Origin: Thermosulfuriphilus ammonigenes
GTDB lineage: Bacteria > Desulfobacterota > Thermodesulfobacteria > Thermodesulfobacteriales > ST65
Length of the DNA stretch: 64,000 bases
NCBI RefSeq assembly: GCF_011207455.1
Contig: NZ_CP048877.1
Coordinates: 1,852,576-1,916,575 of the forward strand
Reading direction: 5' to 3'
The notes beneath the pieces are model-generated. The model saw only the letters and a list, made by a program, of their open reading frames with translations. It had not been told where the DNA came from and did not search any database. The first letter of the stretch is position 1. Each line of letters starts with the position of its first letter. The position numbers and the translations under genes are program-made. Shown here in pieces: positions 1 to 64,000 of this stretch.

Positions 1-169
1 TGCCTAGCAAACCATTGTAGCTTACCACCATGTGGTCTTCTATCTTCTTGTCCTGACGGATTAACTCCCGTCGGAAGAGGTCTCCTACCCGCCACCCGAT
101 AGCTACCTCAGGGGAGAGAAAACCCACCTTCTCCGCCAGAATCTTTAGCTCCAGGGGCACCCAGATCAT
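1..169 (-). CDS. N-terminal fragment of an unrecognised protein
   Basis: A leftward frame stays open from an ATG at 169 to the window edge, giving 56 residues that start MIWVPLELKILAEKVGF. An AAAGG lies only three bases before the ATG, so the ribosome-binding site is weak. The peptide is rich in Leu, Val and Lys/Glu and has no signal peptide or recognisable motif. It diverges from glgP, and the roughly 200 bp between them must hold both promoters. I do not recognise the family. The frame lacks stops and has coding-like codon use (CTG, GAG, AAG), which supports a real gene, but a chance open frame of this length is possible. Confidence 0.45.
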   Translation of the reverse strand, partial: MIWVPLELKILAEKVGFLSPEVAIGWRVGDLFRRELIRQDKKIEDHMVVSYNGLLG

Positions 170-250
170 AGACCTTTGATAACATGTTTTTTAAAAAAGT
201 GCCAAAGCAATCTGACAAAGGGTCTTAAAAGTCCTCTGTGTAGGGGTGTA

Positions 251-314
251 ACGGTTTTATAATTATTTTTTATTGATTTCACGGTTTTAGATAAATATCT
301 TTCTTTTAAAGATA
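251..314 (+). promoter_or_regulatory. Candidate glgP promoter with tandem repeat and inverted repeat
   Basis: A plausible housekeeping promoter has TTGATT at 273-278, a 17-base spacer and TATCTT at 296-301. The nonamer ACGGTTTTA occurs at 251-259 and again at 281-289, exactly 30 bp apart, which places both copies on the same DNA face. A perfect inverted repeat TATCTTT-N5-AAAGATA (296-314) covers the -10 box and the expected start. An alternative -10 TATAAT lies at 258-263 but has no good -35. The repeats look like regulator sites; the regulator is unknown. Confidence 0.4.
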
Positions 315-382
315 CAAAAGGGCTTTTTTCTTAAAATTTAAGTTTCTAGCTCGAAAATACTTTGAAAAATGAGGAGGAATTG

Positions 383-2926
383 ATGCATCCCAGTCAGTAC
401 CTTCCCCGGGTGATGCCTGAGCCTCTTAAAGCTTTGGTGGATTTAGCCCTTGATATGCGCTGGAACTGGTGTCATTTGTCCGAGCCTCTTTGGCAGTATA
501 TAGACCCTGATCTCTGGGCCTGGACCAGAAATCCCTGGTTTATCTTGGGGCGGGTAGAACAGGAGCGGCTGAATAAGTTGGCTGAAGATCCGGGTTTTCT
601 TCGTCTTTTAGACGAGCAGCTAAAAATGCGGGCCGAGGTGGTTACCAAGCCGGGGTGGTTTGAGGAGACCTATGGAAAGGGATCCTTGGGGATCATCGCC
701 TATCTGAGTATGGAATTCGGGCTGGGAGAGTCTTTGCCTATCTATTCGGGAGGGCTGGGTATTTTGGCTGGTGACTACCTCAAGACAGCCAGCGACTTGG
801 GGCTTCCGGTGGTGGGAATAGGCCTTCTATTTCACCAGGGGTATTTCCGGCAGGCCCTGGATGCCAACGGCAATCAGCTGGAGTTTTTCCTCTACAATAA
901 CCCCACTATGATGCCCATCACCCCGGTAAGAGACGAGCGAGGAGACTGGTTGAAGATCAAGGTGATGCTGCCTCAAAGGGAGCTTATCCTCAGGGTCTGG
1001 GAGGTTAAGGTGGGCCGGGTTAGGCTCTATCTCCTCGATAGCAATGATCCCCTTAATACCCCGGGGGATCGAGGTATCACCGGAAAGCTCTACGAAGGCG
1101 GGGAGGAGACCAGGCTTCAACAGGAGATTGTCTTGGGGATTGGGGGGTGGCGCCTGCTTGAGGCCTTGGGGCTCAACTGTGAGATCCTTCACCTTAACGA
1201 AGGCCATGTGAGTTTTGCCGTCATTGAAAGGGCCCGATCCTTTATGAAGGCCAATGGCCAGCCCTTTCAGGTGGCTCTGGCCTGTACCCGGGTGGCCAAT
1301 ATCTTTACTACCCATACCCCAGTTTTAGCAGCCTTTGATCGCTACCGGCCCAATATCTTCCTCCCTTATGCCCGTTTCTATGCCCAGATGCTGGAGATCC
1401 CCGTTGAGGAATTCATGGCCCTGGGGCGTTCAAACCCCGAGGATCATGAAGAGCCCTTCAATATGGCCTATCTGGCTGTGAGGGGGTGTGGGGTTATTAA
1501 TGGGGTCAGCCATCTTCATGGCCGGGTGAGCCGACGCATCTTTCAACCTCTTTTTTCTGACTGGCCTCAAAAGGAAGTCCCGGTGGGCTATGTCACCAAC
1601 GGAATCCACGTCCCTTCCTGGGATTCCAATTATTCTCATCCCATATGGGCCAAGGCATGTGGAGAAGACTTCTGGCTGGGAATCTCGGAGGATTTAGAAG
1701 AAAAATTCGCTCAAATAGGAGATGAGGAGCTCTGGGAATTCCGTTGTGCCAGCCGCTTAAGGCTTATTTCTTTTGTCCGGCGGAGGATGATCAAACAGCG
1801 CCTAGCCCTGGGGCTAGAGGAAAAGACCTTGGAGCGTTGTCAACACCTGCTTGATCCCAACACCCTGACCATTGGTTTTGCCCGAAGGTTTACGGCCTAT
1901 AAACGTCCCAACCTCCTCCTTCATGACCCGGATCGTCTGGAGCGACTTCTCACCAACCAGGAACGTCCGGTTCAGCTTATTATTGCCGGCAAGGCCCATC
2001 CCGAAGATGAGGAGGGTAAACGGATGATCCGGGCCTGGATCGAGTTTCTCAACCGGCCTCAGATCCAAGGACGGGCGGTCTTCATTGTGGACTATGATAT
2101 GACGGTGGCCTTTGAGCTCGTTCAAGGGGTTGATCTCTGGATAAACACCCCTCGGCGTCCCTGGGAGGCCTGCGGCACCAGCGGGATGAAGGTTCTGGTA
2201 AACGGAGGCCTTAACCTTTCTGTCCTTGATGGCTGGTGGGAGGAGGCTTACAGCCCGGAGGTGGGGTGGGCCCTTCCTCACGTAGATGAAGGCCTGACGC
2301 CAGGCGAAGTCGATGCCATCCAGGCCCGGGAGCTCTACCGGCTCCTGGAGGAAGAGATCGTTCCGGCCTTTTATGATCGGGATGACCGGGGAATTCCCAC
2401 GGCTTGGGTGGCCAAGATTCGGACTAGCATGGCCAAACTGACTCCTAGGTTTTCTTCCAACCGGATGCTTCGGGAGTATACGGAGAAGTTTTATCTTTCC
2501 GCGGCCCGGCGCTATCGGGAAAGGGTTGCCGGGGGAGGAGATTTTGGAGTCAGACTCCAGCACTGGCGTCAGCACCTTAAATGCAACTGGTCCAAACTCC
2601 ACTTCGGGAAACTAGAGGTCCAGCGGACCGACGAGGGCCATCTTTTTCGGGTGCAGGTCTATCTGGGAGAGATGGATCAGGAGGCCGTAAGGGTGGAGCT
2701 TTATGCCGAACCTCTACAGGAGGATGGAGAACCAGAGCGTTGGCCTATGAAGGCGGAAAGGCCCCTTTTGGGGTTTGTCAATAGCTATGTTTATTCGGCC
2801 CTGGTGAAGACAGATCGGCCGGCAGACCACTACACCCCTCGGATTGTGCCTCACTTCCCTGGAGCCCTCATCCCCTTAGATGACAATCACATCCTCTGGC
2901 TGGAGAGAAAACAGTGCCCTCTTTAG
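383..2926 (+). CDS. glgP: Alpha-glucan (glycogen) phosphorylase
   Basis: This 847-residue cytoplasmic enzyme should release glucose 1-phosphate from storage alpha-1,4-glucan using phosphate and PLP. The PLP-lysine region is clear: EACGTSGMKVLVNGGLNLSV, followed by LDGWW, matches the family's EASGTSGMKAxxNGxLNLSxxDGWW motif. The SMEFGL and YSGGLGILAGD motifs near the N-terminus and an FTTHTPV motif also fit the glucan phosphorylase family (GT35, the bacterial/archaeal long-N-terminus subtype). I chose ATG 383 because GAGGAGG lies at 371-377, five bases upstream; a TTG at 362 would place that site inside the gene. It ends exactly where the convergent ligase gene ends, with no terminator between. 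It implies that the organism stores glycogen. Confidence 0.93.
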   Translation: MHPSQYLPRVMPEPLKALVDLALDMRWNWCHLSEPLWQYIDPDLWAWTRNPWFILGRVEQERLNKLAEDPGFLRLLDEQLKMRAEVVTKPGWFEETYGKGSLGIIAYLSMEFGLGESLPIYSGGLGILAGDYLKTASDLGLPVVGIGLLFHQGYFRQALDANGNQLEFFLYNNPTMMPITPVRDERGDWLKIKVMLPQRELILRVWEVKVGRVRLYLLDSNDPLNTPGDRGITGKLYEGGEETRLQQEIVLGIGGWRLLEALGLNCEILHLNEGHVSFAVIERARSFMKANGQPFQVALACTRVANIFTTHTPVLAAFDRYRPNIFLPYARFYAQMLEIPVEEFMALGRSNPEDHEEPFNMAYLAVRGCGVINGVSHLHGRVSRRIFQPLFSDWPQKEVPVGYVTNGIHVPSWDSNYSHPIWAKACGEDFWLGISEDLEEKFAQIGDEELWEFRCASRLRLISFVRRRMIKQRLALGLEEKTLERCQHLLDPNTLTIGFARRFTAYKRPNLLLHDPDRLERLLTNQERPVQLIIAGKAHPEDEEGKRMIRAWIEFLNRPQIQGRAVFIVDYDMTVAFELVQGVDLWINTPRRPWEACGTSGMKVLVNGGLNLSVLDGWWEEAYSPEVGWALPHVDEGLTPGEVDAIQARELYRLLEEEIVPAFYDRDDRGIPTAWVAKIRTSMAKLTPRFSSNRMLREYTEKFYLSAARRYRERVAGGGDFGVRLQHWRQHLKCNWSKLHFGKLEVQRTDEGHLFRVQVYLGEMDQEAVRVELYAEPLQEDGEPERWPMKAERPLLGFVNSYVYSALVKTDRPADHYTPRIVPHFPGALIPLDDNHILWLERKQCPL

Positions 2927-4204
2927 TTAACCAGAAGTTTTTTCTAGAAAGCGGACTCTTACCGCCTTACCCGGTCCTCGCGGAAGCTCTCCCCGGTTGA
3001 GAAGCTTGACCTCCACGTGAAAGCCCAGGAAATTATAAATTTCCTCCTCCAGGCGCTGCTTAAGGCTTTCATCGAGTCGGGAGGACTCTACACTGACCTC
3101 CACTTGATCTTTACCAGCCACCTTACCAATGGTGATGAGGTAGTTGGGAAGTATTTCTGGGTGTCTCATGAGGATCTCTTCTATCTGGCGAGGGTAGAAA
3201 TTTACCCCCTTGACCTTGAGCATGTCGTCGGTGCGACCCTTTATGCGGGCAATTCGCAGGTGGGTGCGACCACAGGCACACCGACTTCGAGAAAGAACCC
3301 GGGTGATATCCCGGGTGCGGTAGCGAATGAGGGGAAGTCCTTCTCTGGTGAGGGTGGTGACGACCATTTCTCCCTCGGTTCCATTGGGGACCACCTCTCC
3401 GGTTTCTGGGTCGATGATCTCCACCAGATAGTGATCCTCCCAGACGTGAATGCCAGAGTGATCCTGACAGTCTATTCCCAGCCCCACTCCGCCGGTTTCG
3501 GTCATCCCGATGATATCGAAGGTCTCAATACCCATTTCTTTTTCGATAAAGGTCCGCATTTCGTCACTCCAGACCTCGGCCCCGAAGATTCCCACCCTTA
3601 GCTTGGTCTGCCGAAAGTCGAAGCCCTCTTCCCGAGCGACCTCGATGATCCTTAAAGGGTAGGAGGAAATGCCGGCTAAGGCCGTGGTACCGAAGTCTTT
3701 CATAAACTTGAGCTGCATTAGAGTGCGCCCCGGACCAATGGGGATGACAAAGCAGCCGATCCTTTCCGCCCCATAATGAAACCCAAAACCCCCGTTGAAG
3801 AGGCCAAAGCCTGGGGTGATCTGAAGGATATCCCGATGGGTGAGTCCGGCAGCGGAGAGACAGCGGGCCATGATTTCTGACCACTGTTCTACATCGGTGC
3901 GGGTAAAGGGGTTGATCACCGGAGTCCCCGTTGTCCCTGAAGACATGTGAAAACGGACAAACTCATCCTTGTGGCCGCAGGCCAGGCCAAAGGGATAGGC
4001 CTCCCGGAGATCATCTTTGGTTAAGAAGGGAAACTGCTGGATATCCTTTAAAGAACCGATATCTTCAGGCTCCGGAGAGCCAAGTCGCTGGTGATAGGTC
4101 GGATTTTTCTCCTTTATATGGGCCAAAACACAGCGGAGCCGTTTGAGCTGAAGACCTTCGAGCTCTTGGCGGCTGAGGCACTCTAGACGTTGTTGATACA
4201 CCAT
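2927..4204 (-). CDS. paaK: Phenylacetate-CoA ligase family protein (AMP-forming)
   Basis: A 425-residue ANL-superfamily adenylating enzyme. It has the ATP-binding SSGTTGTP at residues 88-95, GMTETGG around 233-239, YRTRD around 295-299 and IKGRTDDMLKVKG around 321-333, all in PaaK order. It would make an acyl- or aryl-CoA from an acid, ATP and CoA. AGGGAGGT precedes the ATG. The aminotransferase gene lies 8 bp upstream on the same strand, so the two are probably co-transcribed. Transamination and CoA activation together suggest handling of aryl or branched 2-oxoacid-derived acids, for example phenylacetate from phenylalanine. The true substrate cannot be read from sequence. CoA ligases of this kind are common in anaerobes without a full phenylacetate degradation pathway. 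Confidence 0.88.
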   Translation of the reverse strand: MVYQQRLECLSRQELEGLQLKRLRCVLAHIKEKNPTYHQRLGSPEPEDIGSLKDIQQFPFLTKDDLREAYPFGLACGHKDEFVRFHMSSGTTGTPVINPFTRTDVEQWSEIMARCLSAAGLTHRDILQITPGFGLFNGGFGFHYGAERIGCFVIPIGPGRTLMQLKFMKDFGTTALAGISSYPLRIIEVAREEGFDFRQTKLRVGIFGAEVWSDEMRTFIEKEMGIETFDIIGMTETGGVGLGIDCQDHSGIHVWEDHYLVEIIDPETGEVVPNGTEGEMVVTTLTREGLPLIRYRTRDITRVLSRSRCACGRTHLRIARIKGRTDDMLKVKGVNFYPRQIEEILMRHPEILPNYLITIGKVAGKDQVEVSVESSRLDESLKQRLEEEIYNFLGFHVEVKLLNRGELPRGPGKAVRVRFLEKTSG

Positions 4205-4212
4205 GACCTCCC

Positions 4213-5397
4213 TTAGCCTTGGGCCCTCTCCATGGCCCGCTTGAATCCTTCTCGAGAACGCTCAATGACCGATTCCTCCACGCAGAAGGCCAGCCTCATA
4301 TGTCCTGGAGCCCCAAATCCCCGCCCGGGAACGGCCAGAATTTTCTCTTCGGCCAGCAGGCGGCAGAAGGCCACGTCGTCTTCCAGTGGGGTTCGGGGAA
4401 AGACATAAAAGGCCCCCCGGGGGACAACGAACTGGTAGCCAGCCTCTCGAAGAATCTCACAAAAAAGATCCCTCCGGCGCTGATATATGCCCACATCTAC
4501 ACTGGCTTCTGGACAACGAGCCACCGCCCGCTGCATGAGGGCCGGGGCGTTCACGAACCCCAAGATACGGTTGGCCAGAATGAAGGCAGCCATAAGTTCT
4601 GCCACCCCCTCAGCCTCGGGGTTAAGGGCCAGGTAACCCAGGCGCTCTCCCGGAATGGAGATTTCCTTGGAGAAACTGTTTATGACAATGGTTTGGGGAT
4701 AAAGGGGGAAAAGGGCCGGGGGACTCTGGCCATCAAAGGTGAGACGACGATAGGGTTCGTCAGAGATAAGAAAGATGGGACGGCCCTGCCTTTTGCTGGC
4801 GGCCGTAAGGAGTTCGGCCAGGCCCTTTAACTCTTCTAGATCATAGACCTGACCGGTGGGATTGTGGGGTGAGTTGATCAGCACGGCTCTGGTTCTGGGG
4901 CCAAGGGCCTTCTCCAGGGCCTCAAGGTCTAGATGAAAGTCGGCCTTGCTGGGCACCGGTATCGGACGTCCCTGGTGGTTTTCCACGTAAAAGCGGTACT
5001 CCACAAAGAATGGTGAGGGAAAGATGACCTCGTCTCCCGGCTCCAAGATGGCCTTGAAAACTACATTAAGGGCCCCGGCAGCCCCACAGGTCATGACAAT
5101 GTTCTCGGCCGGGGTCTCCACTCCTTGTTCTTTTGAGACCCTTCGGGCCATAGTTTCCCGGACAAAGGGATAGCCGGCGTTGGGCATATAACCATGAACA
5201 CCCGGGCTCTCTTCCTCGGCGGCCGCCTTAAGGGCCTGAAGGAAATCTTCTGGAGGGCTTACATCTGGATTGCCCAGACTGAAGTCGCAGACAGCTTCAG
5301 GACCATACTGGCTCTTCAGTCGGGCCCCTTCCTCAAACATTTTGCGGATCCAGGAAGAGGCTTCCAGATAGCCGGCGATCTGTTGTGAAAGGACCAT
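4213..5397 (-). CDS. Class I/II PLP-dependent aminotransferase
   Basis: A 394-residue fold-type I aminotransferase. NPTG is at 179-182, DEPY at 213-216, the PLP lysine K244 lies in SFSKEISIPGERLGY, and a C-terminal Arg/Phe-rich MRLAFCVE block is where the substrate-carboxylate arginine sits in this family. It exchanges amino groups between an amino acid (probably aspartate, alanine or aromatic) and a 2-oxo acid. The ATG at 5397 follows AAGGAGGT. It is the first gene of a two-gene leftward operon with the paaK-like ligase. The ccsA promoter region lies back to back with it. Substrate specificity is not predictable; it resembles the archaeal/thermophile AspC-like group more than enteric TyrB. 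Confidence 0.87.
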   Translation of the reverse strand: MVLSQQIAGYLEASSWIRKMFEEGARLKSQYGPEAVCDFSLGNPDVSPPEDFLQALKAAAEEESPGVHGYMPNAGYPFVRETMARRVSKEQGVETPAENIVMTCGAAGALNVVFKAILEPGDEVIFPSPFFVEYRFYVENHQGRPIPVPSKADFHLDLEALEKALGPRTRAVLINSPHNPTGQVYDLEELKGLAELLTAASKRQGRPIFLISDEPYRRLTFDGQSPPALFPLYPQTIVINSFSKEISIPGERLGYLALNPEAEGVAELMAAFILANRILGFVNAPALMQRAVARCPEASVDVGIYQRRRDLFCEILREAGYQFVVPRGAFYVFPRTPLEDDVAFCRLLAEEKILAVPGRGFGAPGHMRLAFCVEESVIERSREGFKRAMERAQG

Positions 5398-5501
5398 GAA
5401 GACCTCCTTTTGGCTTTAAGCAAAAGCCTTTACTCATGGTAGTGGAGATTGTCAATGGAGTCCTTGTTTTTGACCGCTCTTGTGCTAAGTTTTGGGCCAT
5501 T

Positions 5502-6329
5502 ATGGATCTTTTGCTCTTTCGGGCGGCCTTAATTGCCTATCTTTTGGCCACTGCCGGCCACTTGGTCTATATCCTTACCTTACGAAAGGATGCCGCCCGG
5601 GTGGCCAATGGGGTCTTGGTCGGGGGGTTCCTTTTTCATACTGCCTCGCTGGCTGTCCGCTGGTCGGAGGCCGGCTATCCTCCCATTACCAACCCTCACG
5701 AGGCCTTTTCCTTCTTCAGCTGGGCCTTGGTGTGGGCCTATGGTCTGCTTTATCTCCGTTTTAGACTCCCGGTGCTGGGGGCCTTTGTTATCCCCATTGT
5801 CACCCTCTTTATGATTCTTTCCTCTTTGGCCCCGGCCGAGATCCTTCCCCTGCCTCCGGCCTTAAAAAGTCTTTGGCTTCCGGTTCATGCCTTCATTTCT
5901 CTGCTGGGGCATGCCTTTATGGCCCTGGCCTTTGCCTCAGCGGTGATGTACCTTCTGCAGGAAAGGGAGATCAAAAAGAAAAAACTGGGGGCCATTTTCA
6001 AAAGACTCCCTTCCTTAGACACCCTGGATGCCATAAACTACTGGTCCCTGAAGATCGGCTTTCCCTTTATGACTCTAGGAATTATCACTGGTAGCCTTTG
6101 GGCCGAAAAGGCATGGGGGGCCTATTGGAGCTGGGACCCAAAGGAGACCTGGAGCCTGATTACCTGGTTCCTCTATGCCGCCCTGCTTCATGAGCGTCTG
6201 GCTGTTGGCTGGCGGGGGCGCCGGGCGGCTATTCTCTCGGTAGTGGGATTCATGGCCCTTATCTTTACCTTCTTGGGGGTAAACTTCCTCTTGGGAGGAG
6301 AACATTCCTATGGCCGCTGGCCAGGCTAA
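5502..6329 (+). CDS. ccsA: Cytochrome c biogenesis protein CcsA/ResC family
   Basis: An integral membrane protein of 275 residues with about eight hydrophobic helices. The heme-handling WWD-type motif WGAYWSWDPKETWSL is at residues 205-219, and conserved histidines occur in flanking helices (HAFISLLGHAF, LLHERL). In system II cytochrome c assembly, CcsA with CcsB moves heme out and ligates it to apocytochromes. The frame is open from a codon at 5436, but the ATG at 5502 (MDLLLFRAALIAY) starts right before the first helix and fits family length, although its ribosome-binding site is poor. It overlaps hemA by 20 bp, so heme synthesis and cytochrome c maturation are co-expressed, as in many Desulfobacterota. 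No ccsB partner is in the window. Confidence 0.88.
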   Translation: MDLLLFRAALIAYLLATAGHLVYILTLRKDAARVANGVLVGGFLFHTASLAVRWSEAGYPPITNPHEAFSFFSWALVWAYGLLYLRFRLPVLGAFVIPIVTLFMILSSLAPAEILPLPPALKSLWLPVHAFISLLGHAFMALAFASAVMYLLQEREIKKKKLGAIFKRLPSLDTLDAINYWSLKIGFPFMTLGIITGSLWAEKAWGAYWSWDPKETWSLITWFLYAALLHERLAVGWRGRRAAILSVVGFMALIFTFLGVNFLLGGEHSYGRWPG

Positions 6330-7668
6330 GCCAGATATTGCCCTCTTGGGGCTAAACCATCGGACCGCTCCTATAGAGGTTCGAGAACGTCTGGCCTTCG
6401 CCCATTGTGAGGCCCCGCCACTTGAGCTCTTGCGGCGCCTTTCCAGGATCCAAGAAGTCATTTTTCTTTCTACCTGTAATCGGGTGGAGGTCATCTTTAC
6501 CTCTTCTTCTCCCCAAGAGGCCGCCGAAGAGATAAAAGACCTTTTCGCCTCGGCCAATAAAGTCTCCCGGGAACTTTTTGAATCCTGCCTTTATTTTCTT
6601 AAAGGAAGGGAGGCCATTCGTCATGTCTTCCGGGTGGCCTCGAGTCTGGACTCTATGGTTTTAGGAGAGCCTCAGATCCTGGGCCAGCTAAAAGAAGCCT
6701 ATCGGGCCGCCGCTAACCACCGGACTACCGGGGTCATCCTCAATCGTCTAATGCACAAGACTTTTTTTGTGGCCAAACGGGTTCGCACCGAGACCGGCAT
6801 AGCCAGTCATGCTGTCTCCATCAGTTATGCGGCTGTAGAGCTGGCCCGAAAGATCTTTGGCGACCTGTCGGGCAAGACTTCTCTGCTCATTGGTGCTGGA
6901 GAGATGGCCGAGCTGGCTGCCCAGCACCTCCTCACCCAGGGAGTCTCAAATATTACCGTGGCCAACCGGACTTTCGAGCGAGCGGTTGAGTTGGCCCAGC
7001 GTTTCCAGGGGCAGCCGGCCCGGCTAGAGGAAGTTCCCGATTGGCTCCTTAAGGTAGATATTGTCATCAGCTCCACCGGGGCCCCGGGTTATATAATCAC
7101 TTACGATCAGGTAAAGGGAATAATGCGCCCCCGACGAATGCGGCCGCTCTTTTTCATCGATATAGCTGTCCCCCGGGATATCGAGCCCGAGGTTAACCGA
7201 ATAGACAACGTCTATGTCTATGACATAGACGACCTTAAAACCGTGGTCGAAGAAAATCGCAGTCAGCGAGAAAAAGAAGCCTTAAGGGCGGAAAGAATCA
7301 TTGAGGAAGAGATCCTCAAATTTTATGCCTGGCTTGAAGGCCTGGATGTGGTCCCGACTATAAAATCCATCCGGGCCAAAGCTGAGGAAATTAGAAAGCG
7401 GGAGCTGGCCAAGACTTTGGCCCACATAGGGGATCAGCTTTCTCCGGAGCAGGTCAAGGCCATTGAAGTTCTCACCTGCTCCATTGTCAACAAAATCCTC
7501 CATGATCCTATTATCTTTCTTAAAAACCGCTACCACCAAGACGGTAGCCTGGTGGTAGATATGGCCCGAAAGCTTTTCAACCTAAATGGCGACCAACCCC
7601 TCAAACCTCTCCCCCCTCTGGTTCGCCTCAAAGGCCAGGATGAAGAGGAGATCGATCGTCCGGGTTAA
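6310..7668 (+). CDS. hemA: Glutamyl-tRNA reductase
   Basis: A 452-residue enzyme of the C5 pathway that reduces glutamyl-tRNA(Glu) with NADPH to glutamate-1-semialdehyde, the first committed step to heme, siroheme and cobalamin. The GLNHRTAP start, the catalytic cysteine C56 in STCNRVE, the LGEPQILGQLKEAY block and the Rossmann motif GAGEMAELAAQHL are all present. The C-terminal dimerisation region is full length. GGGAGGAG lies about nine bases before the ATG, inside the ccsA coding end. The gene ends flush against convergent ssb. It fits an organism that makes abundant c-type cytochromes and cobalamin; cbiG and cbiH are 1.2 kb away. Confidence 0.95.
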   Translation: MAAGQAKPDIALLGLNHRTAPIEVRERLAFAHCEAPPLELLRRLSRIQEVIFLSTCNRVEVIFTSSSPQEAAEEIKDLFASANKVSRELFESCLYFLKGREAIRHVFRVASSLDSMVLGEPQILGQLKEAYRAAANHRTTGVILNRLMHKTFFVAKRVRTETGIASHAVSISYAAVELARKIFGDLSGKTSLLIGAGEMAELAAQHLLTQGVSNITVANRTFERAVELAQRFQGQPARLEEVPDWLLKVDIVISSTGAPGYIITYDQVKGIMRPRRMRPLFFIDIAVPRDIEPEVNRIDNVYVYDIDDLKTVVEENRSQREKEALRAERIIEEEILKFYAWLEGLDVVPTIKSIRAKAEEIRKRELAKTLAHIGDQLSPEQVKAIEVLTCSIVNKILHDPIIFLKNRYHQDGSLVVDMARKLFNLNGDQPLKPLPPLVRLKGQDEEEIDRPG

Positions 7669-8076
7669 CTAAAACGGTATATCTTCTTCGGGGGCTGAGA
7701 GATCCACAGAAGGTTCGGCCTGGACTTCTGGGGTTGAGCCCCGGGAGTCCAGCATCTGCATGGCTGTGGCTACAATCTCGGTGGTGTACCTTTTGACTCC
7801 CTCGCGGTCTTCCCAGGATCTGGTCTGGAGTCTCCCTTCAATATAGACCTGCCGACCCTTGGAGAGATATTCTCCACAAATCTCGGCCAGCTTGCCAAAG
7901 GCTACGATTCGGTGCCACTCGGTGCGCTCCTCACGCTGGCCGTTTTTCCCCGTCCAGGTTTCATTGGTGGCCAAGCGGAAGGTAGCCACTGGCGTACCAT
8001 CGGCCGTGTATCTGATCTCCGGATCTGCCCCTAGATGGCCGATGAGAATGACCTTGTTTACACTACCTCTACCCAT
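7669..8076 (-). CDS. ssb: Single-stranded DNA-binding protein
   Basis: A 135-residue protein with an OB fold ([18 protein letters not shown], then [21 protein letters not shown]) and a short variable linker ending in the acidic tip EEDIPF, which in SSB recruits replication and repair partners. It coats single-stranded DNA during replication, recombination and repair. AAAGGAGG lies before the ATG. It is a single leftward gene, convergent with hemA and divergent from the HTH gene at 8199. The linker is shorter than in E. coli SSB, as usual for thermophiles and deltaproteobacteria. Confidence 0.95.
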
Positions 8077-8198
8077 GGGGTGGGCCTCCTTTAGCCGAAG
8101 GATGAACCAACGTTACCACAGGGGAGCCGGCCTGCAAGATCATTGACCAGAAGGGCTAGAGATACCTAACTTTTGGATGAAAAACTTGGAGGAAGGGG

Positions 8199-8831
8199 GT
8201 GATTATGGTGCCGGTTGTCGTTCAACCCCAGGAGATAAAGGATTTTGATGTCGATGAGCTGGCTATTAGGGTCTTCCTTAAGGCCCTTGAGTTGTTAGGG
8301 GGGCCTCGTAAGCTCATTCTCTATCGCAACCTTACTTGGCTGACTAGCCTGATGGAGGCCGCCTATGCCGTGGTTTTGGCTGAGGAGGCCCTTAAGACAG
8401 AAGACGATATTGCTGAATTTCTCGGGCTCACCCGTCAAACGGTACGTAACATTCTTCGGGCTGACCCAGAGCTGGTGATGAAAAAGCTCTCCGGAGAGCT
8501 GGAGGAACGAGGTCTTAAGGCCCATACTGCGGGAGGATTGGCCAAACTGGCCTATGAGGAGATAAAGAAGGGGAATGAGGCCCTGGTTTTCTTCTCTCAG
8601 GTGATTCGGGAGGGCGGCAAGATTCTGGGGATTGGTTGGCCGGCAGAGGTGCTGGCCCGAATAAAGGGGCTTGACTTCCCCCTCCCCAGTGCCCTTGTCT
8701 CTGAGCGACTAAGGGGTTTGATAGTTAAAGAAAGAGACCTTGGGGAGTTGGTGGCTGCCCTGGGGCCAGAGATCAGGAACCCTCGTGAACTCCTTCATCT
8801 CCTGGCCGAAAAGTTAAGGGAGGAGACCTGA
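8199..8831 (+). CDS. Small predicted HTH regulatory protein
   Basis: A 210-residue protein without signal peptide or membrane segment. Residues around 65-90 (TEDDIAEFLGLTRQTVRNIL) look like a helix-turn-helix, with DIAEFLG as the positioning helix and TRQTVRNIL as the recognition helix. The rest is helical and rich in Leu, Glu and Lys. It vaguely resembles the small probable-regulatory domain that accompanies KaiC-like ATPases in archaea and some thermophilic bacteria, but no KaiC gene is here, so that assignment is weak. GGAGG at 8188-8192 suits the GTG at 8199; an in-frame ATG at 8205 is also possible. It leads the rightward cobalamin/heat-shock run. Confidence 0.55.
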   Translation: MIMVPVVVQPQEIKDFDVDELAIRVFLKALELLGGPRKLILYRNLTWLTSLMEAAYAVVLAEEALKTEDDIAEFLGLTRQTVRNILRADPELVMKKLSGELEERGLKAHTAGGLAKLAYEEIKKGNEALVFFSQVIREGGKILGIGWPAEVLARIKGLDFPLPSALVSERLRGLIVKERDLGELVAALGPEIRNPRELLHLLAEKLREET

Positions 8832-8864
8832 TTCAGGCCCGATGAAGAGAGAGCTTGTAAAGTG

Positions 8865-9848
8865 ATGTTTATTCTTTATGTGACTTCGGGGGGGCGAGAT
8901 CTAGCCGAGAGACTGGCCTTACAGGCAGAAGAGGCCAGGGTTTTACCCTACAGTGAAGGAGCGGTTGCTGAGGCCTTTGGACGGAAGAGTCCCCTTGTAT
9001 TTATCGGGGCTCTGGGGATTGCTGTTCGGGCCATCGCCCCCTATCTAAGGGATAAATATCGGGATCCACCGGTAGTAGTTATAGATGAGGCGGGCCGTTT
9101 TGTTATCAGCCTGGTCTCTGGCCACCTGGGTGGGGGAAACGAGCTGGCCCAGGATCTGGCTGCCTATCTTAAGGCCATACCTGTAGTGACAACAGCCTCT
9201 GATGTCCGGGGGCTTCCGGCCCTAGATGTCTGGGCCCGTTCTCAGGGATTGGTAGTAGAGAACTGGTGGGCCATGCGTCGGGCCCAGGCCCTTTTGGTCC
9301 AGAAAAGATCCCTTTTGGTTTATAAAGAGATCTCTGGTCTGGAGCTTCCCCTGGGGCTTGAGCCGACGGCCTGGCCAGAGACAGCCCAGGTGATCATCTC
9401 CTTCCGTCCCGGCCTGGGACGGTCCCAGGCCCTGAGACTCTATGCCAAGGTTTTGGCTATTGGTGTGGGGGTTAACCGGGGTACCCGGGCCGAGGAGGTG
9501 ATCGAGGCCATTGAGACGGTCTTTCGGGAGCATGATCTCTGTCTGGCCTCAGCCGCTGTTATGGCCTCGGCCTGGGTTAAAAAAGATGAGCCAGGTCTCT
9601 ATGAGGCAGCCCGGGCCCTTGATCTACCAATTAAGTTTTTCTCTCGGGAGGAGATTGTCTCTGTCCCCGTTAAGAAGCCCTCAGCAGCGGTAGTCGCCGC
9701 CATTGGAGTGCCAGCGGTGGCTGAACCCTGTGCCCTTTTAGCCAGTGGGGCTAAGGAGATACTGGTGCCTAAAGTCAAAAAGGGAAACGTCACCGTGGCC
9801 GTAGCCCGATCCTCCAGCCCCCTTCTTGCCAGATCCGCCGGTCTCTAA
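8865..9848 (+). CDS. cbiG: Cobalt-precorrin-5A hydrolase
   Basis: A 327-residue anaerobic-pathway cobalamin enzyme that opens the delta-lactone of cobalt-precorrin-5A and releases acetaldehyde. The N-terminal half carries the family blocks VFIGALGIAVRAIAPYL, VVVIDEAGRFVISLVSGHLGGGNELA and VVTTASDV. The C-terminal half has the CbiG C-domain GVGVNRGTRAEEV and CALLASGAKEILVPK blocks. Both domains are fused, as in the full-length enzyme. A GTG at 8862 directly precedes the ATG at 8865, which I prefer. It is followed after 13 bp by cbiH. These two consecutive-step enzymes point to oxygen-independent B12 synthesis; the other cbi genes must lie elsewhere. Confidence 0.92.
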   Translation: MFILYVTSGGRDLAERLALQAEEARVLPYSEGAVAEAFGRKSPLVFIGALGIAVRAIAPYLRDKYRDPPVVVIDEAGRFVISLVSGHLGGGNELAQDLAAYLKAIPVVTTASDVRGLPALDVWARSQGLVVENWWAMRRAQALLVQKRSLLVYKEISGLELPLGLEPTAWPETAQVIISFRPGLGRSQALRLYAKVLAIGVGVNRGTRAEEVIEAIETVFREHDLCLASAAVMASAWVKKDEPGLYEAARALDLPIKFFSREEIVSVPVKKPSAAVVAAIGVPAVAEPCALLASGAKEILVPKVKKGNVTVAVARSSSPLLARSAGL

Positions 9849-9861
9849 TAACTTGGCCTTC

Positions 9862-10602
9862 ATGGCGGGTAAGATTTACGTTGTTGGTTTAGGCCCTGGT
9901 TCGGAGATGGAAATGACCTGTGAGGCTCAGGAGGCCTTGAGACGGGCGGAGGTTATTGTGGGTTACCATACCTATCTCCGGCTTATCCCGGGCTACTTAA
10001 AGGGCAAGGAAGTCTTCGGTAGCGGTATGCGTCAGGAAATCGTTCGTTGTCGCCGGGCCCTTGAGCTGGCCGCCTCGGGACGGACGGTAGCTGTAGTCTC
10101 AAGCGGAGACCCTGGAGTCTACGGTATGGCCGGTCTTGTCCTTGAGCTGATAGCCCAGCAGGGGCCAGAGGTGGAGGTGGAGGTTGTGGCCGGGGTTCCG
10201 GCCCTTTCTTTCTGTGCCGCCCGTCTTGGAGCCCCTTTAATGCACGACTTTGCGGTAATCTCTCTCTCTGATCTGCTCACCCCCTGGGAGCTTATTCTGC
10301 GTCGTATCGAGGCGGCAGCGGCGGCCGACTTTGTCATTGTCATTTATAATCCCCGAAGCAGTAAGCGACAGAGACATCTTCTTGAGGCCCGGGAGCAAAT
10401 TCTGCGTCATCGCTCACCTCAGACCCCGGTAGGTTTGGTGCGGGCGGCAGGAAGACCAGCGGAGGAGGTCTCCATTTGTACCCTGGAGGGGCTTGAGCCA
10501 GAACAGGTGGACATGCAGACTACTCTTATCGTGGGAAACTCTCAGACTTTTGTCTGGAAGGGGCGAATGATCACTCCTCGTGGCTACCGACTGCCATCTT
10601 GA
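9862..10602 (+). CDS. cbiH: Precorrin-3B / cobalt-factor III C17-methyltransferase
   Basis: A 246-residue tetrapyrrole methylase that uses SAM to methylate C17 with ring contraction, the step before CbiF/CbiG. GKIYVVGLGPGSEMEMT at the N-terminus is the SAM/substrate GxGPG loop. VVSSGDPGVYGMAGLVLE, VPALSFCAARLGAPLMHDF and YNPRSSKRQ are CbiH/CobJ signatures. The frame extends back to a TTG at 9826 that overlaps cbiG, but the ATG at 9862 gives the usual N-terminus. It overlaps the next gene at the stop codon (TTGA), so translation is probably coupled. The presence of CbiG favours the CbiH (cobalt, anaerobic) reading over CobJ. Confidence 0.92.
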   Translation: MAGKIYVVGLGPGSEMEMTCEAQEALRRAEVIVGYHTYLRLIPGYLKGKEVFGSGMRQEIVRCRRALELAASGRTVAVVSSGDPGVYGMAGLVLELIAQQGPEVEVEVVAGVPALSFCAARLGAPLMHDFAVISLSDLLTPWELILRRIEAAAAADFVIVIYNPRSSKRQRHLLEAREQILRHRSPQTPVGLVRAAGRPAEEVSICTLEGLEPEQVDMQTTLIVGNSQTFVWKGRMITPRGYRLPS

Positions 10603-11576
10603 GACTAATCAAAGTAGACAGAAAGAGTCAGGTCCTAAAGAAACCAGACTTTAAGTGTCTTAGGGGAATTCCGACCATAAACATCACCCGGGGGTGCTGG
10701 CACCGCTGTGTTTATTGTTATGCTCGCTCTTTTCCCCAGACTCCAAGCTCTGAGGTCTGGCTCTATCAGAATCTTCCCCAGCGCCTGAGAGAAGAGCTGA
10801 GGGCCGGCTTGAGAAGAGGGACTCTTCCGGCCTGGGTAGCCTTTTCTACGGCTTCAGACTGCTTTCAGCCCCTGGCGCCTGTCTTGGATGTCTGCTACCA
10901 GACTATGGCCCTCCTCCTTGAGAGCGGGGTGGGGGTTTCATTCCTCACCAAGGGGGTGATTCCCCGGAGATTTTTGGAACTCTTTAAGGGCTACCCGGGT
11001 AAGGTTTTTGCCCGGATAGGGTTGGTTTCTGTAAGCCATGACTACTGGCGTCTTTTTGAGCCTCGGGCGGCTCCTCCGGCTCAAAGACTGCTTAACCTCG
11101 CCAGCCTTGTGGAGGCCGGTCTGGAGGTCTCTGTTCGGATAGATCCTATAATTCCCGGGGTTACTGATCATCCAGAGCGCATGGAACAACTCTTCCGAAG
11201 GCTGGCCTCGCTGGGGGTGCGAGAAGTCTCGCTGAGCTATCTGGTTCTAAGGCCAGGGGTCAAACGTCAGATGATTCGGGCCTTGCCTCATCCCCTTTGG
11301 AGGGCTATTGAGGTCCACTTTCGAGGCCAACCCTGGCAGAAGGTAATTACTTCGGCCACCACCAAGCTTGTCCGGAAACCCTGGCGTCTCCACAGACTTC
11401 GACTCTTTGCGGAGATCGGCCGTTTCTATCACCTAGAGGTTAAAGTCTGCGGCTGCAAGAACCCGGATCTGCCTTTCAGCTCCTGTGATCCCTGGCCAGC
11501 CTTAGGTGAATCGCGCCTTCAGCTCGGACTTTTTGATCCCGGAGACCACGTTGACAGGAGCCCCTCCGACCATTAG
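10599..11576 (+). CDS. SPL-family radical SAM protein
   Basis: A 325-residue protein with CWHRCVYC at about residues 33-40, the CxxxCxxC cluster-binding motif of radical SAM enzymes, preceded by INITRGC as in the spore photoproduct lyase-like family. A second Cys set, CGCKN and SSC, sits near the C-terminus and could bind another metal or cluster. The start is a TTG that overlaps the cbiH stop. Family members repair or modify nucleic acids or have unknown roles; real spore photoproduct lyase activity is not expected outside sporeformers. It lies 11 bp before hrcA, so it may be expressed with the heat-shock genes. The substrate is unknown. Confidence 0.75.
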   Translation: MRLIKVDRKSQVLKKPDFKCLRGIPTINITRGCWHRCVYCYARSFPQTPSSEVWLYQNLPQRLREELRAGLRRGTLPAWVAFSTASDCFQPLAPVLDVCYQTMALLLESGVGVSFLTKGVIPRRFLELFKGYPGKVFARIGLVSVSHDYWRLFEPRAAPPAQRLLNLASLVEAGLEVSVRIDPIIPGVTDHPERMEQLFRRLASLGVREVSLSYLVLRPGVKRQMIRALPHPLWRAIEVHFRGQPWQKVITSATTKLVRKPWRLHRLRLFAEIGRFYHLEVKVCGCKNPDLPFSSCDPWPALGESRLQLGLFDPGDHVDRSPSDH

Positions 11577-11587
11577 TAAGATTACTG

Positions 11588-12616
11588 ATGATTCAGATTC
11601 CAGATCTTCCTGAAAGAGCTCATAAAATTCTCTGGGCAGTGGTGGAAATATATGTCCAGACAGCCGAGCCGGTGGGATCCCGGGCGGTAGCCAAAAGGCC
11701 AGAGATCGGGTGCTCTCCGGCCACCGTGCGAAACATTATGGCCGATCTGGAAGAGCTGGGGCTTCTCTACCAGCCCTATACCTCGGCTGGCCGGGTTCCT
11801 ACTGAGGCCGGATTTCGTTACTATATTCGCTTTATTCTCCAGTTTCGACGCCTTGATTCAGAAGATCTGGAGACCATCGAAGAGACTCTGAGCAAGCAAC
11901 CTATTGAAGATATCACCGCCCTTCTTAAGGGGGCTAGTCGCCTTCTTTCCCAGCTCTCCGGCCACACCGCTGTAGTCTTGTCACCCAGGGTGGGGCTTGA
12001 GAACCTGCGTCACGTGGAGTTTGTCCGCCTTAAAGAGGGGACCGTTCTGGTCATCTGCGTGGGTGAGGCCGGACAGGTGCAGAACCGACTCATTGAACTA
12101 AATGGAGATGTTTCTCAGGAGGGGCTGGATCGCTTTGCCCATTACCTGAATGAAAAGCTTGAACGCCTTTCCCTCCTTGAGGCCCGGGAAGAGATCCTTA
12201 AGGAAATGGAGGAAGAAAAGCGCCTCTTTGAGGGCCTCTATCAGGGGCTGGTCTCCTTAAAGGCCGGTGAAGAGCTCATCGTGGAGGGTAGCACCCGCCT
12301 TCTTGAGCACCCCGAGTTTAAACGCTTGGAGAAGCTGAGGGCGGTCCTCAAGGCCCTGGAGGAGAAGACGGTCCTTATTGAGATTCTGGACAAATGTTTT
12401 GCTGCTAAAGGGGTTCAGATTTTCATCGGTTCTGAAAGTAGCCTCGGAGACCTTAAAGACATCGGACTTATTGTCTCCCCTTACCGCAAGAGTGACCATC
12501 CGGTAGGGTCCCTGGGCATTTTAGGCCCCATGCGTATGGACTATGCCCGGGTGGTCCCCTTGGTAGAACATACGGCCAAGGTTTTAAGCCGCCTTCTGGA
12601 CAAAGTTGCCCTCTAG
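11588..12616 (+). CDS. hrcA: Heat-inducible transcription repressor
   Basis: A 342-residue HrcA. The N-terminal winged helix (residues about 1-75) includes SPATVRNIMADLEELGLL and the wing SAGRVPTEAGFRYY. The central GAF-like and C-terminal regions contain SPRVGLENLRHVEFVRL and SLGILGPMRMDYARVVPLVE. In other bacteria HrcA binds the CIRCE inverted repeat (TTAGCACTC-N9-GAGTGCTAA) to repress groE and dnaK operons and needs GroEL to stay active. I find no CIRCE near this gene, grpE or dnaK, so its targets are probably elsewhere, perhaps groESL. It is transcribed with grpE and dnaK downstream. Confidence 0.94.
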   Translation: MIQIPDLPERAHKILWAVVEIYVQTAEPVGSRAVAKRPEIGCSPATVRNIMADLEELGLLYQPYTSAGRVPTEAGFRYYIRFILQFRRLDSEDLETIEETLSKQPIEDITALLKGASRLLSQLSGHTAVVLSPRVGLENLRHVEFVRLKEGTVLVICVGEAGQVQNRLIELNGDVSQEGLDRFAHYLNEKLERLSLLEAREEILKEMEEEKRLFEGLYQGLVSLKAGEELIVEGSTRLLEHPEFKRLEKLRAVLKALEEKTVLIEILDKCFAAKGVQIFIGSESSLGDLKDIGLIVSPYRKSDHPVGSLGILGPMRMDYARVVPLVEHTAKVLSRLLDKVAL

Positions 12617-12726
12617 TCTTAACTTTTTTGCCGGCTCAAAAAAAGAGCTTTTGGAGGCCCAAGGGCAGAAGATAGCGTTTAAAAATGGGTAAGGTATATC
12701 ATCTTTTTAGGAAAGGACCACCAGCT

Positions 12727-13308
12727 ATGAGCGAGGTTAAAAAAGAAAACCATCAAGAAAAAGAAAAGGAATCTCTACAGGGGCAGACTGAAGCCCATCC
12801 TGAGGCCGGGGAACAGAGCTTAGAGGAACAGCTCAAAGCGGCCCAGCTGGAGGCCAAAAGATACTATGATCAAATGCTCCGCCTGGCCGCTGAGCTGGAA
12901 AACTTTAAAAAACAGGTTCGCCGCGAGAAGGAGGAGTATGCCAAGTATGCCCTGGAGGGGTTTGTCAGGGAGCTTTTGCCTTTTGTGGATAATCTTGAGC
13001 GGGCCCTGGAGCATGCTCAAAGACAGGCCGATGTGGAAAGTCTTATCCAGGGGATTGAGCTTACCTTAAAGGGATTTCTTAAGACCTTAGAGAAGTTTGG
13101 TCTTACCCAGTTTGAGGCCGTGGTGGGTGAGACCTTCAATCCGGAGATCCACGAGGCCTTAATGGTGGAAGAAACCCATGAGCACGAAGAAGGGGCGGTG
13201 GTCAAGGGCCTGCAGAAGGGTTATCGTTTGCATGAGAGGGTCTTAAGGCCCGCTCTGGTAGTGGTAGCCAAGAAACCAAAAGAAGATCAACCCTCCCAGA
13301 AAGATTAA
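12727..13308 (+). CDS. grpE: Nucleotide exchange factor GrpE
   Basis: A 193-residue co-chaperone that drives ADP release from DnaK. The long charged N-terminal coiled coil (about residues 10-90, rich in Glu, Lys and Gln) leads to the head domain with FVRELLPFVDNLERAL and the C-terminal KGYRLHERVLRPALVVVAK, a standard GrpE signature. The frame opens at an ATG at 12685, but that has no ribosome-binding site. The ATG at 12727 follows AGGAAAGG and gives the usual N-terminus. It lies between hrcA and dnaK, the classical heat-shock order, 43 bp ahead of dnaK. Confidence 0.93.
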   Translation: MSEVKKENHQEKEKESLQGQTEAHPEAGEQSLEEQLKAAQLEAKRYYDQMLRLAAELENFKKQVRREKEEYAKYALEGFVRELLPFVDNLERALEHAQRQADVESLIQGIELTLKGFLKTLEKFGLTQFEAVVGETFNPEIHEALMVEETHEHEEGAVVKGLQKGYRLHERVLRPALVVVAKKPKEDQPSQKD

Positions 13309-13351
13309 ATCTGGGGGTGAAGAATTTTGCTGAGTTTAGGAGGAGATAAAG

Positions 13352-15298
13352 ATGACTGAGAAGAAAGATCTTCATAAGGCAATAGGTATAGATCTGGGAA
13401 CCACGAACTCCTGTGTGGCCATGATGGAGGGGGGAGAGCCCAAGGTAATTGTCAACCAGGAGGGCCAGAGGACAACTCCCTCGGTGGTGGCCTTTACTGA
13501 GAGCGGTGAGATTCTGGTAGGGCTTTTGGCCAAACGTCAGGCCATTACCAACCCGGAGAATACCATTTTTGGGATCAAACGCCTCATGGGGCGGAAGTTC
13601 AACGACCCCATGGTCCAGGAATGGATGAAGAGGGTCCCTTACAAGATCGTTGAGGCCCCTAATGGCGATGCCCACGTGGAGGTCCGCGGTAAGCGCTACA
13701 GTCCTCCTGAGATCTCGGCCATGATCCTCCGCAAAATGAAGCAGACCGCCGAAGACTATATCGGCCAGGAGGTTAAAGAGGCCGTTATCACGGTGCCGGC
13801 CTATTTTGATGACTCCCAGCGGCAGGCCACCAAAGATGCCGGTCGTATCGCCGGCATTAATGTCCTGCGGATCATCAACGAACCCACAGCGGCCTGTCTG
13901 GCTTACGGACTGGACAAAAAGAAAGAGGGACGGATTGCGGTGTTTGATCTCGGAGGCGGTACCTTTGATATCTCCATCCTGGAGATTGGGGAAGGGGTCT
14001 TTGAGGTTAAATCAACCTCTGGAGACACCTTCTTGGGTGGAGAAGACTTTGACATGCGTCTGGTGGACTACATCGCCCAGGAGTTCCAAAAGGAGCACGG
14101 TATAGACCTCCGACAGGATCGGATGGCCCTTCAGCGTCTGAAGGAGGCTGCTGAAAAGGCCAAGATCGAACTTTCCACGGCGATGGAGACCGAAATTAAT
14201 CTGCCCTTTATTACTGCCGACACCAGTGGTCCCAAACACCTGGTGATGAAGATTACCCGGGCCAAACTGGAGAGCCTGGTAGAGGATCTTATTGCCAAAC
14301 TTGAGCCCCCTTGCCGCCAGGCCTTAAGCGATGCTGGTCTTACCCCCCAGGATATCGATGAGGTGATTCTGGTAGGTGGTATGACCCGGATGCCCCGGGT
14401 GCAGCAAAAGGTCAAGGAAATCTTTGGTCGCGAGCCAGCCAAGGGGGTCAATCCCGATGAGGTGGTGGCCATGGGGGCGGCTATTCAGGCCGGGGTCCTA
14501 AAGGGAGAGGTCAAAGATGTTCTCCTTCTTGACGTGACCCCGCTTTCTCTGGGTATTGAGACTCTGGGTGGAGTCTTTACGGTGATAATCCCTCGGGGCA
14601 CAACTATTCCCACCCGCAAGAGTCAGATTTTCACCACTGCGGCCGACAACCAGACCTCAGTGACAGTGCACGTTCTTCAAGGAGAGCGGCCTATGGCCGC
14701 TGATAATAAGAGTATTGGCCGCTTTGATCTGGTGGGTATCCCTCCGGCTCCTCGGGGGGTGCCTCAGATCGAGGTTACCTTTGACATCGATGCTGATGGT
14801 ATCCTCCACGTGACAGCCAAGGATCTAGCCACAGGCAAGGAGCAGTCTATTGTCATTAGGCCCTCCTCAGGGCTTACGGAGGAGGAGATCGAGCGAATGG
14901 TCAAAGAGGCCGAGGCCCATGCCGAGGAGGATCGTCGCAAGCGCGAACTTATCGAGGCCCGTAACCAGGCCGACACCCTTATCTACTCCACAGAAAAATC
15001 TCTTCAGGAGTTGGGCGACAAGGTTGATCCCGCCCTGCGCCAGGAGATCGAAGAGAAAATCAAGGAGCTCCGTCAGGCCATGGAGGGTAATGATCCGGCA
15101 GCTATCCGTCAGGCCTCTGAGGCCCTGACCAGAAGCAGTCATCGCTTGGCGGAAATGATCTACCAGAAGACAGCTCAAGCCGGTGGAGGTGCTCAGGCTG
15201 GAGGCCCTCAGGCCGGAGAGTCGGCTGCCGGAGGTCAATCTGGTGGCCAGTCTGGAGGTGATGAGGTCATTGACGCTGACTTTGAAGAAATGAAATAA
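13352..15298 (+). CDS. dnaK: Chaperone protein DnaK (Hsp70)
   Basis: A 648-residue Hsp70. It has the ATPase phosphate loop [34 protein letters not shown], the second phosphate loop [15 protein letters not shown] and [14 protein letters not shown]. The linker [19 protein letters not shown] leads to the substrate-binding domain and a helical lid. The C-terminus is a Gly/Gln-rich disordered tail with several AGG-type repeats ending in [12 protein letters not shown], the tip recognised by partners. It folds and protects proteins with GrpE and DnaJ; no dnaJ is in the window. AGGAGG precedes the ATG. A rho-independent terminator directly follows the stop. Confidence 0.97.
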
Positions 15299-15308
15299 TC
15301 TTTTCAGA

Positions 15309-15340
15309 GGCAGGGCTTTGGGCCCTGCCTTTTGTTTTTT
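15309..15340 (+). terminator. Rho-independent terminator after dnaK
   Basis: GGCAGGGC (15309-15316) pairs perfectly with GCCCTGCC (15322-15329) around a five-base loop, followed by TTTTGTTTTTT. This ends the hrcA-grpE-dnaK transcript. The T tract runs straight into the ATG of the HU gene, so read-through or a start inside the hairpin would be needed to express HU. Confidence 0.85.
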
Positions 15341-15637
15341 ATGAACAAATCAGACCTGGTCAGAGAATTGGCTGAGAGGACAGGCCTTTCCCGGAGACAG
15401 GTCCGGGAAGCGGTGGAGACTATTCTGGAGGCTATTGCCGCTGCCCTGGAGAGAGGAGAAGGTCTGGAGATAAGGGGTTTTGGTTCCCTGAGAGTCAGGA
15501 ATCGGCGGGCCTACCGGGGGAGAAATCCTCGAACCGGGGAGAGCATCTCCGTGGCCCCCAAGAAGGTAGCTCTTTTTCGCTGTGGCAGGGAGATTAAAGA
15601 GGGGCTCAAGCGTCTGGATCTAGGCCCTCCGGAGTAG
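15341..15637 (+). CDS. HU/IHF-family DNA-bending protein
   Basis: A 98-residue nucleoid protein. KSDLVRELAERTGLSRRQVREAV is the N-terminal helical dimer body, and FGSLRVRNRRAYRGRNPRTGE is the HU/IHF beta-arm signature. It bends DNA non-specifically (HU-like) or as an IHF subunit. The ATG at 15341 abuts the T tract of the dnaK terminator and has no Shine-Dalgarno sequence, so translation may depend on read-through or a leaderless-like mRNA. Its last 18 bp overlap the convergent methyltransferase gene. The true IHF-alpha partner gene is at 17268-17567. This copy could be IHF-beta or HU; I cannot decide. Confidence 0.87.
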   Translation: MNKSDLVRELAERTGLSRRQVREAVETILEAIAAALERGEGLEIRGFGSLRVRNRRAYRGRNPRTGESISVAPKKVALFRCGREIKEGLKRLDLGPPE

Positions 15638-16945
15638 GGTGACTGTCTCTAAGTGAAAGGTCTGGGGGAACATGTCAAAGGGTTTGACATGGGACACCTG
15701 ATAACCGACCTCCTGAAGAAGACGCAGATCTCGAGCCAGAGTGGGAGGATCACAGGAGATGTAGATGATCTTCTCCGGGGCCACTTCTGGCAAGAATCGG
15801 ATTACCTCTTTACACCCTGACCTTGGGGGGTCAAGAAGCACGGTATCAAACCTTTCAGCCTCTTTGGTTAGCTTCCAGAGGCACTCGGCCGCCGAAAGCC
15901 TCTCAAACTGCAGGTTGTCAAGCCCCCACAAGCGCCGATTTTCCAGGGCATCATCAATGGCTCGATTGTCAAGATCTACCCCCAGGGCCCTTTTTACCTG
16001 GGTGGCTAAGGGAATGATGAAGTTTCCCATACCGCAGTGGAGATCAAGGGCGCTTTCCCCTTGAGCCAAGGAAAGGACATAGTCTATGAGGCGGAGATTA
16101 ACTGACCAGTTGGCCTGGGTGAAGACCTTGGGAGCGGCCACGAAGACTTGATCTCGCTCAAGTCCCAATAAATCTTTGGGAATGGGGAAGACCCTTCGGC
16201 CCTGCCAGCTGGCCTCAGAGGGAAAAGGGCCTTCCGGGGTCGGCCCTCTTAACCAGTAAAAAAAGGCCTTGATCTTGGGGACTTCTGCCAAAAATTCCTT
16301 TATGGTTTCTAGGTTTGGTCTTAATTTCAGCCAGACCAGGAAAACTACCCGGCCTTCCAGCGGGCTGACGGCTAAATCCACCCGTTTGGCTACTTGAGCC
16401 AGTCGCATCCAGGCCCGGGACAGGGAGAGGGTCTTGAGGACATCGTTAATTTCCTCCCGGGCCAGCAGGCATCTTTTTATCGGGACCAGCCTGTGGGAGC
16501 GGCGTTTAAGGAAACCCAAGGCCCCAGTTTCGGCCTGAACATGGAACTGAAGCTTGTGGCGGTAGGAGAAAGTCTCTGGGGAGGGAACGATTTTCCTTAC
16601 CAGATTCGGCGAAAGGCCGGCTATCCGTGCTAGCGTCTCCTTGAGGATCTCTTCCTTGAGGCGTAACTGGCCTTCATAGGAGATATGTTGCCACTGACAT
16701 CCCCCACAATGAGGGAGGTATTCACAGGCCGGGGAGATGCGCCAGTCGGAAGAGCGGAGGATCTCCTTGACTTCTCCCAGAGCATAGTCCCCTTCCAGGC
16801 GTTTTATCCGGATTTCTATCTCTTCTTCTGGCAGGGTGTCAGGGACGAAGACTACCCGGCCATCGGCCAGATGACCTAGGCCGTCACCTCCATAGACAAG
16901 TTTTTCGATCTTTATTTTTTCGAATTTTTGCCGCACTCCAAACAA
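15620..16945 (-). CDS. TrmA/RlmD-family RNA (uracil-5-)-methyltransferase
   Basis: A 441-residue SAM-dependent enzyme that methylates C5 of a uridine in 23S rRNA or tRNA. An N-terminal TRAM domain (IEKLVYGGDGLGHL) is followed by the Fe-S cysteines CEYLPHCGGCQW (first at about residue 73) and a later Cys. The methyltransferase core has ALDLHCGMGNFIIPLA, LLDPPRSGCKEV and the catalytic cysteine in YISCDPPTLARDL. It closest resembles RlmD (U1939/U747 type) because of the Fe-S motif. The start is a TTG at 16945 with GAGGGA eight bases upstream, 2 bp after the merR stop, so it is the last gene of the thrS-ihfA operon. Confidence 0.88.
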   Translation of the reverse strand: MFGVRQKFEKIKIEKLVYGGDGLGHLADGRVVFVPDTLPEEEIEIRIKRLEGDYALGEVKEILRSSDWRISPACEYLPHCGGCQWQHISYEGQLRLKEEILKETLARIAGLSPNLVRKIVPSPETFSYRHKLQFHVQAETGALGFLKRRSHRLVPIKRCLLAREEINDVLKTLSLSRAWMRLAQVAKRVDLAVSPLEGRVVFLVWLKLRPNLETIKEFLAEVPKIKAFFYWLRGPTPEGPFPSEASWQGRRVFPIPKDLLGLERDQVFVAAPKVFTQANWSVNLRLIDYVLSLAQGESALDLHCGMGNFIIPLATQVKRALGVDLDNRAIDDALENRRLWGLDNLQFERLSAAECLWKLTKEAERFDTVLLDPPRSGCKEVIRFLPEVAPEKIIYISCDPPTLARDLRLLQEVGYQVSHVKPFDMFPQTFHLETVTLLRRA

Positions 16946-16947
16946 AG

Positions 16948-17268
16948 TTAGTCCCTCTCAAGGAGTTCTTTGAGCTCTAAGAGCTCCCTTTTGATCTCCT
17001 GGAGCAGACTCTGATGGGTGGGCTTCTCAGCCAGCCTTTTTCGGGCTCCGGCAATGGTGAAGCCCTCATCATAGAGGAGTTTTTTTATCTGAAGAATAGT
17101 CTCGACGTCTTTGCGCCGATAAAGTCGCTGGCCGGCCACCCGTTTAGGGCGGATTTGAGGGAATTCCCTTTCCCAGTAACGAAGGACATGAGGCTCGAGC
17201 CCGCAAATCTCAGCCACTTCACCAATCCGGAAATAGGCCTTCTTGGGAATCGCGGCCTCTTTGGCCAT
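16948..17268 (-). CDS. MerR-family transcriptional regulator
   Basis: A 106-residue protein whose first 70 residues are a winged-helix MerR domain: [26 protein letters not shown], then the wing [16 protein letters not shown]. It lacks Cys clusters for metal sensing and has only a short charged helical tail, so it is a small MerR (the type often found next to ihfA in deltaproteobacteria) rather than a metal sensor. It probably acts as a nucleoid-linked or local regulator. Its ATG overlaps the ihfA stop (TGATG), which shows tight translational coupling. Its target is unknown. Confidence 0.85.
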
Positions 17269-17567
17269 CAGCGGGCATTGAGATTCTTGCGCAGGGTGGG
17301 GCTAGGACGAAAAACAACGGTCTTCTGGTCGGGGATTTCGATGGCCTCGCCGCTTCGGGGAGAGACTCCCCGTCTTCCCCGTCTTTCGTAGGGCTCAAAG
17401 GTGCCAAAACGAACGATCTTTACCGGCTCCCCGATAATTAGGGCCTCTTTTATCAGTTCAAAGACCTCATCCACCACCCTGGACATGCTCCGGACTGAAA
17501 AACCGAGATTGTCGTGTAAATGCTGGGCCAGTTCCTTTTTAGTGACTGTCTTGTTTTTTTTCATCAT
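17268..17567 (-). CDS. ihfA: Integration host factor alpha-type subunit
   Basis: A 99-residue HU/IHF-family protein with [18 protein letters not shown] at the N-terminus and [21 protein letters not shown] as the beta-ribbon arm. The position directly after pheT is the conserved place of ihfA (himA), which supports the alpha-subunit name over HU. IHF bends DNA at specific sites and helps sigma-54 promoters and replication initiation. A sigma-54-type promoter is present at 29.2 kb. The start overlaps the pheT stop by four bases. Confidence 0.88.
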
Positions 17568-19969
17568 CGTATCCGGGCCTTGAACTGGGCTAGAATTTTC
17601 TCGGTGAGGTCTTTTTGGATCTCATTTACCTCTTCGTCGGTTAGGGTTCGGTCCGGGGCTCGGTAGATAAATCTGAGCCCCAGAGAACGATAACCCTGGG
17701 GAATATTCTTCCCCTGATAGACATCAAAGATAAAAACCTCCTCCAGATAGGGAACATCAAGGGCCTTAATGGCCATCAAGATGTCAGCAGCCGGAATAGT
17801 CTGGGAGACAACGATGGCTAGATCTCGAGTAGTGGCTGGATACCGAGGCAGAGGCCGAAAACGGACGACTGGTCGGTAAAGACTCACCAGTTCATCAAAG
17901 GAGAGCTCAAAGATATAAAGAGGGGAATCCAGATCAAGGGCCTCCCGAAGATATGGGGCCACTTCTCCCAAATATCCTATGACCTTTTGATTAGAAACAA
18001 CCTCCATGGAAACCCCGGGGCGGAGATATGGTTGGCTACTTTGAGGCATGAGTTTGGCCTTCACCTTTAGGGCCGAAAGAATGCCTTCCACCAATCCCTT
18101 AAGATCAAAAAAATCGCCCTCTCGAGGGGGTTCATGACAGGATTCCGGCCGGATATAACCGGTGAGAAGACCAGCTACCATGGTCTCTTCGTGGGGGAGC
18201 TCCTGGCCTTCGTCAATGAAGATCTTGCCTATTTCAAAAAGCTTAAGGTGGGGGTTCCCCCGGAAGATATTCCTTCGGGCTACCTCCAAAAGACAAGGAA
18301 CAAGGCTGGGGCGCATGATGGCTTGATCTTCTGAAAGAGGGTTGAGGATCTTGACCACTTTGCGTCTTGGATCATCTGGAGCCAGCCGGAGAAGATCAAG
18401 CCAACGCTCACTGATAAAGCTATAGGAGATGATTTCTGAAAGCCCCATCCCCACCAAGGTGGAGCGCAGCCGGCGCTGGAGACGTCGCTCGTCACCCTCG
18501 GCTTCGGCCTCCAGTCTAGCTGTAGGGAAACCGGTGGCTATAAGGCCGTAACCATAGAGCCGGGCCACCTCTTCTATAAGATCCGCCTCTATGGAGAGGT
18601 CATGACGGAAGCTGGGAATATGGGCCCTGAGCCCTTCTTCCTCAAGGTGCGTCTTAATTCTGAGACGTTCAAGTAAGTTAGCCGCTAGCTTAATGGGGAT
18701 ATCCTCCCCCAGGAGGCGTTTTAGGCGAGAAGCCCTGAGGAGAACCTTCCTTTCCTTTGCCGGGCGAGGATAGACGTCGATTAGGCCAGCAACGATCTGA
18801 CCTCCTGCCAGCTCTCCCATCAAGGAGGCCGCCCTTTCGAGACCAAGGATTACGGTCTCAGGATCCGTCCCTCGCTCAAAACGATACGAAGATTCACTGC
18901 TTAGCCGAAGCTTCTGACTGGTCCGCCTGATACTAAGAGGATTGAAACAGGCACTTTCAATGAGAACTTCTTGGGTCTCTTCTGTAATTTCTGTCTCGGC
19001 TCCTCCCATAACCCCGGCAATGGCCACTGGCCCTTTGGGATCAGCGATAACCAAGGTCTCCTCATCAAGCCTTCTTTCTACCCCATCTAGGGTGATGATG
19101 GCCTCTCCTGGTCGGGCTCGTCGGACAATAATTCGGCCTTCAGAGAGCCGCTGGAGATCAAAGGCATGAAGAGGTTGGCCAACCTCAAAAAGAATGTAGT
19201 TGGTAATATCGACGATGTTATTAATGGGACGAATCCCCACGGCCTTAAGCCTTCTTTTAAGCCAAAGGGGAGAAGGGGCGATCTTGACTCCCCTAACCAC
19301 TCGGGCCGCGTAGCGGTAACAGAGATCAGGTTCCTCTATATTGACTTGAGCTAGCTGGGTAACCTCATCTCCTTGGGGAGGGGCGGGCCGGGGGGGAATG
19401 GTCAGGTCCAGATCAAAGATGGCGGCCACCTCCCTGGCCACGCCGAGTATAGAAAGACAGTCTCCTCGATTGGGGGTGATGCCAAGCTCCAAGACAGGGT
19501 CCTTCAGAGAGAGGGCCTCTCTCAGATCTAGGCCGGTGGCCAGAGAGGAGGGGAGAATCATTAATCCGTTTTCATCTCCATCGAGGCCCAGCTCGGCGGC
19601 TGAACAAAGAACAGCCTCAGACAGCTCTCCCTTAATGGTGGTCGGGATGATCTCTTGACCCTCAAAGAGAACCGCTCCCGGCAGGGCTAAAGGGGCCTTT
19701 ATGCCAGGGGCCACATTGGGAGCGCCACACACTACCCTGTAAGTCTTCTCACCGGCGCGAACGAGACAGAGGGAAAGATGTTCCTGACGAGGATGAGGCA
19801 GGACTTCAAAAACCTCCCCCACCACTACCCTGTCTAAATAATCATAGGCGTCTTCCAGGCCCTCTACCTCCAGGCCTGCCATGGTCAGGGCCTCGGCCAC
19901 CTCCTCGGGTGAGGCCGAAAGATGGGGAACAAATTCCTTAAGCCAGGAATAGGGAACACGCATGGTCAA
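17564..19969 (-). CDS. pheT: Phenylalanine-tRNA ligase beta subunit
   Basis: A 801-residue bacterial PheT. It has the N-terminal [13 protein letters not shown], a tRNA-binding OB domain (about residues 40-150), the [17 protein letters not shown] block, B3/4 editing and B5 domains ([20 protein letters not shown]), a catalytic-like core and a C-terminal ferredoxin-fold anticodon-binding domain ([19 protein letters not shown]). With PheS it forms the alpha2-beta2 enzyme that charges tRNA(Phe); the B3/4 domain edits tyrosyl-tRNA(Phe). It overlaps both neighbours by four bases, so the three genes are translationally coupled. Confidence 0.96.
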
Positions 19970-20976
19970 AACTGCTCCAGAAAACGCCAGTTATTTTCAA
20001 AAAAGAGCCGGATATCGTCGATACCGTATTTGAGCATGGCGATTCTCTCCACTCCCAGACCAAAGGCAAACCCCGTCCACTCTTCGCTATCGTAGCCTAC
20101 ACTGGCAAAGACATTGGGGTGGACCATCCCCGCTCCCAAGACCTCCAGCCAACCTGTATGCCCGCAAACCCGGCAACCCTTTCCCCCACACATAACACAC
20201 TGGATGTCGATCTCTGCCGAGGGTTCAGTGAAGGGGAAAAAGCTCGGCCGGAAACGGACCCCTGTCTGGGGGCCAAAAATCTGGTGGACGAAATAGGTCA
20301 GAACCCCCTTAAGATCAGCAAAAGAGACCTCCCGGTCCACCATAAGCCCCTCTACCTGGTGGAACATGGGGGTGTGGGTAACATCGGAATCGCAACGATA
20401 GACCTTACCCGGAGCGATGATTCTCAGGGGCGGCCGGCGTCTTTCCATGGCCCGAATCTGGATGGGAGAGGTATGAGTTCGCAAGAGAACAGACTCAGAG
20501 ATATAAAATGTGGCCTGCATATCCCTGGCCGGATGATCCTTGGGGATATTTAAGGCCTCAAAGTTATAATAATCGAGTTCAACCTCCGGGCCCCTTTCAA
20601 TGGAAAACCCCAGGCGGACGAAGACCTCACATATTTCTTCCATTACCTGGGTGATGGGATGGAGGTGGCCAATGGGCCAGGGACGCCCGGGCAGGGTGAT
20701 ATCCAGCCCTGGGCCGATGCTGGCCTCCTTCTCTTTGAGATCCGAGAGTCTATCTTTTATGCGGCTCTCAAGCTCTCTTTTTATCTCGTTGGCCAATCGC
20801 CCCACGATTGGCCGCAACTCTGCCGGGAGTTCTTTAACCCCTTTAAGGATTCCGGTAAGGAGGCCCTTTCTTCCTAAATATTTGATCCTTACGGCCTCTA
20901 CCTCTTGGGAGGTCTGGGCCTTTGCCAGTTCGGCCAGGGCCTCAGCCCTTAGGCTCTTTAACCTCTCTTCCTCCAT
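19966..20976 (-). CDS. pheS: Phenylalanine-tRNA ligase alpha subunit
   Basis: A 336-residue class II aminoacyl-tRNA synthetase subunit. An N-terminal coiled coil binds tRNA. The catalytic part carries [27 protein letters not shown], the motif-2 loop [15 protein letters not shown] and motif 3 [35 protein letters not shown] cysteine cluster lies between motifs 2 and 3, as in some bacterial PheS proteins, and could bind zinc. The gene follows rplT after 4 bp and overlaps pheT. No pheM-like leader peptide gene is visible in the short spacer. Confidence 0.96.
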
Positions 20977-20980
20977 GACT

Positions 20981-21340
20981 CTATTGCTGAAGATTGGCCG
21001 AGGCGAGGTTGACCAGACGGCTGAAGGCCTCTGGATCTGTTACGGCTAGGTTGGCCAACATCTTGCGGTCTATCTCTACCCCAGCCTTTCTAAGCCCTCC
21101 CATAAACTTGCTATAGGAGAGGCCATTTAATCGGGTGGCAGCTCCAATGCGTACCTGCCAGAGACGCCGGAAGTCCCTTTTACGTTGCCGGCGATCCCGA
21201 TAAGCATAGGCCATGGCTCTTTCCACAGTCTCCTTGGCCCGGCGGAAATTACGGCTCCGGTTGCCCCAATATCCCTTAGCCAGCTTGAGGATTTTCTTGT
21301 GTCTTCTTCTAGTCTTATAACCACCTTTGGTCCGCGGCAT
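20981..21340 (-). CDS. rplT: Large ribosomal subunit protein bL20
   Basis: A 119-residue basic protein starting [19 protein letters not shown], followed by [19 protein letters not shown], the bL20 signature. It is required early in 50S assembly; in other bacteria it represses the rpmI-rplT pair by binding the mRNA upstream. Here rpmI lies 14 bp upstream and infC just beyond it, the standard cluster. The extra Lys/Arg-rich N-terminus is normal. Confidence 0.97.
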
Positions 21341-21354
21341 ATGTGATCACCTCG

Positions 21355-21561
21355 CTAAAATTTATAGGGAATAAGTACCTGGATGGAACGCTCGTGGCTT
21401 TTGTCTACCACGGCATCCCTTAACAAACGCCTCTTGCGTTTGCGGTTTTTCTTGCGCAAGAGATGACTCTTGCCGGCCCGGAAGTGAATAATCTTGCCTG
21501 TCCCAGAGACCTTAAATCGTTTGGCTGCGGCTCGTTTGGTCTTGATCTTATTCTTGGCCAT
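21355..21561 (-). CDS. rpmI: Large ribosomal subunit protein bL35
   Basis: A 68-residue, very basic protein starting MAKNKIKTKRAAAKRFKVSG and containing KKNRKRKRRLLRD, typical of bL35. The spacing to infC is 6 bp. It is part of the infC-rpmI-rplT ribosomal cluster. Confidence 0.96.
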   Translation of the reverse strand: MAKNKIKTKRAAAKRFKVSGTGKIIHFRAGKSHLLRKKNRKRKRRLLRDAVVDKSHERSIQVLIPYKF

Positions 21562-21567
21562 GGAAAA

Positions 21568-22098
21568 TCACCCCTTCTGCTCTTTTGTCGGCCCAAGGAT
21601 CATAATCATCTGGCGGCCTTCCATCTTCGGGGCCTGTTCTACCCGACCGATATCCGAGACCGCCTCCACAATCCGATTAAGAACATCCCGTCCCCGATCA
21701 ATATGGACGATCTCCCGGCCCCGAAACCAAAGTCTCACCTTGACTTTGTTCTTTTCTTCCAGGAAGCGCCGGATGTGTTTGATCTTGACAGCCAAGTCGT
21801 GTTCATCTGTTTTGGGACGAACTTTAATCTCCTTGACCTGAACGGTTGTCTGCTTCTTTTTGGCCTCTTGGGCCTTTTTGTTCTGTTGGTAAAGGAACTT
21901 ACCATAATCCATAATCCGGCAAACCGGCGGCTGAGCCTGGGGGGCTATCTCTACCAGATCAAGGTCTTGTTCCCGGGCTATCTCCAAGGCTTCAGATAAA
22001 GGAACAATCCCTATTTGTTTGCCATCGGCGCCGATAAGCCGGACCTCTCGGGCCCGTATTTGCTGATTAATTCGATAACGTTTGGTCTCTACTGCCAC
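21568..22098 (-). CDS. infC: Translation initiation factor IF-3
   Basis: A 176-residue IF-3 with the N-domain (INQQIRAREVRLIGADGKQ, APQAQPPVCRIMDYGKF), a Lys-rich linker helix, and the C-domain (VKVRLWFRGREIVHIDRG). It keeps 30S subunits free and checks start-codon pairing. The start is a GTG at 22098 with AAGGAAGGGG just upstream. E. coli infC uses the rare AUU for autoregulation; GTG here suggests that this control may be weaker or absent. It lies 22 bp after thrS. Confidence 0.95.
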   Translation of the reverse strand: MAVETKRYRINQQIRAREVRLIGADGKQIGIVPLSEALEIAREQDLDLVEIAPQAQPPVCRIMDYGKFLYQQNKKAQEAKKKQTTVQVKEIKVRPKTDEHDLAVKIKHIRRFLEEKNKVKVRLWFRGREIVHIDRGRDVLNRIVEAVSDIGRVEQAPKMEGRQMIMILGPTKEQKG

Positions 22099-22120
22099 CG
22101 CCCCTTCCTTTTTTTTCTGT

Positions 22121-24052
22121 TTAAGCGGCCGCTCTCTTAGCGGCTACTTCTTCTTGAAGCCGTTCAATGAGGCCCTCCAAACTCAGGGCCGGAGTCTGCT
22201 TACCGCCTCTGGTTCTCAAGCTTACAGAGGCTTCTTCGACCTCTTTATCACCAATGATTACCATGTAAGGAATCTTTTGCATTTGGGCCTCGCGGATTTT
22301 ATACCGCAAAGTCTCGTTGCGGAAGTCCTTTTCTACTCGGAGACCGGCGGCATTAAGTTTAAGCCAAACCGATTCAGCATAGGGAATATGCCTGTCGGCC
22401 ACAGTTATGACCACCACCTGAATCGGGGCCAACCAAAGGGGAAAGGCCCCGGCATAGTGTTCCAGAAGAACCCCCAAAAAGCGCTCCAGCGACCCCAGGA
22501 GGGCCCGATGGATCATGATGGGTCGGTGTAATCGGCCATCTTCTCCCATGTAGGAAACATCAAATCTTTCAGGAAGATTGAAGTCCACCTGGATAGTTGA
22601 GCACTGCCAGGAACGATCAAGCACGTCTTTGATCTTGATATCTATTTTGGGGCCATAGAAGACCCCTTCTCCGGGATCTATTTCGTAAGCTAACCCCTTG
22701 GCCTCAAGAGCTCCCTTTAAAGCCGCTGTGGCCCGTTCCCAGTTCTCTTCGGTGCCTACGTACTTTTCTGGTCTGGTTGATAGATAGATATCGTAGCGGT
22801 CAAAACCAAAGACAGAGAGCATATGAACAGTTAAGTCAAGAAGGGCAAAGATCTCTCTTTCCAGTTGGTCGGGCCGACAGAAGATGTGGGCGTCATCCTG
22901 GGTAAAACCCCTTACTCGCATAAGGCCGTGAAGCACACCGCTTCTTTCATAGCGATAGACTGTTCCCAGCTCACACCAGCGAAGAGGAAGCTCCCGGTAG
23001 CTACGTCGTCGGCTTTTGTAGATGAGAATATGGAAAGGACAATTCATAGGTTTGAGTTGATATTCGACTTCGTCGATTTTCATGGGGGCAAACATGTTCT
23101 CAGCATAAAAATCCAGGTGGCCGGAAATACGCCATAGATCCCGGCGGGCAATATGAGGAGTGATGAGGAAAGAGTAGCCGTGACGAAGGTGTTCCTCACG
23201 CCAGTAATCTTCAATGACCTTACGGATCATGGCCCCCTTTGGATGCCAGAGAATGAGCCCCGGGCCAACCTCTTCTTGAATAGAGAAGAGATCAAGATCC
23301 TTGCCCAGGCGACGATGATCCCGCCGTTTGGCTTCTTCCAGCCAATCAAGAAATTTCTTTAGATCCTCTTTGGAGAAGAAGGCCGTACCGTAGATGCGCC
23401 AGAGCATCTTGTTACGTTCATCGCCTCGCCAGTAGGCCCCAGCACAGGAGAGAAGTTTGAAGGCCTTAATCCAGCCGGTATGGGGGAGGTGGGGGCCCCG
23501 ACAAAGGTCAACAAAATTGCCCTGCCGGTATATAGATACCCTTTCCTCCGGGATTTCTTTCAGGATTTCTATCTTGTAGTCCTCCCCCAAAGACTGGAAA
23601 AGGTCTATGGCCTCTTCACGGGGGAGCTCTTCCCTTATAAAGGGCAGACGCTGTTTGATGATCTTTTTCATCCGGGCCTCGATGGCCTTAAGGTCTTCGG
23701 GAGTGAAGGCCCGGTGATAGTCAAAATCGTAGTAGAATCCCTGCTCGGTGGCCGGACCGATAGCCACCTTGGCCTCTGGAAAGAGTTCTTTAACCGCCTG
23801 GGCCATCACGTGGGCACAGGAGTGTCTCAAAATCTCCGTGGCCAGGGGATCTTCGGGGAATATGGGCTCGATGACCGCCGACTCCGTTATGCGGCAGGAT
23901 AAATCTACCAGTCGTCCGTCAAGACGGGCAGCCACCGGAGTGTGGTCTCCCCCTGTCAGCCTCTTTAGGGCCTCCGCTACAGTGATTCCTGACTCCACAG
24001 CCACCTTCTCTCCGGTGGGTAAGGAAATTTCAATTAATTTTTCAGAGGTCAT
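22121..24052 (-). CDS. thrS: Threonine-tRNA ligase
   Basis: A 643-residue class II synthetase. It has an N-terminal TGS domain (about 1-65), an editing domain with HSCAHVMAQAVKELFP that removes serine, and a catalytic core with MNCPFHILIYKSRRRSYRELPLR, YRYERSGVLHGLMRVRGFTQ and the motif-3 ALLGSLERFLGVLLEHYAG. The C-terminal anticodon-binding domain is intact. The frame extends to a GTG at 24058, but the ATG at 24052 is better placed behind AAGGGG. It heads the thrS-infC-rpmI-rplT-pheS-pheT-ihfA operon. No T-box or other leader riboswitch is evident between it and the tRNA-Val terminator. Confidence 0.97.
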   Translation of the reverse strand: MTSEKLIEISLPTGEKVAVESGITVAEALKRLTGGDHTPVAARLDGRLVDLSCRITESAVIEPIFPEDPLATEILRHSCAHVMAQAVKELFPEAKVAIGPATEQGFYYDFDYHRAFTPEDLKAIEARMKKIIKQRLPFIREELPREEAIDLFQSLGEDYKIEILKEIPEERVSIYRQGNFVDLCRGPHLPHTGWIKAFKLLSCAGAYWRGDERNKMLWRIYGTAFFSKEDLKKFLDWLEEAKRRDHRRLGKDLDLFSIQEEVGPGLILWHPKGAMIRKVIEDYWREEHLRHGYSFLITPHIARRDLWRISGHLDFYAENMFAPMKIDEVEYQLKPMNCPFHILIYKSRRRSYRELPLRWCELGTVYRYERSGVLHGLMRVRGFTQDDAHIFCRPDQLEREIFALLDLTVHMLSVFGFDRYDIYLSTRPEKYVGTEENWERATAALKGALEAKGLAYEIDPGEGVFYGPKIDIKIKDVLDRSWQCSTIQVDFNLPERFDVSYMGEDGRLHRPIMIHRALLGSLERFLGVLLEHYAGAFPLWLAPIQVVVITVADRHIPYAESVWLKLNAAGLRVEKDFRNETLRYKIREAQMQKIPYMVIIGDKEVEEASVSLRTRGGKQTPALSLEGLIERLQEEVAAKRAAA

Positions 24053-24164
24053 AGTCACCCCTTAAGATTTAACCAGGGGGATTCGGTCATCATGGAAGGG
24101 GTGAAGAGACCGATTCCCGGGCCTCTTTTATCAGGAAGGACCTTGTTACTCAAGGCCCAAAACC

Positions 24165-24199
24165 AAAAGACCTTGTGGAGTCTCTCCACAAGGTCTTTT
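24165..24199. terminator. Perfect bidirectional hairpin terminator
   Basis: AAAAGACCTTGTGGAG (24165-24180) is exactly repeated in inverse at 24184-24199 around a TCT loop, giving a 16-bp stem with A/T ends. On the minus strand it ends the tRNA-Val transcript about 11 bp after the CCA end. The flanking A and T runs allow termination in both directions. thrS must therefore start from its own promoter between 24165 and 24052 or by read-through. Confidence 0.85.
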
Positions 24200-24210
24200 C
24201 TTGCCTATGT

Positions 24211-24285
24211 TGGTAGGCGCGGGCGGTTTCGAACCGCCGACCTCTGCCGCGTCAAGGCAGCGCTCTCCCGCTGAGCTACGCGCCT
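24211..24285 (-). tRNA. tRNA-Val (anticodon GAC), CCA encoded
   Basis: The reverse strand folds as a complete cloverleaf: acceptor AGGCGCG/CGCGCCT, D arm GCTC/GAGC, anticodon stem CTGCC/GGCAG with loop TTGACGC (anticodon GAC), variable loop of five bases, T arm GGCGG-TTCGAAA-CCGCC, discriminator A and an encoded CCA (24211-24213). It reads GUC and GUU valine codons. The stems are GC-rich, as usual in thermophiles. It is a lone tRNA gene with its own strong promoter and terminator. Confidence 0.96.
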
Positions 24286-24305
24286 TCCCCGTTATGAGTG
24301 AAAGC

Positions 24306-24334
24306 AAAATATCAAAGCCCTTAAAGGGTGTCAA
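24306..24334 (-). promoter_or_regulatory. Strong sigma-70-type promoter of tRNA-Val
   Basis: On the minus strand TTGACA (24334-24329) is followed after exactly 17 bases by TATTTT (24311-24306). The expected start near 24299 leaves a 14-base leader before the tRNA. The same 17-bp spacing and TATTTT -10 recur upstream of rho at 63.8 kb, which suggests a shared housekeeping-promoter form in this genome. Confidence 0.7.
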
Positions 24335-24438
24335 GGAGGTGGCTTGGGTCTAAGAGGCTATCGGAAGCACTCAAAGGAGCCAGTTTACATGCCTGGGCCG
24401 GCTCTCTCGTTATATGGAGTTGAATTTTTATTTTGCCA

Positions 24439-24468
24439 TTGATAGGGGGAGACAACCGGACATATCTA
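24439..24468 (+). promoter_or_regulatory. Candidate mscS promoter
   Basis: TTGATA (24439-24444) and TATCTA (24463-24468) are 18 bases apart; the expected start near 24475 leaves a short leader that contains GGGGGCGGAG just before the ATG at 24492. The match is moderate. Confidence 0.35.
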
Positions 24469-24491
24469 CTGCCTAAAAATAGGGGGCGGAG

Positions 24492-25541
24492 ATGGAACTG
24501 AAGGGGCTACTTGAGGCCGGAGGGGTGGGGTGGGGACTTTTGATCTTAGCCCTTATCCTGACCCTTTTGTTTCACCATATTTTGTTCTTCTCTCTTCAGC
24601 GCCTTGCTTTGCAGACCTCTAATCTCTTAGATGATCTGATTATCCGGCATATTCGTTCTCCGGCCAGATTGCTCTTTATTTCTCTGGTTCTCCAGCTGTC
24701 TTTTCCCCTTCCTGAGGGGCTCAAAGCCCCTTTTCACCATGGAGCCACTCTCTTGTTTATTGTCTCGGTGGTCTGGATTTTTATCGAAGGGGCCCGACTG
24801 CTTGAGGAACTGGTCCTTATCCGTTACCCCCTTGGGGTGAAGGACAATCTTCTGGCTCGTAAAATCTATACCCAGGTAAGGGTCTTAAAACGGATCATCA
24901 TTGTTCTCTCCATCTTTTTGGGACTTTCTCTGGCCCTTCTTACCTTCCCCAAAATAAGACAAATAGGGATAAGCCTTTTGGCCTCGGCGGGGCTGTTGGG
25001 ACTCATTCTCGGTATGGCCGCCCAGAAGACTTTGGCTGGGCTGATTGCCGGCTTTCAACTGGCTGTTACCCAACCTATCCGCATTGACGATGTAGTCATC
25101 GTCGATGGGGAGTGGGGGCGTATCGAAGAGATCACCCTCACCTATGTGGTAGTGCGAATCTGGGATGAGCGAAGGCTGATTGTTCCGATCAACTATTTCT
25201 TGGAACGTCCTTTTGAGAATTGGACCCGGGTCTCGGCCGAACTACTGGCCACTGTTTATATCTATGCTGACTATAGTCTTCCAGTGGCCCCGGTGCGGGA
25301 GGCCCTCTATCGGATCCTTCGGTCCTCTCCCCTCTGGGATGGCCGTGTTTGGGGGCTTCAGGTAACCGGAACTACAGAAAAAACCCTCGAACTGAGGGCC
25401 CTGATGAGCGCTTCGGACTCTTCGGCTGCCTGGGATCTGCGGTGTGAGGTGCGGGAAAAGTTGCTCTCCTTTATCCAGAAGGAGTATCCTCACTGTCTTC
25501 CCAAGGTTCGGGCGGAGATAAAAAACGAATCTCAGGGCTAG
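24492..25541 (+). CDS. MscS-family mechanosensitive ion channel
   Basis: A 349-residue inner-membrane protein. Hydrophobic segments lie near residues 13-37, 56-76, 83-103 and 133-157, and a pore-lining helix (LLASAGLLGLILGMAAQKTLAG) near 160-185 is followed by the MscS beta domain with QPIRIDDVVIVDGEWGRIEEI and RRLIVPINYFL. It would open under membrane tension to release solutes during hypo-osmotic shock. GGGGGCGGAG precedes the ATG. Two unusual genes follow in the same direction (25584 and 27354) with short gaps, so the channel may be part of a specialised three-gene unit rather than only a housekeeping safety valve. Confidence 0.88.
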   Translation: MELKGLLEAGGVGWGLLILALILTLLFHHILFFSLQRLALQTSNLLDDLIIRHIRSPARLLFISLVLQLSFPLPEGLKAPFHHGATLLFIVSVVWIFIEGARLLEELVLIRYPLGVKDNLLARKIYTQVRVLKRIIIVLSIFLGLSLALLTFPKIRQIGISLLASAGLLGLILGMAAQKTLAGLIAGFQLAVTQPIRIDDVVIVDGEWGRIEEITLTYVVVRIWDERRLIVPINYFLERPFENWTRVSAELLATVYIYADYSLPVAPVREALYRILRSSPLWDGRVWGLQVTGTTEKTLELRALMSASDSSAAWDLRCEVREKLLSFIQKEYPHCLPKVRAEIKNESQG

Positions 25542-25583
25542 AGCCGCTTGACTTTTTAACTCTCCAAGATAATTTCAGCCCTC

Positions 25584-27347
25584 ATGAAAAGACCATATGC
25601 TATTGTCAAGAACCGGATCCTCATAAATACGGCCTTGCTCTACTGCGATACCCTGGAGAAGCTTCTCCGCAGTGTCCTCTTTGAGGATATAGTCTGTCGG
25701 TATCTAAGACGACTTAAATCCAAAACTCCCAGAAGATACGAGGAGCTTTCTCTGGCGCTAGGTGGAGATGGCGATGAAAATGGTCTCTTGGACAAAATTC
25801 TCACCCTTCTGAGGATGCTCAGTACCAACCGGGCTGAGGAACTAGTTACTTTGAGTCCGGCTTTTGCCTCGGCCCTTGAACGACGTTGTCTTTTACGGGA
25901 GTTTGTCGAAGGGCTTTACGATTACTGGCGTCACTTTGAACGCTATTTGGTGCTTCCGGCCCCCAGTGGGACCAAGGCCCCGCAGGCGGATCTTTACCAT
26001 TCTCAGTTTGTGACCATCAACGAAGAGCTAAAGATGCTTATTCTCCGGCTCTACCGAACGGTAATTACCAATCTTACCGGGGAGTCGATCCGGGTCTACC
26101 GGCAGCTACCAGCGGCCACTAACCTGGGGGTTCTCACAGAGAGGATTGATTGGGATATTCCCTCCGAAGACTACCATGGTCTGAAAGAGGTTCCCTTTAT
26201 TCGCTACGTGCTCTTTGAACCTCCCATCATCTTTTACCCTCGCCAAAATAAGCGGCGGGGAGCCTTTATTGAACTTCCAGAAAACCCCTTAAAGGGGCTT
26301 AAACTCTCCTCTGAGGAATGGTTTTGTTATCCAGCCAAGGTAGGTCGTCTGACTATCTTTATTTTTTTCCACCGTGACTTTGCCTCCCTGGGCTTTTCTC
26401 TCTCTAACCTTTTTGAGCTGGCTGATCGGGAGGCCATCTCCGGTCAGCGCCCTGAGGCGGTCTTGGTCTTTGGCGGCCCTCCGGTAGGCAGGGAGGGTAT
26501 ATCCTTCTTCTATGAAGACAAAGAGAATGACTTTGTGGTGGGGTATGTGGTTGGCAGTGAGGACGCCGATTATTTTGGCTATCTCAAGAAGACCACCCTT
26601 ACCCTTCACAACCTGATTATGATCAAAAGGGGCTCTCTGCCTCTTCATGGGGCCGGTGTCCACATCGAACTCAAGGACGGCTCGGCGGCCAATCTGATCA
26701 TCGTCGGAGACTCTGGGGCTGGCAAGAGTGAGACCCTTGAGGCCTTTCGGGTTTTGGCCGAGGACCACTTAAGTGAGATGATCATTATCTTTGATGACAT
26801 GGGCTCTCTGGCCCTGTCGAGAGATGACATCCTCTGTTACGGTACAGAAGTGGGGGCCTTTCTCCGTCTTGATGATCTTTCTCCAGGGTTTGCCTTTGCC
26901 GAAATTGACCGGAGCATCTTTATGAATCCCCATCTGACCAATGCCCGGATTGTTATTCCCGTGGCCTATTATCATCAGGTGGTTATGGGCCACCCCGTGG
27001 ATATCTTCCTTTATGCCAACAACTATGAGCAGGTAGATCGGGAGAGGCCTATCATTGAGTTCTTCCCTTCTCCAGATGAGGCCCTGGGTGTTTTTCGTTC
27101 CGGAGCCCGGATGGCCAAAGGCACTACCGACGAAAAGGGCTTGGTTCATTCTTATTTTGCCAATCCCTTCGGGGCCCCTCAACGCAAGGAGGCTCATGAG
27201 ATCCTGGCCAGACAATTCTTCGAGGCCATGTTTGAACGCCAGGTCAAGGTGGGTCAGGTGCGAACCAGGTTAGCCATTGACGGCTACGAGCAGGATGGTC
27301 CTTTGGCCGCGGCCCAGGCTATATTTGACCTTATCAGAAACCTTTAG
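25584..27347 (+). CDS. HPr kinase / PEPCK-fold ATP-binding protein, function unknown
   Basis: A 587-residue soluble protein. The first 350 residues match nothing I know. Residues 352-410 have the HPr-kinase/PEP-carboxykinase layout: LHGAGV, then Walker A GDSGAGKS (375-382) followed by ETLEAF, and a Walker B-like IIIFDD (400-405). The downstream RMAKGTTDEKGLVHSYFANPFG and a Tyr/Asn-rich stretch resemble the PEPCK side of the superfamily. GDSGxGKSE is the HPrK form, but no HPr-binding context or ptsH gene is here. It probably phosphorylates a protein or small molecule, or is a pseudo-PEPCK. It sits 42 bp after mscS and 6 bp before a small membrane protein, which suggests a membrane-linked role. 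Confidence 0.6.
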   Translation: MKRPYAIVKNRILINTALLYCDTLEKLLRSVLFEDIVCRYLRRLKSKTPRRYEELSLALGGDGDENGLLDKILTLLRMLSTNRAEELVTLSPAFASALERRCLLREFVEGLYDYWRHFERYLVLPAPSGTKAPQADLYHSQFVTINEELKMLILRLYRTVITNLTGESIRVYRQLPAATNLGVLTERIDWDIPSEDYHGLKEVPFIRYVLFEPPIIFYPRQNKRRGAFIELPENPLKGLKLSSEEWFCYPAKVGRLTIFIFFHRDFASLGFSLSNLFELADREAISGQRPEAVLVFGGPPVGREGISFFYEDKENDFVVGYVVGSEDADYFGYLKKTTLTLHNLIMIKRGSLPLHGAGVHIELKDGSAANLIIVGDSGAGKSETLEAFRVLAEDHLSEMIIIFDDMGSLALSRDDILCYGTEVGAFLRLDDLSPGFAFAEIDRSIFMNPHLTNARIVIPVAYYHQVVMGHPVDIFLYANNYEQVDRERPIIEFFPSPDEALGVFRSGARMAKGTTDEKGLVHSYFANPFGAPQRKEAHEILARQFFEAMFERQVKVGQVRTRLAIDGYEQDGPLAAAQAIFDLIRNL

Positions 27348-27353
27348 AAAGAA

Positions 27354-27749
27354 ATGCCGGAAAGACATCCTGTTCCCCGGCCCTTTCCCCGCTGGGTTCC
27401 CTGGTTTGCCTTTTTGATCGGGATTACGGCCTCGCTTTCCTACAGGCTCATTATTGTGGCCAAACACCTTGATCCTGGCCTGATAAGGCCCTTATGGTAC
27501 GTGGCTGTTTGCGGCAACTCCCTTTTTTTTCTCTATCGCTATCTCATTAGCTTGAGGCGTCAGCGGGTGGTTAAGGAGCGGGCCATTATGGAAAAGTTAG
27601 AGAAGGGCTGCTGTCTTTCTCCTGAAGACTGCCAGGCCCTTCGCTATCTGGTTTACAGTACGGTGATTACCAAGGAGAAGTGGAACTACTTTGTCATCTT
27701 TGTCTCTACCTTCCTGGCCATTCTCTTTGACCTTCTCTGGTCTGGTTGA
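27354..27749 (+). CDS. Small membrane protein, function unknown
   Basis: A 131-residue protein with hydrophobic helices near residues 14-33, 45-66 and 110-129 and a charged middle (RRQRVVKERAIMEKLEKGCCLSPEDC) that includes a CC pair and a further Cys. The N-terminus is Pro/Arg-rich, with no signal peptidase site. I do not recognise it. It follows the HPrK/PEPCK-fold gene by 6 bp and is probably its co-expressed partner, perhaps a membrane anchor. Its stop lies 7 bp from that of the convergent symporter gene. Confidence 0.55.
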   Translation: MPERHPVPRPFPRWVPWFAFLIGITASLSYRLIIVAKHLDPGLIRPLWYVAVCGNSLFFLYRYLISLRRQRVVKERAIMEKLEKGCCLSPEDCQALRYLVYSTVITKEKWNYFVIFVSTFLAILFDLLWSG

Positions 27750-27756
27750 TCGATTT

Positions 27757-28947
27757 TCAAGATTCAGTCAGGCGGGTGATGATCCGGGCTCCGATAAGGT
27801 CTCCCCAGACATTGACCGCCGTCCGGAGCATATCCAGGAAGCGATCCACGGCCAGGATAAGGCCGATGCCCTCCAGGGGAAGGCCCACGGCCTGAAGAAC
27901 CATGGTCATGGTTACCAACCCGGCGCTGGGTATTCCGGCGGCCCCGATAGAGGCTAGAGTGGCCGTGAGGAAGATAACCATTTGCTGGCCTAAAGAGAGC
28001 TCGATCTGGTAGGCATTGGCGATAAACAAGGCGGCCACAGCCTCATAAAGGGCCGTGCCATCCATGTTAATGGTCGCCCCTAAGGGAAGGACAAAGCCGG
28101 CGACCTTTTTAGGAACACCGGCCCTTTCCTCGGCCACCTCCAGGGAGATGGGCAAGGTGGCTGAGCTTGAGGCCGTAGAAAAGGCCACCAAAAGGGCCTC
28201 CCTTACGGCCAAAAAGTATTTAAGGGGGCTGGTGCCGCCCAAGGTGGCCAGTAAAAAGCCTAAGGTGAGGGCCGCGTGGATGAGAAGGCCAGCGGCCACC
28301 GTGAGGACATATTCCCAGAGGTGAAACAGAGGCGAAAGCCCCTTTTCGGCCACGATGTTGGCCACGATGGCCAGCACCCCGAAAGGGGTTAGGCGGACTA
28401 TGGCTCTAATAAGGGTTATGAGGGCATCATTCAGGGCCTCAAAGAGGTCGAAGAGGAGCCTCTTTTTTTCCTCTCTGAGGTTTAGGGTGGCCAATCCCAG
28501 GATGAGGGCAAAAAAGATAATGGGCAGGACTTCGGCCTCAGCCAGGCTTTTTATAGGGTTGGCGGGGATGAGGCTAAAGAAAAGGTCTCTTAAGCCAAAG
28601 TGACCGATCTCCGCGGTCTCTGTCTTTTGAAAAAAATGGATTTCTCTTCCCGGCTTAATGATGTTAACCAGCACCAGCCCGGCAGTCACCGAGAAGGCAG
28701 TGGTGGTCAAGTAGTAAGCTACAGTCTTGCCCCCGATTTCTCTAACCTTTCTAAGAGAGCCCAGACCAGATAGGCTGACAAAGACCGAAGCAAAGATAAG
28801 AGGGGCGATGATCATCTTCAGAAGCCTTAAAAAAAGTTCTCCTACCAGTTGGATAGAAGTGGCCAGCTGAGGGAGATAAAGCCCCAAGAGGATTCCGACC
28901 ACAATGGCCAAAAGGGTCTGATTCTCTACCGAACGCAAAAACCTCAT
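27757..28947 (-). CDS. Dicarboxylate/amino acid:cation symporter (DAACS family)
   Basis: A roughly 396-residue membrane transporter with about eight helices and two re-entrant loops. The hallmark STASSSATLPISLE hairpin and GATINMDGTALYEAVAALFIA are present, as in GltP, GltPh and DctA. It imports glutamate, aspartate or C4-dicarboxylates with H+ or Na+. The frame continues to a GTG at 28965, but the ATG at 28947 (MRFLRSVENQTLLAIVVGIL) gives a typical N-terminus; neither start has a good ribosome-binding site. It faces the PEP-CTERM gene across 283 bp of AT-rich spacer and converges on the 131-residue protein. Substrate choice is not decided by sequence alone. Confidence 0.88.
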   Translation of the reverse strand: MRFLRSVENQTLLAIVVGILLGLYLPQLATSIQLVGELFLRLLKMIIAPLIFASVFVSLSGLGSLRKVREIGGKTVAYYLTTTAFSVTAGLVLVNIIKPGREIHFFQKTETAEIGHFGLRDLFFSLIPANPIKSLAEAEVLPIIFFALILGLATLNLREEKKRLLFDLFEALNDALITLIRAIVRLTPFGVLAIVANIVAEKGLSPLFHLWEYVLTVAAGLLIHAALTLGFLLATLGGTSPLKYFLAVREALLVAFSTASSSATLPISLEVAEERAGVPKKVAGFVLPLGATINMDGTALYEAVAALFIANAYQIELSLGQQMVIFLTATLASIGAAGIPSAGLVTMTMVLQAVGLPLEGIGLILAVDRFLDMLRTAVNVWGDLIGARIITRLTES

Positions 28948-29079
28948 GCCCCAGGGGGATACCACATGCTCTTTGAGCTTTCAAAAGAAAGTATTTTCTC
29001 TATGGAAACCTGATCTTTATACTCTCCCCTTTTACTCCAATAAGGAAGCATCAAGAAAAGAGAAAATAATTTCTTTGCC

Positions 29080-29097
29080 AGAGAAAAATTTTTCTCT
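29080..29097. repeat. 18-bp perfect palindrome
   Basis: AGAGAAAAA/TTTTTCTCT is a perfect palindrome in the spacer between the symporter and the PEP-CTERM gene, 70 bp upstream of the sigma-54-type promoter. It could be an enhancer-type activator site or simply an AT-rich dyad. Such activators bind about 100 bp upstream of sigma-54 promoters, so the position fits. Confidence 0.35.
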
Positions 29098-29168
29098 CTC
29101 CTTTTTGAGGGATCTCTAAAAGTCTCCTTCTTTTCGGCTGTTATCCAGACGAAAAGCTCTCTTTTTCT

Positions 29169-29185
29169 TTGGCCTTATCCTTGCA
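29169..29185 (+). promoter_or_regulatory. Sigma-54 (-24/-12) promoter of the PEP-CTERM gene
   Basis: TTGG at 29169-29172 and TTGCA at 29181-29185 give GG-N10-GC, the exact spacing of RpoN promoters (consensus TTGGCAC-N5-TTGC). The expected start near 29196 leaves about 35 bases before the ATG at 29231. In other PEP-CTERM bacteria the sorted proteins are often under sigma-54 with the PrsK/PrsR two-component system, so context supports the call. Confidence 0.6.
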
Positions 29186-29230
29186 GGTAGAACAGGTGGG
29201 GTTTGAAGTTTGGGGTAGGGGGTGTGTAAA

Positions 29231-29944
29231 ATGATTGCCTGGGGGCTGCGTCTTTTCTCTTTCTTTCTTTTCTTCTTCCTTTTGGGATCTTCTGGTTGGG
29301 GCTACCATCTTAAGTTTCACGGGGAGACCGACGAGGGTTATAAAGTTTCGGCCTGGGCCAGGGCCTATCTGGAGCCAGATTATACCCTTCACATTATGCT
29401 CCATAACACCACCCCGGAGGATTCGGGTCCGGCGGCGATAACGGCCATTTTTTTCCAGTACGAAAATGATGTTGCCATCTCTTCCGTTTCTTTGTGGGCC
29501 GCAGGGGATGATCTGGTGGATAAAGGCTACTGGCTCTGGAATTATGACTACAGTCAGGGGTGTCACCCCCCGGGGGGAGGCAGCTGGAGTTTTGACTTCC
29601 TGGCCCAGACAAGATGGGGCATCAAATACGGTCTCATAAATCCTGACTATCCTGATCCTCCAAAGAAACGTTATCCCACTCCGGCCGAGCTGGTAATAAA
29701 GTTTGCTGCTGATCCTGGGGCCCTTTTTATTGATGAGGGTATTGGTCTTAAGTTTCAGGGAATATGTAGTAATAATTGTTGTGGCGGTGGGGGGCATTGT
29801 TGCTGTGATGAAAGTGAACTTATCACCCTTGACCCTATTCCCGAGCCGGCCACCCTTGTTCTCCTGGGATCAGGCCTTATTGCCTTGGCCGGTGGTGGCC
29901 GGCGTCTCAAGAACAAGGCCTTCCCAAAAGGCGGTCTAAAATAA
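29231..29944 (+). CDS. PEP-CTERM sorting domain protein, exported
   Basis: A 237-residue protein with a signal peptide (hydrophobic stretch LFSFFLFFFLLGSSGWGY, residues about 8-25) and a classic C-terminal PEP-CTERM signal: PEPATLVLLGSGLIALAGGG followed by RRLKNK. Exosortase (EpsH/XrtA type) would cut near the PEP motif and attach the protein to the outer surface, usually with exopolysaccharide. Before the tail is a cysteine cluster CSNNCCGGGGHCCCDE with six or more Cys, which is unusual. The rest is rich in Tyr, Trp, Gly and Asp and resembles no known domain. GGGGGTG precedes the ATG. The last 38 bp overlap the convergent RNA methyltransferase gene. No exosortase is in the window. Confidence 0.85.
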   Translation: MIAWGLRLFSFFLFFFLLGSSGWGYHLKFHGETDEGYKVSAWARAYLEPDYTLHIMLHNTTPEDSGPAAITAIFFQYENDVAISSVSLWAAGDDLVDKGYWLWNYDYSQGCHPPGGGSWSFDFLAQTRWGIKYGLINPDYPDPPKKRYPTPAELVIKFAADPGALFIDEGIGLKFQGICSNNCCGGGGHCCCDESELITLDPIPEPATLVLLGSGLIALAGGGRRLKNKAFPKGGLK

Positions 29945-30482
29945 TGGCCGCCGCGGCCCGGACAGAGAGGTGGTTATAGTCTGTGGGGCCGCACAGGGGC
30001 TCTAAAACGTAATCGGCCCGTTGGAAAACAAGGGGAGAAAGTCCAGAGGCTGTGCCGAGGAGGATGACTAGCGGTCTGCCCTGGGCTATAAGTCTCTTGG
30101 CCGCGTCAAAGGAAAGGTCTCTTCGCGGTGGAGAGGCGCCTGTGGCAATGGTAAGAGGGGAGATCCCCTCCTTTTCTTTTATTTTCTCAAGGGCTTCAAA
30201 GAGGGTGCCGGCAATCTGGCACAGGAGAAGGGCCTCCCGGCGATGAGGATTTCCCCGGCCTCCCCGACCTTTTGTCCAGTAATCGATGATCTCCCGGGCT
30301 AAGGCCTGTTGGTCTTTAAGAGGGGTGACCAAAAAGAACCCCCGGATCCCGTAGGTTCGGGCCACCCGGGAGATATCATGGATGTCCAGATTGGTAATGG
30401 AGGAGGTAATGGTCTGCCCGTCACGATTGATTACTGGATGATGGATCAGGGCTAGATATATCCTTGTCGTGGTCTTTGGCAT
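29907..30482 (-). CDS. SPOUT-like SAM-dependent RNA methyltransferase (PF09936 type)
   Basis: A 191-residue protein with IYLALIHHPVINRDGQTITSS near the N-terminus and VILLGTASGLSPLVFQRADYV and PLCGPTDYNHLSVRAAAAIIL at the C-terminus, matching the trefoil-knotted methyltransferase family usually found beside trmD. It probably methylates tRNA or rRNA using SAM; its target is unknown. The start at 30482 overlaps the trmD end by 62 bp, a long overlap that suggests either a C-terminally extended TrmD or a late real start. The downstream end overlaps the PEP-CTERM gene. Confidence 0.72.
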   Translation of the reverse strand: MPKTTTRIYLALIHHPVINRDGQTITSSITNLDIHDISRVARTYGIRGFFLVTPLKDQQALAREIIDYWTKGRGGRGNPHRREALLLCQIAGTLFEALEKIKEKEGISPLTIATGASPPRRDLSFDAAKRLIAQGRPLVILLGTASGLSPLVFQRADYVLEPLCGPTDYNHLSVRAAAAIILDRLLGRPCS

Positions 30483-31215
30483 CTGTCTCTCTCCAGCCCA
30501 GGCCCTTCAAAAAGGCCTTATCTTCTGAGGACAGGGAGGCCTTCTGAAGGAGATCTGGTCGCCACTTTAAGGTCTCCTTGAGGGATTCCTGTCTGCGGAA
30601 ACGCTCCACGGCCTTGTGATCCCCAGAGAGCAGAACTTCCGGTACTGACCAGCCCTTAAAGACTCTGGGGCGGGTGTATTGCGGATGTTTGAGGAGATGG
30701 TGACTGAAGGAATCTTTGCGGGCCGAGTCTGGATGGCCTAGGACTCCGGGAACCAGACGGCTTACCACCTCAATAATTACCAGGGCCGCAACCTCCCCCC
30801 CAAAAAGGACATAATCACCAATGGAAAGTTCCTCATGGACGCAGTGTTTCTTTATTCGTTCATCCACCCCTTCATAGCGGCCACAGATAAGAATCAGGCG
30901 ATCCTTTTGGGCCAGTTCCTGGGCCACCTGATGGTTTAAGACCCGCCCCCTCGGACCAAGGAGAATAATATAAGGCGAAGGAGGGGTGACCTTCAAAGCC
31001 TCAAGGGCGTAGTAGATAGGCTCGGGTTTCATGACCATTCCTTCGCCGCCGCCAAAGGGCCGGTCATCAGTCAGGCGGTGTTTGTCTTGGGCATAGTCCC
31101 TGATATTAATCAGATTTATCTTCACCAGGCCTTGCTCAATGGCCTTGCCCAGAAGGCCTACCTTGAGGGGAGAATGGAAATATTCCGGGAAAATAGTCAA
31201 AATATCAAAATGCAT
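30421..31215 (-). CDS. trmD: tRNA (guanine-N1-)-methyltransferase
   Basis: A 264-residue SPOUT enzyme that makes m1G37 in tRNAs with G36, preventing frameshifting. The signature blocks HFDILTIFPEYF, DDRPFGGGEGMVMKPEPI, ILLGPRGR and ICGRYEGVDERI with LSIGDYVLFGGEVAAL are intact. The C-terminal extension beyond the usual end is polar and rich in Ser, Asp and Lys, and overlaps the next gene. It follows rimM after 9 bp in the ffh-rpsP-khpA-rimM-trmD order. Confidence 0.96.
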   Translation of the reverse strand: MHFDILTIFPEYFHSPLKVGLLGKAIEQGLVKINLINIRDYAQDKHRLTDDRPFGGGEGMVMKPEPIYYALEALKVTPPSPYIILLGPRGRVLNHQVAQELAQKDRLILICGRYEGVDERIKKHCVHEELSIGDYVLFGGEVAALVIIEVVSRLVPGVLGHPDSARKDSFSHHLLKHPQYTRPRVFKGWSVPEVLLSGDHKAVERFRRQESLKETLKWRPDLLQKASLSSEDKAFLKGLGWRETDAKDHDKDISSPDPSSSNQS

Positions 31216-31224
31216 CGTGGCTGG

Positions 31225-31755
31225 CTATTCCTGGGCCTCGAGGAGACCGGGAAGAGGACGTATCCTGATCTGTTTCCGCTGAAGATCAATCGCCAGAATT
31301 ACCTCTTCCACCGCTGGAATCAGATATTCTTTGCCTTCGGGGGTCTTAACCAGGTAGAGGTCATATGGCCCTATGGGCCAGATGGCCTTGATATGGCCAA
31401 GTTTTTGGCCATCTTCCAGGAGCACCTCAAGGCCCAAAAGCTGATAGTAATAGTATTGCCCCTCTTCAAGAGGGGGTAGTTCTTCAATTGGGACTAGAAG
31501 ATCAAGCCCTATCAGGGCCTCAGCCGCCTCTCGATCATCTACTCCCTTGAATTTGAAGAGGAGGCCGCGCCTGCCTGGCGCATACCTCCCCCCTTCGACC
31601 CTAAATTCTTTTAAGGTGCCTTTTTGGCGAATAAAGAAACGCTCCAATCGGAGCAGATCTTCATGGTCGAGTATGTACGCTAGAACTTTTACTTCACCAC
31701 GCAAACCATGGGCCCGAACAATTCTACCGAGGGGAAGAAGCCCCTCCTCGCCCAT
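31225..31755 (-). CDS. rimM: Ribosome maturation factor RimM
   Basis: A 176-residue protein with an N-terminal RimM barrel (LLPLGRIVRAHGLRGEVKVL) and a PRC-barrel C-terminal domain (YYYQLLGLEVLLEDGQKLG, EYLIPAVEEVILAIDL). It binds uS19 and helps mature the 30S head domain. It starts 2 bp after the khpA stop and is followed by trmD, the conserved arrangement. Confidence 0.95.
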   Translation of the reverse strand: MGEEGLLPLGRIVRAHGLRGEVKVLAYILDHEDLLRLERFFIRQKGTLKEFRVEGGRYAPGRRGLLFKFKGVDDREAAEALIGLDLLVPIEELPPLEEGQYYYYQLLGLEVLLEDGQKLGHIKAIWPIGPYDLYLVKTPEGKEYLIPAVEEVILAIDLQRKQIRIRPLPGLLEAQE

Positions 31756-31757
31756 GG

Positions 31758-31997
31758 TTACTCGATGATCTCGAGTACGGCCCGTTTTTTAAGCTTCGTG
31801 GAGGCAGCGCTGAGGATGGTTCTCATGGCCCGAGCTGTTCGCCCCTGTTTGCCGATAACCTTGCCCAGGTCTTCCTTGGCCACTTTGAGTTCGATGACCG
31901 AGGTCTGTTCCCCTTCGATCTCGCTGACCTGAACCTCTTCAGGCTTGTCCACCAGGGCTTTAGCGATGTGCTCAATGAGCTCTTTCAACTTTCCCAT
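31758..31997 (-). CDS. khpA: KH-domain RNA-binding protein KhpA
   Basis: A 79-residue single KH domain with [16 protein letters not shown], the GxxG loop of KH proteins. KhpA with KhpB acts as a global RNA chaperone and affects cell division and elongation in other bacteria. The position between rpsP and rimM is the conserved one. AGGTGACC precedes the start. Confidence 0.92.
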
Positions 31998-32049
31998 AGG
32001 TCACCTCCGTCGTCATTCTCCACGAAGCCAAGTATAAGCACAATTTTGT

Positions 32050-32319
32050 CTAATTGGTAGCCGTTTCTTTAATCTCTTTGAGAATTCCCGACTTTTTTAG
32101 CAGACTCCGGACGGTATCCGTGGGTTCTGCCCCAAGGTCAAGCCATTTTTTGAGTTTCTGGGGGTCGATTTTGAACTCATAAGGGTCCTTAAGGGGGTTG
32201 TAATAACCGAGAATTTCAAAGAACTTCCCATCTCGGGGGGCCTCAGAGTTGGCGGCTACAACCCTATAGAAGGGACGCTTCTTGGCCCCCATGCGCATGA
32301 GTCTGATCCTGATGGCCAT
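32050..32319 (-). CDS. rpsP: Small ribosomal subunit protein bS16
   Basis: An 89-residue protein starting [21 protein letters not shown], with [14 protein letters not shown], the bS16 signature. It helps early 30S assembly. The frame extends to a GTG at 32328, but the ATG at 32319 follows AGGAGGTGAAATTT. It follows ffh after a short gap and precedes khpA in the same operon. Confidence 0.95.
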
Positions 32320-32343
32320 AAATTTCACCTCCTGACTTAATAT

Positions 32344-33681
32344 CTAAAAGGGGAATGTCCCCGGGCCAAATGGTAGGCCCCGGAGTCCCTTCTTTTTTAC
32401 CCTCTTTAGCATCTTCTGCATCTGGGCAAAGTTCTTAAGTAAACGATTAACGTCTTGGACACTAGTCCCTGAGCCTCGGGCAATCCGTCTTTTACGGCTG
32501 GCGTTAAGGATGCGAGGATTCCTCCTCTCTTCCGGGGTCATGGAATTGATGATGGCCTCCATCCGGGAGAATTCCTTCCCGTCCACTCCCAGGCTGTCAA
32601 GGTTTTTGATCTTACTCATTCCGGGAATGAGGGATAGGAGCTGATTTAGAGGCCCCATCTTTTTGATCTGCCGAATTTGGTCCCGAAGGTCCTCCAGGGT
32701 GAAGGCCTCCCGGCGCAATTTTTCTTGAAGCTCAAGGGCCTTTTTCTGATCGAAGGTCTCCTGGGCCTTTTCAATAAGGGAGAGGATATCTCCCATGCCC
32801 AAAATCCGATTGGCAATACGATCTGGGGCAAAGATTTCCAGGGCCTCAAGTTTTTCACCCGTGCCTAGAAACTTGATGGGTTTCCCGGTTACGGCCCGGA
32901 TGGAAAGAGCCGCTCCACCCCGGGCATCCCCCTCCATTTTGGTGAGAATAACTCCGGTGATTCCCACGGCTTCATCGAAGGCCTTGGCCATATTGACAGC
33001 GTCCTGGCCGGTCATGGCATCGGCTACCAGAAGGATTTCTTTAGGAGAGGTGGCCTCCTTTATGGCCTTTAATTCCTCCATTAGGGCTTCATCGATGTGG
33101 AGACGCCCGGCGGTATCAATAATAGCGATGTCCCGTCCGGTAGCCTTAGCCTGAACCATGGCCAGCCTTGCAATCTCTGGTGGGCTCTGCCCAGGCTGGG
33201 GTTCAAAGACCGGAAGCCCCAGACTTTGCCCTAGGGTCTTTAGTTGCTCAATGGCGGCCGGTCGATAGATATCTGCGGCTACCAGATAGGGATTGCGACC
33301 TCGACGTTTAAGAAACCGAGCCAGCTTGGCGGCGGTGGTAGTCTTACCGGACCCCTGGAGGCCGACCAAGACAATGGCCAGAGGAGTAGGGCCCGAGAGG
33401 TCAAGGGGAGAGGCCTTATCTCCTAAAGTCCGAATCAGCTCTTCATGGACAATTTTTATTACCTGCTGGGCCGGGGTGAGGCTTTCCATGACCTCCTGGC
33501 CCAGAGCCCTTTCCTTGACCCGGGCAACAAAATCCTTGACCACCCGATAGTTAACATCGGCCTCAAGGAGGGCCAGACGCACCTCTCTTAAGGCCCGGTC
33601 TATGTCGGCCTCGGAGAGTTTCCCCCGACCTTTGAGGCGACTGAAGGCCTGATTGAGTCTTTCGGTTAGATTTTCAAACAT
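32344..33681 (-). CDS. ffh: Signal recognition particle protein (SRP54/Ffh)
   Basis: A 445-residue SRP GTPase. It has an N-domain helical bundle, the G1 loop GLQGSGKTTTAAKLARFL, DTAGRLHIDEALM and TKMEGDARGGAALS in the G domain, and an M domain ending in a Met-rich MQKMLKRVKKKG segment that binds signal peptides and 4.5S RNA. It targets nascent membrane and secreted proteins to FtsY/Sec. The ATG has a poor ribosome-binding site. It is downstream of the methyltransferase and P-type ATPase genes on the same strand. Confidence 0.97.
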   Translation of the reverse strand: MFENLTERLNQAFSRLKGRGKLSEADIDRALREVRLALLEADVNYRVVKDFVARVKERALGQEVMESLTPAQQVIKIVHEELIRTLGDKASPLDLSGPTPLAIVLVGLQGSGKTTTAAKLARFLKRRGRNPYLVAADIYRPAAIEQLKTLGQSLGLPVFEPQPGQSPPEIARLAMVQAKATGRDIAIIDTAGRLHIDEALMEELKAIKEATSPKEILLVADAMTGQDAVNMAKAFDEAVGITGVILTKMEGDARGGAALSIRAVTGKPIKFLGTGEKLEALEIFAPDRIANRILGMGDILSLIEKAQETFDQKKALELQEKLRREAFTLEDLRDQIRQIKKMGPLNQLLSLIPGMSKIKNLDSLGVDGKEFSRMEAIINSMTPEERRNPRILNASRKRRIARGSGTSVQDVNRLLKNFAQMQKMLKRVKKKGLRGLPFGPGTFPF

Positions 33682-33715
33682 GACGGCGGCAAACTACTCA
33701 ATAGGTTACTTGGTG

Positions 33716-34591
33716 TCAAGCTGACTTATCCACCAAGACAAAGCCAATCCTTACCTTCGTGGTCGTTTCGACTATCCCCTCTACAGCAACTTCTTCCAGG
33801 ATTTTCCGGACCTGCTCCTGCTCCTGGGGGCCAAGATCCCCTTCGCCTTCAAGGCGCCAAAGCATGTGTTTCAGCTCGGCCTCCAGAGGCCGCCTTCTTA
33901 CCCATAGCCCTTTAAACAAACGGCATTCGGGGGCCATCCCCAGGCTATAGAAGAGGTTGAAATGGTTTAGTACCGTGGCGGTAAAGGCCTTTGGGGGGCG
34001 TCCGAAAATGGTTTCGTGGATCTTTCGGTAAAGGAGGTTCTCTCTTATCCCGGCCCAGTGGACAAGAACCAGATAGCGCTCGGAGAGCTTAAGCATCCGC
34101 TCTACTGTTTCCACAAAGTTGAGCACGGGAGTCATGGCCGCAAAGACCAAAGTAAACCGCCCCTGCGGCTGGTAGCTGAACCAGTCGGCCTGAATGGCCT
34201 GGATATTATCCAGGCCATCTTCTCTGGCCTTTTGTTTTAATCGCTCAAGCATCTTGCCAGAGATATCTACGGCGACCACCTCAGCTACCCGGGGGGCCAT
34301 TCTCAGGGTGTAAGGACCGGTGCCGCAGGCGATCTCAAGGACACGGGTCTGGGAGGTCAGGACCCCGCGGACAGCCATAGTCTCGATTATCTCCTCGACC
34401 ATCTGGCGATAGAAGGTGCAGGCCTCAAGGTCGTCATAGTCCTCGGCCAGTCGATCCCACTTATCCGCCTTAAGCCACGGATCCGGTCCCTGGTAGCGTC
34501 TGAAACGCCGCCACCAGAATTCTGGGACAAAGACGTTTTCTTTTTCCTGAGGACAACACCTTCGAGCAGACATATTTCTTTTATATCCCAT
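33716..34591 (-). CDS. Class I SAM-dependent methyltransferase
   Basis: A 291-residue protein with a Rossmann-fold methyltransferase domain: VLEIACGTGPYTLRMAPRV (motif I, about residue 83) and VVAVDIS, then DWFSYQPQGRFTLVFAAMTP. An N-terminal extension has CCPQEKEN. It belongs to the large ubiE-like group; the substrate is unknown. The nearby P-type ATPase 9 bp upstream hints at a metal-resistance or metallochaperone link (some such enzymes methylate arsenic or tellurium), but no arsenite Cys set is visible. The ATG at 34591 is 14 bases behind AGGAGG; an internal ATG at 34573 is an alternative. Confidence 0.75.
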   Translation of the reverse strand: MGYKRNMSARRCCPQEKENVFVPEFWWRRFRRYQGPDPWLKADKWDRLAEDYDDLEACTFYRQMVEEIIETMAVRGVLTSQTRVLEIACGTGPYTLRMAPRVAEVVAVDISGKMLERLKQKAREDGLDNIQAIQADWFSYQPQGRFTLVFAAMTPVLNFVETVERMLKLSERYLVLVHWAGIRENLLYRKIHETIFGRPPKAFTATVLNHFNLFYSLGMAPECRLFKGLWVRRRPLEAELKHMLWRLEGEGDLGPQEQEQVRKILEEVAVEGIVETTTKVRIGFVLVDKSA

Positions 34592-34600
34592 ATGGATTCA

Positions 34601-36496
34601 TCAGGCCTCCTTGAGACGGGAGGTGCGCAGTCCATTGGCCACGGCCAAAAGTTCTGAGGCCTCGTGGCAGAGGACGGCCCAGGCGGCACTGATGGCTCCT
34701 AGCAGGGCCAAAGGAATAAGAACCATCAAGACCAGAAGGGAGAAGATGATATTCTCTCGGCTGATCTCCCGGGCCCGGCGGCCAAGTTTTAGAGCAAAGA
34801 CAATCTTGCCCAGATCATCACCCATCAGGGCTACATCGGCGGCTTCAATGGCGGCGTCAGTGCCGGCCGCCCCCATGGCTATCCCTACGGTGGCCTGGGC
34901 CAGGGCCGGGGCGTCGTTGACTCCATCTCCCACCATGGCCACTGGCCCTCGGTGTCTCTTCAGCTCCTCCACGGCTCTGATTTTATCTTCTGGGGACAGA
35001 CCGGCCCGGACCTCGTCAATACCCAGCTCTTGAGCAATGGGCCTGGCTGCCTTAAGGTGGTCTCCTGTCAGCATAACAGATTCTATCCCCAGATGGTGGA
35101 GCTCCCTGATGACCTCCTTGGCCTTGGGACGAACTTTGTCCCTTAAGGCCAAAAGGCCCAGGGGCTTCTTTTCTTCGGCCACCACGACAATGGTCTTGCC
35201 CTGGGCCCTTAAGGAGCTGAGTTGTTCCTGAAGATGAGAGAGATCAACCCCTAAGTCATCCATAAGCTCAGGTCTTCCAAGGTAGATGGTCTTTCCGGCC
35301 ACTGTGGCCTTTACGCCAGATCCAGCTAGGGCCTTAAAGGCCTCGGCCTTAAGGGGAGTGAGCCCTCTTTCTTCGGCGGCAGCCACAATGGCCCTGGCCA
35401 GAGGATGCTCAGAGAGGCGTTCCAGGGTTAAGGCCAACCGAAGAAGCTCTTCTTCCTCTGTTAAAGCTACGATGTCAGTGACCATCGGGCGTCCTAGGGT
35501 AAGGGTTCCTGTTTTGTCAAAGGCCACTACCTTAATTTTACCCAGGTTCTCTAGATGGATACCTCCCTTAATAAGGACCCCTTCTCTACCGGCCCGTCCG
35601 ATGCCGGCCGCAATGGCGATAGGTGTAGACATAACCAGGGCACAAGGGGCTCCAGCCACCAGGAGAACCACCGCTCGCTTAAGCCAGGGGAGGGGATCAG
35701 GGCTAAAAAAGAGAGCCCCAATGGCTAGGGCTGCCGAAGTAAAAAGCACCAGGGGAGAGTACCAAATGCCAAAGCGTTCGATGAAAAGCTGGGTGCGACT
35801 TTTTTGCCTCTGGGCTTCCTCAATAAGATGGATAATCCTGGACAGGGTGTTATCCTCAAAAGAAGCTGTAGCCCGAACCTTAAGGGCTCCGGTCTGGTTG
35901 ATAGTCCCGGCAAAGACTTTATCTCCCGGCCCCTTTTTTACTGGAGTGGACTCGCCGGTAACCGTTGATTCATCAAGGTATGACTCTCCCTCAAGGATAA
36001 CACCGTCGGTAACCAGGGACTGGCCTGGGCGGACAAGAAAGACATCTTCCTGGCGAACCTCCTCCGCCGGGACACTGATCTCCCTTTCCCCTCGGAGGAC
36101 CACGGCCTGCTTGGGAGCCAGGTCAAGGAGGTCTCGTATAGAGCTTCTTGTCCGGGCATAAGTGTATTCCTCTAGCCCCTCGGCAGCTCCGTATAGAAAG
36201 ACCAGAAAGGCGGCCTCATCCCAGAGATTTAAGGCTACCGAGCCACCGGTGGCCCCGATCATCAGGATCTTGATATCTATGCGGCCCTGGCTGAGGAGAC
36301 GCTCAAGGCCTTCCCTCATCCAGTGAAGGCCACCGATGATGATTGCCAGAAGATATAGGGCTTTTTCTATCCCTGGAGGGAGAAGATTGGTATGAGCCAG
36401 AACAAAGGCTGCTCCGCTTATTATCCCGGCAACAATAGCGGCCACCAGGGGCGGATATTGCCACCAGGGCCCACGGAAGAGTTTCTCTTCAGCCAT
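34601..36496 (-). CDS. Heavy-metal translocating P1B-type ATPase (APC motif)
   Basis: A 631-residue metal pump with DKTGTLT (Asp 327 is phosphorylated), TGES, SEHPLA and GDGVNDAPALAQA. The TM6 metal site is APC (about residues 283-285) instead of the usual CPC or SPC. TM8 shows HEASELLAVANGLR, close to the HEGGT-type motif of the P1B-4 (Co/Ni/Zn) group. The N-terminus goes straight into membrane helices and lacks any heavy-metal-associated CxxC domain. It probably exports cobalt, nickel or zinc. I chose ATG 36496, which overlaps the DUF6178 stop by eight bases; a TTG at 36505 is also possible. The methyltransferase lies 9 bp downstream. Confidence 0.85.
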   Translation of the reverse strand: MAEEKLFRGPWWQYPPLVAAIVAGIISGAAFVLAHTNLLPPGIEKALYLLAIIIGGLHWMREGLERLLSQGRIDIKILMIGATGGSVALNLWDEAAFLVFLYGAAEGLEEYTYARTRSSIRDLLDLAPKQAVVLRGEREISVPAEEVRQEDVFLVRPGQSLVTDGVILEGESYLDESTVTGESTPVKKGPGDKVFAGTINQTGALKVRATASFEDNTLSRIIHLIEEAQRQKSRTQLFIERFGIWYSPLVLFTSAALAIGALFFSPDPLPWLKRAVVLLVAGAPCALVMSTPIAIAAGIGRAGREGVLIKGGIHLENLGKIKVVAFDKTGTLTLGRPMVTDIVALTEEEELLRLALTLERLSEHPLARAIVAAAEERGLTPLKAEAFKALAGSGVKATVAGKTIYLGRPELMDDLGVDLSHLQEQLSSLRAQGKTIVVVAEEKKPLGLLALRDKVRPKAKEVIRELHHLGIESVMLTGDHLKAARPIAQELGIDEVRAGLSPEDKIRAVEELKRHRGPVAMVGDGVNDAPALAQATVGIAMGAAGTDAAIEAADVALMGDDLGKIVFALKLGRRAREISRENIIFSLLVLMVLIPLALLGAISAAWAVLCHEASELLAVANGLRTSRLKEA

Positions 36497-38348
36497 CTTC
36501 CCCAAGCCTCACCACTACTAAGGTGATGTACCGGGGGTCAGGGGGAGAGGACGGGTCAACGTAGGCAAATTCGTCCTCCAAACGACCAAAGAAATAGTCA
36601 AGAAATCGAGTTAAGGTTTCTTCCTCTACTGGGTCGATTAAGGCCTTAAAGTTTCTTTCTACCTCCTGGCGAATCTGGGGGGGAATCCTGGCGCGCTCTC
36701 CCTCTCTTGCCGGTTCAAGTAGTCTCTTGAGGAAGGCCGACCATTCTCTTCGGGTAAGGGGCTCAAAGACAAAGGCCCCTTTAAGGAGCCAATTGGCCAG
36801 GGCAGTAGCTAAAAGACCGCTCCAGACAAGATCCTCGGTCTCGGTGATGTTAGTCGGCGCAAGAAGGCATTTCCCCGGCCATCCTCTGGGGGGGCCAAAG
36901 ATGCGAGGAAGCAGGCGACCAAAAAGCTCTATCTCCTTGAGCCGTCCGGCAACTTCTTTTACCTCAGTCAGGTTTTGGAAGAAGCGAAACTCTTGATCTG
37001 TACCCTGGGCCTTTTGATCAAAGTAGAAGATATCTTGGGGGCGTTCTTGAAGGAGCCCTTCCAGGGTAAGTTTGTAGGGTTCATCAAGGAAAGAGAGGGC
37101 CTCGGCTAAGGGCTCATCCTCAAAAAGGGCCAGGGCCTGGCGGCGAAGGCCCCGGAGTTTGGTATGGGCTAGGCGAAACAGGTCTTCCAAAAGATACTCT
37201 TCCAAACAAGCCCTGGCCTCTTCTGGGTTTTTACCAGAGAGCACCTCTAGGGCCAGATTGAAGTAGCTTTCGGCCTTTTCAATAGCCCTTTTTACCTGAG
37301 AGGGATCATCCAGGTTTATCTCGTCAGTCATTAGGATTTTGTTGACCACCCAGGCCAACTCTCGCCGCAGGCGTTCAAACTGGGCTGGATCAGTGATTCG
37401 GGAAAGGGCCTGGGTGAATAGCCCCTCGCCCATATAGACCACCGGCAGGAAGGCCGGAGGAGGCAGATCCTCCGTGGGCTCAGGAAGATAGCGACGCTCT
37501 ACGGGCCTCATTTGTTTTGGGCTCTCCAGACGAGCATAGATGTCCAGGGCCTCGAAATAATCCGGAACTCCCAGGTCGCCCAGCCGTCCCTTCCGCCAGC
37601 GGTAGGCTCGCTCCTGGACTTCGGCAGGAAGCTCCCAGAGAAGGGTTTCCATAAGGTTTCGGTATCTTTCTGGGGAGACTTCGATAAGGATCTGGAGAAG
37701 ACGCATGAAGATTGGCTCAAGCTTCTTCTTTCGGAAGGCAATAAAATAGGTGTCATCCAGGGTGAAAGGAGGCAGTCTGTCTCGGGCTTCCATGAAGTCA
37801 GTATCATCAGGACGCTTGTTAACCCGGATGAATAGATGCATCACAGCGGCCAGAAGATCTTCATCTACACTGACCAACCACTGGGCCACTTTGTCTTCAG
37901 AAACCTCAAAAAGGATGATGAGCCAGCTAAGGATGCGCTCAGGCACTAGGCTGTCTTTACGCCACCAATCAAGATCAAAGATAAAGGCCATCTGTTCCGG
38001 GGTGGCCAGGGCCAGGAGGCTGAGGGCATCTTCGGGGCCAATGGCCTTGATGGTCCAGAAGAGTTCCTGGGGGGGGAGCTTTTGGACCAGCTCCGGGGCC
38101 CGTTCAGAGAGAAGGATTAGCTTCTGGCGTATCTCCCAGGGGGCCGTAAGGACAACCTCCACCTGTTCAAAAAGGGGCAGACGATTGAAGATCCGCTCGG
38201 CTTCGGCAGGAGAGGTCTCCAGCAACACCCGGGCCAGGGGGGCCCTGGGAGGGAGGGCCCGGGCAAGGATTCTCTCCCGGGAGGAGTCCTTAGCTCCCGT
38301 TTTCTGAGACCTGGAAGGCATTTTGGATGTGGTTGATTCTTGGACCAT
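36489..38348 (-). CDS. DUF6178 family protein, function unknown
   Basis: A large soluble protein of about 619 residues, mostly helical with many Leu, Glu and Arg and no signal peptide, transmembrane helix or catalytic motif that I can see. The lineage-typical layout (LLETSPAEAERIFNRLP, QEERAYRWRK-like repeats, and SYFNLALEVLSG) fits the DUF6178 proteins of Desulfobacterota. It sits between yraN and the P1B ATPase in a tight overlapping operon, but that may only reflect co-transcription. The frame runs back to 38423; the ATG at 38348 (behind GGGAAG) is chosen, with 38321 as an alternative. Function is unknown. Confidence 0.6.
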   Translation of the reverse strand: MVQESTTSKMPSRSQKTGAKDSSRERILARALPPRAPLARVLLETSPAEAERIFNRLPLFEQVEVVLTAPWEIRQKLILLSERAPELVQKLPPQELFWTIKAIGPEDALSLLALATPEQMAFIFDLDWWRKDSLVPERILSWLIILFEVSEDKVAQWLVSVDEDLLAAVMHLFIRVNKRPDDTDFMEARDRLPPFTLDDTYFIAFRKKKLEPIFMRLLQILIEVSPERYRNLMETLLWELPAEVQERAYRWRKGRLGDLGVPDYFEALDIYARLESPKQMRPVERRYLPEPTEDLPPPAFLPVVYMGEGLFTQALSRITDPAQFERLRRELAWVVNKILMTDEINLDDPSQVKRAIEKAESYFNLALEVLSGKNPEEARACLEEYLLEDLFRLAHTKLRGLRRQALALFEDEPLAEALSFLDEPYKLTLEGLLQERPQDIFYFDQKAQGTDQEFRFFQNLTEVKEVAGRLKEIELFGRLLPRIFGPPRGWPGKCLLAPTNITETEDLVWSGLLATALANWLLKGAFVFEPLTRREWSAFLKRLLEPAREGERARIPPQIRQEVERNFKALIDPVEEETLTRFLDYFFGRLEDEFAYVDPSSPPDPRYITLVVVRLGEDG

Positions 38349-38679
38349 GATCTTCCCAAACAATAGTGACGACATCAAAACGGACAAGGGCCTCAAGGCC
38401 TTTGTTTCGTTTAAGCCACTCAAGGGCGGTCTGGCTGAGACGGCGCCTTTTCTCTGGGGTGATGGACTCTTCTGGAAGGCCGTAGTTAAGGCTGCGGCGT
38501 CCCTTAACCTCTACAAAGATTATGATCTGCTGGTATCGGGCAACGATGTCAATCTCACCCCGTCGGCCACGATAGTTGGTCTCCAGGATCTCGTAGCCCT
38601 GGCTTCGGAGATAGGCCGCGGCCAAGGCCTCAGACTGCCGGCCCAAAGAGGTCAGGCGCCTCTTTTTGGGGGAGGACAC
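38290..38679 (-). CDS. yraN: YraN/UPF0102-family nuclease-fold protein
   Basis: A 129-residue protein with the family core LGRQSEALAAAYLRSQGYEI, NYRGRRGEIDIVARY, IIFVEVKGRRS and YGLPEESITPEKRRRL, a restriction-endonuclease-like fold with conserved acidic residues. The biological role is unknown; it often sits next to rnhB. The open frame extends to 38925 deep inside rnhB, but the GTG at 38679 (GGCGGAG nine bases upstream) gives the standard length and overlaps rnhB by 50 bp. It also overlaps the start of the DUF6178 gene. Confidence 0.82.
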   Translation of the reverse strand: MSSPKKRRLTSLGRQSEALAAAYLRSQGYEILETNYRGRRGEIDIVARYQQIIIFVEVKGRRSLNYGLPEESITPEKRRRLSQTALEWLKRNKGLEALVRFDVVTIVWEDHGPRINHIQNAFQVSENGS

Positions 38680-39298
38680 CGCGAAAACTCCGCCGATGTA
38701 CCGGAGAAGGGCCGAAGCGGGCCAGGGCCAGTCGGTGTTCTTTGGTGCCATAGCCCTTATTTCGAGCAAAGTTGTAGTGAGGATAATCCTGATGAAGACG
38801 TTCCATGAGGCGGTCTCGGGTGACTTTGGCCAGGATAGAGGCCGCTCCAATGGAGACAGAGAGCGCATCTCCATGCTTAACTGGTCTCTGAGGGGCGGGC
38901 CAGTCGACAGTGAAAGGTCCATCAATAAGGAGAAAATCCGGTTTGGGAGACAACCCCTCTATGGCCAAGGCCATGGCCTTAAGGGAGGCCTTAAGGATTC
39001 CTAGATGGTCTATTTCTTCCTGATACACTTCAGCTACCGACCAAGCCCGGGCCTCAGCTACTATAAAATCATAGGCCCGGCCCCGGGCCTCCGGAGAAAG
39101 GGCCTTGGAATCGTTTATGAGGCTGATCCAGGCCTCCTCCTCCCAAAAGAATTCCGGGAGGATAACGGCGGCGGCCACCACCGGACCAGCCAGGGCGCCA
39201 CGGCCAGCCTCATCCACCCCGGCCACCAGCCGATAGCCGGCGCCCGACAATTCTTTTTCTAACTGGCAGCGGTCGAAATTAGATGGGGCCAGAAACAC
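38630..39298 (-). CDS. rnhB: Ribonuclease HII
   Basis: A 222-residue enzyme that cleaves RNA in RNA/DNA hybrids and removes misincorporated ribonucleotides. It has GVDEAGRGALAGPV (Asp-Glu catalytic pair), LINDSKALSPEARG, LIDGPF and GDALSVSIGAASILAKVTRDRLM. A Phe/Pro-rich C-terminal tail follows RRSFRGV. The start is a GTG directly behind the rplS stop (TAAGTG), so translation is coupled. rplS-rnhB is a classical pair. Confidence 0.95.
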   Translation of the reverse strand: MFLAPSNFDRCQLEKELSGAGYRLVAGVDEAGRGALAGPVVAAAVILPEFFWEEEAWISLINDSKALSPEARGRAYDFIVAEARAWSVAEVYQEEIDHLGILKASLKAMALAIEGLSPKPDFLLIDGPFTVDWPAPQRPVKHGDALSVSIGAASILAKVTRDRLMERLHQDYPHYNFARNKGYGTKEHRLALARFGPSPVHRRSFRGVLPQKEAPDLFGPAV

Positions 39299-39646
39299 TT
39301 AGCGACGTTCTTTGATCCGGGCCTTCTTACCCGAGAGCTGCCGCAGATAATACAGCCGCGAACGCCGAACCTTACCCCGCTGGACAACTTCGATCTTTTC
39401 GATGCGAGGGGAATGAAGGGGAAAGGTTCTCTCCACTCCAACGCCGTAGGAGACCTTGCGGACGGTAAAGGTGGCCCCGGTACCTGTCCCTCGTTTGCGA
39501 ATTACCACCCCTTGGAAGATCTGGATACGTTCCTTCTCTTCACCTTCAGTGATTCTAAGATGAACCTTGACTGTATCTCCGGGACGGAAATCCGGCAGAT
39601 CAGACCGCAGGTAACGGCTTTCTATCTCTCGAACTTGAGGTAACAT
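39299..39646 (-). CDS. rplS: Large ribosomal subunit protein bL19
   Basis: A 115-residue protein starting [20 protein letters not shown], with [20 protein letters not shown]-like and [21 protein letters not shown] blocks. It sits at the 30S-50S interface. The frame extends to 39703, but the ATG at 39646 follows AAGGAGG. In the usual order rplS follows trmD; here it lies upstream of ffh, which indicates rearrangement of the cluster. Confidence 0.95.
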
Positions 39647-39719
39647 GGTTGCCTCCTTGAATAACTTTGCCCCCTCAACCCAAGGAGCAGACCTATTTAA
39701 CATATAAGCCTTGGGGTTC

Positions 39720-40643
39720 TCAAGGGGGAGTCCCGTCTCTTAGGGCCATAGAGATGAGTTTTTCTATCAGGGCTGGAAAATCAAGACCGGCTACCTTCGC
39801 TGCCAAGGGTAAAAGGCTGGTTTCGGTCATCCCCGGTATAGTGTTAGTCTCCAGGATATAGATCTCTCCATCTTCTCCCCAGATAAAATCACTTCGACTT
39901 ACGTGGCGGAGTCTCAGGGCCCGATGGGCCCTGAGGGCGGCCTCCTGGACTTTGAGCTTGATTTCTTCTGGAATTGGGGCCGGACAGATTTCTTTCGTGG
40001 CTCCAGGGAGATATTTGGCCTCATAATTAAAAAACGGATAGTCTTCTCCCGGGATTATTTCTATTACTGGCAAGGGGGTTTCATCCAGAATGGCGCAGGT
40101 AAGCTCCCGCCCGGGGATAAATTCTTCAAGGACAAGGGTGTCATCCAGGGAGAAAGCTGTTTTGAGGGCTTGAGGGAGCTCTTCTCTCTTTTTGACTATC
40201 TCCAGACCGATACTTGAGCCCTGGGTAGCTGGTTTAACCACCACCGGAAATGCCAGGTTATCCAGGTTTAAGGGGGCACCACGTCGGAGTTTCCGGGCTT
40301 TAGGAGTGGTGAGACCGGCTAGAGAGTATATTTCTTTGGCTAAGGCCTTGTCCATGGCCAAAGCGCTACCCAGCACGCCGGCTCCCTGGTAAGGTATTCC
40401 GAGGAGCTCAAGCATTCCCTGGATGGTGCCGTCTTCTCCTCCCCGGCCATGGAGAATGATCAGGGCACAGTCAAGCTCTCTGGCCTCGGCTACCAAATGG
40501 GGAAGGTCGGTGGCCGGGTCATAGCGGCGGACCTCGTAGCGGTCTTTGTCAATGGCCTGATAGACTGAATCCGCCCCTCTGAGGGAGACCTCCCTTTCGG
40601 GGGATATTCCTCCGGCAAGAAGGGCCAATCTAGTCTTTTTCAA
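39720..40643 (-). CDS. ddl: D-alanine-D-alanine ligase
   Basis: A 307-residue ATP-grasp enzyme that joins two D-alanines for peptidoglycan. It has [58 protein letters not shown] and the metal-binding [12 protein letters not shown]. The open frame starts at a TTG at 40667, but the TTG at 40643 follows GGAGGT by eight bases. It overlaps the HD gene by 14 bp. A TTG start is uncommon but used elsewhere in the window. Confidence 0.94.
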
Positions 40644-41175
40644 GCTTGGCGACCTCCTCGGGGCCAAAGGGGAGGCGGGAGAAGATTCTTCTTTCCAGTT
40701 TCAAGCTGGCCTCCTCTTGGACTTTTATTCTTTGACGGCTTTCTTCTGTTTTTCCATATCGGGCAAGAAGATCGGCAAACCTCTCCTTTAAGGAAACAAT
40801 TCGGTCATGCATAACCCTTTTGTCAGCGTAATAAATGACCTCGGCCTCATCAATGGGGGATGACGGTGGTCGGGGTTTAAGAAAAATGTGTTCTTTGACT
40901 ATGGCGGCAACCTCTGGATAACCCAATTCATAGAGCCTGTTGGCCGCGGTGAAGGCATGATTTTCTCCGGTGACAAGGCTTTCATGTTTGGTCAGATCAT
41001 GAAGGAGACCAGCGGCAGCAAGGAGATCGAGTCTCAGAGACTCTCCAGACCGGTTTAAGGCCTCTCCCAGAAAGAGGGCCACCCTGGCCACTTTTTCGCA
41101 GTGGGCCCTGATGTGTTCGGGGACTCCAAAACGATCCAGGAGCTCTCGAGCCTGTTGCCAACTGGGTATTTTCAT
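40630..41175 (-). CDS. HD-domain phosphohydrolase
   Basis: A 181-residue protein with an HD motif: HCEKVARVALFLGEAL, then LLHDLTKHE (His-Asp pair) and HIFLK. Members hydrolyse nucleotides or phosphates; this one resembles the short HDIG/YqeK-like group. The substrate is unknown. The ATG at 41175 is used; the open frame to a TTG at 41193 is less likely. It is the first gene of the long leftward rplS-ffh-trmD run, just left of the AT-rich dnaA upstream region. Confidence 0.75.
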   Translation of the reverse strand: MKIPSWQQARELLDRFGVPEHIRAHCEKVARVALFLGEALNRSGESLRLDLLAAAGLLHDLTKHESLVTGENHAFTAANRLYELGYPEVAAIVKEHIFLKPRPPSSPIDEAEVIYYADKRVMHDRIVSLKERFADLLARYGKTEESRQRIKVQEEASLKLERRIFSRLPFGPEEVAKLEKD

Positions 41176-41193
41176 CGGAGGGCGATCATACAA

Positions 41194-41600
41194 TGTCCGG
41201 GTCTATTGTCCAAGAATTTGTTTAGAGGCCGGGGAAGAAACTTTTTATTCGTTTTTTTGCCACATTAAACTTTTTTAACGTTATATTCGCTTCTTATGAA
41301 GAAGAAAGATTTTTTTAAGTCCTTAAAAAAGTGGCGAAATTGAGAGATTGTTTAGAAGAGAGGTATTGTTGAAAAAGTGTTTTGTGACATTCAACTCATT
41401 GAAAATATTGAACTTTTTTTATGAAGATTTCTTTACGTTTTTTTGAAGGCCTTGGCCCGCAGGCGATTCTTAAGCCTAGGGACTTTCGTCAAATGTCTTG
41501 CTGTTGAAAACTATCTTTTAAGTTGGGCAAAATCGCCCCTCATCGGCTTTGACAGGGAACCGGAGATGGTTTTAAACCTTGGGGCCATCTGGCAGAAGAT
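41194..41600. other. AT-rich dnaA upstream region, candidate replication origin
   Basis: This 400-base gene-free stretch is markedly AT-rich compared with its surroundings. It holds a perfect inverted repeat TTTTTTAAG-TC-CTTAAAAAA (41311-41330) and three near-matches to the DnaA-box consensus TTWTNCACA: TTTGCCACA at 41256-41264, and TGTTGAAAA (reverse TTTTCAACA) at 41367-41375 and 41502-41510, each one base off. No perfect box cluster is visible and no dnaN or gyrB is nearby, so origin function is only a possibility; the dyad and AT content could also serve dnaA autoregulation. Confidence 0.35.
41549..41576 (+). promoter_or_regulatory. Candidate dnaA promoter
   Basis: TTGACA (41549-41554), a 16-base spacer and TTTAAA (41571-41576) fit a sigma-70-type promoter. 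The expected start near 41583 leaves about 33 bases with GGAGG just before the dnaA ATG at 41616. Confidence 0.45.
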
Positions 41601-41615
41601 GTTCTGGAGGTTCGA

Positions 41616-42956
41616 ATGGTGCGAGGTGAGGAGATCAAAGAACGTCTCAAAAACGTCATTTCGGAAAGTGGCTATCGTCTCTGGATTGAACCCCTGACCA
41701 TAGAGGCCCAGGGCGAAGGGGCCGTACGGTTTATTTGTCCTAATCGCTTTATGGCCAACTGGATTGCCGAAAACTACCAGGAGCAGATTAAAAAAGTGGT
41801 TAAGGAGCTGGGTGGCCAAGACCTCCTGTTTCAGGTGCGGGAAGAAGAGGCCGAGGAAAAACAGCTTTTTCTTCCCTATGAACCGGCTCGTCTTCTGGGA
41901 CGCCGCCTCTGCGATCGCTACACCTTTGACGAATTTGTGGTTGGAGATTCCAACTACTATGCCTATTCCGCCTGCTACTCTCTGGCCCAGGGGGATCCGA
42001 ATTCAAAGATCCTTTATCTCTTTTCTAAAACCGGTCTGGGGAAAAGCCATCTTTCCCAGGCCATTGGACACCATGTCCTTCGGGAAAAGAGGGATTTAAG
42101 AGTTTGTTATCTTACTGCCCAGGATTTTACCAACCAGATGGTCCGAGCCATAAAGACCAATACCATCGATCGCTTTAAAGAGAGATTCCGGCAGGGCTGT
42201 GATATCCTTATGCTTGAGGAAGTTCACTTTCTTACCGGGAAGGACTATACCCAGGCCGAACTGGCCCTGACCCTTGACTATCTCTTTGATGATAACAAGG
42301 CCGTTGTTTTTACCAGTACCGCTCCCCCCCGGGAGATCCCCAAGATCCAGGAGTCGTTGCGTTCTCGGCTCTCAGCGGGCCTGATTACCTCCATAAACCC
42401 TCCGGATTATCAGACCAGGGTCAAAATTATTGAAAGGAAGGCCCGACGACAGAAAACCGTTCTTTCCGAAGAGGTGATCCACTACCTGGCCACCAGTCTC
42501 ACCGGAGATATTCGCCAGATTGAGGGGGCGATTGTCGGTCTTCTTACCAGAGCCAGCCTTTTAAAGCATCCGGTGGACCTAGATCTGGCCCGGGAGGTGG
42601 TCCGGGAGCTGGTGGGAGACCGCCGGGACGTGACCAAAGAAAAGATCATCGAGCTTGTCTGTCGCTATTTTCAGGTCAGCCGGGACGAACTCCGGAGTCC
42701 TTCCCGGAGAAGGTCGGTAAGTTATCCCCGACAGATGGCCATGTATCTCTGTCGCAAGTTTACCGGGGAGACTCTGGAGGCCATTGGCCGGATGTTTAAT
42801 CGGGATCACGCCACGGTAGTTCATGCCTTAAATACCATCTCTCGTCGTTCTTCTAAGGAGGCCAAAACCAGGTACCAACTTGAATACCTTTGCCAGCAGA
42901 TAGAAGATCTCATTGGCGAAACTGGTGCTTCAGGTGTCGCTGCCCAGACGGATTAA
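41616..42956 (+). CDS. dnaA: Replication initiator DnaA (divergent)
   Basis: A 446-residue DnaA. Domain I (about 1-65), AAA+ domain III and domain IV are recognisable. The Walker A is SKTGLGKSHL instead of GGVGLGKTHL, so the first Gly of the loop is Ser. The Walker B segment is LMLEEVHFLTGK, with Glu-Glu replacing Asp-Asp. Domain IV has YPRQMAMYLCRKFTGETLEAIG and RDHATVVHA, the origin-binding helix-turn-helix. It should melt the origin and bind DnaA boxes. GGAGG precedes the ATG. It is followed with overlap by a GlcD-type gene, and dnaN is not adjacent. The changes suggest a divergent lineage form; a second DnaA elsewhere cannot be excluded. Confidence 0.88.
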   Translation: MVRGEEIKERLKNVISESGYRLWIEPLTIEAQGEGAVRFICPNRFMANWIAENYQEQIKKVVKELGGQDLLFQVREEEAEEKQLFLPYEPARLLGRRLCDRYTFDEFVVGDSNYYAYSACYSLAQGDPNSKILYLFSKTGLGKSHLSQAIGHHVLREKRDLRVCYLTAQDFTNQMVRAIKTNTIDRFKERFRQGCDILMLEEVHFLTGKDYTQAELALTLDYLFDDNKAVVFTSTAPPREIPKIQESLRSRLSAGLITSINPPDYQTRVKIIERKARRQKTVLSEEVIHYLATSLTGDIRQIEGAIVGLLTRASLLKHPVDLDLAREVVRELVGDRRDVTKEKIIELVCRYFQVSRDELRSPSRRRSVSYPRQMAMYLCRKFTGETLEAIGRMFNRDHATVVHALNTISRRSSKEAKTRYQLEYLCQQIEDLIGETGASGVAAQTD

Positions 42957-44298
42957 AAATTCCCTTAAGGATCTCCTGGGAGAAAGGGTCTGCTTTCAGG
43001 AAGAAGATCTCCTGGCTTACTCCTATGATGCTTCCGGGATACAGGCCCTTCCGGAGGCGGTCTGTTTCCCGGAGAGGGTGGAGGAGGTAGCCAGCCTCCT
43101 TCGTCTGGCCTGGGAAGAGAGGATTCCGGTAGTGCCTCGAGGGGCAGGAAGTTCCACCACCGGATCGGCGGTGGCTGTAAGAGGGGGGCTGGTGATCAGT
43201 TCAGCTCGGCTAAACAGGATTCTGGAGATCTCCCCCCTGGACCTCCTAGCGGTGGTTGAGCCGGGTGTAGTGGTGGCCGATCTTGATCGAGCCCTGGCCC
43301 AGGTTGGTCTCTTTTATCCGCCGGATCCGGCCAGTTTGGCTTTTGCCACCATTGGGGGCAATATTGCCACCTGCGCTGGGGGGCCTCGGGGGCTTAAGTA
43401 TGGGGTCACCCGGGATTATGTCCTCTCTCTGGAGATAGTTCTGGCCGATGGGACGGTAGTTGAGGTCGGCCGGAGAACGGCCAAGTCGGTAGTGGGCTAT
43501 GATCTTACCCGGCTCCTGGTGGGAAGTGAGGGAACCTTGGCCTTTATCACTAAGGCCACTCTCAAAGTCCTTCCCCGTCCGGAGAGTCGTAGTGTCTGTC
43601 TGGCCGCCTTTAAAAGCCCCTTTGAGGCCGTGGCCGCTTTAAATACCCTTCTTTCTGCCGGAGTTCTTCCCCGCACAGCGGAGTTTCTGGATGATCTTAC
43701 CATCTCTGGGATTGCTCAAAGGCTTCCTCCCGGTTTTTCTTCGGCCAGGGCCCTCCTTATCTTGGAGCTTGATGGTTCCCGGGAGGCGGTGGCCTCGGAT
43801 CTCCAAAGACTGAAAAAGACTCTCTCTCCGGCTCGAATTTTTGTCGCCGGAGATCAACAGGAAGAAGAGACAATCTGGGCGGCCAGGAGGGCTATCTCAC
43901 CAGCCCTCCGGCAATTAAGGCCCCACAAAAGGGGCGAGGACATAGTTGTCCGGCGTAGTCGCTTGGCTGAACTCGTCTCACTAGTGATCCGCTTAAGAGA
44001 ACGTCACCGTCTTCCTATAGCTTCCTTTGGCCATGCCGGTGATGGAAACCTTCATGTAAATATTCTTTTTGATGCCCGTGATCCGGGAGAAAGGGATCGA
44101 GCCGAGAAGGCCCGTAGAGATCTTTTCTCCGGGGTGTTGGAGCTTGAGGGAACTATCTCCGGAGAACACGGTATCGGCCTTACCAAGATGCTTTACCTTC
44201 CTCAAGAAGTGTCCCCTCCTGCCCTTTCCTTGATGAAAGGGATAAAAAAGGTCTTTGACCCCCGGGAAATCCTTAACCCAGGAAAGATATTTTCCTGA
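42934..44298 (+). CDS. FAD-linked oxidase, GlcD family
   Basis: A roughly 454-residue flavoprotein of the glycolate oxidase GlcD/D-lactate dehydrogenase family. It has VVPRGAGSSTTGSAVAVRGG (FAD pyrophosphate loop), FATIGGNIATCAGGPRGLKYG, VVGYDLTRLLVGSEGTLAFI and the C-terminal GHAGDGNLHVNILFD and GTISGEHGIGLTK. It oxidises a 2-hydroxy acid such as glycolate or D-lactate and passes electrons on, often with GlcE/GlcF partners, which are not here. The start is unclear: it could be a TTG at 42913, or GTG 42925 or 42934. Any choice overlaps dnaA by 23-44 bp. Confidence 0.85.
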   Translation: MSLPRRIKNSLKDLLGERVCFQEEDLLAYSYDASGIQALPEAVCFPERVEEVASLLRLAWEERIPVVPRGAGSSTTGSAVAVRGGLVISSARLNRILEISPLDLLAVVEPGVVVADLDRALAQVGLFYPPDPASLAFATIGGNIATCAGGPRGLKYGVTRDYVLSLEIVLADGTVVEVGRRTAKSVVGYDLTRLLVGSEGTLAFITKATLKVLPRPESRSVCLAAFKSPFEAVAALNTLLSAGVLPRTAEFLDDLTISGIAQRLPPGFSSARALLILELDGSREAVASDLQRLKKTLSPARIFVAGDQQEEETIWAARRAISPALRQLRPHKRGEDIVVRRSRLAELVSLVIRLRERHRLPIASFGHAGDGNLHVNILFDARDPGERDRAEKARRDLFSGVLELEGTISGEHGIGLTKMLYLPQEVSPPALSLMKGIKKVFDPREILNPGKIFS

Positions 44299-44336
44299 CA
44301 ATCAACCTTTTCTGGTTTTTCTCCGAAAAGAAATCT

Positions 44337-44549
44337 ATGAAGGGAAGAATTCTTATCCGGGAGATATCAGATCAGGATCAAGGAGTGGCTGTCTCTGTCC
44401 GGAAGGAGATCGCCTTCTCTTGTGAGTCCTGCTCCCGCTTTGAGTTCGATGAGACAGGGTGCCGTCACTGGGGCAAACTGACATGCCCTCTCCTGGCTGC
44501 CTTCACCCTTCTTAATGCCCTGGGTCTGGAAAGGTTGCCCCGGGCCTGA
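44337..44549 (+). CDS. Small cysteine-containing protein, unknown
   Basis: A 70-residue protein with CESCSRFEFDETGC and a following C in TCPLL, giving four Cys in a CxxC-x8-C-x7-C layout that could bind a metal or cluster. The C-terminal half is hydrophobic (LLAAFTLLNALGL). I do not recognise it. The ribosome-binding site is weak (GAAAAG). It lies between the GlcD-type gene and convergent thyX, whose stop abuts its own. It is short, so a chance frame is possible, but the Cys pattern favours a real protein. Confidence 0.45.
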   Translation: MKGRILIREISDQDQGVAVSVRKEIAFSCESCSRFEFDETGCRHWGKLTCPLLAAFTLLNALGLERLPRA

Positions 44550-45506
44550 TCAGTCCTCCACCACCAGGGAGCCAAAGACCTCCGGGAACCTCTGCTTAAG
44601 ATCCTCAAGGAGCATAAGCATTATCTGGCGCATGGAAGGGTCTGCGGCCCTGGAAGTCCGGAGTTTAAGGATGTGGAGCCATTCTAGGAGGTTAGCAAAG
44701 GTGACGATCTCCGTCTTGCAGGAGTTGGGAAGTACGGTCCGAGCCGCCTGAGGAGAGGAGGTCTTAAGGAGCTCAAGATAGGCTTCTTCTGCCTTTCGGC
44801 AGGCTTCCTTCCAGATCTTATATTCCGGGGTGTTCTCAGGATAGAAGATAGGCCGGATGAAGGTTACTCCTCCGCCAAATTTATCCTCGCCGTAGCGGCA
44901 ATATCTCTGCGATTCCTGAAGATAAGATGCCACTCGGTGTCGTACCAGCTCATGGCTTACCGCTCGGTTAATAACAAAACGCACCAGAAGATAGCGGTGT
45001 TTGATGCGATATTCGATGGGAAGTTCGTCTATTTCTTCGGGGGCGAGGAGACGAATCTTGATACCTTCTTGAGGAACAAGGCCGTGTTTGGGAATAAGGT
45101 CTTCAAAGAGGACCGGCCAGCGGCGATGAAGATCAAGGATAAGGGCCTTCATCACCTTAAGGTCTTGGCCCTCTCGGAACATGTCCCGATAGGCCCGGGC
45201 ATTGGCTGATAAGAGGTAGCGCCGGCGATCAAGCTTGTCCACGTTGAAAAAACGAGGGTTGCGTTCAAAAAAGCGGGCCATAGTGGACTCCGTGTCCACG
45301 GCCACTTCATAAACAAAGGCCGCCATCTCCAGCACGGATTCATGCCCCCGGCGGATAATCCCCTGAATAAAGGGCACAGCCGAGTCTTGGGTAATTCGAT
45401 CCTCGCTTTTGTAGCAGATGCGGCCACAACGCTCTATCTGAGAAAGGACGTCCTGCCTTTTGAAGTATTCCTCAATGACCTCAAAGGAGGGATCTACAAT
45501 CTTCAT
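44550..45506 (-). CDS. thyX: Flavin-dependent thymidylate synthase
   Basis: A 318-residue ThyX with the signature RHRVASYLQESQRY (RHRxxS-x5-QRY form) that binds FAD and dUMP, plus the upstream ERCGRICYKSE and HESVLEMAAFVYEV blocks. It makes dTMP from dUMP with methylenetetrahydrofolate and reduced flavin, and replaces ThyA in many thermophiles and anaerobes. The frame extends to 45542, but the ATG at 45506 follows GGAGAG. It is slightly longer than the usual 220-260 residues, with an extra C-terminal helical part. Confidence 0.92.
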   Translation of the reverse strand: MKIVDPSFEVIEEYFKRQDVLSQIERCGRICYKSEDRITQDSAVPFIQGIIRRGHESVLEMAAFVYEVAVDTESTMARFFERNPRFFNVDKLDRRRYLLSANARAYRDMFREGQDLKVMKALILDLHRRWPVLFEDLIPKHGLVPQEGIKIRLLAPEEIDELPIEYRIKHRYLLVRFVINRAVSHELVRHRVASYLQESQRYCRYGEDKFGGGVTFIRPIFYPENTPEYKIWKEACRKAEEAYLELLKTSSPQAARTVLPNSCKTEIVTFANLLEWLHILKLRTSRAADPSMRQIMLMLLEDLKQRFPEVFGSLVVED

Positions 45507-45729
45507 ATCTCTCCGAATAACAGAGCCGGCTTTTTCTTGCAAATGCTTTTTGGGCTTTGTTAAAGTCCCTGCGGAAATTCTTTATCGGGGCTTGATAGTG
45601 ACTTTTTTCCCGGCTTAATCTTTGTGAGTGTGCAGATAATTAAGACCAAGACATTTATCAGAAGTTGAACAAGGGGACCTACTGGACCTGGCTTGCAGGG
45701 TCCTATGGTAGTGGGGAAGCAAATTGATC

Positions 45730-47544
45730 ATGGAGAGACTCTCTGGTTGGCGCTGGGAGCGGCAGAAGATTCGGTTTCGGGGGGCTGGACGCTGGTTTGT
45801 GCTTTCTACCCTCGTGGGAATACTGGCTGGTCTAGGCTCCATCGTTTTTCATCTGCTTATTCACCTCGGCCACCATTATTTTTTAGATTATCTGACAGGT
45901 TATCTTCCTCCCTATCCGGCCGGAAGCCCGGAGATCTTCCCGCGGACCGGTCGCCCCTTTAATCCTTACATGCTGGTTTTGGTGCCGGCCCTGGGGGGGC
46001 TGGCCGCCGGCCTGATCACCAGCCGATTTTGTCCCGAGGCAGAGGGGCATGGGACAGATGCGGCCATCAGGGCTTACCACCATGAAGAGGGCTGGATGCG
46101 GGCCCGGGTGCCTATCATCAAGACCATTGCCTCCTTTTTTACCCTGGGTACCGGAGGATCTGGCGGTGAGGAGGGGCCCATAACCCAGATTGGGGCCGGT
46201 TGGGGCTCCTTTGTGGCCCAAAAGCTCAAACTCTCCCCTCGGGAGCGGAGGATTCTTCTGGCGGCCGGTATGGGAGCCGGAATTGGTTCCATCTTCCGGG
46301 CCCCTCTTACCGGAGCCCTTTTTGCCGCCGAGATCCTTTACCGGGACACCGAATTTGAGGCCGATGTCCTTATCCCTTCGGCCATTGCCTCTATTGTGGC
46401 CTATTCGGTCTATTGTGCGGTCTTCGGTTGGGGGGCTGTCTTTGCGGCCAACGACTACCGCTTTGAAAGCCCTCTACAGCTTGGCCCTTATGCCTTGATG
46501 GCCTTTGTCCTCTCCGGGGCGGTGGCCATTTTTGTTAAGGTTTTCTATGGCTTTCACGACTTCTTTAAGCGTCTTAATATTCCTACCTTTCTCAAACCGG
46601 CCATTGGAGGCTTGGGGGCCGGAATTTTGGGCTTCTTTATCCCTGATGTCCTTAACTTCAGTTACGGTTTTATCCAGAAGGCCCTTTACAACCAAGTAGG
46701 TATGGGGATGCTGTTTGCTGTGGGGCTGGGGAAGATCCTGGCCACGGCCCTTTCTATTGGTTCGGGGGGCTCTGGGGGCGTCTTCGGCCCTTCTATTGTT
46801 ATCGGTGGCTCTATTGGTGGAGGAATGGGTTGGTTTTTCCACCGTTTTTTGCCAGATATTGTTACCGACCCGGCCCCTTTTGTTATTGTCGGGATGGCCG
46901 GGTTTTTCGCCGGAAGCTCTAACGTGCCGGTAACCTCAGTGGTTGTGGTCAGTGAGATTACCGGATCATATCATCTACTGGTTCCCAGCCTTTTGGTCTG
47001 TAGTCTGACCTTTTATCTCTGTCGTCCCTGGAATCTTTATCGCGAACAAGTCCCTAACCCAGTGGCCTCACCGGCCCACAAGGGGGATTTTTTTTCCGAT
47101 ATTCTGGAAGATATTCGGGTCAGAGATATTTTTAGTCCCGAGAAGACCTATGCCGTGATTCCAGAAGATATGACCTTGAGACAATTTGTCCGCTTTTTTG
47201 GCCGGACAGAGCAACATTACTTTCCGGTGGTGGATCGGGAAGGAAAGCTTACAGGAATTTTTTCTATCAATGATGTTCGGGGGTTTCTTTTAGATCATGA
47301 TCTCTGGGACCTTATCGTCATGAAGGATATTGCCCGCAGTGACGTGATCACTACTCACCCCCTGGAGGATATTAACACCGTCCTTCGTAAGTTCACCATC
47401 CGCAATATTGATCAGCTCCCGGTCGTCTCTGAGGAAGATCCTCGGATTTTTATTGGTATGATCAGTCGCCGAGATGTGATTAATTTCTATAATCAAAGGC
47501 TTGAGGAGATCAAAAGACGAACGCTAACGAGGTCAGAATGGTGA
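45730..47544 (+). CDS. ClC-type chloride channel or transporter with CBS domains
   Basis: A 604-residue ClC-family protein. About 420 N-terminal residues form the channel, with GTGGSGGEEGPITQIGAGWGS (the gating-glutamate GxEGP motif, with Glu in place of the usual Arg) and GSGGSGGVFGPSIVIGG (GxFxP motif). The C-terminal 150 residues carry a CBS pair (VRDIFSPEKTYAVIPEDMTL; DIARSDVITTHPLEDI) that may sense adenine nucleotides. It conducts chloride or a related anion, either as channel or as Cl-/H+ antiporter. It overlaps the following sensor-kinase gene by 7 bp, so the two are translationally coupled. Start: ATG 45730 or TTG 45724. Confidence 0.9.
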   Translation: MERLSGWRWERQKIRFRGAGRWFVLSTLVGILAGLGSIVFHLLIHLGHHYFLDYLTGYLPPYPAGSPEIFPRTGRPFNPYMLVLVPALGGLAAGLITSRFCPEAEGHGTDAAIRAYHHEEGWMRARVPIIKTIASFFTLGTGGSGGEEGPITQIGAGWGSFVAQKLKLSPRERRILLAAGMGAGIGSIFRAPLTGALFAAEILYRDTEFEADVLIPSAIASIVAYSVYCAVFGWGAVFAANDYRFESPLQLGPYALMAFVLSGAVAIFVKVFYGFHDFFKRLNIPTFLKPAIGGLGAGILGFFIPDVLNFSYGFIQKALYNQVGMGMLFAVGLGKILATALSIGSGGSGGVFGPSIVIGGSIGGGMGWFFHRFLPDIVTDPAPFVIVGMAGFFAGSSNVPVTSVVVVSEITGSYHLLVPSLLVCSLTFYLCRPWNLYREQVPNPVASPAHKGDFFSDILEDIRVRDIFSPEKTYAVIPEDMTLRQFVRFFGRTEQHYFPVVDREGKLTGIFSINDVRGFLLDHDLWDLIVMKDIARSDVITTHPLEDINTVLRKFTIRNIDQLPVVSEEDPRIFIGMISRRDVINFYNQRLEEIKRRTLTRSEW

Positions 47545-49457
47545 GCTGGGGCCGCTGGTCATTGCGGAGGCGTCTTTTTGTCTTGGTTCTCTCCCTGGTG
47601 TTGATCACGGCTCTAGCCCTGGCAGTCCTTGTCCGGCTCTTGGTTATCCCTCCTTTGGTCTCGGCCTATCTGGAAAGAGGGCAGGATGTGGGCCGGGCTA
47701 TAGGGGCGGTAATTGTTGAGCACATTGCCAGCGGGGATAAAGAGGCCCTTGAGGGCCTTCTGACCACAGAATTGAAGTTGTTTCAGCGCCACCTAGCAGG
47801 AGTGGCCCTGCTTGATGAGATGGGGGAGGTAACCATCTTTGTCTCTGAAGTCGAAGATCTCCAGCGAACTTATCAGGTTGAGGTTCCCCTGGTTAAGGAT
47901 GGGGAGCATTTTGGAACCCTTAAGCTTTTCCTTAAGCGGGGCCACATTGATGCCACCATCAGACGCCTCGGATTTATTTTCATCGGTGTGGTCTCGTTGG
48001 TGCTCCTGGTCCTTTTAGGAGCGGTTCACCTCTTTGTCAGCTCTATTAATCGCTCTCTTAATCAGCTTATGAAATTGGCCCAGTCTGTAGCCCAGGGCAA
48101 TCTCGATGTCCTCTCCCGGCTGGGAGAGGAGGTTCATTGCTGGAGACTGGTCTCTTGTCCGGAAAAAGACTGCCCTGCTTATGGTCGGAAGGATCTTCCT
48201 TGCTGGCTCATTGACCAAACTCGTTGTTTTCAGTGTCCTGAAGGGCGTTTTCCCCAAAAGATAGAATATTGTCGTCGCTGTCCGGTCTACATAAGGCATG
48301 CTGGAAGCAACGAGCTCGTTCAGTTGGGAGACGTCTTTAACTTCATGATCCTTCAACTCCGGGAGGGGCGGGAGGCCCTGGAAAGGGCTCAGGCCTTAAG
48401 GGAGAGCCTTATCGAGAACTCTCTAGAGGCCATCATTGCCTCTGATGCCAAAGGGAACATTGTGATCTTCAACGAAGCTGCTGTGGCCCTTTTCGGCTAT
48501 CGACCAGAGCAGGTAATTGGTGAGCTCTGTATCTGGGATCTCTTCCCTGAGGGAATGTGGGAAGGTATCTCTAATCGTCTCAAAGGTGGCCAAAAGCGGC
48601 TCAAAAATCTGGAAACTCTAGTGATTACAAAAGATGGAGAAGAGGTACCGGTGTGGTTGAATGCCGCTATCCTTACTGATGAGCAAGGCCAGATGGGGGT
48701 GGTTTGTTTTATCCGAGATTGGCGCCAGATCCAATATATGGAAGAGCGTCTTCTGGAGACAGAGAGGCTGGCCAATATTGGCCGGGGGGTGGCCCACGTG
48801 GTCCACGAAATAAAGAATCCCCTCATAGCCATCGCTGGCCTGACAAAGAGGGTTCTCAAGTCTCTTCCTCCAGAGGATCCCAATGCCTTCAAAATGCGGC
48901 TTGTCCTCCAAGAGATCGAGCGCCTTCTGACCATGCTGGAGGATATCCGAGATTTTACCAAACCCACTAGACTCAATAAGCGTAAAGAAGACATCAATCT
49001 GGTGGTGGAGGAGAGTGTCCTCCTACTTCAGTCAGAATTAGGTCCTGCCGGAATTAACCTGGTCCTTGAACTTGATCAAGAGCTTCCACCCATTCCCTAT
49101 GATTTTGATCGCATCAAGCAGGTTCTTATCAATCTTATTGAAAATGCCATTGAGGCTATGCCTGAAGGAGGAAAGCTGATCATCAAGACCTATCGTGACG
49201 GGGCCTGGGTGGTGATAGTGGTGGAGGATACGGGGAAGGGTATTCCCCCTGAGGAGCTAGAGAAAGTTTTTGATCCTTTCTTCACCACCAAGGCTCGCGG
49301 CACCGGTCTGGGACTTCCTATTTCCAAAAGGATTGTTGAAGACCACGGGGGCACCCTCGAGATTCATAGTCGTCCTGGCCAAGGCACCCGTTGTATTTTG
49401 AGGTTGCCCATCCCCCTTGAGGAACGGAAGGAGGCGGGTCTTGCAGTGGCTGGCTGA
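47538..49457 (+). CDS. Two-CW domain sensor histidine kinase
   Basis: A 639-residue membrane sensor. Transmembrane helices lie at about 12-38 and 146-168, flanking a periplasmic domain. After a HAMP-like linker comes a cysteine region (C201, C207, C212, C222, C230, C233, C245, C248) with two CW pairs (C201-W202, C222-W223), matching the two-CW domain of signalling proteins. Then come a PAS domain (about 285-400), phospho-His H423 in VVHEIKNPLIAIAG, and an ATPase domain with NLIENAIEAMPEGG, DTGKGIPPEEL and GTGLGLPISKR. It senses an unknown cue (redox or metal is plausible from the Cys cluster) and needs a response regulator that is not here. It overlaps ClC and the next gene. Confidence 0.87.
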   Translation: MVSWGRWSLRRRLFVLVLSLVLITALALAVLVRLLVIPPLVSAYLERGQDVGRAIGAVIVEHIASGDKEALEGLLTTELKLFQRHLAGVALLDEMGEVTIFVSEVEDLQRTYQVEVPLVKDGEHFGTLKLFLKRGHIDATIRRLGFIFIGVVSLVLLVLLGAVHLFVSSINRSLNQLMKLAQSVAQGNLDVLSRLGEEVHCWRLVSCPEKDCPAYGRKDLPCWLIDQTRCFQCPEGRFPQKIEYCRRCPVYIRHAGSNELVQLGDVFNFMILQLREGREALERAQALRESLIENSLEAIIASDAKGNIVIFNEAAVALFGYRPEQVIGELCIWDLFPEGMWEGISNRLKGGQKRLKNLETLVITKDGEEVPVWLNAAILTDEQGQMGVVCFIRDWRQIQYMEERLLETERLANIGRGVAHVVHEIKNPLIAIAGLTKRVLKSLPPEDPNAFKMRLVLQEIERLLTMLEDIRDFTKPTRLNKRKEDINLVVEESVLLLQSELGPAGINLVLELDQELPPIPYDFDRIKQVLINLIENAIEAMPEGGKLIIKTYRDGAWVVIVVEDTGKGIPPEELEKVFDPFFTTKARGTGLGLPISKRIVEDHGGTLEIHSRPGQGTRCILRLPIPLEERKEAGLAVAG

Positions 49458-49758
49458 GTTTTCGGCGGCCGAGAGACGTCAGCTTTTGATTATGGTCGCT
49501 TTGTGTGTCCTTTTTGGGGTGCGCTACTATCCTGACAACCTTTTCCTGACGATAAGAGAATCAGTCCGTTACATCCTGGCCTTCTTTTTTTATGGGGGCA
49601 CCTTAAGTTTTATTATGTGTAAACTCGTCGAGCGGGCTACCAAAAGACCCATTTCCAGAAAGGCCATCTTAAAGTTCGGTCTGATCTTGGCCTTGTTTTT
49701 TTCTATTACCGAGGCCTTACACGTCTATTTTCAGCTAGGTCCAAAGAAGAGTCCCTAG
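49441..49758 (+). CDS. Small membrane protein linked to the sensor kinase
   Basis: A 105-residue protein with hydrophobic helices near residues 14-32, 39-60 and 78-95, a short loop ERATKRPISRKA and no signal motif. The TTG at 49441 (AAGGAGG upstream) overlaps the kinase end by 17 bp; an earlier TTG at 49417 is less likely. It abuts the PAS/HisKA gene. It is probably an accessory membrane part of this signalling operon; I do not recognise the family. Confidence 0.55.
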   Translation: MQWLAEFSAAERRQLLIMVALCVLFGVRYYPDNLFLTIRESVRYILAFFFYGGTLSFIMCKLVERATKRPISRKAILKFGLILALFFSITEALHVYFQLGPKKSP

Positions 49759-50715
49759 ATGCCGGTTCACATAATCTTTCTGATCCTACTCTTTGGCCTT
49801 TTGCTGGTGGGGGATCTGCTCCTGGTGATGAAACTTTTCGAGGTGATCGGTTCCCTTAAGGGCCTTGAGGCCGAGGGGCTTGTTATCGCCTTAAGGTCTT
49901 TGGCCTCAGGCCTTAAGGAAGAGGCCTTGCTCTCTTTGGCCGTGGGAGTAGTGGCCGCGGTGGCCATGGTGGCCTTCTGGATAACTCTTCGGCGGGAGCA
50001 AAGACATCACCGCATTTGCGAACAGCGCCTGCGAGAGCTCTCAGAGCGCTTACGCGCTCTGGTGGAGGCCTCCCCCCGTTTAGGTATCGTGCGTATCAGG
50101 CTCCCACACGGGGAGTTTATCGATGTTAATCGAGGAGCCTGTGAGCTCCTTTCCCTTTCTCGAGGGGAGCTTTTGGGAAGAAGCCTTCTTGACTTTGTCT
50201 ACCATGAAGATAAAGAGGCCATGGCCAAAGGCCTTTATGGTCTTAAAGAGGGAGAGATGGCGGAGATGGTCTTTCGTTTCGTTTCAGGTATAGGCCGTAT
50301 CTTTCCCGCAGAGTGGCATCTTTTTCGCCCCCGTTCGGATTTTCCGGATTCAGAAGCCGTAGGAATTTTTACCGATGTTACCGACCGGGAGGCAGCTGAG
50401 GCCGAAAGACTATTGCGTGAGCGTCTTCAGGGAGTTTTGGAGATGGCCGGGGCTGCCGCCCATGAGATCAACCAACCCCTTCAGATCCTGGCCGGGATTG
50501 CCTGGCGCCTCAAAGAACGTTGCCCCCAGAGTCAGGAGTGCCATAAGATCATAGACCAGCTCGAAGAAGAAGTAGAACGCATGATGACCCTCGGCCACAA
50601 ACTGGCTTCAGTGAGCCGCTATGCCGTAAAACCTTATGTGGGGGAGACAAAAATTATTGATCTGGAGGCCGCCAGTTACTCCTCAGAGACTGGTTCCACT
50701 GAGACCAAGACATAA
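49759..50715 (+). CDS. PAS and HisKA protein without an ATPase domain
   Basis: A 318-residue membrane protein with helices at about 3-25 and 58-78, a coiled coil, a PAS domain (about 95-210; LGIVRIRLPHGEFIDVNRGACELL) and a HisKA dimerisation box with H235 in AAAHEINQPLQILAG. It ends shortly after this box with no N, G1, F or G2 ATP-binding motifs, so it cannot autophosphorylate alone. It may accept phosphate from the two-CW kinase upstream, act as a phosphatase, or be a signal-reshaped dimerisation partner. It starts directly after the preceding gene. The 3' end overlaps the convergent M16 peptidase gene by 40 bp. Confidence 0.75.
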   Translation: MPVHIIFLILLFGLLLVGDLLLVMKLFEVIGSLKGLEAEGLVIALRSLASGLKEEALLSLAVGVVAAVAMVAFWITLRREQRHHRICEQRLRELSERLRALVEASPRLGIVRIRLPHGEFIDVNRGACELLSLSRGELLGRSLLDFVYHEDKEAMAKGLYGLKEGEMAEMVFRFVSGIGRIFPAEWHLFRPRSDFPDSEAVGIFTDVTDREAAEAERLLRERLQGVLEMAGAAAHEINQPLQILAGIAWRLKERCPQSQECHKIIDQLEEEVERMMTLGHKLASVSRYAVKPYVGETKIIDLEAASYSSETGSTETKT

Positions 50716-53327
50716 AGATCCCCCCCTAAATACTTTCTGGCTACTTCGGAGATTTGTTCTGGCCCCACCTCCTGAATCCGGCGGATATATTTGATGGCAA
50801 AGTTGTATCCCAGGCCATAGAGTTCATTAAGGGCCATGTCTAGGGCCTGGGCCCCATTGGTCTGAAGTCCGATCTCATAGCGTCCGATAAGGCGCTTTTT
50901 GGCCTTGCTTATCTCCTCCGGATTAAGACCCTCGGTGTTTAGCCGGTAGATGGCCTGCCACAGGCCTTTTAAGGCTCGATCTTTCTTTTCGGGGGCGGCG
51001 GCAATATAGAAGGCAAAACTCCCCGTTCCCAAAAGGGGACGGTAAAAGGCCGTTACTGAATAAGCCAGGGCCTCTTTGTCTCTTAACTCTCTGAAGAGGC
51101 GCCCACTTTGGCCCGAGAGAACCGCTGCCAGGATATCCAGGGCAAAGCGATCCTGACTCTCAAGACCCGGGGTTCTGAAACCAAGCAGAATATGGGCTTG
51201 ACGAATCTCTTTATGAAGGGTGGAGAACCGGGCCTGGGTAAGTGGGGGTGGTGGCGAGGGAGGCTCTGGAAGGCTCCCCTGGCCTTGGTGCCAACCGCCA
51301 AGAAGGTCCTCTAGAATCTGGAAGACCTTTTCTGCTTCAAGATCGCCGACAAGGGCCAAGACACCTCTTGAGGGGCGGATAAAGTTTTCATAGGTCTTTC
51401 TAAGATCTTCGGCCTGGAGACGGGCAATGACTTCCTTGCTCCCTAGAGGAGAGAGGGCGTAAGGATGACCCTCAAAAAGGAGGCGGTTAAATTCCCTCAT
51501 GGCCAGCTCAGTGGGGTTGTCCTCCAGAGAACTAATTGTAGCTATTACCGGCCCCTTGGCCTTTTTGACTTCATCTTCAGGAAAGGTGGCCTGGGTGAGG
51601 ATCTCACTGAAGAGCTCCAGGGCCTTTTTAAGGTCACGTGAAAGAAACTCGCCCTCAAGGCCAACGGTGTTTCTGCCCGAAAAACCGCTCAGGCTACCAC
51701 CCATGGCTTCGATGGTCTCCGCCAGTTGGTTGGAGGTGTGCTGGCTAGTTCCTCTGGTCCAGGTGGCCGCAAGTAAGCGAAAGAGTCCATTGGTTTGCTT
51801 CGTCTCAAAGCGAACCCCACCGGGAAAGACGATTCGCAGGGCAAAGGTGGGAACATCAGGTATCTCTCTGACGAGGACAGTCAAACCATTAGAAAGTACT
51901 CGCCGATAGGTAGGAGCCACAAAGCCCCGCTCAGAAGAGCTTATCCCCTGAGCAGCCAGCAGGGCCTCCTCGTTAATGGCGGCCAACTTCTCTGGACTAA
52001 GCCCAGAGGCCTCTTGCGGTAGAAGGATAGCCACGGCCAGGTCTTGAGGGCGGATGTATTTTTCGGCCGCTTCTTGAAGCATTTCCGTGGTGACAGAACG
52101 TACGGCTTCAAGGTAGGTCTTTTCGGCCAGAGGGTCACCAAGGATGGTTTGAAAGACCCCCAGACGTCTGGCCTGCCCCTCCATAAGCTCTTTAATATAG
52201 ATAAAGTCACTCTCTACCTGGGTTTTAGCCCTCTCCAGCTCCTCGGGGAGAACCGGATAGAATCTCAGCCGATAGGTTTCTGTGAGAATAGCCTTAAGGG
52301 CAGCTTCAAGGTTTTCTGGCTCAAGTTGAGCGCTTATTCTTAAAAGCCCCGGTCCCATGGGGGTAAAGGAGTAGGCTCCTATAGTTGAGACCAGCTCCTG
52401 CTTCTCCCGTACTTTTTGATAGAGCCTGGAGCTTCGTCCCGAACCAAGAATTACCGCCAAAACATCAGCCAAAGCGGCTTCTTTAATTTCGGTAAGGGAA
52501 GGGCCGGGAAAGGCTAGCTGGAGATAACCCTCCTGGACGTCTTCTTTGAGGACTTTGAGACCTTGTGGCGGGGAACTGCGCTCGGGAATCTTGAAGGGAA
52601 GGGCCTTTTTAAAAGGAGCCTGACCAAAGTATCCCAAGGCCTGAGAGATGGCCTCTTCAGCGGAGACATCTCCTACAATAACCAGGGTCATATGAGTGGG
52701 CCGATAGCGACGTTCAAAATAAGAGACGATGGCTGCCCGGTCTATTTTCTTCAGGGTCTCCGGCCAGCCGATGATTGGTCTTCCATAAGGATGGTTGGGA
52801 TAGGCCAGCCCCATAAGGGCTTGAGAGACCTTTATCTCCGGTCGGTCCTGGCGCATCCGCATCTCTTCTAAGATGACTTCTCTTTCCCGATCTATCTCTT
52901 CTGGGGCAAAGGCAGGGTTAAATAGGGCGTCGGCCAGGGCCGCCAAGGCCTCGTTTAGACTCTCGGCTGGCACGGTAAGGTGATAGACAGTGTAGTCATA
53001 AGATGTATAGGCATTTATAGCCCCGCCGGCAGATTCGATCTCTTCAGCCAAAGCTCCCGGAGGGCGATCTTTGCTTCCCTTAAAGAGAAGATGTTCAATG
53101 AAGTGACTGATTCCAGCCTCTTTGTCTTTTTCATAGACTCCGCCGGCCTTAACCCAGACCTGAACAGCTACTACTGGAGCCCGGTGGCTTTCCTTGACAA
53201 TTATGGTTAGCCCGTTCTCTAAAACCGTTTTCTGAACTCCTGGGGCAATTTCCACGGCCTCTCCTGGTGTTGAAGTCAAGAGGATGAGCCCTAAAACCAA
53301 CCAAAGAATGTGAAGTCTAAGGGCCAT
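50676..53327 (-). CDS. M16 (insulinase family) peptidase, two-domain, exported
   Basis: An 883-residue zinc peptidase with a signal peptide (LHILWLVLGLILLTSTPGEA, about residues 5-24). The first M16 half has HFIEH (His75, Glu78, His79) with a downstream Glu in REREVILEEMRMR, the active zinc site. The second half is M16-like without HxxEH (LLAATWTRGTS), so it is the non-catalytic partner of a clamshell, as in the single-chain pitrilysin type. It probably degrades peptides or processes proteins in the periplasm. AAAGGAGG precedes the ATG. It converges on the PAS/HisKA gene with a 40-bp overlap. Confidence 0.92.
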   Translation of the reverse strand: MALRLHILWLVLGLILLTSTPGEAVEIAPGVQKTVLENGLTIIVKESHRAPVVAVQVWVKAGGVYEKDKEAGISHFIEHLLFKGSKDRPPGALAEEIESAGGAINAYTSYDYTVYHLTVPAESLNEALAALADALFNPAFAPEEIDREREVILEEMRMRQDRPEIKVSQALMGLAYPNHPYGRPIIGWPETLKKIDRAAIVSYFERRYRPTHMTLVIVGDVSAEEAISQALGYFGQAPFKKALPFKIPERSSPPQGLKVLKEDVQEGYLQLAFPGPSLTEIKEAALADVLAVILGSGRSSRLYQKVREKQELVSTIGAYSFTPMGPGLLRISAQLEPENLEAALKAILTETYRLRFYPVLPEELERAKTQVESDFIYIKELMEGQARRLGVFQTILGDPLAEKTYLEAVRSVTTEMLQEAAEKYIRPQDLAVAILLPQEASGLSPEKLAAINEEALLAAQGISSSERGFVAPTYRRVLSNGLTVLVREIPDVPTFALRIVFPGGVRFETKQTNGLFRLLAATWTRGTSQHTSNQLAETIEAMGGSLSGFSGRNTVGLEGEFLSRDLKKALELFSEILTQATFPEDEVKKAKGPVIATISSLEDNPTELAMREFNRLLFEGHPYALSPLGSKEVIARLQAEDLRKTYENFIRPSRGVLALVGDLEAEKVFQILEDLLGGWHQGQGSLPEPPSPPPPLTQARFSTLHKEIRQAHILLGFRTPGLESQDRFALDILAAVLSGQSGRLFRELRDKEALAYSVTAFYRPLLGTGSFAFYIAAAPEKKDRALKGLWQAIYRLNTEGLNPEEISKAKKRLIGRYEIGLQTNGAQALDMALNELYGLGYNFAIKYIRRIQEVGPEQISEVARKYLGGDLYVLVSVEPVSEE

Positions 53328-53394
53328 CTGACCCTCCTTTTGAGCTTGTTAGGCCATTGGGTAACCCTTTGGAGGGGCAAAATCAAGCCTTGAT

Positions 53395-54105
53395 TTAAGC
53401 CGGAATTTTGGGGGGCAGATTGAGCTCTCTTATGGGGATAAGAATATCGGCTATCTCCTTAACCCGCTGGCAACTTTCAAAGGCCTGGATAGCATCAAGA
53501 TGGATCCCAGGAGGAACCGGCGGCCCTGTTGGAGGAAAGTTGGCTTTACTGACGCAAAAACCGGTAATTACCGCCAAACCTTTGGTTGTTTTTATAAGAA
53601 CTGACTGACCTCCGGGGGTATGACCGGGGGTCTTTATCACTTGTAGCCCCGGCAAAATTTCTTCATCTCCGGAGAGAAGTTGGAGATCAAGCCCCTCAAG
53701 GAGTTCAGGAAGGTAGCGATGGTCAAGGGGGTGGGGATTTTGGCAGAACTCCCACTCCTCCTTCTGGATAAAGATTTTGGCCTGGGGAAAGAGGGCATCA
53801 TTCTCGCAGTGCTCATGATGGAGATGGGTATGGATGATAATTTTGATATCTTCAGGCTTCAGACCTATTGAGGCTAAATGTTCCAGAAGAGATCGGGGCC
53901 TGACTCCAAGATCTTTCAGCACCTTATCAGGGACGTAGAATTCTTCCACCCCGGTATCTATTAAGAGATGATGCCGACCATCGGTAACCAGAAAGGCAAA
54001 TATTGGTGCCCAAAGACGGCGTCCATAACCACGAAGATAGGTAAGGAAGCCCTGGTCGGTTTCGTTTACTGCAGTAAGTAGTGGATAAATGGTATAGGTC
54101 GTCAT
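53395..54105 (-). CDS. Metallo-beta-lactamase fold protein, lactonase-like, altered metal site
   Basis: A 236-residue protein of the MBL fold in the AHL-lactonase-like group. The usual HxHxDH is H94-L-H96-H-E98-H99, so Asp is replaced by Glu, and an extra His precedes it (THLHHEH). The bridging Asp after the PGHTPGGQSV block (normally in TGDA) is Phe183 in ITGFC, with Cys184 beside it. The last metal His near the C-terminus is not evident. Metal binding is therefore probably changed or lost. It might be a non-hydrolytic or differently metallated relative. It is divergent from the sulfur cluster, which could hint at a sulfur-linked role (some MBL proteins are persulfide dioxygenases), but this is speculative. 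Confidence 0.7.
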   Translation of the reverse strand: MTTYTIYPLLTAVNETDQGFLTYLRGYGRRLWAPIFAFLVTDGRHHLLIDTGVEEFYVPDKVLKDLGVRPRSLLEHLASIGLKPEDIKIIIHTHLHHEHCENDALFPQAKIFIQKEEWEFCQNPHPLDHRYLPELLEGLDLQLLSGDEEILPGLQVIKTPGHTPGGQSVLIKTTKGLAVITGFCVSKANFPPTGPPVPPGIHLDAIQAFESCQRVKEIADILIPIRELNLPPKIPA

Positions 54106-54241
54106 CTCCTGACTCCTAACACTTTAACCCTAGGGGTTTGGAACCGGTTAAAGAAATTTGAATGTATTTATCTTAAAAAAATTCAACCTTCAAATAACTT
54201 TCGCCAATGTTTGCTACAGAGTAGATCTTTTAAGTTAAAAG

Positions 54242-54299
54242 AAGCTCTAGGGCTGAATATCTCTTCAACAGGCGTTGAATGGCCATTCATTTAGAGCTT
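54242..54299. repeat. Nested inverted repeat upstream of the sulfur cluster
   Basis: Three inverted repeats share almost the same centre: AAGCTCTA (54242-54249) with TAGAGCTT (54292-54299), TGAAT (54254-54258) with ATTCA (54285-54289), and TTCAAC (54264-54269) with GTTGAA (54274-54279) around an AGGC loop. They can fold into one imperfect 58-base hairpin in DNA or RNA. A TTGACA -35-like box (54298-54303) lies at its right edge. It lies in the 344-bp spacer between the MBL gene and yeeE, so it may be a regulator-binding dyad or a transcript structure. Confidence 0.55.
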
Positions 54300-54391
54300 G
54301 ACAGTCTTCCCCCCTTTTGTTAGACGATAGAACTCAAGAATCGTGTCTTTTTATCATTTTTTTTGTTTAAGTTTGAATAATCTAGAAGGTT

Positions 54392-54424
54392 GCCAGTTGT
54401 TGCTAGAAAAAATTGCCAACTGGC
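54392..54424 (+). promoter_or_regulatory. Inverted repeat in the yeeE leader
   Basis: GCCAGTTG (54392-54399) is repeated inversely as CAACTGGC (54417-54424) with a 17-base spacer; TTGCCA also occurs directly at 54390-54395 and 54413-54418. This lies 26 bp before the yeeE ATG. It could be an operator for a dimeric regulator or a leader hairpin. No matching regulator gene is adjacent. Confidence 0.45.
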
Positions 54425-54449
54425 CAAAATCTCAATTTTGGAGGGTTTT

Positions 54450-55628
54450 ATGGCCGAAGATAACGTCCTCAGCCAACGGATAAAGGAGCTTTACAATGCC
54501 TTTTTTGTCCGGGATTGGAGTCCTCTTATGGGGGCCATCCTTATTGCCTTCTTTGCCGTTCTTATGGAGGCCTGGTATCGCCCCTGGGGTATTGTTGGAG
54601 GACTCCGTAACTGGGCCGACTGGTTTTTCTACCTTATCGGCCTTTATGAGGATGAACCCCCTCATGTCCTCTGGTTTTCTTCTTCGGTAATGAACATCGG
54701 TTTTATTGCCGGGGCCTTTATTTCAGCCCTTATGTCTCGCAACTTTGCCTTTCGTATTCCCCCCACCTTAGAAATCATCAAAGGCTTTGTGGCCGGTATC
54801 CTTATGGGAATTGGGGCTTCTTTGGCTATGGGCTGTAACATTGGTGGCTTTTATGTAGCCATTCAAAATTTGGCCGCCAATGGCCTATTAATGTTCATTG
54901 GTCTCATTTTTGGGACCATGCTCGGTCTCAAGTATCTTATCTGGGAGATGAATCACTTCTTCCCCTCTGGAGGGCGAGAGATTGGTCCTCCCCGGAATGC
55001 CGAACCCTATATTGGTGTCCTCTGTATTGTGGCCCTCTTTGTTGCCGCCTACATGTATATGGGCTCTGATATGGATGACGCTGAACTCATGGCTGGTTAT
55101 CTCCTTATCGGTTCGGCTCTTGGCTTTACCATGCACCGTAGTCGTCTCTGCATGGTTAACGGTCTGCGAGAGCCCTTTATGACCGGCGATGCTAAGATGG
55201 GCAAGGCGGTTATGCTTTCCATTATTCTTGGGGCTATCGGGGTGGCTATTCTCAAATATCAGGGACTACGGGCTGAAGAGCTTTATGTTACCCCCACCTT
55301 TGGACTCGGAGCCCTCTTGGGAGGTTTTATCTTTGGGGCGGCTATGGTAGTGGCCGGTGGCTGTGGCTCGGGAAGCCTGTGGCGAGTTGGTGAAGGTCAG
55401 CTTAAGCTCTGGATAGTGGCTATCACTTTTGGTCTTACCAATTCCATTGTTCGGCATCTATTTGCTGAGTATGACGTTATTGAAGAGGGCTATCTTGGTA
55501 AGGCTATCTACCTTCCTGACTATTTAGGCTATGGGGGAACACTCTTTTTGATTACCGCCATTATGATTATTTGGTACATTATTATCGACTGGAACGAAGA
55601 GACCAACAAGATGGTCTTTGAAATTTAA
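54450..55628 (+). CDS. yeeE: YeeE/YedE-family sulfur transporter
   Basis: A 392-residue membrane protein with about ten helices. The family cysteines are all there: C129 in GCNIGGF, C234 in HRSRLCMVNG and C305 in AGGCGSGSLW, plus small-residue-rich helices. YeeE/YedE proteins import thiosulfate or other reduced sulfur species through a line of conserved Cys. GGAGGG is four bases before the ATG; the frame also runs back to 54390, but that region is the leader repeat. It is the first gene of a five-gene sulfur-transfer cluster. Together with tusA and dsrE-like genes it matches the YTD arrangement associated with sulfur disproportionation. Confidence 0.88.
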   Translation: MAEDNVLSQRIKELYNAFFVRDWSPLMGAILIAFFAVLMEAWYRPWGIVGGLRNWADWFFYLIGLYEDEPPHVLWFSSSVMNIGFIAGAFISALMSRNFAFRIPPTLEIIKGFVAGILMGIGASLAMGCNIGGFYVAIQNLAANGLLMFIGLIFGTMLGLKYLIWEMNHFFPSGGREIGPPRNAEPYIGVLCIVALFVAAYMYMGSDMDDAELMAGYLLIGSALGFTMHRSRLCMVNGLREPFMTGDAKMGKAVMLSIILGAIGVAILKYQGLRAEELYVTPTFGLGALLGGFIFGAAMVVAGGCGSGSLWRVGEGQLKLWIVAITFGLTNSIVRHLFAEYDVIEEGYLGKAIYLPDYLGYGGTLFLITAIMIIWYIIIDWNEETNKMVFEI

Positions 55629-55653
55629 ATAAATCTTAAGGAGGTTTAGAATT

Positions 55654-55911
55654 ATGAGTGAATTCAAGAAGGCCCCTGAAGGAATCAAGCCTGACGTGAC
55701 CATCGATTGTAAGGGTCTTTCCTGCCCTATGCCCCTTTTGCGAACCAAAAAGGCGGTAGAGAAGCTCGGCTCCGGGCAGATCTTGGAGGTTTTGGGTACG
55801 GATCCTGGCTCCCGAAATGATATTCCTGGCTGGTGCGCTCGGGCCGGACACGAGTATCTTGGCGAGATCGAAGATTCGGGATTTTTCCGCTTCTATATCA
55901 AGAAAAAGTAG
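55654..55911 (+). CDS. tusA: Sulfur carrier protein TusA
   Basis: An 85-residue TusA. DCKGLSCPMPLLRTKKAVE carries the active C24 in the CPMP motif; C19 lies five residues before and C61 later. TusA carries sulfane sulfur as a persulfide for tRNA thiolation or for dissimilatory sulfur metabolism. AAGGAGGT precedes the ATG, 25 bp after yeeE. A single fused or linked YeeE-TusA pair is known to handle imported sulfur in other bacteria, so here TusA probably takes the sulfur brought in by YeeE. Confidence 0.93.
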   Translation: MSEFKKAPEGIKPDVTIDCKGLSCPMPLLRTKKAVEKLGSGQILEVLGTDPGSRNDIPGWCARAGHEYLGEIEDSGFFRFYIKKK

Positions 55912-55956
55912 CAATTATTTCGCTTTTAACTATTAAACTTTTTAAGGAGGCCAATT

Positions 55957-56286
55957 ATGGCAGATGAGAACAAACTGGGAATATTTGTTACCACTCCCCA
56001 GCATATAGACCACCTGGTGGGTATTGTTAAGGCTGCCCAGAAGGCCGGAAAGAGTGTCAAGGTCTTTCTGACCTTTAAGTCTATTCACCTAACCAAACAT
56101 GCGGTCTTTAAGGAGCTGGTAAAGATGATCCCTGAGGATGACTTGGCCATTTGTGCCGATAGCTATGTCTGCGAGGGCTACGATGTGGACACCGACATTC
56201 CTGCCGGCATGACAGCTAAACAAATGCGTACCCAGGCCTTCCACGGTAGCATTATTGAAGAATGTGGTAAGTATATTGTCCTTTAA
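55957..56286 (+). CDS. DsrE-family sulfur-transfer protein
   Basis: A 109-residue protein with the DsrE/TusD-like fold pattern (GIFVTTPQHIDHLVGIVKAAQ at the N-terminus and a beta-alpha repeat). C66 and C72 (AICADSYVCEGYD) are in the region where DsrE carries its active cysteine. C103 is near the end. It probably takes sulfur from TusA and passes it on, in the manner of DsrEFH or DsrE2. AAGGAGG precedes the ATG. The gene belongs to the YTD-type operon. I do not assign it to a specific DsrE subclass. Confidence 0.8.
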   Translation: MADENKLGIFVTTPQHIDHLVGIVKAAQKAGKSVKVFLTFKSIHLTKHAVFKELVKMIPEDDLAICADSYVCEGYDVDTDIPAGMTAKQMRTQAFHGSIIEECGKYIVL

Positions 56287-56297
56287 GGGGGGAATCT

Positions 56298-56657
56298 ATG
56301 TCTAAGAAACTTTATTTTTTGATCCCTAATCGGGTCTATATCACGGACGCTATTCGCTCCACCCTGGGGCAGGCCATTGAGAACCACTACTCTCACGCCT
56401 GTGTCCTTTACAACAAAATGCCCAAGGTTAGTGAGTACGTGAAGGAAAACATCGAATGGATTCGGGACATGGAGGGTGACGTTTTTGCCGTAGTGGATAC
56501 TATGGATGAAGAGGCTAAAAAGTACAATGTTGATGAGGTTGGTCTTACCCCGATTACCCTAGAGGAGCTGGCCCAGAGGCTTAAAGAGGCCGACCTGATC
56601 ATTCCTTATGGCCTGCCGCGGTCCCTCCATGCGCCACCGCCGGCCTGTGCTGATTAG
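56298..56657 (+). CDS. Second DsrE-like protein
   Basis: A 119-residue protein with SKKLYFLIPNRVYITDAIRS at the N-terminus and a helix-strand order like DsrE. C35 (YSHACVLYNK) is the first conserved-looking Cys, and another lies in the Pro-rich tail (PPPACAD). Similarity to DsrE is by overall shape and gene position, not by a strong motif. It lies 11 bp after the DsrE-like gene with GGGGGG upstream, and 23 bp before a 57-residue protein. In published YTD clusters, hypothetical genes occupy this place. Confidence 0.6.
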   Translation: MSKKLYFLIPNRVYITDAIRSTLGQAIENHYSHACVLYNKMPKVSEYVKENIEWIRDMEGDVFAVVDTMDEEAKKYNVDEVGLTPITLEELAQRLKEADLIIPYGLPRSLHAPPPACAD

Positions 56658-56680
56658 GCCACTTTGAAAGGAGGGTTAAA

Positions 56681-56854
56681 ATGAAAATCTTACATATCTA
56701 TAAAAGCACGCCTACCGAGGAGACCAAAAAACTGGTTGCCCTTCTTAATGAGGGAAATGAGGGGATAGATTTTCCCCTTTATGAGGGGGAGCCTGACTAC
56801 GATAAGCTCATTGAACTTATCTGGGAGGCTGACAAGGTCATCTCCTGGTGGTAG
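56681..56854 (+). CDS. 57-residue DsrH/TusB-like protein
   Basis: A short gene with GAAAGGAGG before its ATG. The product starts MKILHIYKSTPTEETKKLVA and ends DKVISWW; the N-terminus looks like DsrH/TusB (L-H-x-x-x-K-S-P/T pattern), and the terminal Trp is also seen in TusB-like proteins. It has no cysteine, unlike true DsrH, so it may be a structural subunit of the sulfur relay. It sits last in the operon, 9 bp ahead of a strong terminator. It is easy to miss because of its size. DsrH identity is tentative. Confidence 0.6.
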   Translation: MKILHIYKSTPTEETKKLVALLNEGNEGIDFPLYEGEPDYDKLIELIWEADKVISWW

Positions 56855-56862
56855 AACTTAAA

Positions 56863-56900
56863 AGGATCTGATCCCGAACGACGGGATCAGATCCTCTTTT
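56863..56900. terminator. Strong hairpin terminator after the sulfur cluster
   Basis: AGGATCTGATCCCG (56863-56876) pairs fully with CGGGATCAGATCCT (56882-56895) around AACGA, a 14-bp stem, followed by CTTTT. A T-rich run also exists on the other strand, so it can serve both the sulfur cluster and the convergent KamA-type gene. Confidence 0.9.
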
Positions 56901-58014
56901 ATTCTTTAGAATCTGGATCTTGATAGATAACTTTCTCGCCCCGGAAATTTTCAAACGTTAGTTTATTTCCCTTTTTGGCCAGTAGATAATCAGGCTCAAG
57001 GGGAACTTTTCCTCTCCCCCCGGGAAGATCTACCACGAAGGTGGGAATGGCGATCCCCCCAAGATAACCTCTTAGGGCCTTTATAATTTTAAGACCTGTG
57101 AAGACACTGGTCCTTAAATGTCCTACCCCTAAGACTGGATCACACTGAAAGAGATAATATGGTTTGACGGCGATGCGGGTAAGACCCTGAAGAAGGTCCT
57201 TCATGATAGTCTCTGAATCGTTGACTCCTTTAAGAAGTACCGTTTGATTGAGCACCGGTAAGCCAGCTTCAAGGAGTTTCTGGCAGGCTAAGGCGGCCTC
57301 AGCGGTGATCTCTCGGGGATGGTTGAAGTGAGTGAGGATCCACAGGGGACGGTATTTCTTTAGAACTTCCAGAAGTTCCGAATCAACACGCATGGGCAGT
57401 GTAACGGGAATCCTGGTTCCGATCCGGATGATCTCAATATGAGGGATACGCCTTAGACTGGCCAGGATAGTTTCAAGTCGTCGGGAAGGAAGAAGTAAAG
57501 GGTCTCCGCCAGAGAGGATAACCTCTCTTATCTCCGGGTGAGAAGAGATATAAGTCAATGCTCCTTTGAGCTGGTCTGGGGTAAGCTCCAAGGGCCTCCG
57601 CCAGAGCCTTTTCCGGTTACAATGGCGGCAATAGGTGGCGCAATGGTTGGTGGTCAGGATAAGGACTCGATCGGGATAGCGATGTATGAGTCTGGCCACC
57701 GGAGAGAGTCTTTCTTCAGCCAAAGGATCAGGGTCCTCCAGCCCGAAGTCTTCAAGCTCTCTCTGGTCTGGTAGGGCCTGGATCTTTATGGGATCATCTC
57801 CCTGCCAATCCCTGATGAGGGACAGATAGTAAGGGGTCACCAAAAGAGGGTACGCTTGAATTACCTTCTCAAGGCCCTTTAAGCCCAAGGCCTGAGGATG
57901 GCGGATTCGGGCCTTAAGTTGCCAGCGCCAGTTTTGCCAGTCTTCTAATGAGGCTTCCTTTAGGGTCGGAATTCCTCTTTCTTTTAGACTTGCCAGTCTT
58001 TCCTCTGGAGTCAT
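56899..58014 (-). CDS. KamA-family radical SAM aminomutase-like protein
   Basis: A 371-residue protein with CATYCRHCNRKR (CxxxCxxC for the [4Fe-4S] cluster) at about residues 124-135 and LSGGDPLLL. The C-terminal PGGRGKVPL contains the PLP-binding lysine of lysine 2,3-aminomutase. It is shorter than KamA (about 415) and near EpmB length, so it could make beta-lysine (for a compatible solute) or modify EF-P. The neighbours do not tell: it follows a DUF4198 protein at the end of the murA-prfA-rho run. There is no efp or epmA in the window. Confidence 0.82.
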   Translation of the reverse strand: MTPEERLASLKERGIPTLKEASLEDWQNWRWQLKARIRHPQALGLKGLEKVIQAYPLLVTPYYLSLIRDWQGDDPIKIQALPDQRELEDFGLEDPDPLAEERLSPVARLIHRYPDRVLILTTNHCATYCRHCNRKRLWRRPLELTPDQLKGALTYISSHPEIREVILSGGDPLLLPSRRLETILASLRRIPHIEIIRIGTRIPVTLPMRVDSELLEVLKKYRPLWILTHFNHPREITAEAALACQKLLEAGLPVLNQTVLLKGVNDSETIMKDLLQGLTRIAVKPYYLFQCDPVLGVGHLRTSVFTGLKIIKALRGYLGGIAIPTFVVDLPGGRGKVPLEPDYLLAKKGNKLTFENFRGEKVIYQDPDSKE

Positions 58015-58028
58015 TGGTACGATCTGTC

Positions 58029-58862
58029 TTAAGGTTTTTTGGGGGGTGGATGATAGGGTTCTTGAACGTAGATCCAGATGCCGGCCCGTTTAATCAGAGG
58101 AAAGGTGCTTGGGCCAAAATCAATGGTTCCGGAGGGGAAGGAGACGGAGATAATCCACCAGCCGGGTCTATTAAACCCTATAGCGAAGATACCCTCCTGA
58201 TCGGTGTGGGCACTTTTAGTTATCAGAGGACGATTTTCATACCCAAAAGGATCTTGGGGAAGATCTTTTCGGGGCAGGTAATATCCCTGATAGTATTCCC
58301 ACTCTACCTTTGCTCCGGCAGCTGGTTGTCCGTCTTTTAAACAGCGGCCGCGGAAAATCTCCCCTACCTCTAGACCATAGGGTCTGGTGAGGGGGACTAT
58401 TTCTAGCTCAAGCCCCAAAGGTCTTTGCCAGCCATCTTCCTTAAAGACATGAAGACATTCCTTGACGTAGTCCTGGTAGACAAGCCCCTCTTCCATAACC
58501 AAGTACGGAGCCCCGAGAAGGCAGATATAGTGATCTCCTGTCTCCTTGGCGGTATAACGTAATCTAAAGGCCCGGCGTTTTTTCCCCGAGGATTCATCAA
58601 GAAGATCAATGGCCGTCACCGCCACCGGAAGCCTCTTGCCTGAGGGGCTGAAGACCACAAACTGGGGTGGTTTAGTGTCGGCGATGATTCCCTGATAAGG
58701 CTTTCCCCAGAAGTAGGTCCAGGTAGTGGGCCATCCAACTTTACCGTAGCCTCCCGTCTGGTCGGGGATAAAGACGTGAAACCATCCTGCCCAGACCAAA
58801 GTAGGCCAGAGTAAAATGAAGCTCAAAATTTTACTTAGAAAAAGCTTGCTCCAGGAGTTCAT
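58029..58862 (-). CDS. DUF4198-type exported protein
   Basis: A 277-residue protein with a signal peptide (LSFILLWPTLVWAGW, about residues 12-26) and HVFIPDQTGGYGK after it. The rest is beta-rich and resembles the DUF4198/NikM-type periplasmic domain (GKPYQGIIADTKPPQF, LKDGQPAAGAKVEWEYY, IGFNRPGWWIISV). Such proteins often accompany nickel or cobalt uptake. Histidines near the N-terminus could bind metal. The frame extends to 58955 inside murA; the ATG at 58862 with AAGGGCG is the likely start, overlapping murA by 32 bp. Role uncertain. Confidence 0.65.
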   Translation of the reverse strand: MNSWSKLFLSKILSFILLWPTLVWAGWFHVFIPDQTGGYGKVGWPTTWTYFWGKPYQGIIADTKPPQFVVFSPSGKRLPVAVTAIDLLDESSGKKRRAFRLRYTAKETGDHYICLLGAPYLVMEEGLVYQDYVKECLHVFKEDGWQRPLGLELEIVPLTRPYGLEVGEIFRGRCLKDGQPAAGAKVEWEYYQGYYLPRKDLPQDPFGYENRPLITKSAHTDQEGIFAIGFNRPGWWIISVSFPSGTIDFGPSTFPLIKRAGIWIYVQEPYHPPPKKP

Positions 58863-60123
58863 CGCCCTTAAGACGCTGAATGTTGGCTCCCAGGCCGGCC
58901 AGCTTTTCGACGATATTTTCATAACCTCGATCAAGATGGTGGACTTCCTGGACAACAGTCCGGCCCGTAGCGGCCAAGCCGGCCAAGATTAAGGAAGCTC
59001 CGGCCCTTAAGTCTGTAGCTCTAACTTTGGCCCCGGAGAGCTTTCCGCCTCCCCGGACAATGGCCACCTGTTTGCCAGCCAGCTTAATTTCGGCTCCCAT
59101 GCGTTTAAGCTCTAAAGCGTGTTGAAAGCGATTCTCAAAAATGGTCTCTCTGATTACCGAAATTCCCTTGGCCTGGGTCATGCAGACCATAAATTGGGCC
59201 TGGAGGTCGGTAGGAAAACCCGGATAGGGGGCGGTAACGATATCCACGGCTCGAAGGGGGTGGCTCTGACGAGCGTAGATGGTCTCTCCCTCCCAGCTTA
59301 TCTCCAGCCCTGCATCCATTAGGGTATTGATTACTGTTTGAAGATGTTCAGGACAGGCTCCTCTGATGGTGATCTCCCCTCCGGCAGCGGCTACGGCCAT
59401 TAAAAAAGTCCCGGTTTCTATGCGGTCGGCAATAATGCGATAACCAGCAGGCTGGAGGCCTTCAAGGCCCTCGATAAAGATAGTTTCGGTCCCAAGCCCC
59501 TCGATTTTGGCCCCCATGGTCTGGAGAAAATGGCCCAGGGCCACCACCTCTGGTTCTTTAGCTGCTTGATGGATGACCGTCTTTCCTTTGGCCAGGGTAG
59601 CAGCCATCATCAGGTTTTCTGTGGCCGTGACCGAGGGAAAACCAAGGACTATTTCCTTCCCCCGGAGGCCCCGGGGGGCCTCAGCCTCCACAAAGCCTCC
59701 GTCCACCCGGAGTCTAGCCCCCATTTTTCTCAGCCCTTCAAGATGAAAATCTATGGGCCGGGCCCCAATGGAGCACCCTCCGGGAAGGGCCACCTTGGCC
59801 CTGCGAAAACGGGCCAGAAGGGGGCCAAGCACCAAAACGGAGGCTCTCATACGTTTGACTAGTTCGTAAGGGGCTTCATGGGAGATGATCCGACATGTAT
59901 CTACATAAAGGCTACTTTTCCGGCTGATGATCTTGGCCCCCAAGGTGGAAAGGAGTTCGGTCATGGTTCGGACGTCTTCAAGCTGGGGGATGTTGTCCAG
60001 GATAAAGCTTCCTTCAGCCAGAAGGGTGGCAGCCAGAATGGGAAGGGCGGCATTCTTTGCCCCGCTTACCTGAACCTCTCCCTTAAGCCTCTCTCCCCCT
60101 TCAACGACGATTACCTCTTCCAT
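58831..60123 (-). CDS. murA: UDP-GlcNAc 1-carboxyvinyltransferase
   Basis: A 430-residue EPSP-synthase-fold enzyme for the first committed step of peptidoglycan synthesis. [16 protein letters not shown] and the catalytic C117 in [16 protein letters not shown] are present, so the enzyme should be fosfomycin-sensitive. The C-terminal [21 protein letters not shown] and [16 protein letters not shown] blocks fit. It overlaps the prmC stop by one base (TAATG). Confidence 0.96.
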
Positions 60124-60977
60124 TAATGAGAGTCCTCCCTTCTCTGACGAGCTACCAGAATGCGAGGGTTGCCGGCAAGGTCAGGAATAATTCTGCCTTC
60201 TAGCAGACCGGCTTGCTGGGCCAAAGCCAGGACTTTATCTGCCTGGCGAGCCCCAATCTCACAGACTAAAAAACCCCCTGGGGCCAGGTGCTTCCGGGCG
60301 CAGGCTATCACCTTTTTTATAGCGGAAAGCCCTTCCTCCCTGGCCACTAAGGCCTCCTGAGGTTCAAAATCCTTTATTTCTGGGGCCAAGTGAGGCCACT
60401 CTTCTGGCCCTACATAAGGAGGATTACTAACCACCACCTGAAAGACCCTTTGCGGTCTCAGTGCCTGGCACCAATCACTAGCCACTAAAAAGACCCTGTT
60501 TTTTAACCTGTAGCGCAGAAGATTGGCTTGGGCATAACTTAAGGCTACAAGACTTTTGTCTATGGCCACAACCAAGGCCTGTCTTTCAAGAGCCAGCGTT
60601 ATGCCTATTACCCCAGAGCCTGTGCCAAGATCAAGCAAAAAAGGTTCCCTTTCTGGACAGAGCCCAATTACTGTTTCTACCAGGATCTCTGTCTCCGGTC
60701 GAGGGATGAGGACGCCTGGCCCGACCCTAAAAGGCCGGCCATAGAATTCCACTTCTCCAAAGATATAGGCTAATGGCTCTCGAGTCAGCCGCCTTTTAAG
60801 GGCCATCTCCAGGGTGGGGAGAAGTTCGGCTGGGAGGTGTTCCCGGGCTCTAAGGTGAACTTCCGCCCGGGAGATCCCCAGGATATGGGCCAGGAGATAT
60901 TCGGCTTCTTCTTGGTCTACTCCAGCTTTTTTAAAGGCAGATCGAATCTTTCGGAGAAGGTCGCCTATCAGGGCCAC
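60123..60977 (-). CDS. prmC: Peptide chain release factor N5-glutamine methyltransferase
   Basis: A 284-residue SAM enzyme that methylates the Gln of the GGQ loop of release factors. It has LDLGTGSGVIGITLALE, VVSNPPYVGPEEWPHL (the NPPY motif) and a helical N-terminal domain. The GTG start lies one base after the prfA stop. Its substrate is encoded directly upstream, a conserved pair. Confidence 0.95.
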   Translation of the reverse strand: MALIGDLLRKIRSAFKKAGVDQEEAEYLLAHILGISRAEVHLRAREHLPAELLPTLEMALKRRLTREPLAYIFGEVEFYGRPFRVGPGVLIPRPETEILVETVIGLCPEREPFLLDLGTGSGVIGITLALERQALVVAIDKSLVALSYAQANLLRYRLKNRVFLVASDWCQALRPQRVFQVVVSNPPYVGPEEWPHLAPEIKDFEPQEALVAREEGLSAIKKVIACARKHLAPGGFLVCEIGARQADKVLALAQQAGLLEGRIIPDLAGNPRILVARQRREDSH

Positions 60978-60978
60978 T

Positions 60979-62076
60979 TTAGGCGGCCATTTCTTCGGCC
61001 TGCATCTTTAGGGCTTCGGTTTGGAAGTGAGTAATGAGAGCCTCGATGATCTCCTCAAGGTCGCCATCGAGGATATCTTCCAGGCGATAGAGGGTTAAAC
61101 CAATGCGGTGGTCAGTGACTCGTCCCTGGGGGAAATTATAGGTTCGAATACGTTCGCTTCGGTCTCCGGTGCCCACCTGACTACGGCGGGTATCGCGAAT
61201 TTTGGCCTCTTGCTCTCGGCGCCGAAGCTCAAGAAGCCGGGCCTTGAGAATCTTCATGGCCTGGGCCTTGTTTTTGTGTTGGCTTCGCTCATTCTGACAC
61301 TGAACCACAATACCTGTAGGGATATGGGTGATCCGGACGGCAGATTCGGTCTTGTTGACGTGTTGCCCCCCGGCTCCACTGGCCCGGTAGGTATCAATAC
61401 GGAGTTCTGAGGGGTCAATTTCAACCTCTACATCCTCAGCCTCTGGGAGTACGGCTACCGTAACGGCAGAGGTGTGAATGCGTCCCTGACTCTCAGTCTC
61501 TGGAACCCTCTGGACCCGATGGACGCCGCTTTCATACTTGAGTCGGCTATAAGCTCCTTTCCCACGAACAAGGGCAATGATTTCCTTGAAGCCACCAATC
61601 CCTGTAGGGTTGGCATCAAGGATTTCTATAGTCCATCCCTTACGTTCGGCATAGCGGGAGTACATACGGAAAAGGTCAGCGGCAAACAAGGCCGCTTCCT
61701 CTCCACCGGTTCCGGCCCGGATTTCAAGAAGAATGTTCCGTTCGTCGTTAGGATCCTTAGGTAAGAGGAGAATCATCAAACGCCTTTCAAGCTCTTCCAC
61801 CTGGGGTTCAAGTTCTTCTATTTCTGTCTTGGCCAGCTCTCTTATCTCCTCGTCAGGATCATCAAGAAGCTGCCGGTTATCAGTCAGCTGTTTAAGAAGG
61901 TTTTTATATTTGCGATAGGTCTCGACAATCTCTGTGAGGGCAGCTCTTTCTTTGGCTATTTTTTGATACTCTTCGGGCCTGGAGAAGATAGACGGATCCC
62001 CAAGGCGCTCTTCAAGCTCCCGATAGCGCTCCTCGACCTGATCCAGTCTTTTGAGATAAGGGCTTAAAAGTTTCAT
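60979..62076 (-). CDS. prfA: Peptide chain release factor 1
   Basis: A 365-residue RF1 with [13 protein letters not shown] (the GGQ peptidyl-hydrolysis loop) and [18 protein letters not shown]. It reads UAA and UAG codons. The coiled-coil domain 1 and the decoding domain are full length. It follows rpmE after 7 bp, and prmC follows it, the common rpmE-prfA-prmC order. Confidence 0.96.
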
Positions 62077-62083
62077 GCTCTCT

Positions 62084-62305
62084 TTACTTTAAGAAATCTG
62101 GCTTCTCCAAGCCGTATTTCTTAAGAAATTTCTCTACCTGACCGGTGGTGTCCACCAACTTCTGTTTTCCGGTAAAGAAGGGATGACAGTTTGAACAAAC
62201 CTCTACCCGGATTTCCTTTTGGGTGGAGCCGGCAATGATTTCATTGCCACAGGCGCAACGAATAACTGTCTTTTCATAGTATTTGGGGTGTATGCCTTTT
62301 TTCAT
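62084..62305 (-). CDS. rpmE: Large ribosomal subunit protein bL31 (zinc type)
   Basis: A 73-residue protein with [20 protein letters not shown], then [15 protein letters not shown]. The CxC and CxxC pairs form the zinc site of the C+ form. It lies between prfA and rho on the leftward operon with AGGAGG upstream. Confidence 0.95.
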
Positions 62306-62364
62306 CTTTTGCCTCCTTATCTTTGTCCTCTGCTATTTAGCCATCTATAGACCATCTTGCAAGA

Positions 62365-63612
62365 TCATTTGCTCATGGAGGCCAGGAACTCGGCATTGTT
62401 TTTGGTTCCGTCCATCTTTTCCAGCAGAAACTCCATAGTATCTACAGGGTTAAGGGGTGAGAGAAGCTTGCGCAGGATCCAAACCCGGTTGAGCACCTCG
62501 GGGGGCAAAAGGAGCTCCTCTCTCCTGGTGCCACTTTTATTGATGTCAATGGAGGGGAAGATTCTCTTGTCGGCCAGTTTGCGGTCAAGGTGAATTTCCA
62601 TGTTCCCTGTACCCTTAAACTCTTCAAAGATAACCTCATCCATCCGGCTTCCGGTGTCTATTAGACAGGTGGCAATAATGGTCAGGCTGCCACCTTCTTC
62701 GATATTTCTGGCCGCTCCGAAGAATCTCTTGGGTTTGTGAAGGGCGTTGGCATCAAGCCCCCCTGAAAGGAGCTTCCCACTGGGAGGTGTAACGGTATTA
62801 TAAGCCCGGGCCAGTCGGGTAAGGCTATCAAGCAGGATGACTACATCTCGACGGTGTTCTACCAGCCGTTTGGCCTTTTCGATAACCATCTCGGCCACCT
62901 GGGTGTGACGCTGGGGCGGTTCATCAAAGGTTGAGCTAATAACCTCCCCCCGTACTGAACGCTGCATATCGGTGACCTCTTCAGGACGCTCATCAATAAG
63001 GAGAACAATTAGATAAACATTGGGGTGATTACGGGTGATTCCGTTGGCAATATTTTGAAGTAAAACAGTCTTTCCTGTTCTTGGGGGAGCCACGATAAGG
63101 CCTCGCTGGCCTTTACCAATGGGGATAAAAAGATCAATAATTCGAGTGGAATAGTTGTCAGGGTCGGTTTCCAGGCGGAGCCATTCGTTCGGATAAATAG
63201 GGGTTAGGTTGTCAAACATTATCTTATGTTTGACTGTCTCCGGATCACTAAAATTGATAGACTCCACCTTGAGCAGAGCAAAATAACGTTCTCCTTCCTT
63301 TGGGGGACGAATCTGCCCAGAGACTGTATCTCCCGTTCGCAATCCAAATCGTCTTATCTGCGAGGGGGAGACATAGATGTCGTCTGGTCCGGGGAGATAA
63401 TTGGAATCTGGGCTCCTTAGGAAACCGAATCCCTCAGGGAGAACCTCTAAGACCCCTTCGCCATAAACTACCCCTTCTTTGGCCATCTGGGCCTGGAGGA
63501 TGGCGAAGATAAGTTCCTGCTTCCGCATAGAGCTGGCTCCATCGATCCCCAGCTCCTGAGCCAGTTCATAAAGGTCTCCTATAGGTTTACGCTTCAGTTC
63601 CGTTAAGTTCAT
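62365..63612 (-). CDS. rho: Transcription termination factor Rho
   Basis: A 415-residue hexameric RNA helicase with an N-terminal Rho domain ([20 protein letters not shown]), an OB-fold RNA-binding part ([21 protein letters not shown]), a P-loop [32 protein letters not shown] and the R-loop [15 protein letters not shown]-like block. It ends untranslated RNA and controls transcription. It heads the rho-rpmE-prfA-prmC-murA operon. A leader of about 146 bases lies between the candidate promoter and the ATG, room for the autoregulation known in other bacteria. Confidence 0.97.
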
Positions 63613-63764
63613 GGTTTCTAAACCTCTTTCTTTGGTTTGGCCTAGGATTATCTGCCTGGTATTTTGCCCCGACTCTTTAGCCTACATTCTGAGGGCTTCT
63701 TAAAGGAGGTCGGGCTTTTGGTAAGATTTTATTAATCCTGCGGGTTATATTGGCAGACATTATC

Positions 63765-63793
63765 AAAATATCTCTATCTTTCCCTTTCGTCAA
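63765..63793 (-). promoter_or_regulatory. Promoter of the rho operon
   Basis: On the minus strand TTGACG (63793-63788), a 17-base spacer and TATTTT (63770-63765) form a strong sigma-70-type promoter with the same spacing and -10 as the tRNA-Val promoter. The start near 63758 gives a leader of about 146 bases to the rho ATG. Confidence 0.65.
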
Positions 63794-63883
63794 GCTTGAA
63801 TTCATCCATCAAAAACACCATTTTTTAAATCGCTTTTTAAGGGCCGTTCTTAATCAGTTCTGGAGCTGAAGGGGGGATCGGGC

Positions 63884-64000
63884 ATGAAAAGATTATCTTT
63901 TGAAGAACTTTGTCGTTTTTATCGCCAGATCGAGCGCGGACTCTATTTCTTTCTGGTTCTCTGTCTGGTTATGGCCACTATTTTTACCCTGGGAGATATT
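63884..64000 (+). CDS. N-terminal fragment of a membrane protein
   Basis: A rightward frame of 39 codons runs off the window: MKRLSFEELCRFYRQIERGL, then a helix YFFLVLCLVMATIFTLGDI. AAGGGGGG precedes the ATG. A charged N-terminus followed by a helix at this place would suit a TRAP-transporter small permease (DctQ-like) or another membrane protein; the fragment is too short to decide. A weak TTGAAT-N17-CATTTT box (63796-63824) could be its promoter. Confidence 0.5.
   Translation, partial: MKRLSFEELCRFYRQIERGLYFFLVLCLVMATIFTLGDI

Follow-up and report, generated by a model that had tools for sequence, protein, structure and literature searches.

The YTD operon type has been on record since 2020, and biochemical tests of its core followed in 2026 (PMC13293266). 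Structure prediction identified the YTD trio as a DsrEFH-like complex in the same year (PMC13047784), and the DsrEFH type II complex of the cable bacterium Candidatus Electronema aureum was reported with its structure, its purification and sulfur-transfer tests. In these tests with E. aureum proteins, sulfur was passed in vitro from TusA to Cys67 of DsrE and on to DsrC, and the complex was shown to be a TusA-fed sulfurtransferase (PMC13293266). For cable bacteria, a DsrH-like fold of the third subunit and a 1:1:1 heterotrimer were reported (PMC13047784, PMC13293266). In the DsrEFH type I of Allochromatium vinosum, Cys20 of DsrH is essential in vivo (PMC3397948), and the absence of Cys20 from DsrH was already noted for cable bacteria (PMC13047784).

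Here, we analysed a stretch of 64,000 nucleotides (the window; positions 1,852,576-1,916,575) of the single-contig genome of Thermosulfuriphilus ammonigenes, which comprises 2,287,345 bases. The window carries a known, well-preserved example of the YTD/DsrEFH type II system, and the first-pass annotation had correctly recognised a YTD-type cluster. The YTD locus of Thermosulfurimonas dismutans S95 (L091) has the same five genes in the same order and on the same strand, with the same upstream M16 peptidase and promoter, and its DsrE is 69% identical to that in the window; the two hypothetical genes match those in such clusters of known disproportionators, T. dismutans among them. The T. dismutans locus differs downstream, where phosphoribosyltransferase and acyl-CoA ligase genes are located. 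The E. aureum GS operon (L113; PMC13293266) shares the tusA-dsrE-dsrF-dsrH order and similar sizes with the window, but its yeeE is divergent whereas that of the window is co-directional, and an extra small ORF may sit between yeeE and tusA. Transcription of yeeE away from tusA-dsrEFH was seen in Desulfobulbales (L104, L113, L131, L140, L141 and L161), unlike in Thermodesulfobacteriales, and several of these loci are near dnaN and gyrB.

Layout of the operon and its signals

Five rightward ORFs at 54450-56854 were read as a single transcription unit. The first gene (54450..55628, + strand) encodes a yeeE/yedE-type sulfur-species transporter of 392 aa (PF04143, Sulf_transp, 4e-53) and is the only YeeE gene in the genome. 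It is followed on the same strand by tusA, encoding a sulfur carrier of 85 aa (55654..55911; PF01206, TusA, 1.7e-26), and by the genes assigned as dsrE type II (55957..56286; 109 aa; by profile, fold and synteny), dsrF type II (56298..56657; 119 aa; by fold and synteny) and dsrH type II (56681..56854; 57 aa; by alignment, homology and position), the last two of which appear as CHP in publications. The intergenic gaps are 25, 45, 11 and 23 nt, and a strong Shine-Dalgarno sequence precedes every ATG (in gene order GGAGGG, AAGGAGG, AAGGAGG, AAGGGGGG and AAAGGAGGG). An intrinsic terminator with a 14-bp stem and a T-rich tail (56863..56895, + strand) closes the unit and forms a common end with a convergent kamA-like gene. 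The first-pass annotation had listed five genes with strong ribosome-binding sites, short gaps and a strong terminator; the ORF coordinates agree with it, and the Shine-Dalgarno sequences and the 14-bp stem bear it out.

Upstream of yeeE, we found a putative promoter, TTGACA-N11-TTTTGTTAGA, with an extended -10 element (54298..54328, + strand), which ends ~122 nt before the yeeE ATG. The motif TTGACA-N11-TTTTGNTA is kept 5' of yeeE with the same spacing in 29 loci besides the window, distant relatives included (10 checked Thermodesulfobacteriales loci holding yeeE and 19 further loci), and we infer that it may function as a promoter. An inverted repeat near 54393-54425 was considered as an RNA switch and rejected, as its folding z was -0.7 and it was absent from the upstream alignment of relatives. 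An Rfam scan of the window returned one tRNA and nothing else. Upstream, the operon is flanked by M16 peptidase and metallo-beta-lactamase-fold genes, and the gene on its downstream side is lysine 2,3-aminomutase-like. The M16 peptidase gene (50676-53327, - strand), which has no obvious sulfur role, is found upstream of yeeE in the window and in three other loci (L082, L088 and L091).

Identity of the small proteins

When the DsrE, 119-aa and 57-aa proteins were compared with Pfam, NCBIfam and PDB sequences, no match above cut-off was obtained; the label "DsrE-like" was therefore based on profile, fold and synteny. In the two collections of loci that we read, tusA, dsrE, the 119-aa gene and the 57-aa gene co-occur in nearly all of 140+ loci, and the profiles of the 119-aa and 57-aa proteins likewise match in nearly all of them. 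The 57-aa protein is mostly 56-68 aa long among its homologues, its final W is invariant (121/121 unique homologues), and the C-terminal WW is mostly kept. Since size, terminal W and operon position are all kept across loci, the small ORFs are genes rather than chance reading frames. In four loci (L056, L058, L060 and L072), the order is rearranged, with dsrF- and dsrH-like genes before dsrE.

The DsrE protein shows 66% identity with the type II DsrE of E. aureum. Its predicted model (pLDDT 87) found A. vinosum DsrE as the best PDB match (2HY5_A; Z 10.7, rmsd 2.4 over 97 residues), and the match to TusD (2D1P_A) reached Z 10.3. The active cysteine, Cys66 in the motif LAIC, corresponds to Cys67 of E. 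aureum and was present in all 123 of 123 unique sequences. The model of the 119-aa protein (pLDDT 91) adopts a DsrE/DsrF-family fold as well (Z 9.5-11.6), so that both larger subunits have the fold expected of DsrEFH type II. The 57-aa protein ends in SWW, has no cysteine and is 44% identical to E. aureum DsrH; its gene adjoins dsrE/dsrF in nearly all loci. Thus, three consecutive genes are homologous to dsrE, dsrF and dsrH of E. aureum, in the type II gene order, and homology and position make the 57-aa protein the DsrH subunit. The first-pass annotation had called these genes a second DsrE-like gene and a 57-residue gene; both are present, and homology, predicted fold and position identify this unannotated pair as dsrF and dsrH of a DsrEFH type II sulfurtransferase; these names replace the earlier labels.

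Membership in DsrEFH type I was also considered and rejected, given that the 57-aa protein lacks Cys20 and that none of 26 members of its family matched Pfam DsrH. The A. vinosum type I complex (2HY5; PMC3397948) has the DsrE/DsrF folds, the active cysteine of DsrE and the acceptor DsrC in common with the window. On the other hand, structure-aligned identity is ~14-16%, DsrH of the window has 57 aa and no Cys20, and DsrF of the window carries a cysteine tail.

Proposed sulfur relay, pathway genes and alternative roles

We next consider what the operon does. Sequence and predicted structure argue, with a probability of roughly 0.78, for a sulfur import and relay line running from YeeE through TusA and Cys66 of DsrE to DsrC and feeding the sulfite reductase pathway. 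This reading is based on the operon, the protein families, the DsrE and DsrF folds, the conserved cysteines and the downstream pathway genes. Homology and synteny with the tested E. aureum operon and the nesting of the cluster in dsrA-bearing genomes also speak for it. For T. ammonigenes, we infer the YeeE substrate, the in vivo direction of the line and its role. YeeE would move sulfur in reduced form (polysulfide/sulfane sulfur or thiosulfate) across the membrane via three conserved cysteines, and the line would supply sulfur oxidation with nitrate and/or the oxidative branch of sulfur disproportionation. Cys24 of TusA would accept the sulfane sulfur, Cys66 of DsrE, within the type II heterotrimer, would accept it from TusA, and DsrC would receive it from the complex on its C-terminal cysteines. 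From there, DsrMK(J)OP and DsrAB, working in the oxidative sense, would yield sulfite, which AprAB-Qmo and Sat would convert to sulfate. The relay that the first-pass annotation had proposed, with YeeE importing and TusA/DsrE passing sulfur on, agrees with the published biochemistry (PMC13293266). Two published points count against this line: thiosulfate failed to load TusA, DsrEFH and DsrC of E. aureum, and oxidative running of reductive-type DsrAB has yet to be proven for the enzyme itself (PMC13293266).

The active Cys24 of TusA (SCPMPLL) was found in 113 of 113 unique homologues. YeeE matched the TsuA structure 6LEO at 1e-18 with both halves aligned and the half-order swapped; its half-order is that of the YedE family, permuted relative to TsuA. 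C129, C234 and C305 of YeeE fall on the conserved cysteine positions of the TsuA motifs; they are kept in 74/74, 74/74 and 69/74 loci, respectively, the remaining five loci reading stop at C305. The conserved cysteines of TsuA are its substrate path. Their retention in YeeE therefore supports a channel for sulfur species.

The genome encodes the gene set for the sulfur disproportionation pathway, namely Sat, AprAB, QmoABC, DsrAB(D), DsrC and DsrMKOP. The sat-aprBA-qmoABC genes form one block, and AprB has 154 residues; a 154-residue AprB and nitrate ammonification were reported for strain ST65 (PMC7463578). dsrAB is present with dsrD adjoining, and DsrAB looks reductive-type, judged from this neighbour. 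dsrM, dsrK, dsrO and dsrP lie near the contig start, and DsrJ has no assigned gene. The single DsrC ends in ACKMAGLPKPTGCV and has both C-terminal redox cysteines. Thus, the aprAB, sat, dsrAB and qmo genes that the first-pass annotation had proposed to look for are all there, as a full dissimilatory sulfur pathway, and its "missing dsrC pattern" did not hold. A NapA-like enzyme is encoded at ~2,180,000 of the genome (L179), followed by genes for 97, 213 and 281 aa (the sizes of NapD, NapG and NapH), and a cysteine-rich, multihaem-like protein is encoded nearby; this set fits nitrate ammonification. In addition, two molybdopterin enzymes (genome C1:335470-336747 and C1:980725-982401) have one in-frame TGA each and are possibly selenocysteine formate dehydrogenases.

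A different reading holds that the cluster is a dedicated module for the disproportionation of elemental sulfur or thiosulfate, as Umezawa et al. are cited in PMC9751629 and PMC12998232. All five proteins were more abundant during thiosulfate disproportionation by Desulfolithobacter (PMC9751629), and the complete YTD cluster was found in all S0 disproportionators of Desulfobacterota/Nitrospirota in the set studied, but also in non-disproportionating strains (PMC12998232). Furthermore, the genome of the window encodes a PhsA/MolyA-like enzyme along with its FeS subunit and TorD-type chaperone, a set that resembles the MOLY cluster of PMC12998232. MOLY genes adjoining the cluster in relatives were looked for and dismissed, the large neighbours being DNA gyrase B, Lon or acyl-CoA ligase. 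However, the cluster occurs in strains that fail to disproportionate; among 63 cultured disproportionators, only 25 encode DsrEFH type II, which many sulfate reducers encode too and which was interpreted as marking a capacity to oxidise sulfur (PMC13293266). The cluster is also present in Thermodesulfatator, several members of which have been described as reducing sulfate (PMC7463578). In our search with the 109-aa protein, 73 of 395 genomes of the phylum (49 of 246 genera) carry this DsrE, and dsrA is present in 71 of these 73 genomes vs. 119 of the 322 without it (Fisher p ~7e-24, with related genomes treated as independent). Because it tracks dsrA and occurs in non-disproportionators, the cluster by itself is no marker of disproportionation; the claim of the first-pass annotation that it marks this metabolism is weak, and we regard the dedicated module as doubtful. 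The organism itself likely disproportionates, as that annotation had suggested, but the basis is the listing of T. ammonigenes as a disproportionator in PMC12998232, not the cluster.

Two further readings concern the sulfur source and the destination. YeeE and TusA could bring thiosulfate into the cell and split it like TsuA-TsuB (YeeE-YeeD) of Spirochaeta thermophila, with DsrEFH taking the fragments, as preferred in PMC13047784. The window YeeE belongs to the Sulf_transp family together with TsuA (6LEO, 8J4C) and keeps all three aligned cysteines, but the sulfur carrier of the window is a separate protein of the TusA type that scores far higher on the TusA family than on TsuB/YeeD, and E. 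aureum proteins gave no reaction with thiosulfate (PMC13293266), so that thiosulfate splitting is unlikely. Far less probable is a biosynthetic line for tRNA thiolation or selenium handling, like TusABCDE or YedE/YedF. The DsrE fold is equally close to TusD and DsrE, and the best NCBIfam match of YeeE is the selenium YedE/FdhT family, though far below cut-off; against this, a true YedF gene lies separately elsewhere in the genome (L065), selenium genes are absent beside the operon, and the link to dsrA is strong. The relay from YeeE to DsrC is thus the reading that we prefer.

Further conserved cysteines and significance of the locus

Two cysteines besides the active ones distinguish the clade that comprises the window and E. 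aureum. Cys72 of DsrE is invariant in this clade (93/93 unique sequences) and absent outside it (0/30). Likewise, the cysteine of the PPPAC motif in the C-terminal tail of DsrF (Cys117; PPPACAD in the window) is present in 93/93 sequences of the clade and 0/29 outside; the tail is modelled as flexible (pLDDT 64). In the E. aureum operon, the active cysteine, an equivalent of Cys72 and the PPPAC tail of DsrF are all present as well. We did not find the pattern of Cys72 and the DsrF tail in the cited YTD/DsrEFH literature. On a tree built without the Cys72 and tail-cysteine columns, each cysteine required one change, on the same branch. The pattern is therefore one event that was strictly retained in one clade and not repeated co-evolution, and covariation of the two cysteines was rejected as independent evidence.

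Invariance within the clade and absence outside suggest a second working pair that arose once. Tentatively, Cys72 of DsrE and Cys117 of DsrF might form this pair in the clade of the window and E. aureum, the DsrF arm taking sulfur from DsrE and carrying it to DsrC. With the E. aureum DsrE Cys67Ser complex, sulfur loading of DsrF and transfer to DsrC were seen and termed most likely nonspecific (PMC13293266); this transfer could instead be a real second route, which is worth testing because the tail cysteine is strictly conserved. The conserved DsrF arm is a concrete and unexplored site for mutation.

The locus is a clear-cut instance of a system already known, its operon type dating from 2020 and the tests of its core from 2026. 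The statement of the first-pass annotation that the molecular role of the cluster is not established is outdated, and the 2026 work on the TusA-fed DsrEFH type II sulfurtransferase (PMC13293266) has largely closed this gap. Some "hypothetical" genes of sulfur cycling are thus a sulfur relay of defined structure, found here in a vent-type thermophile distant from the cable bacteria in which it was tested. If the relay serves oxidation generally, many sulfate reducers may oxidise sulfur too.
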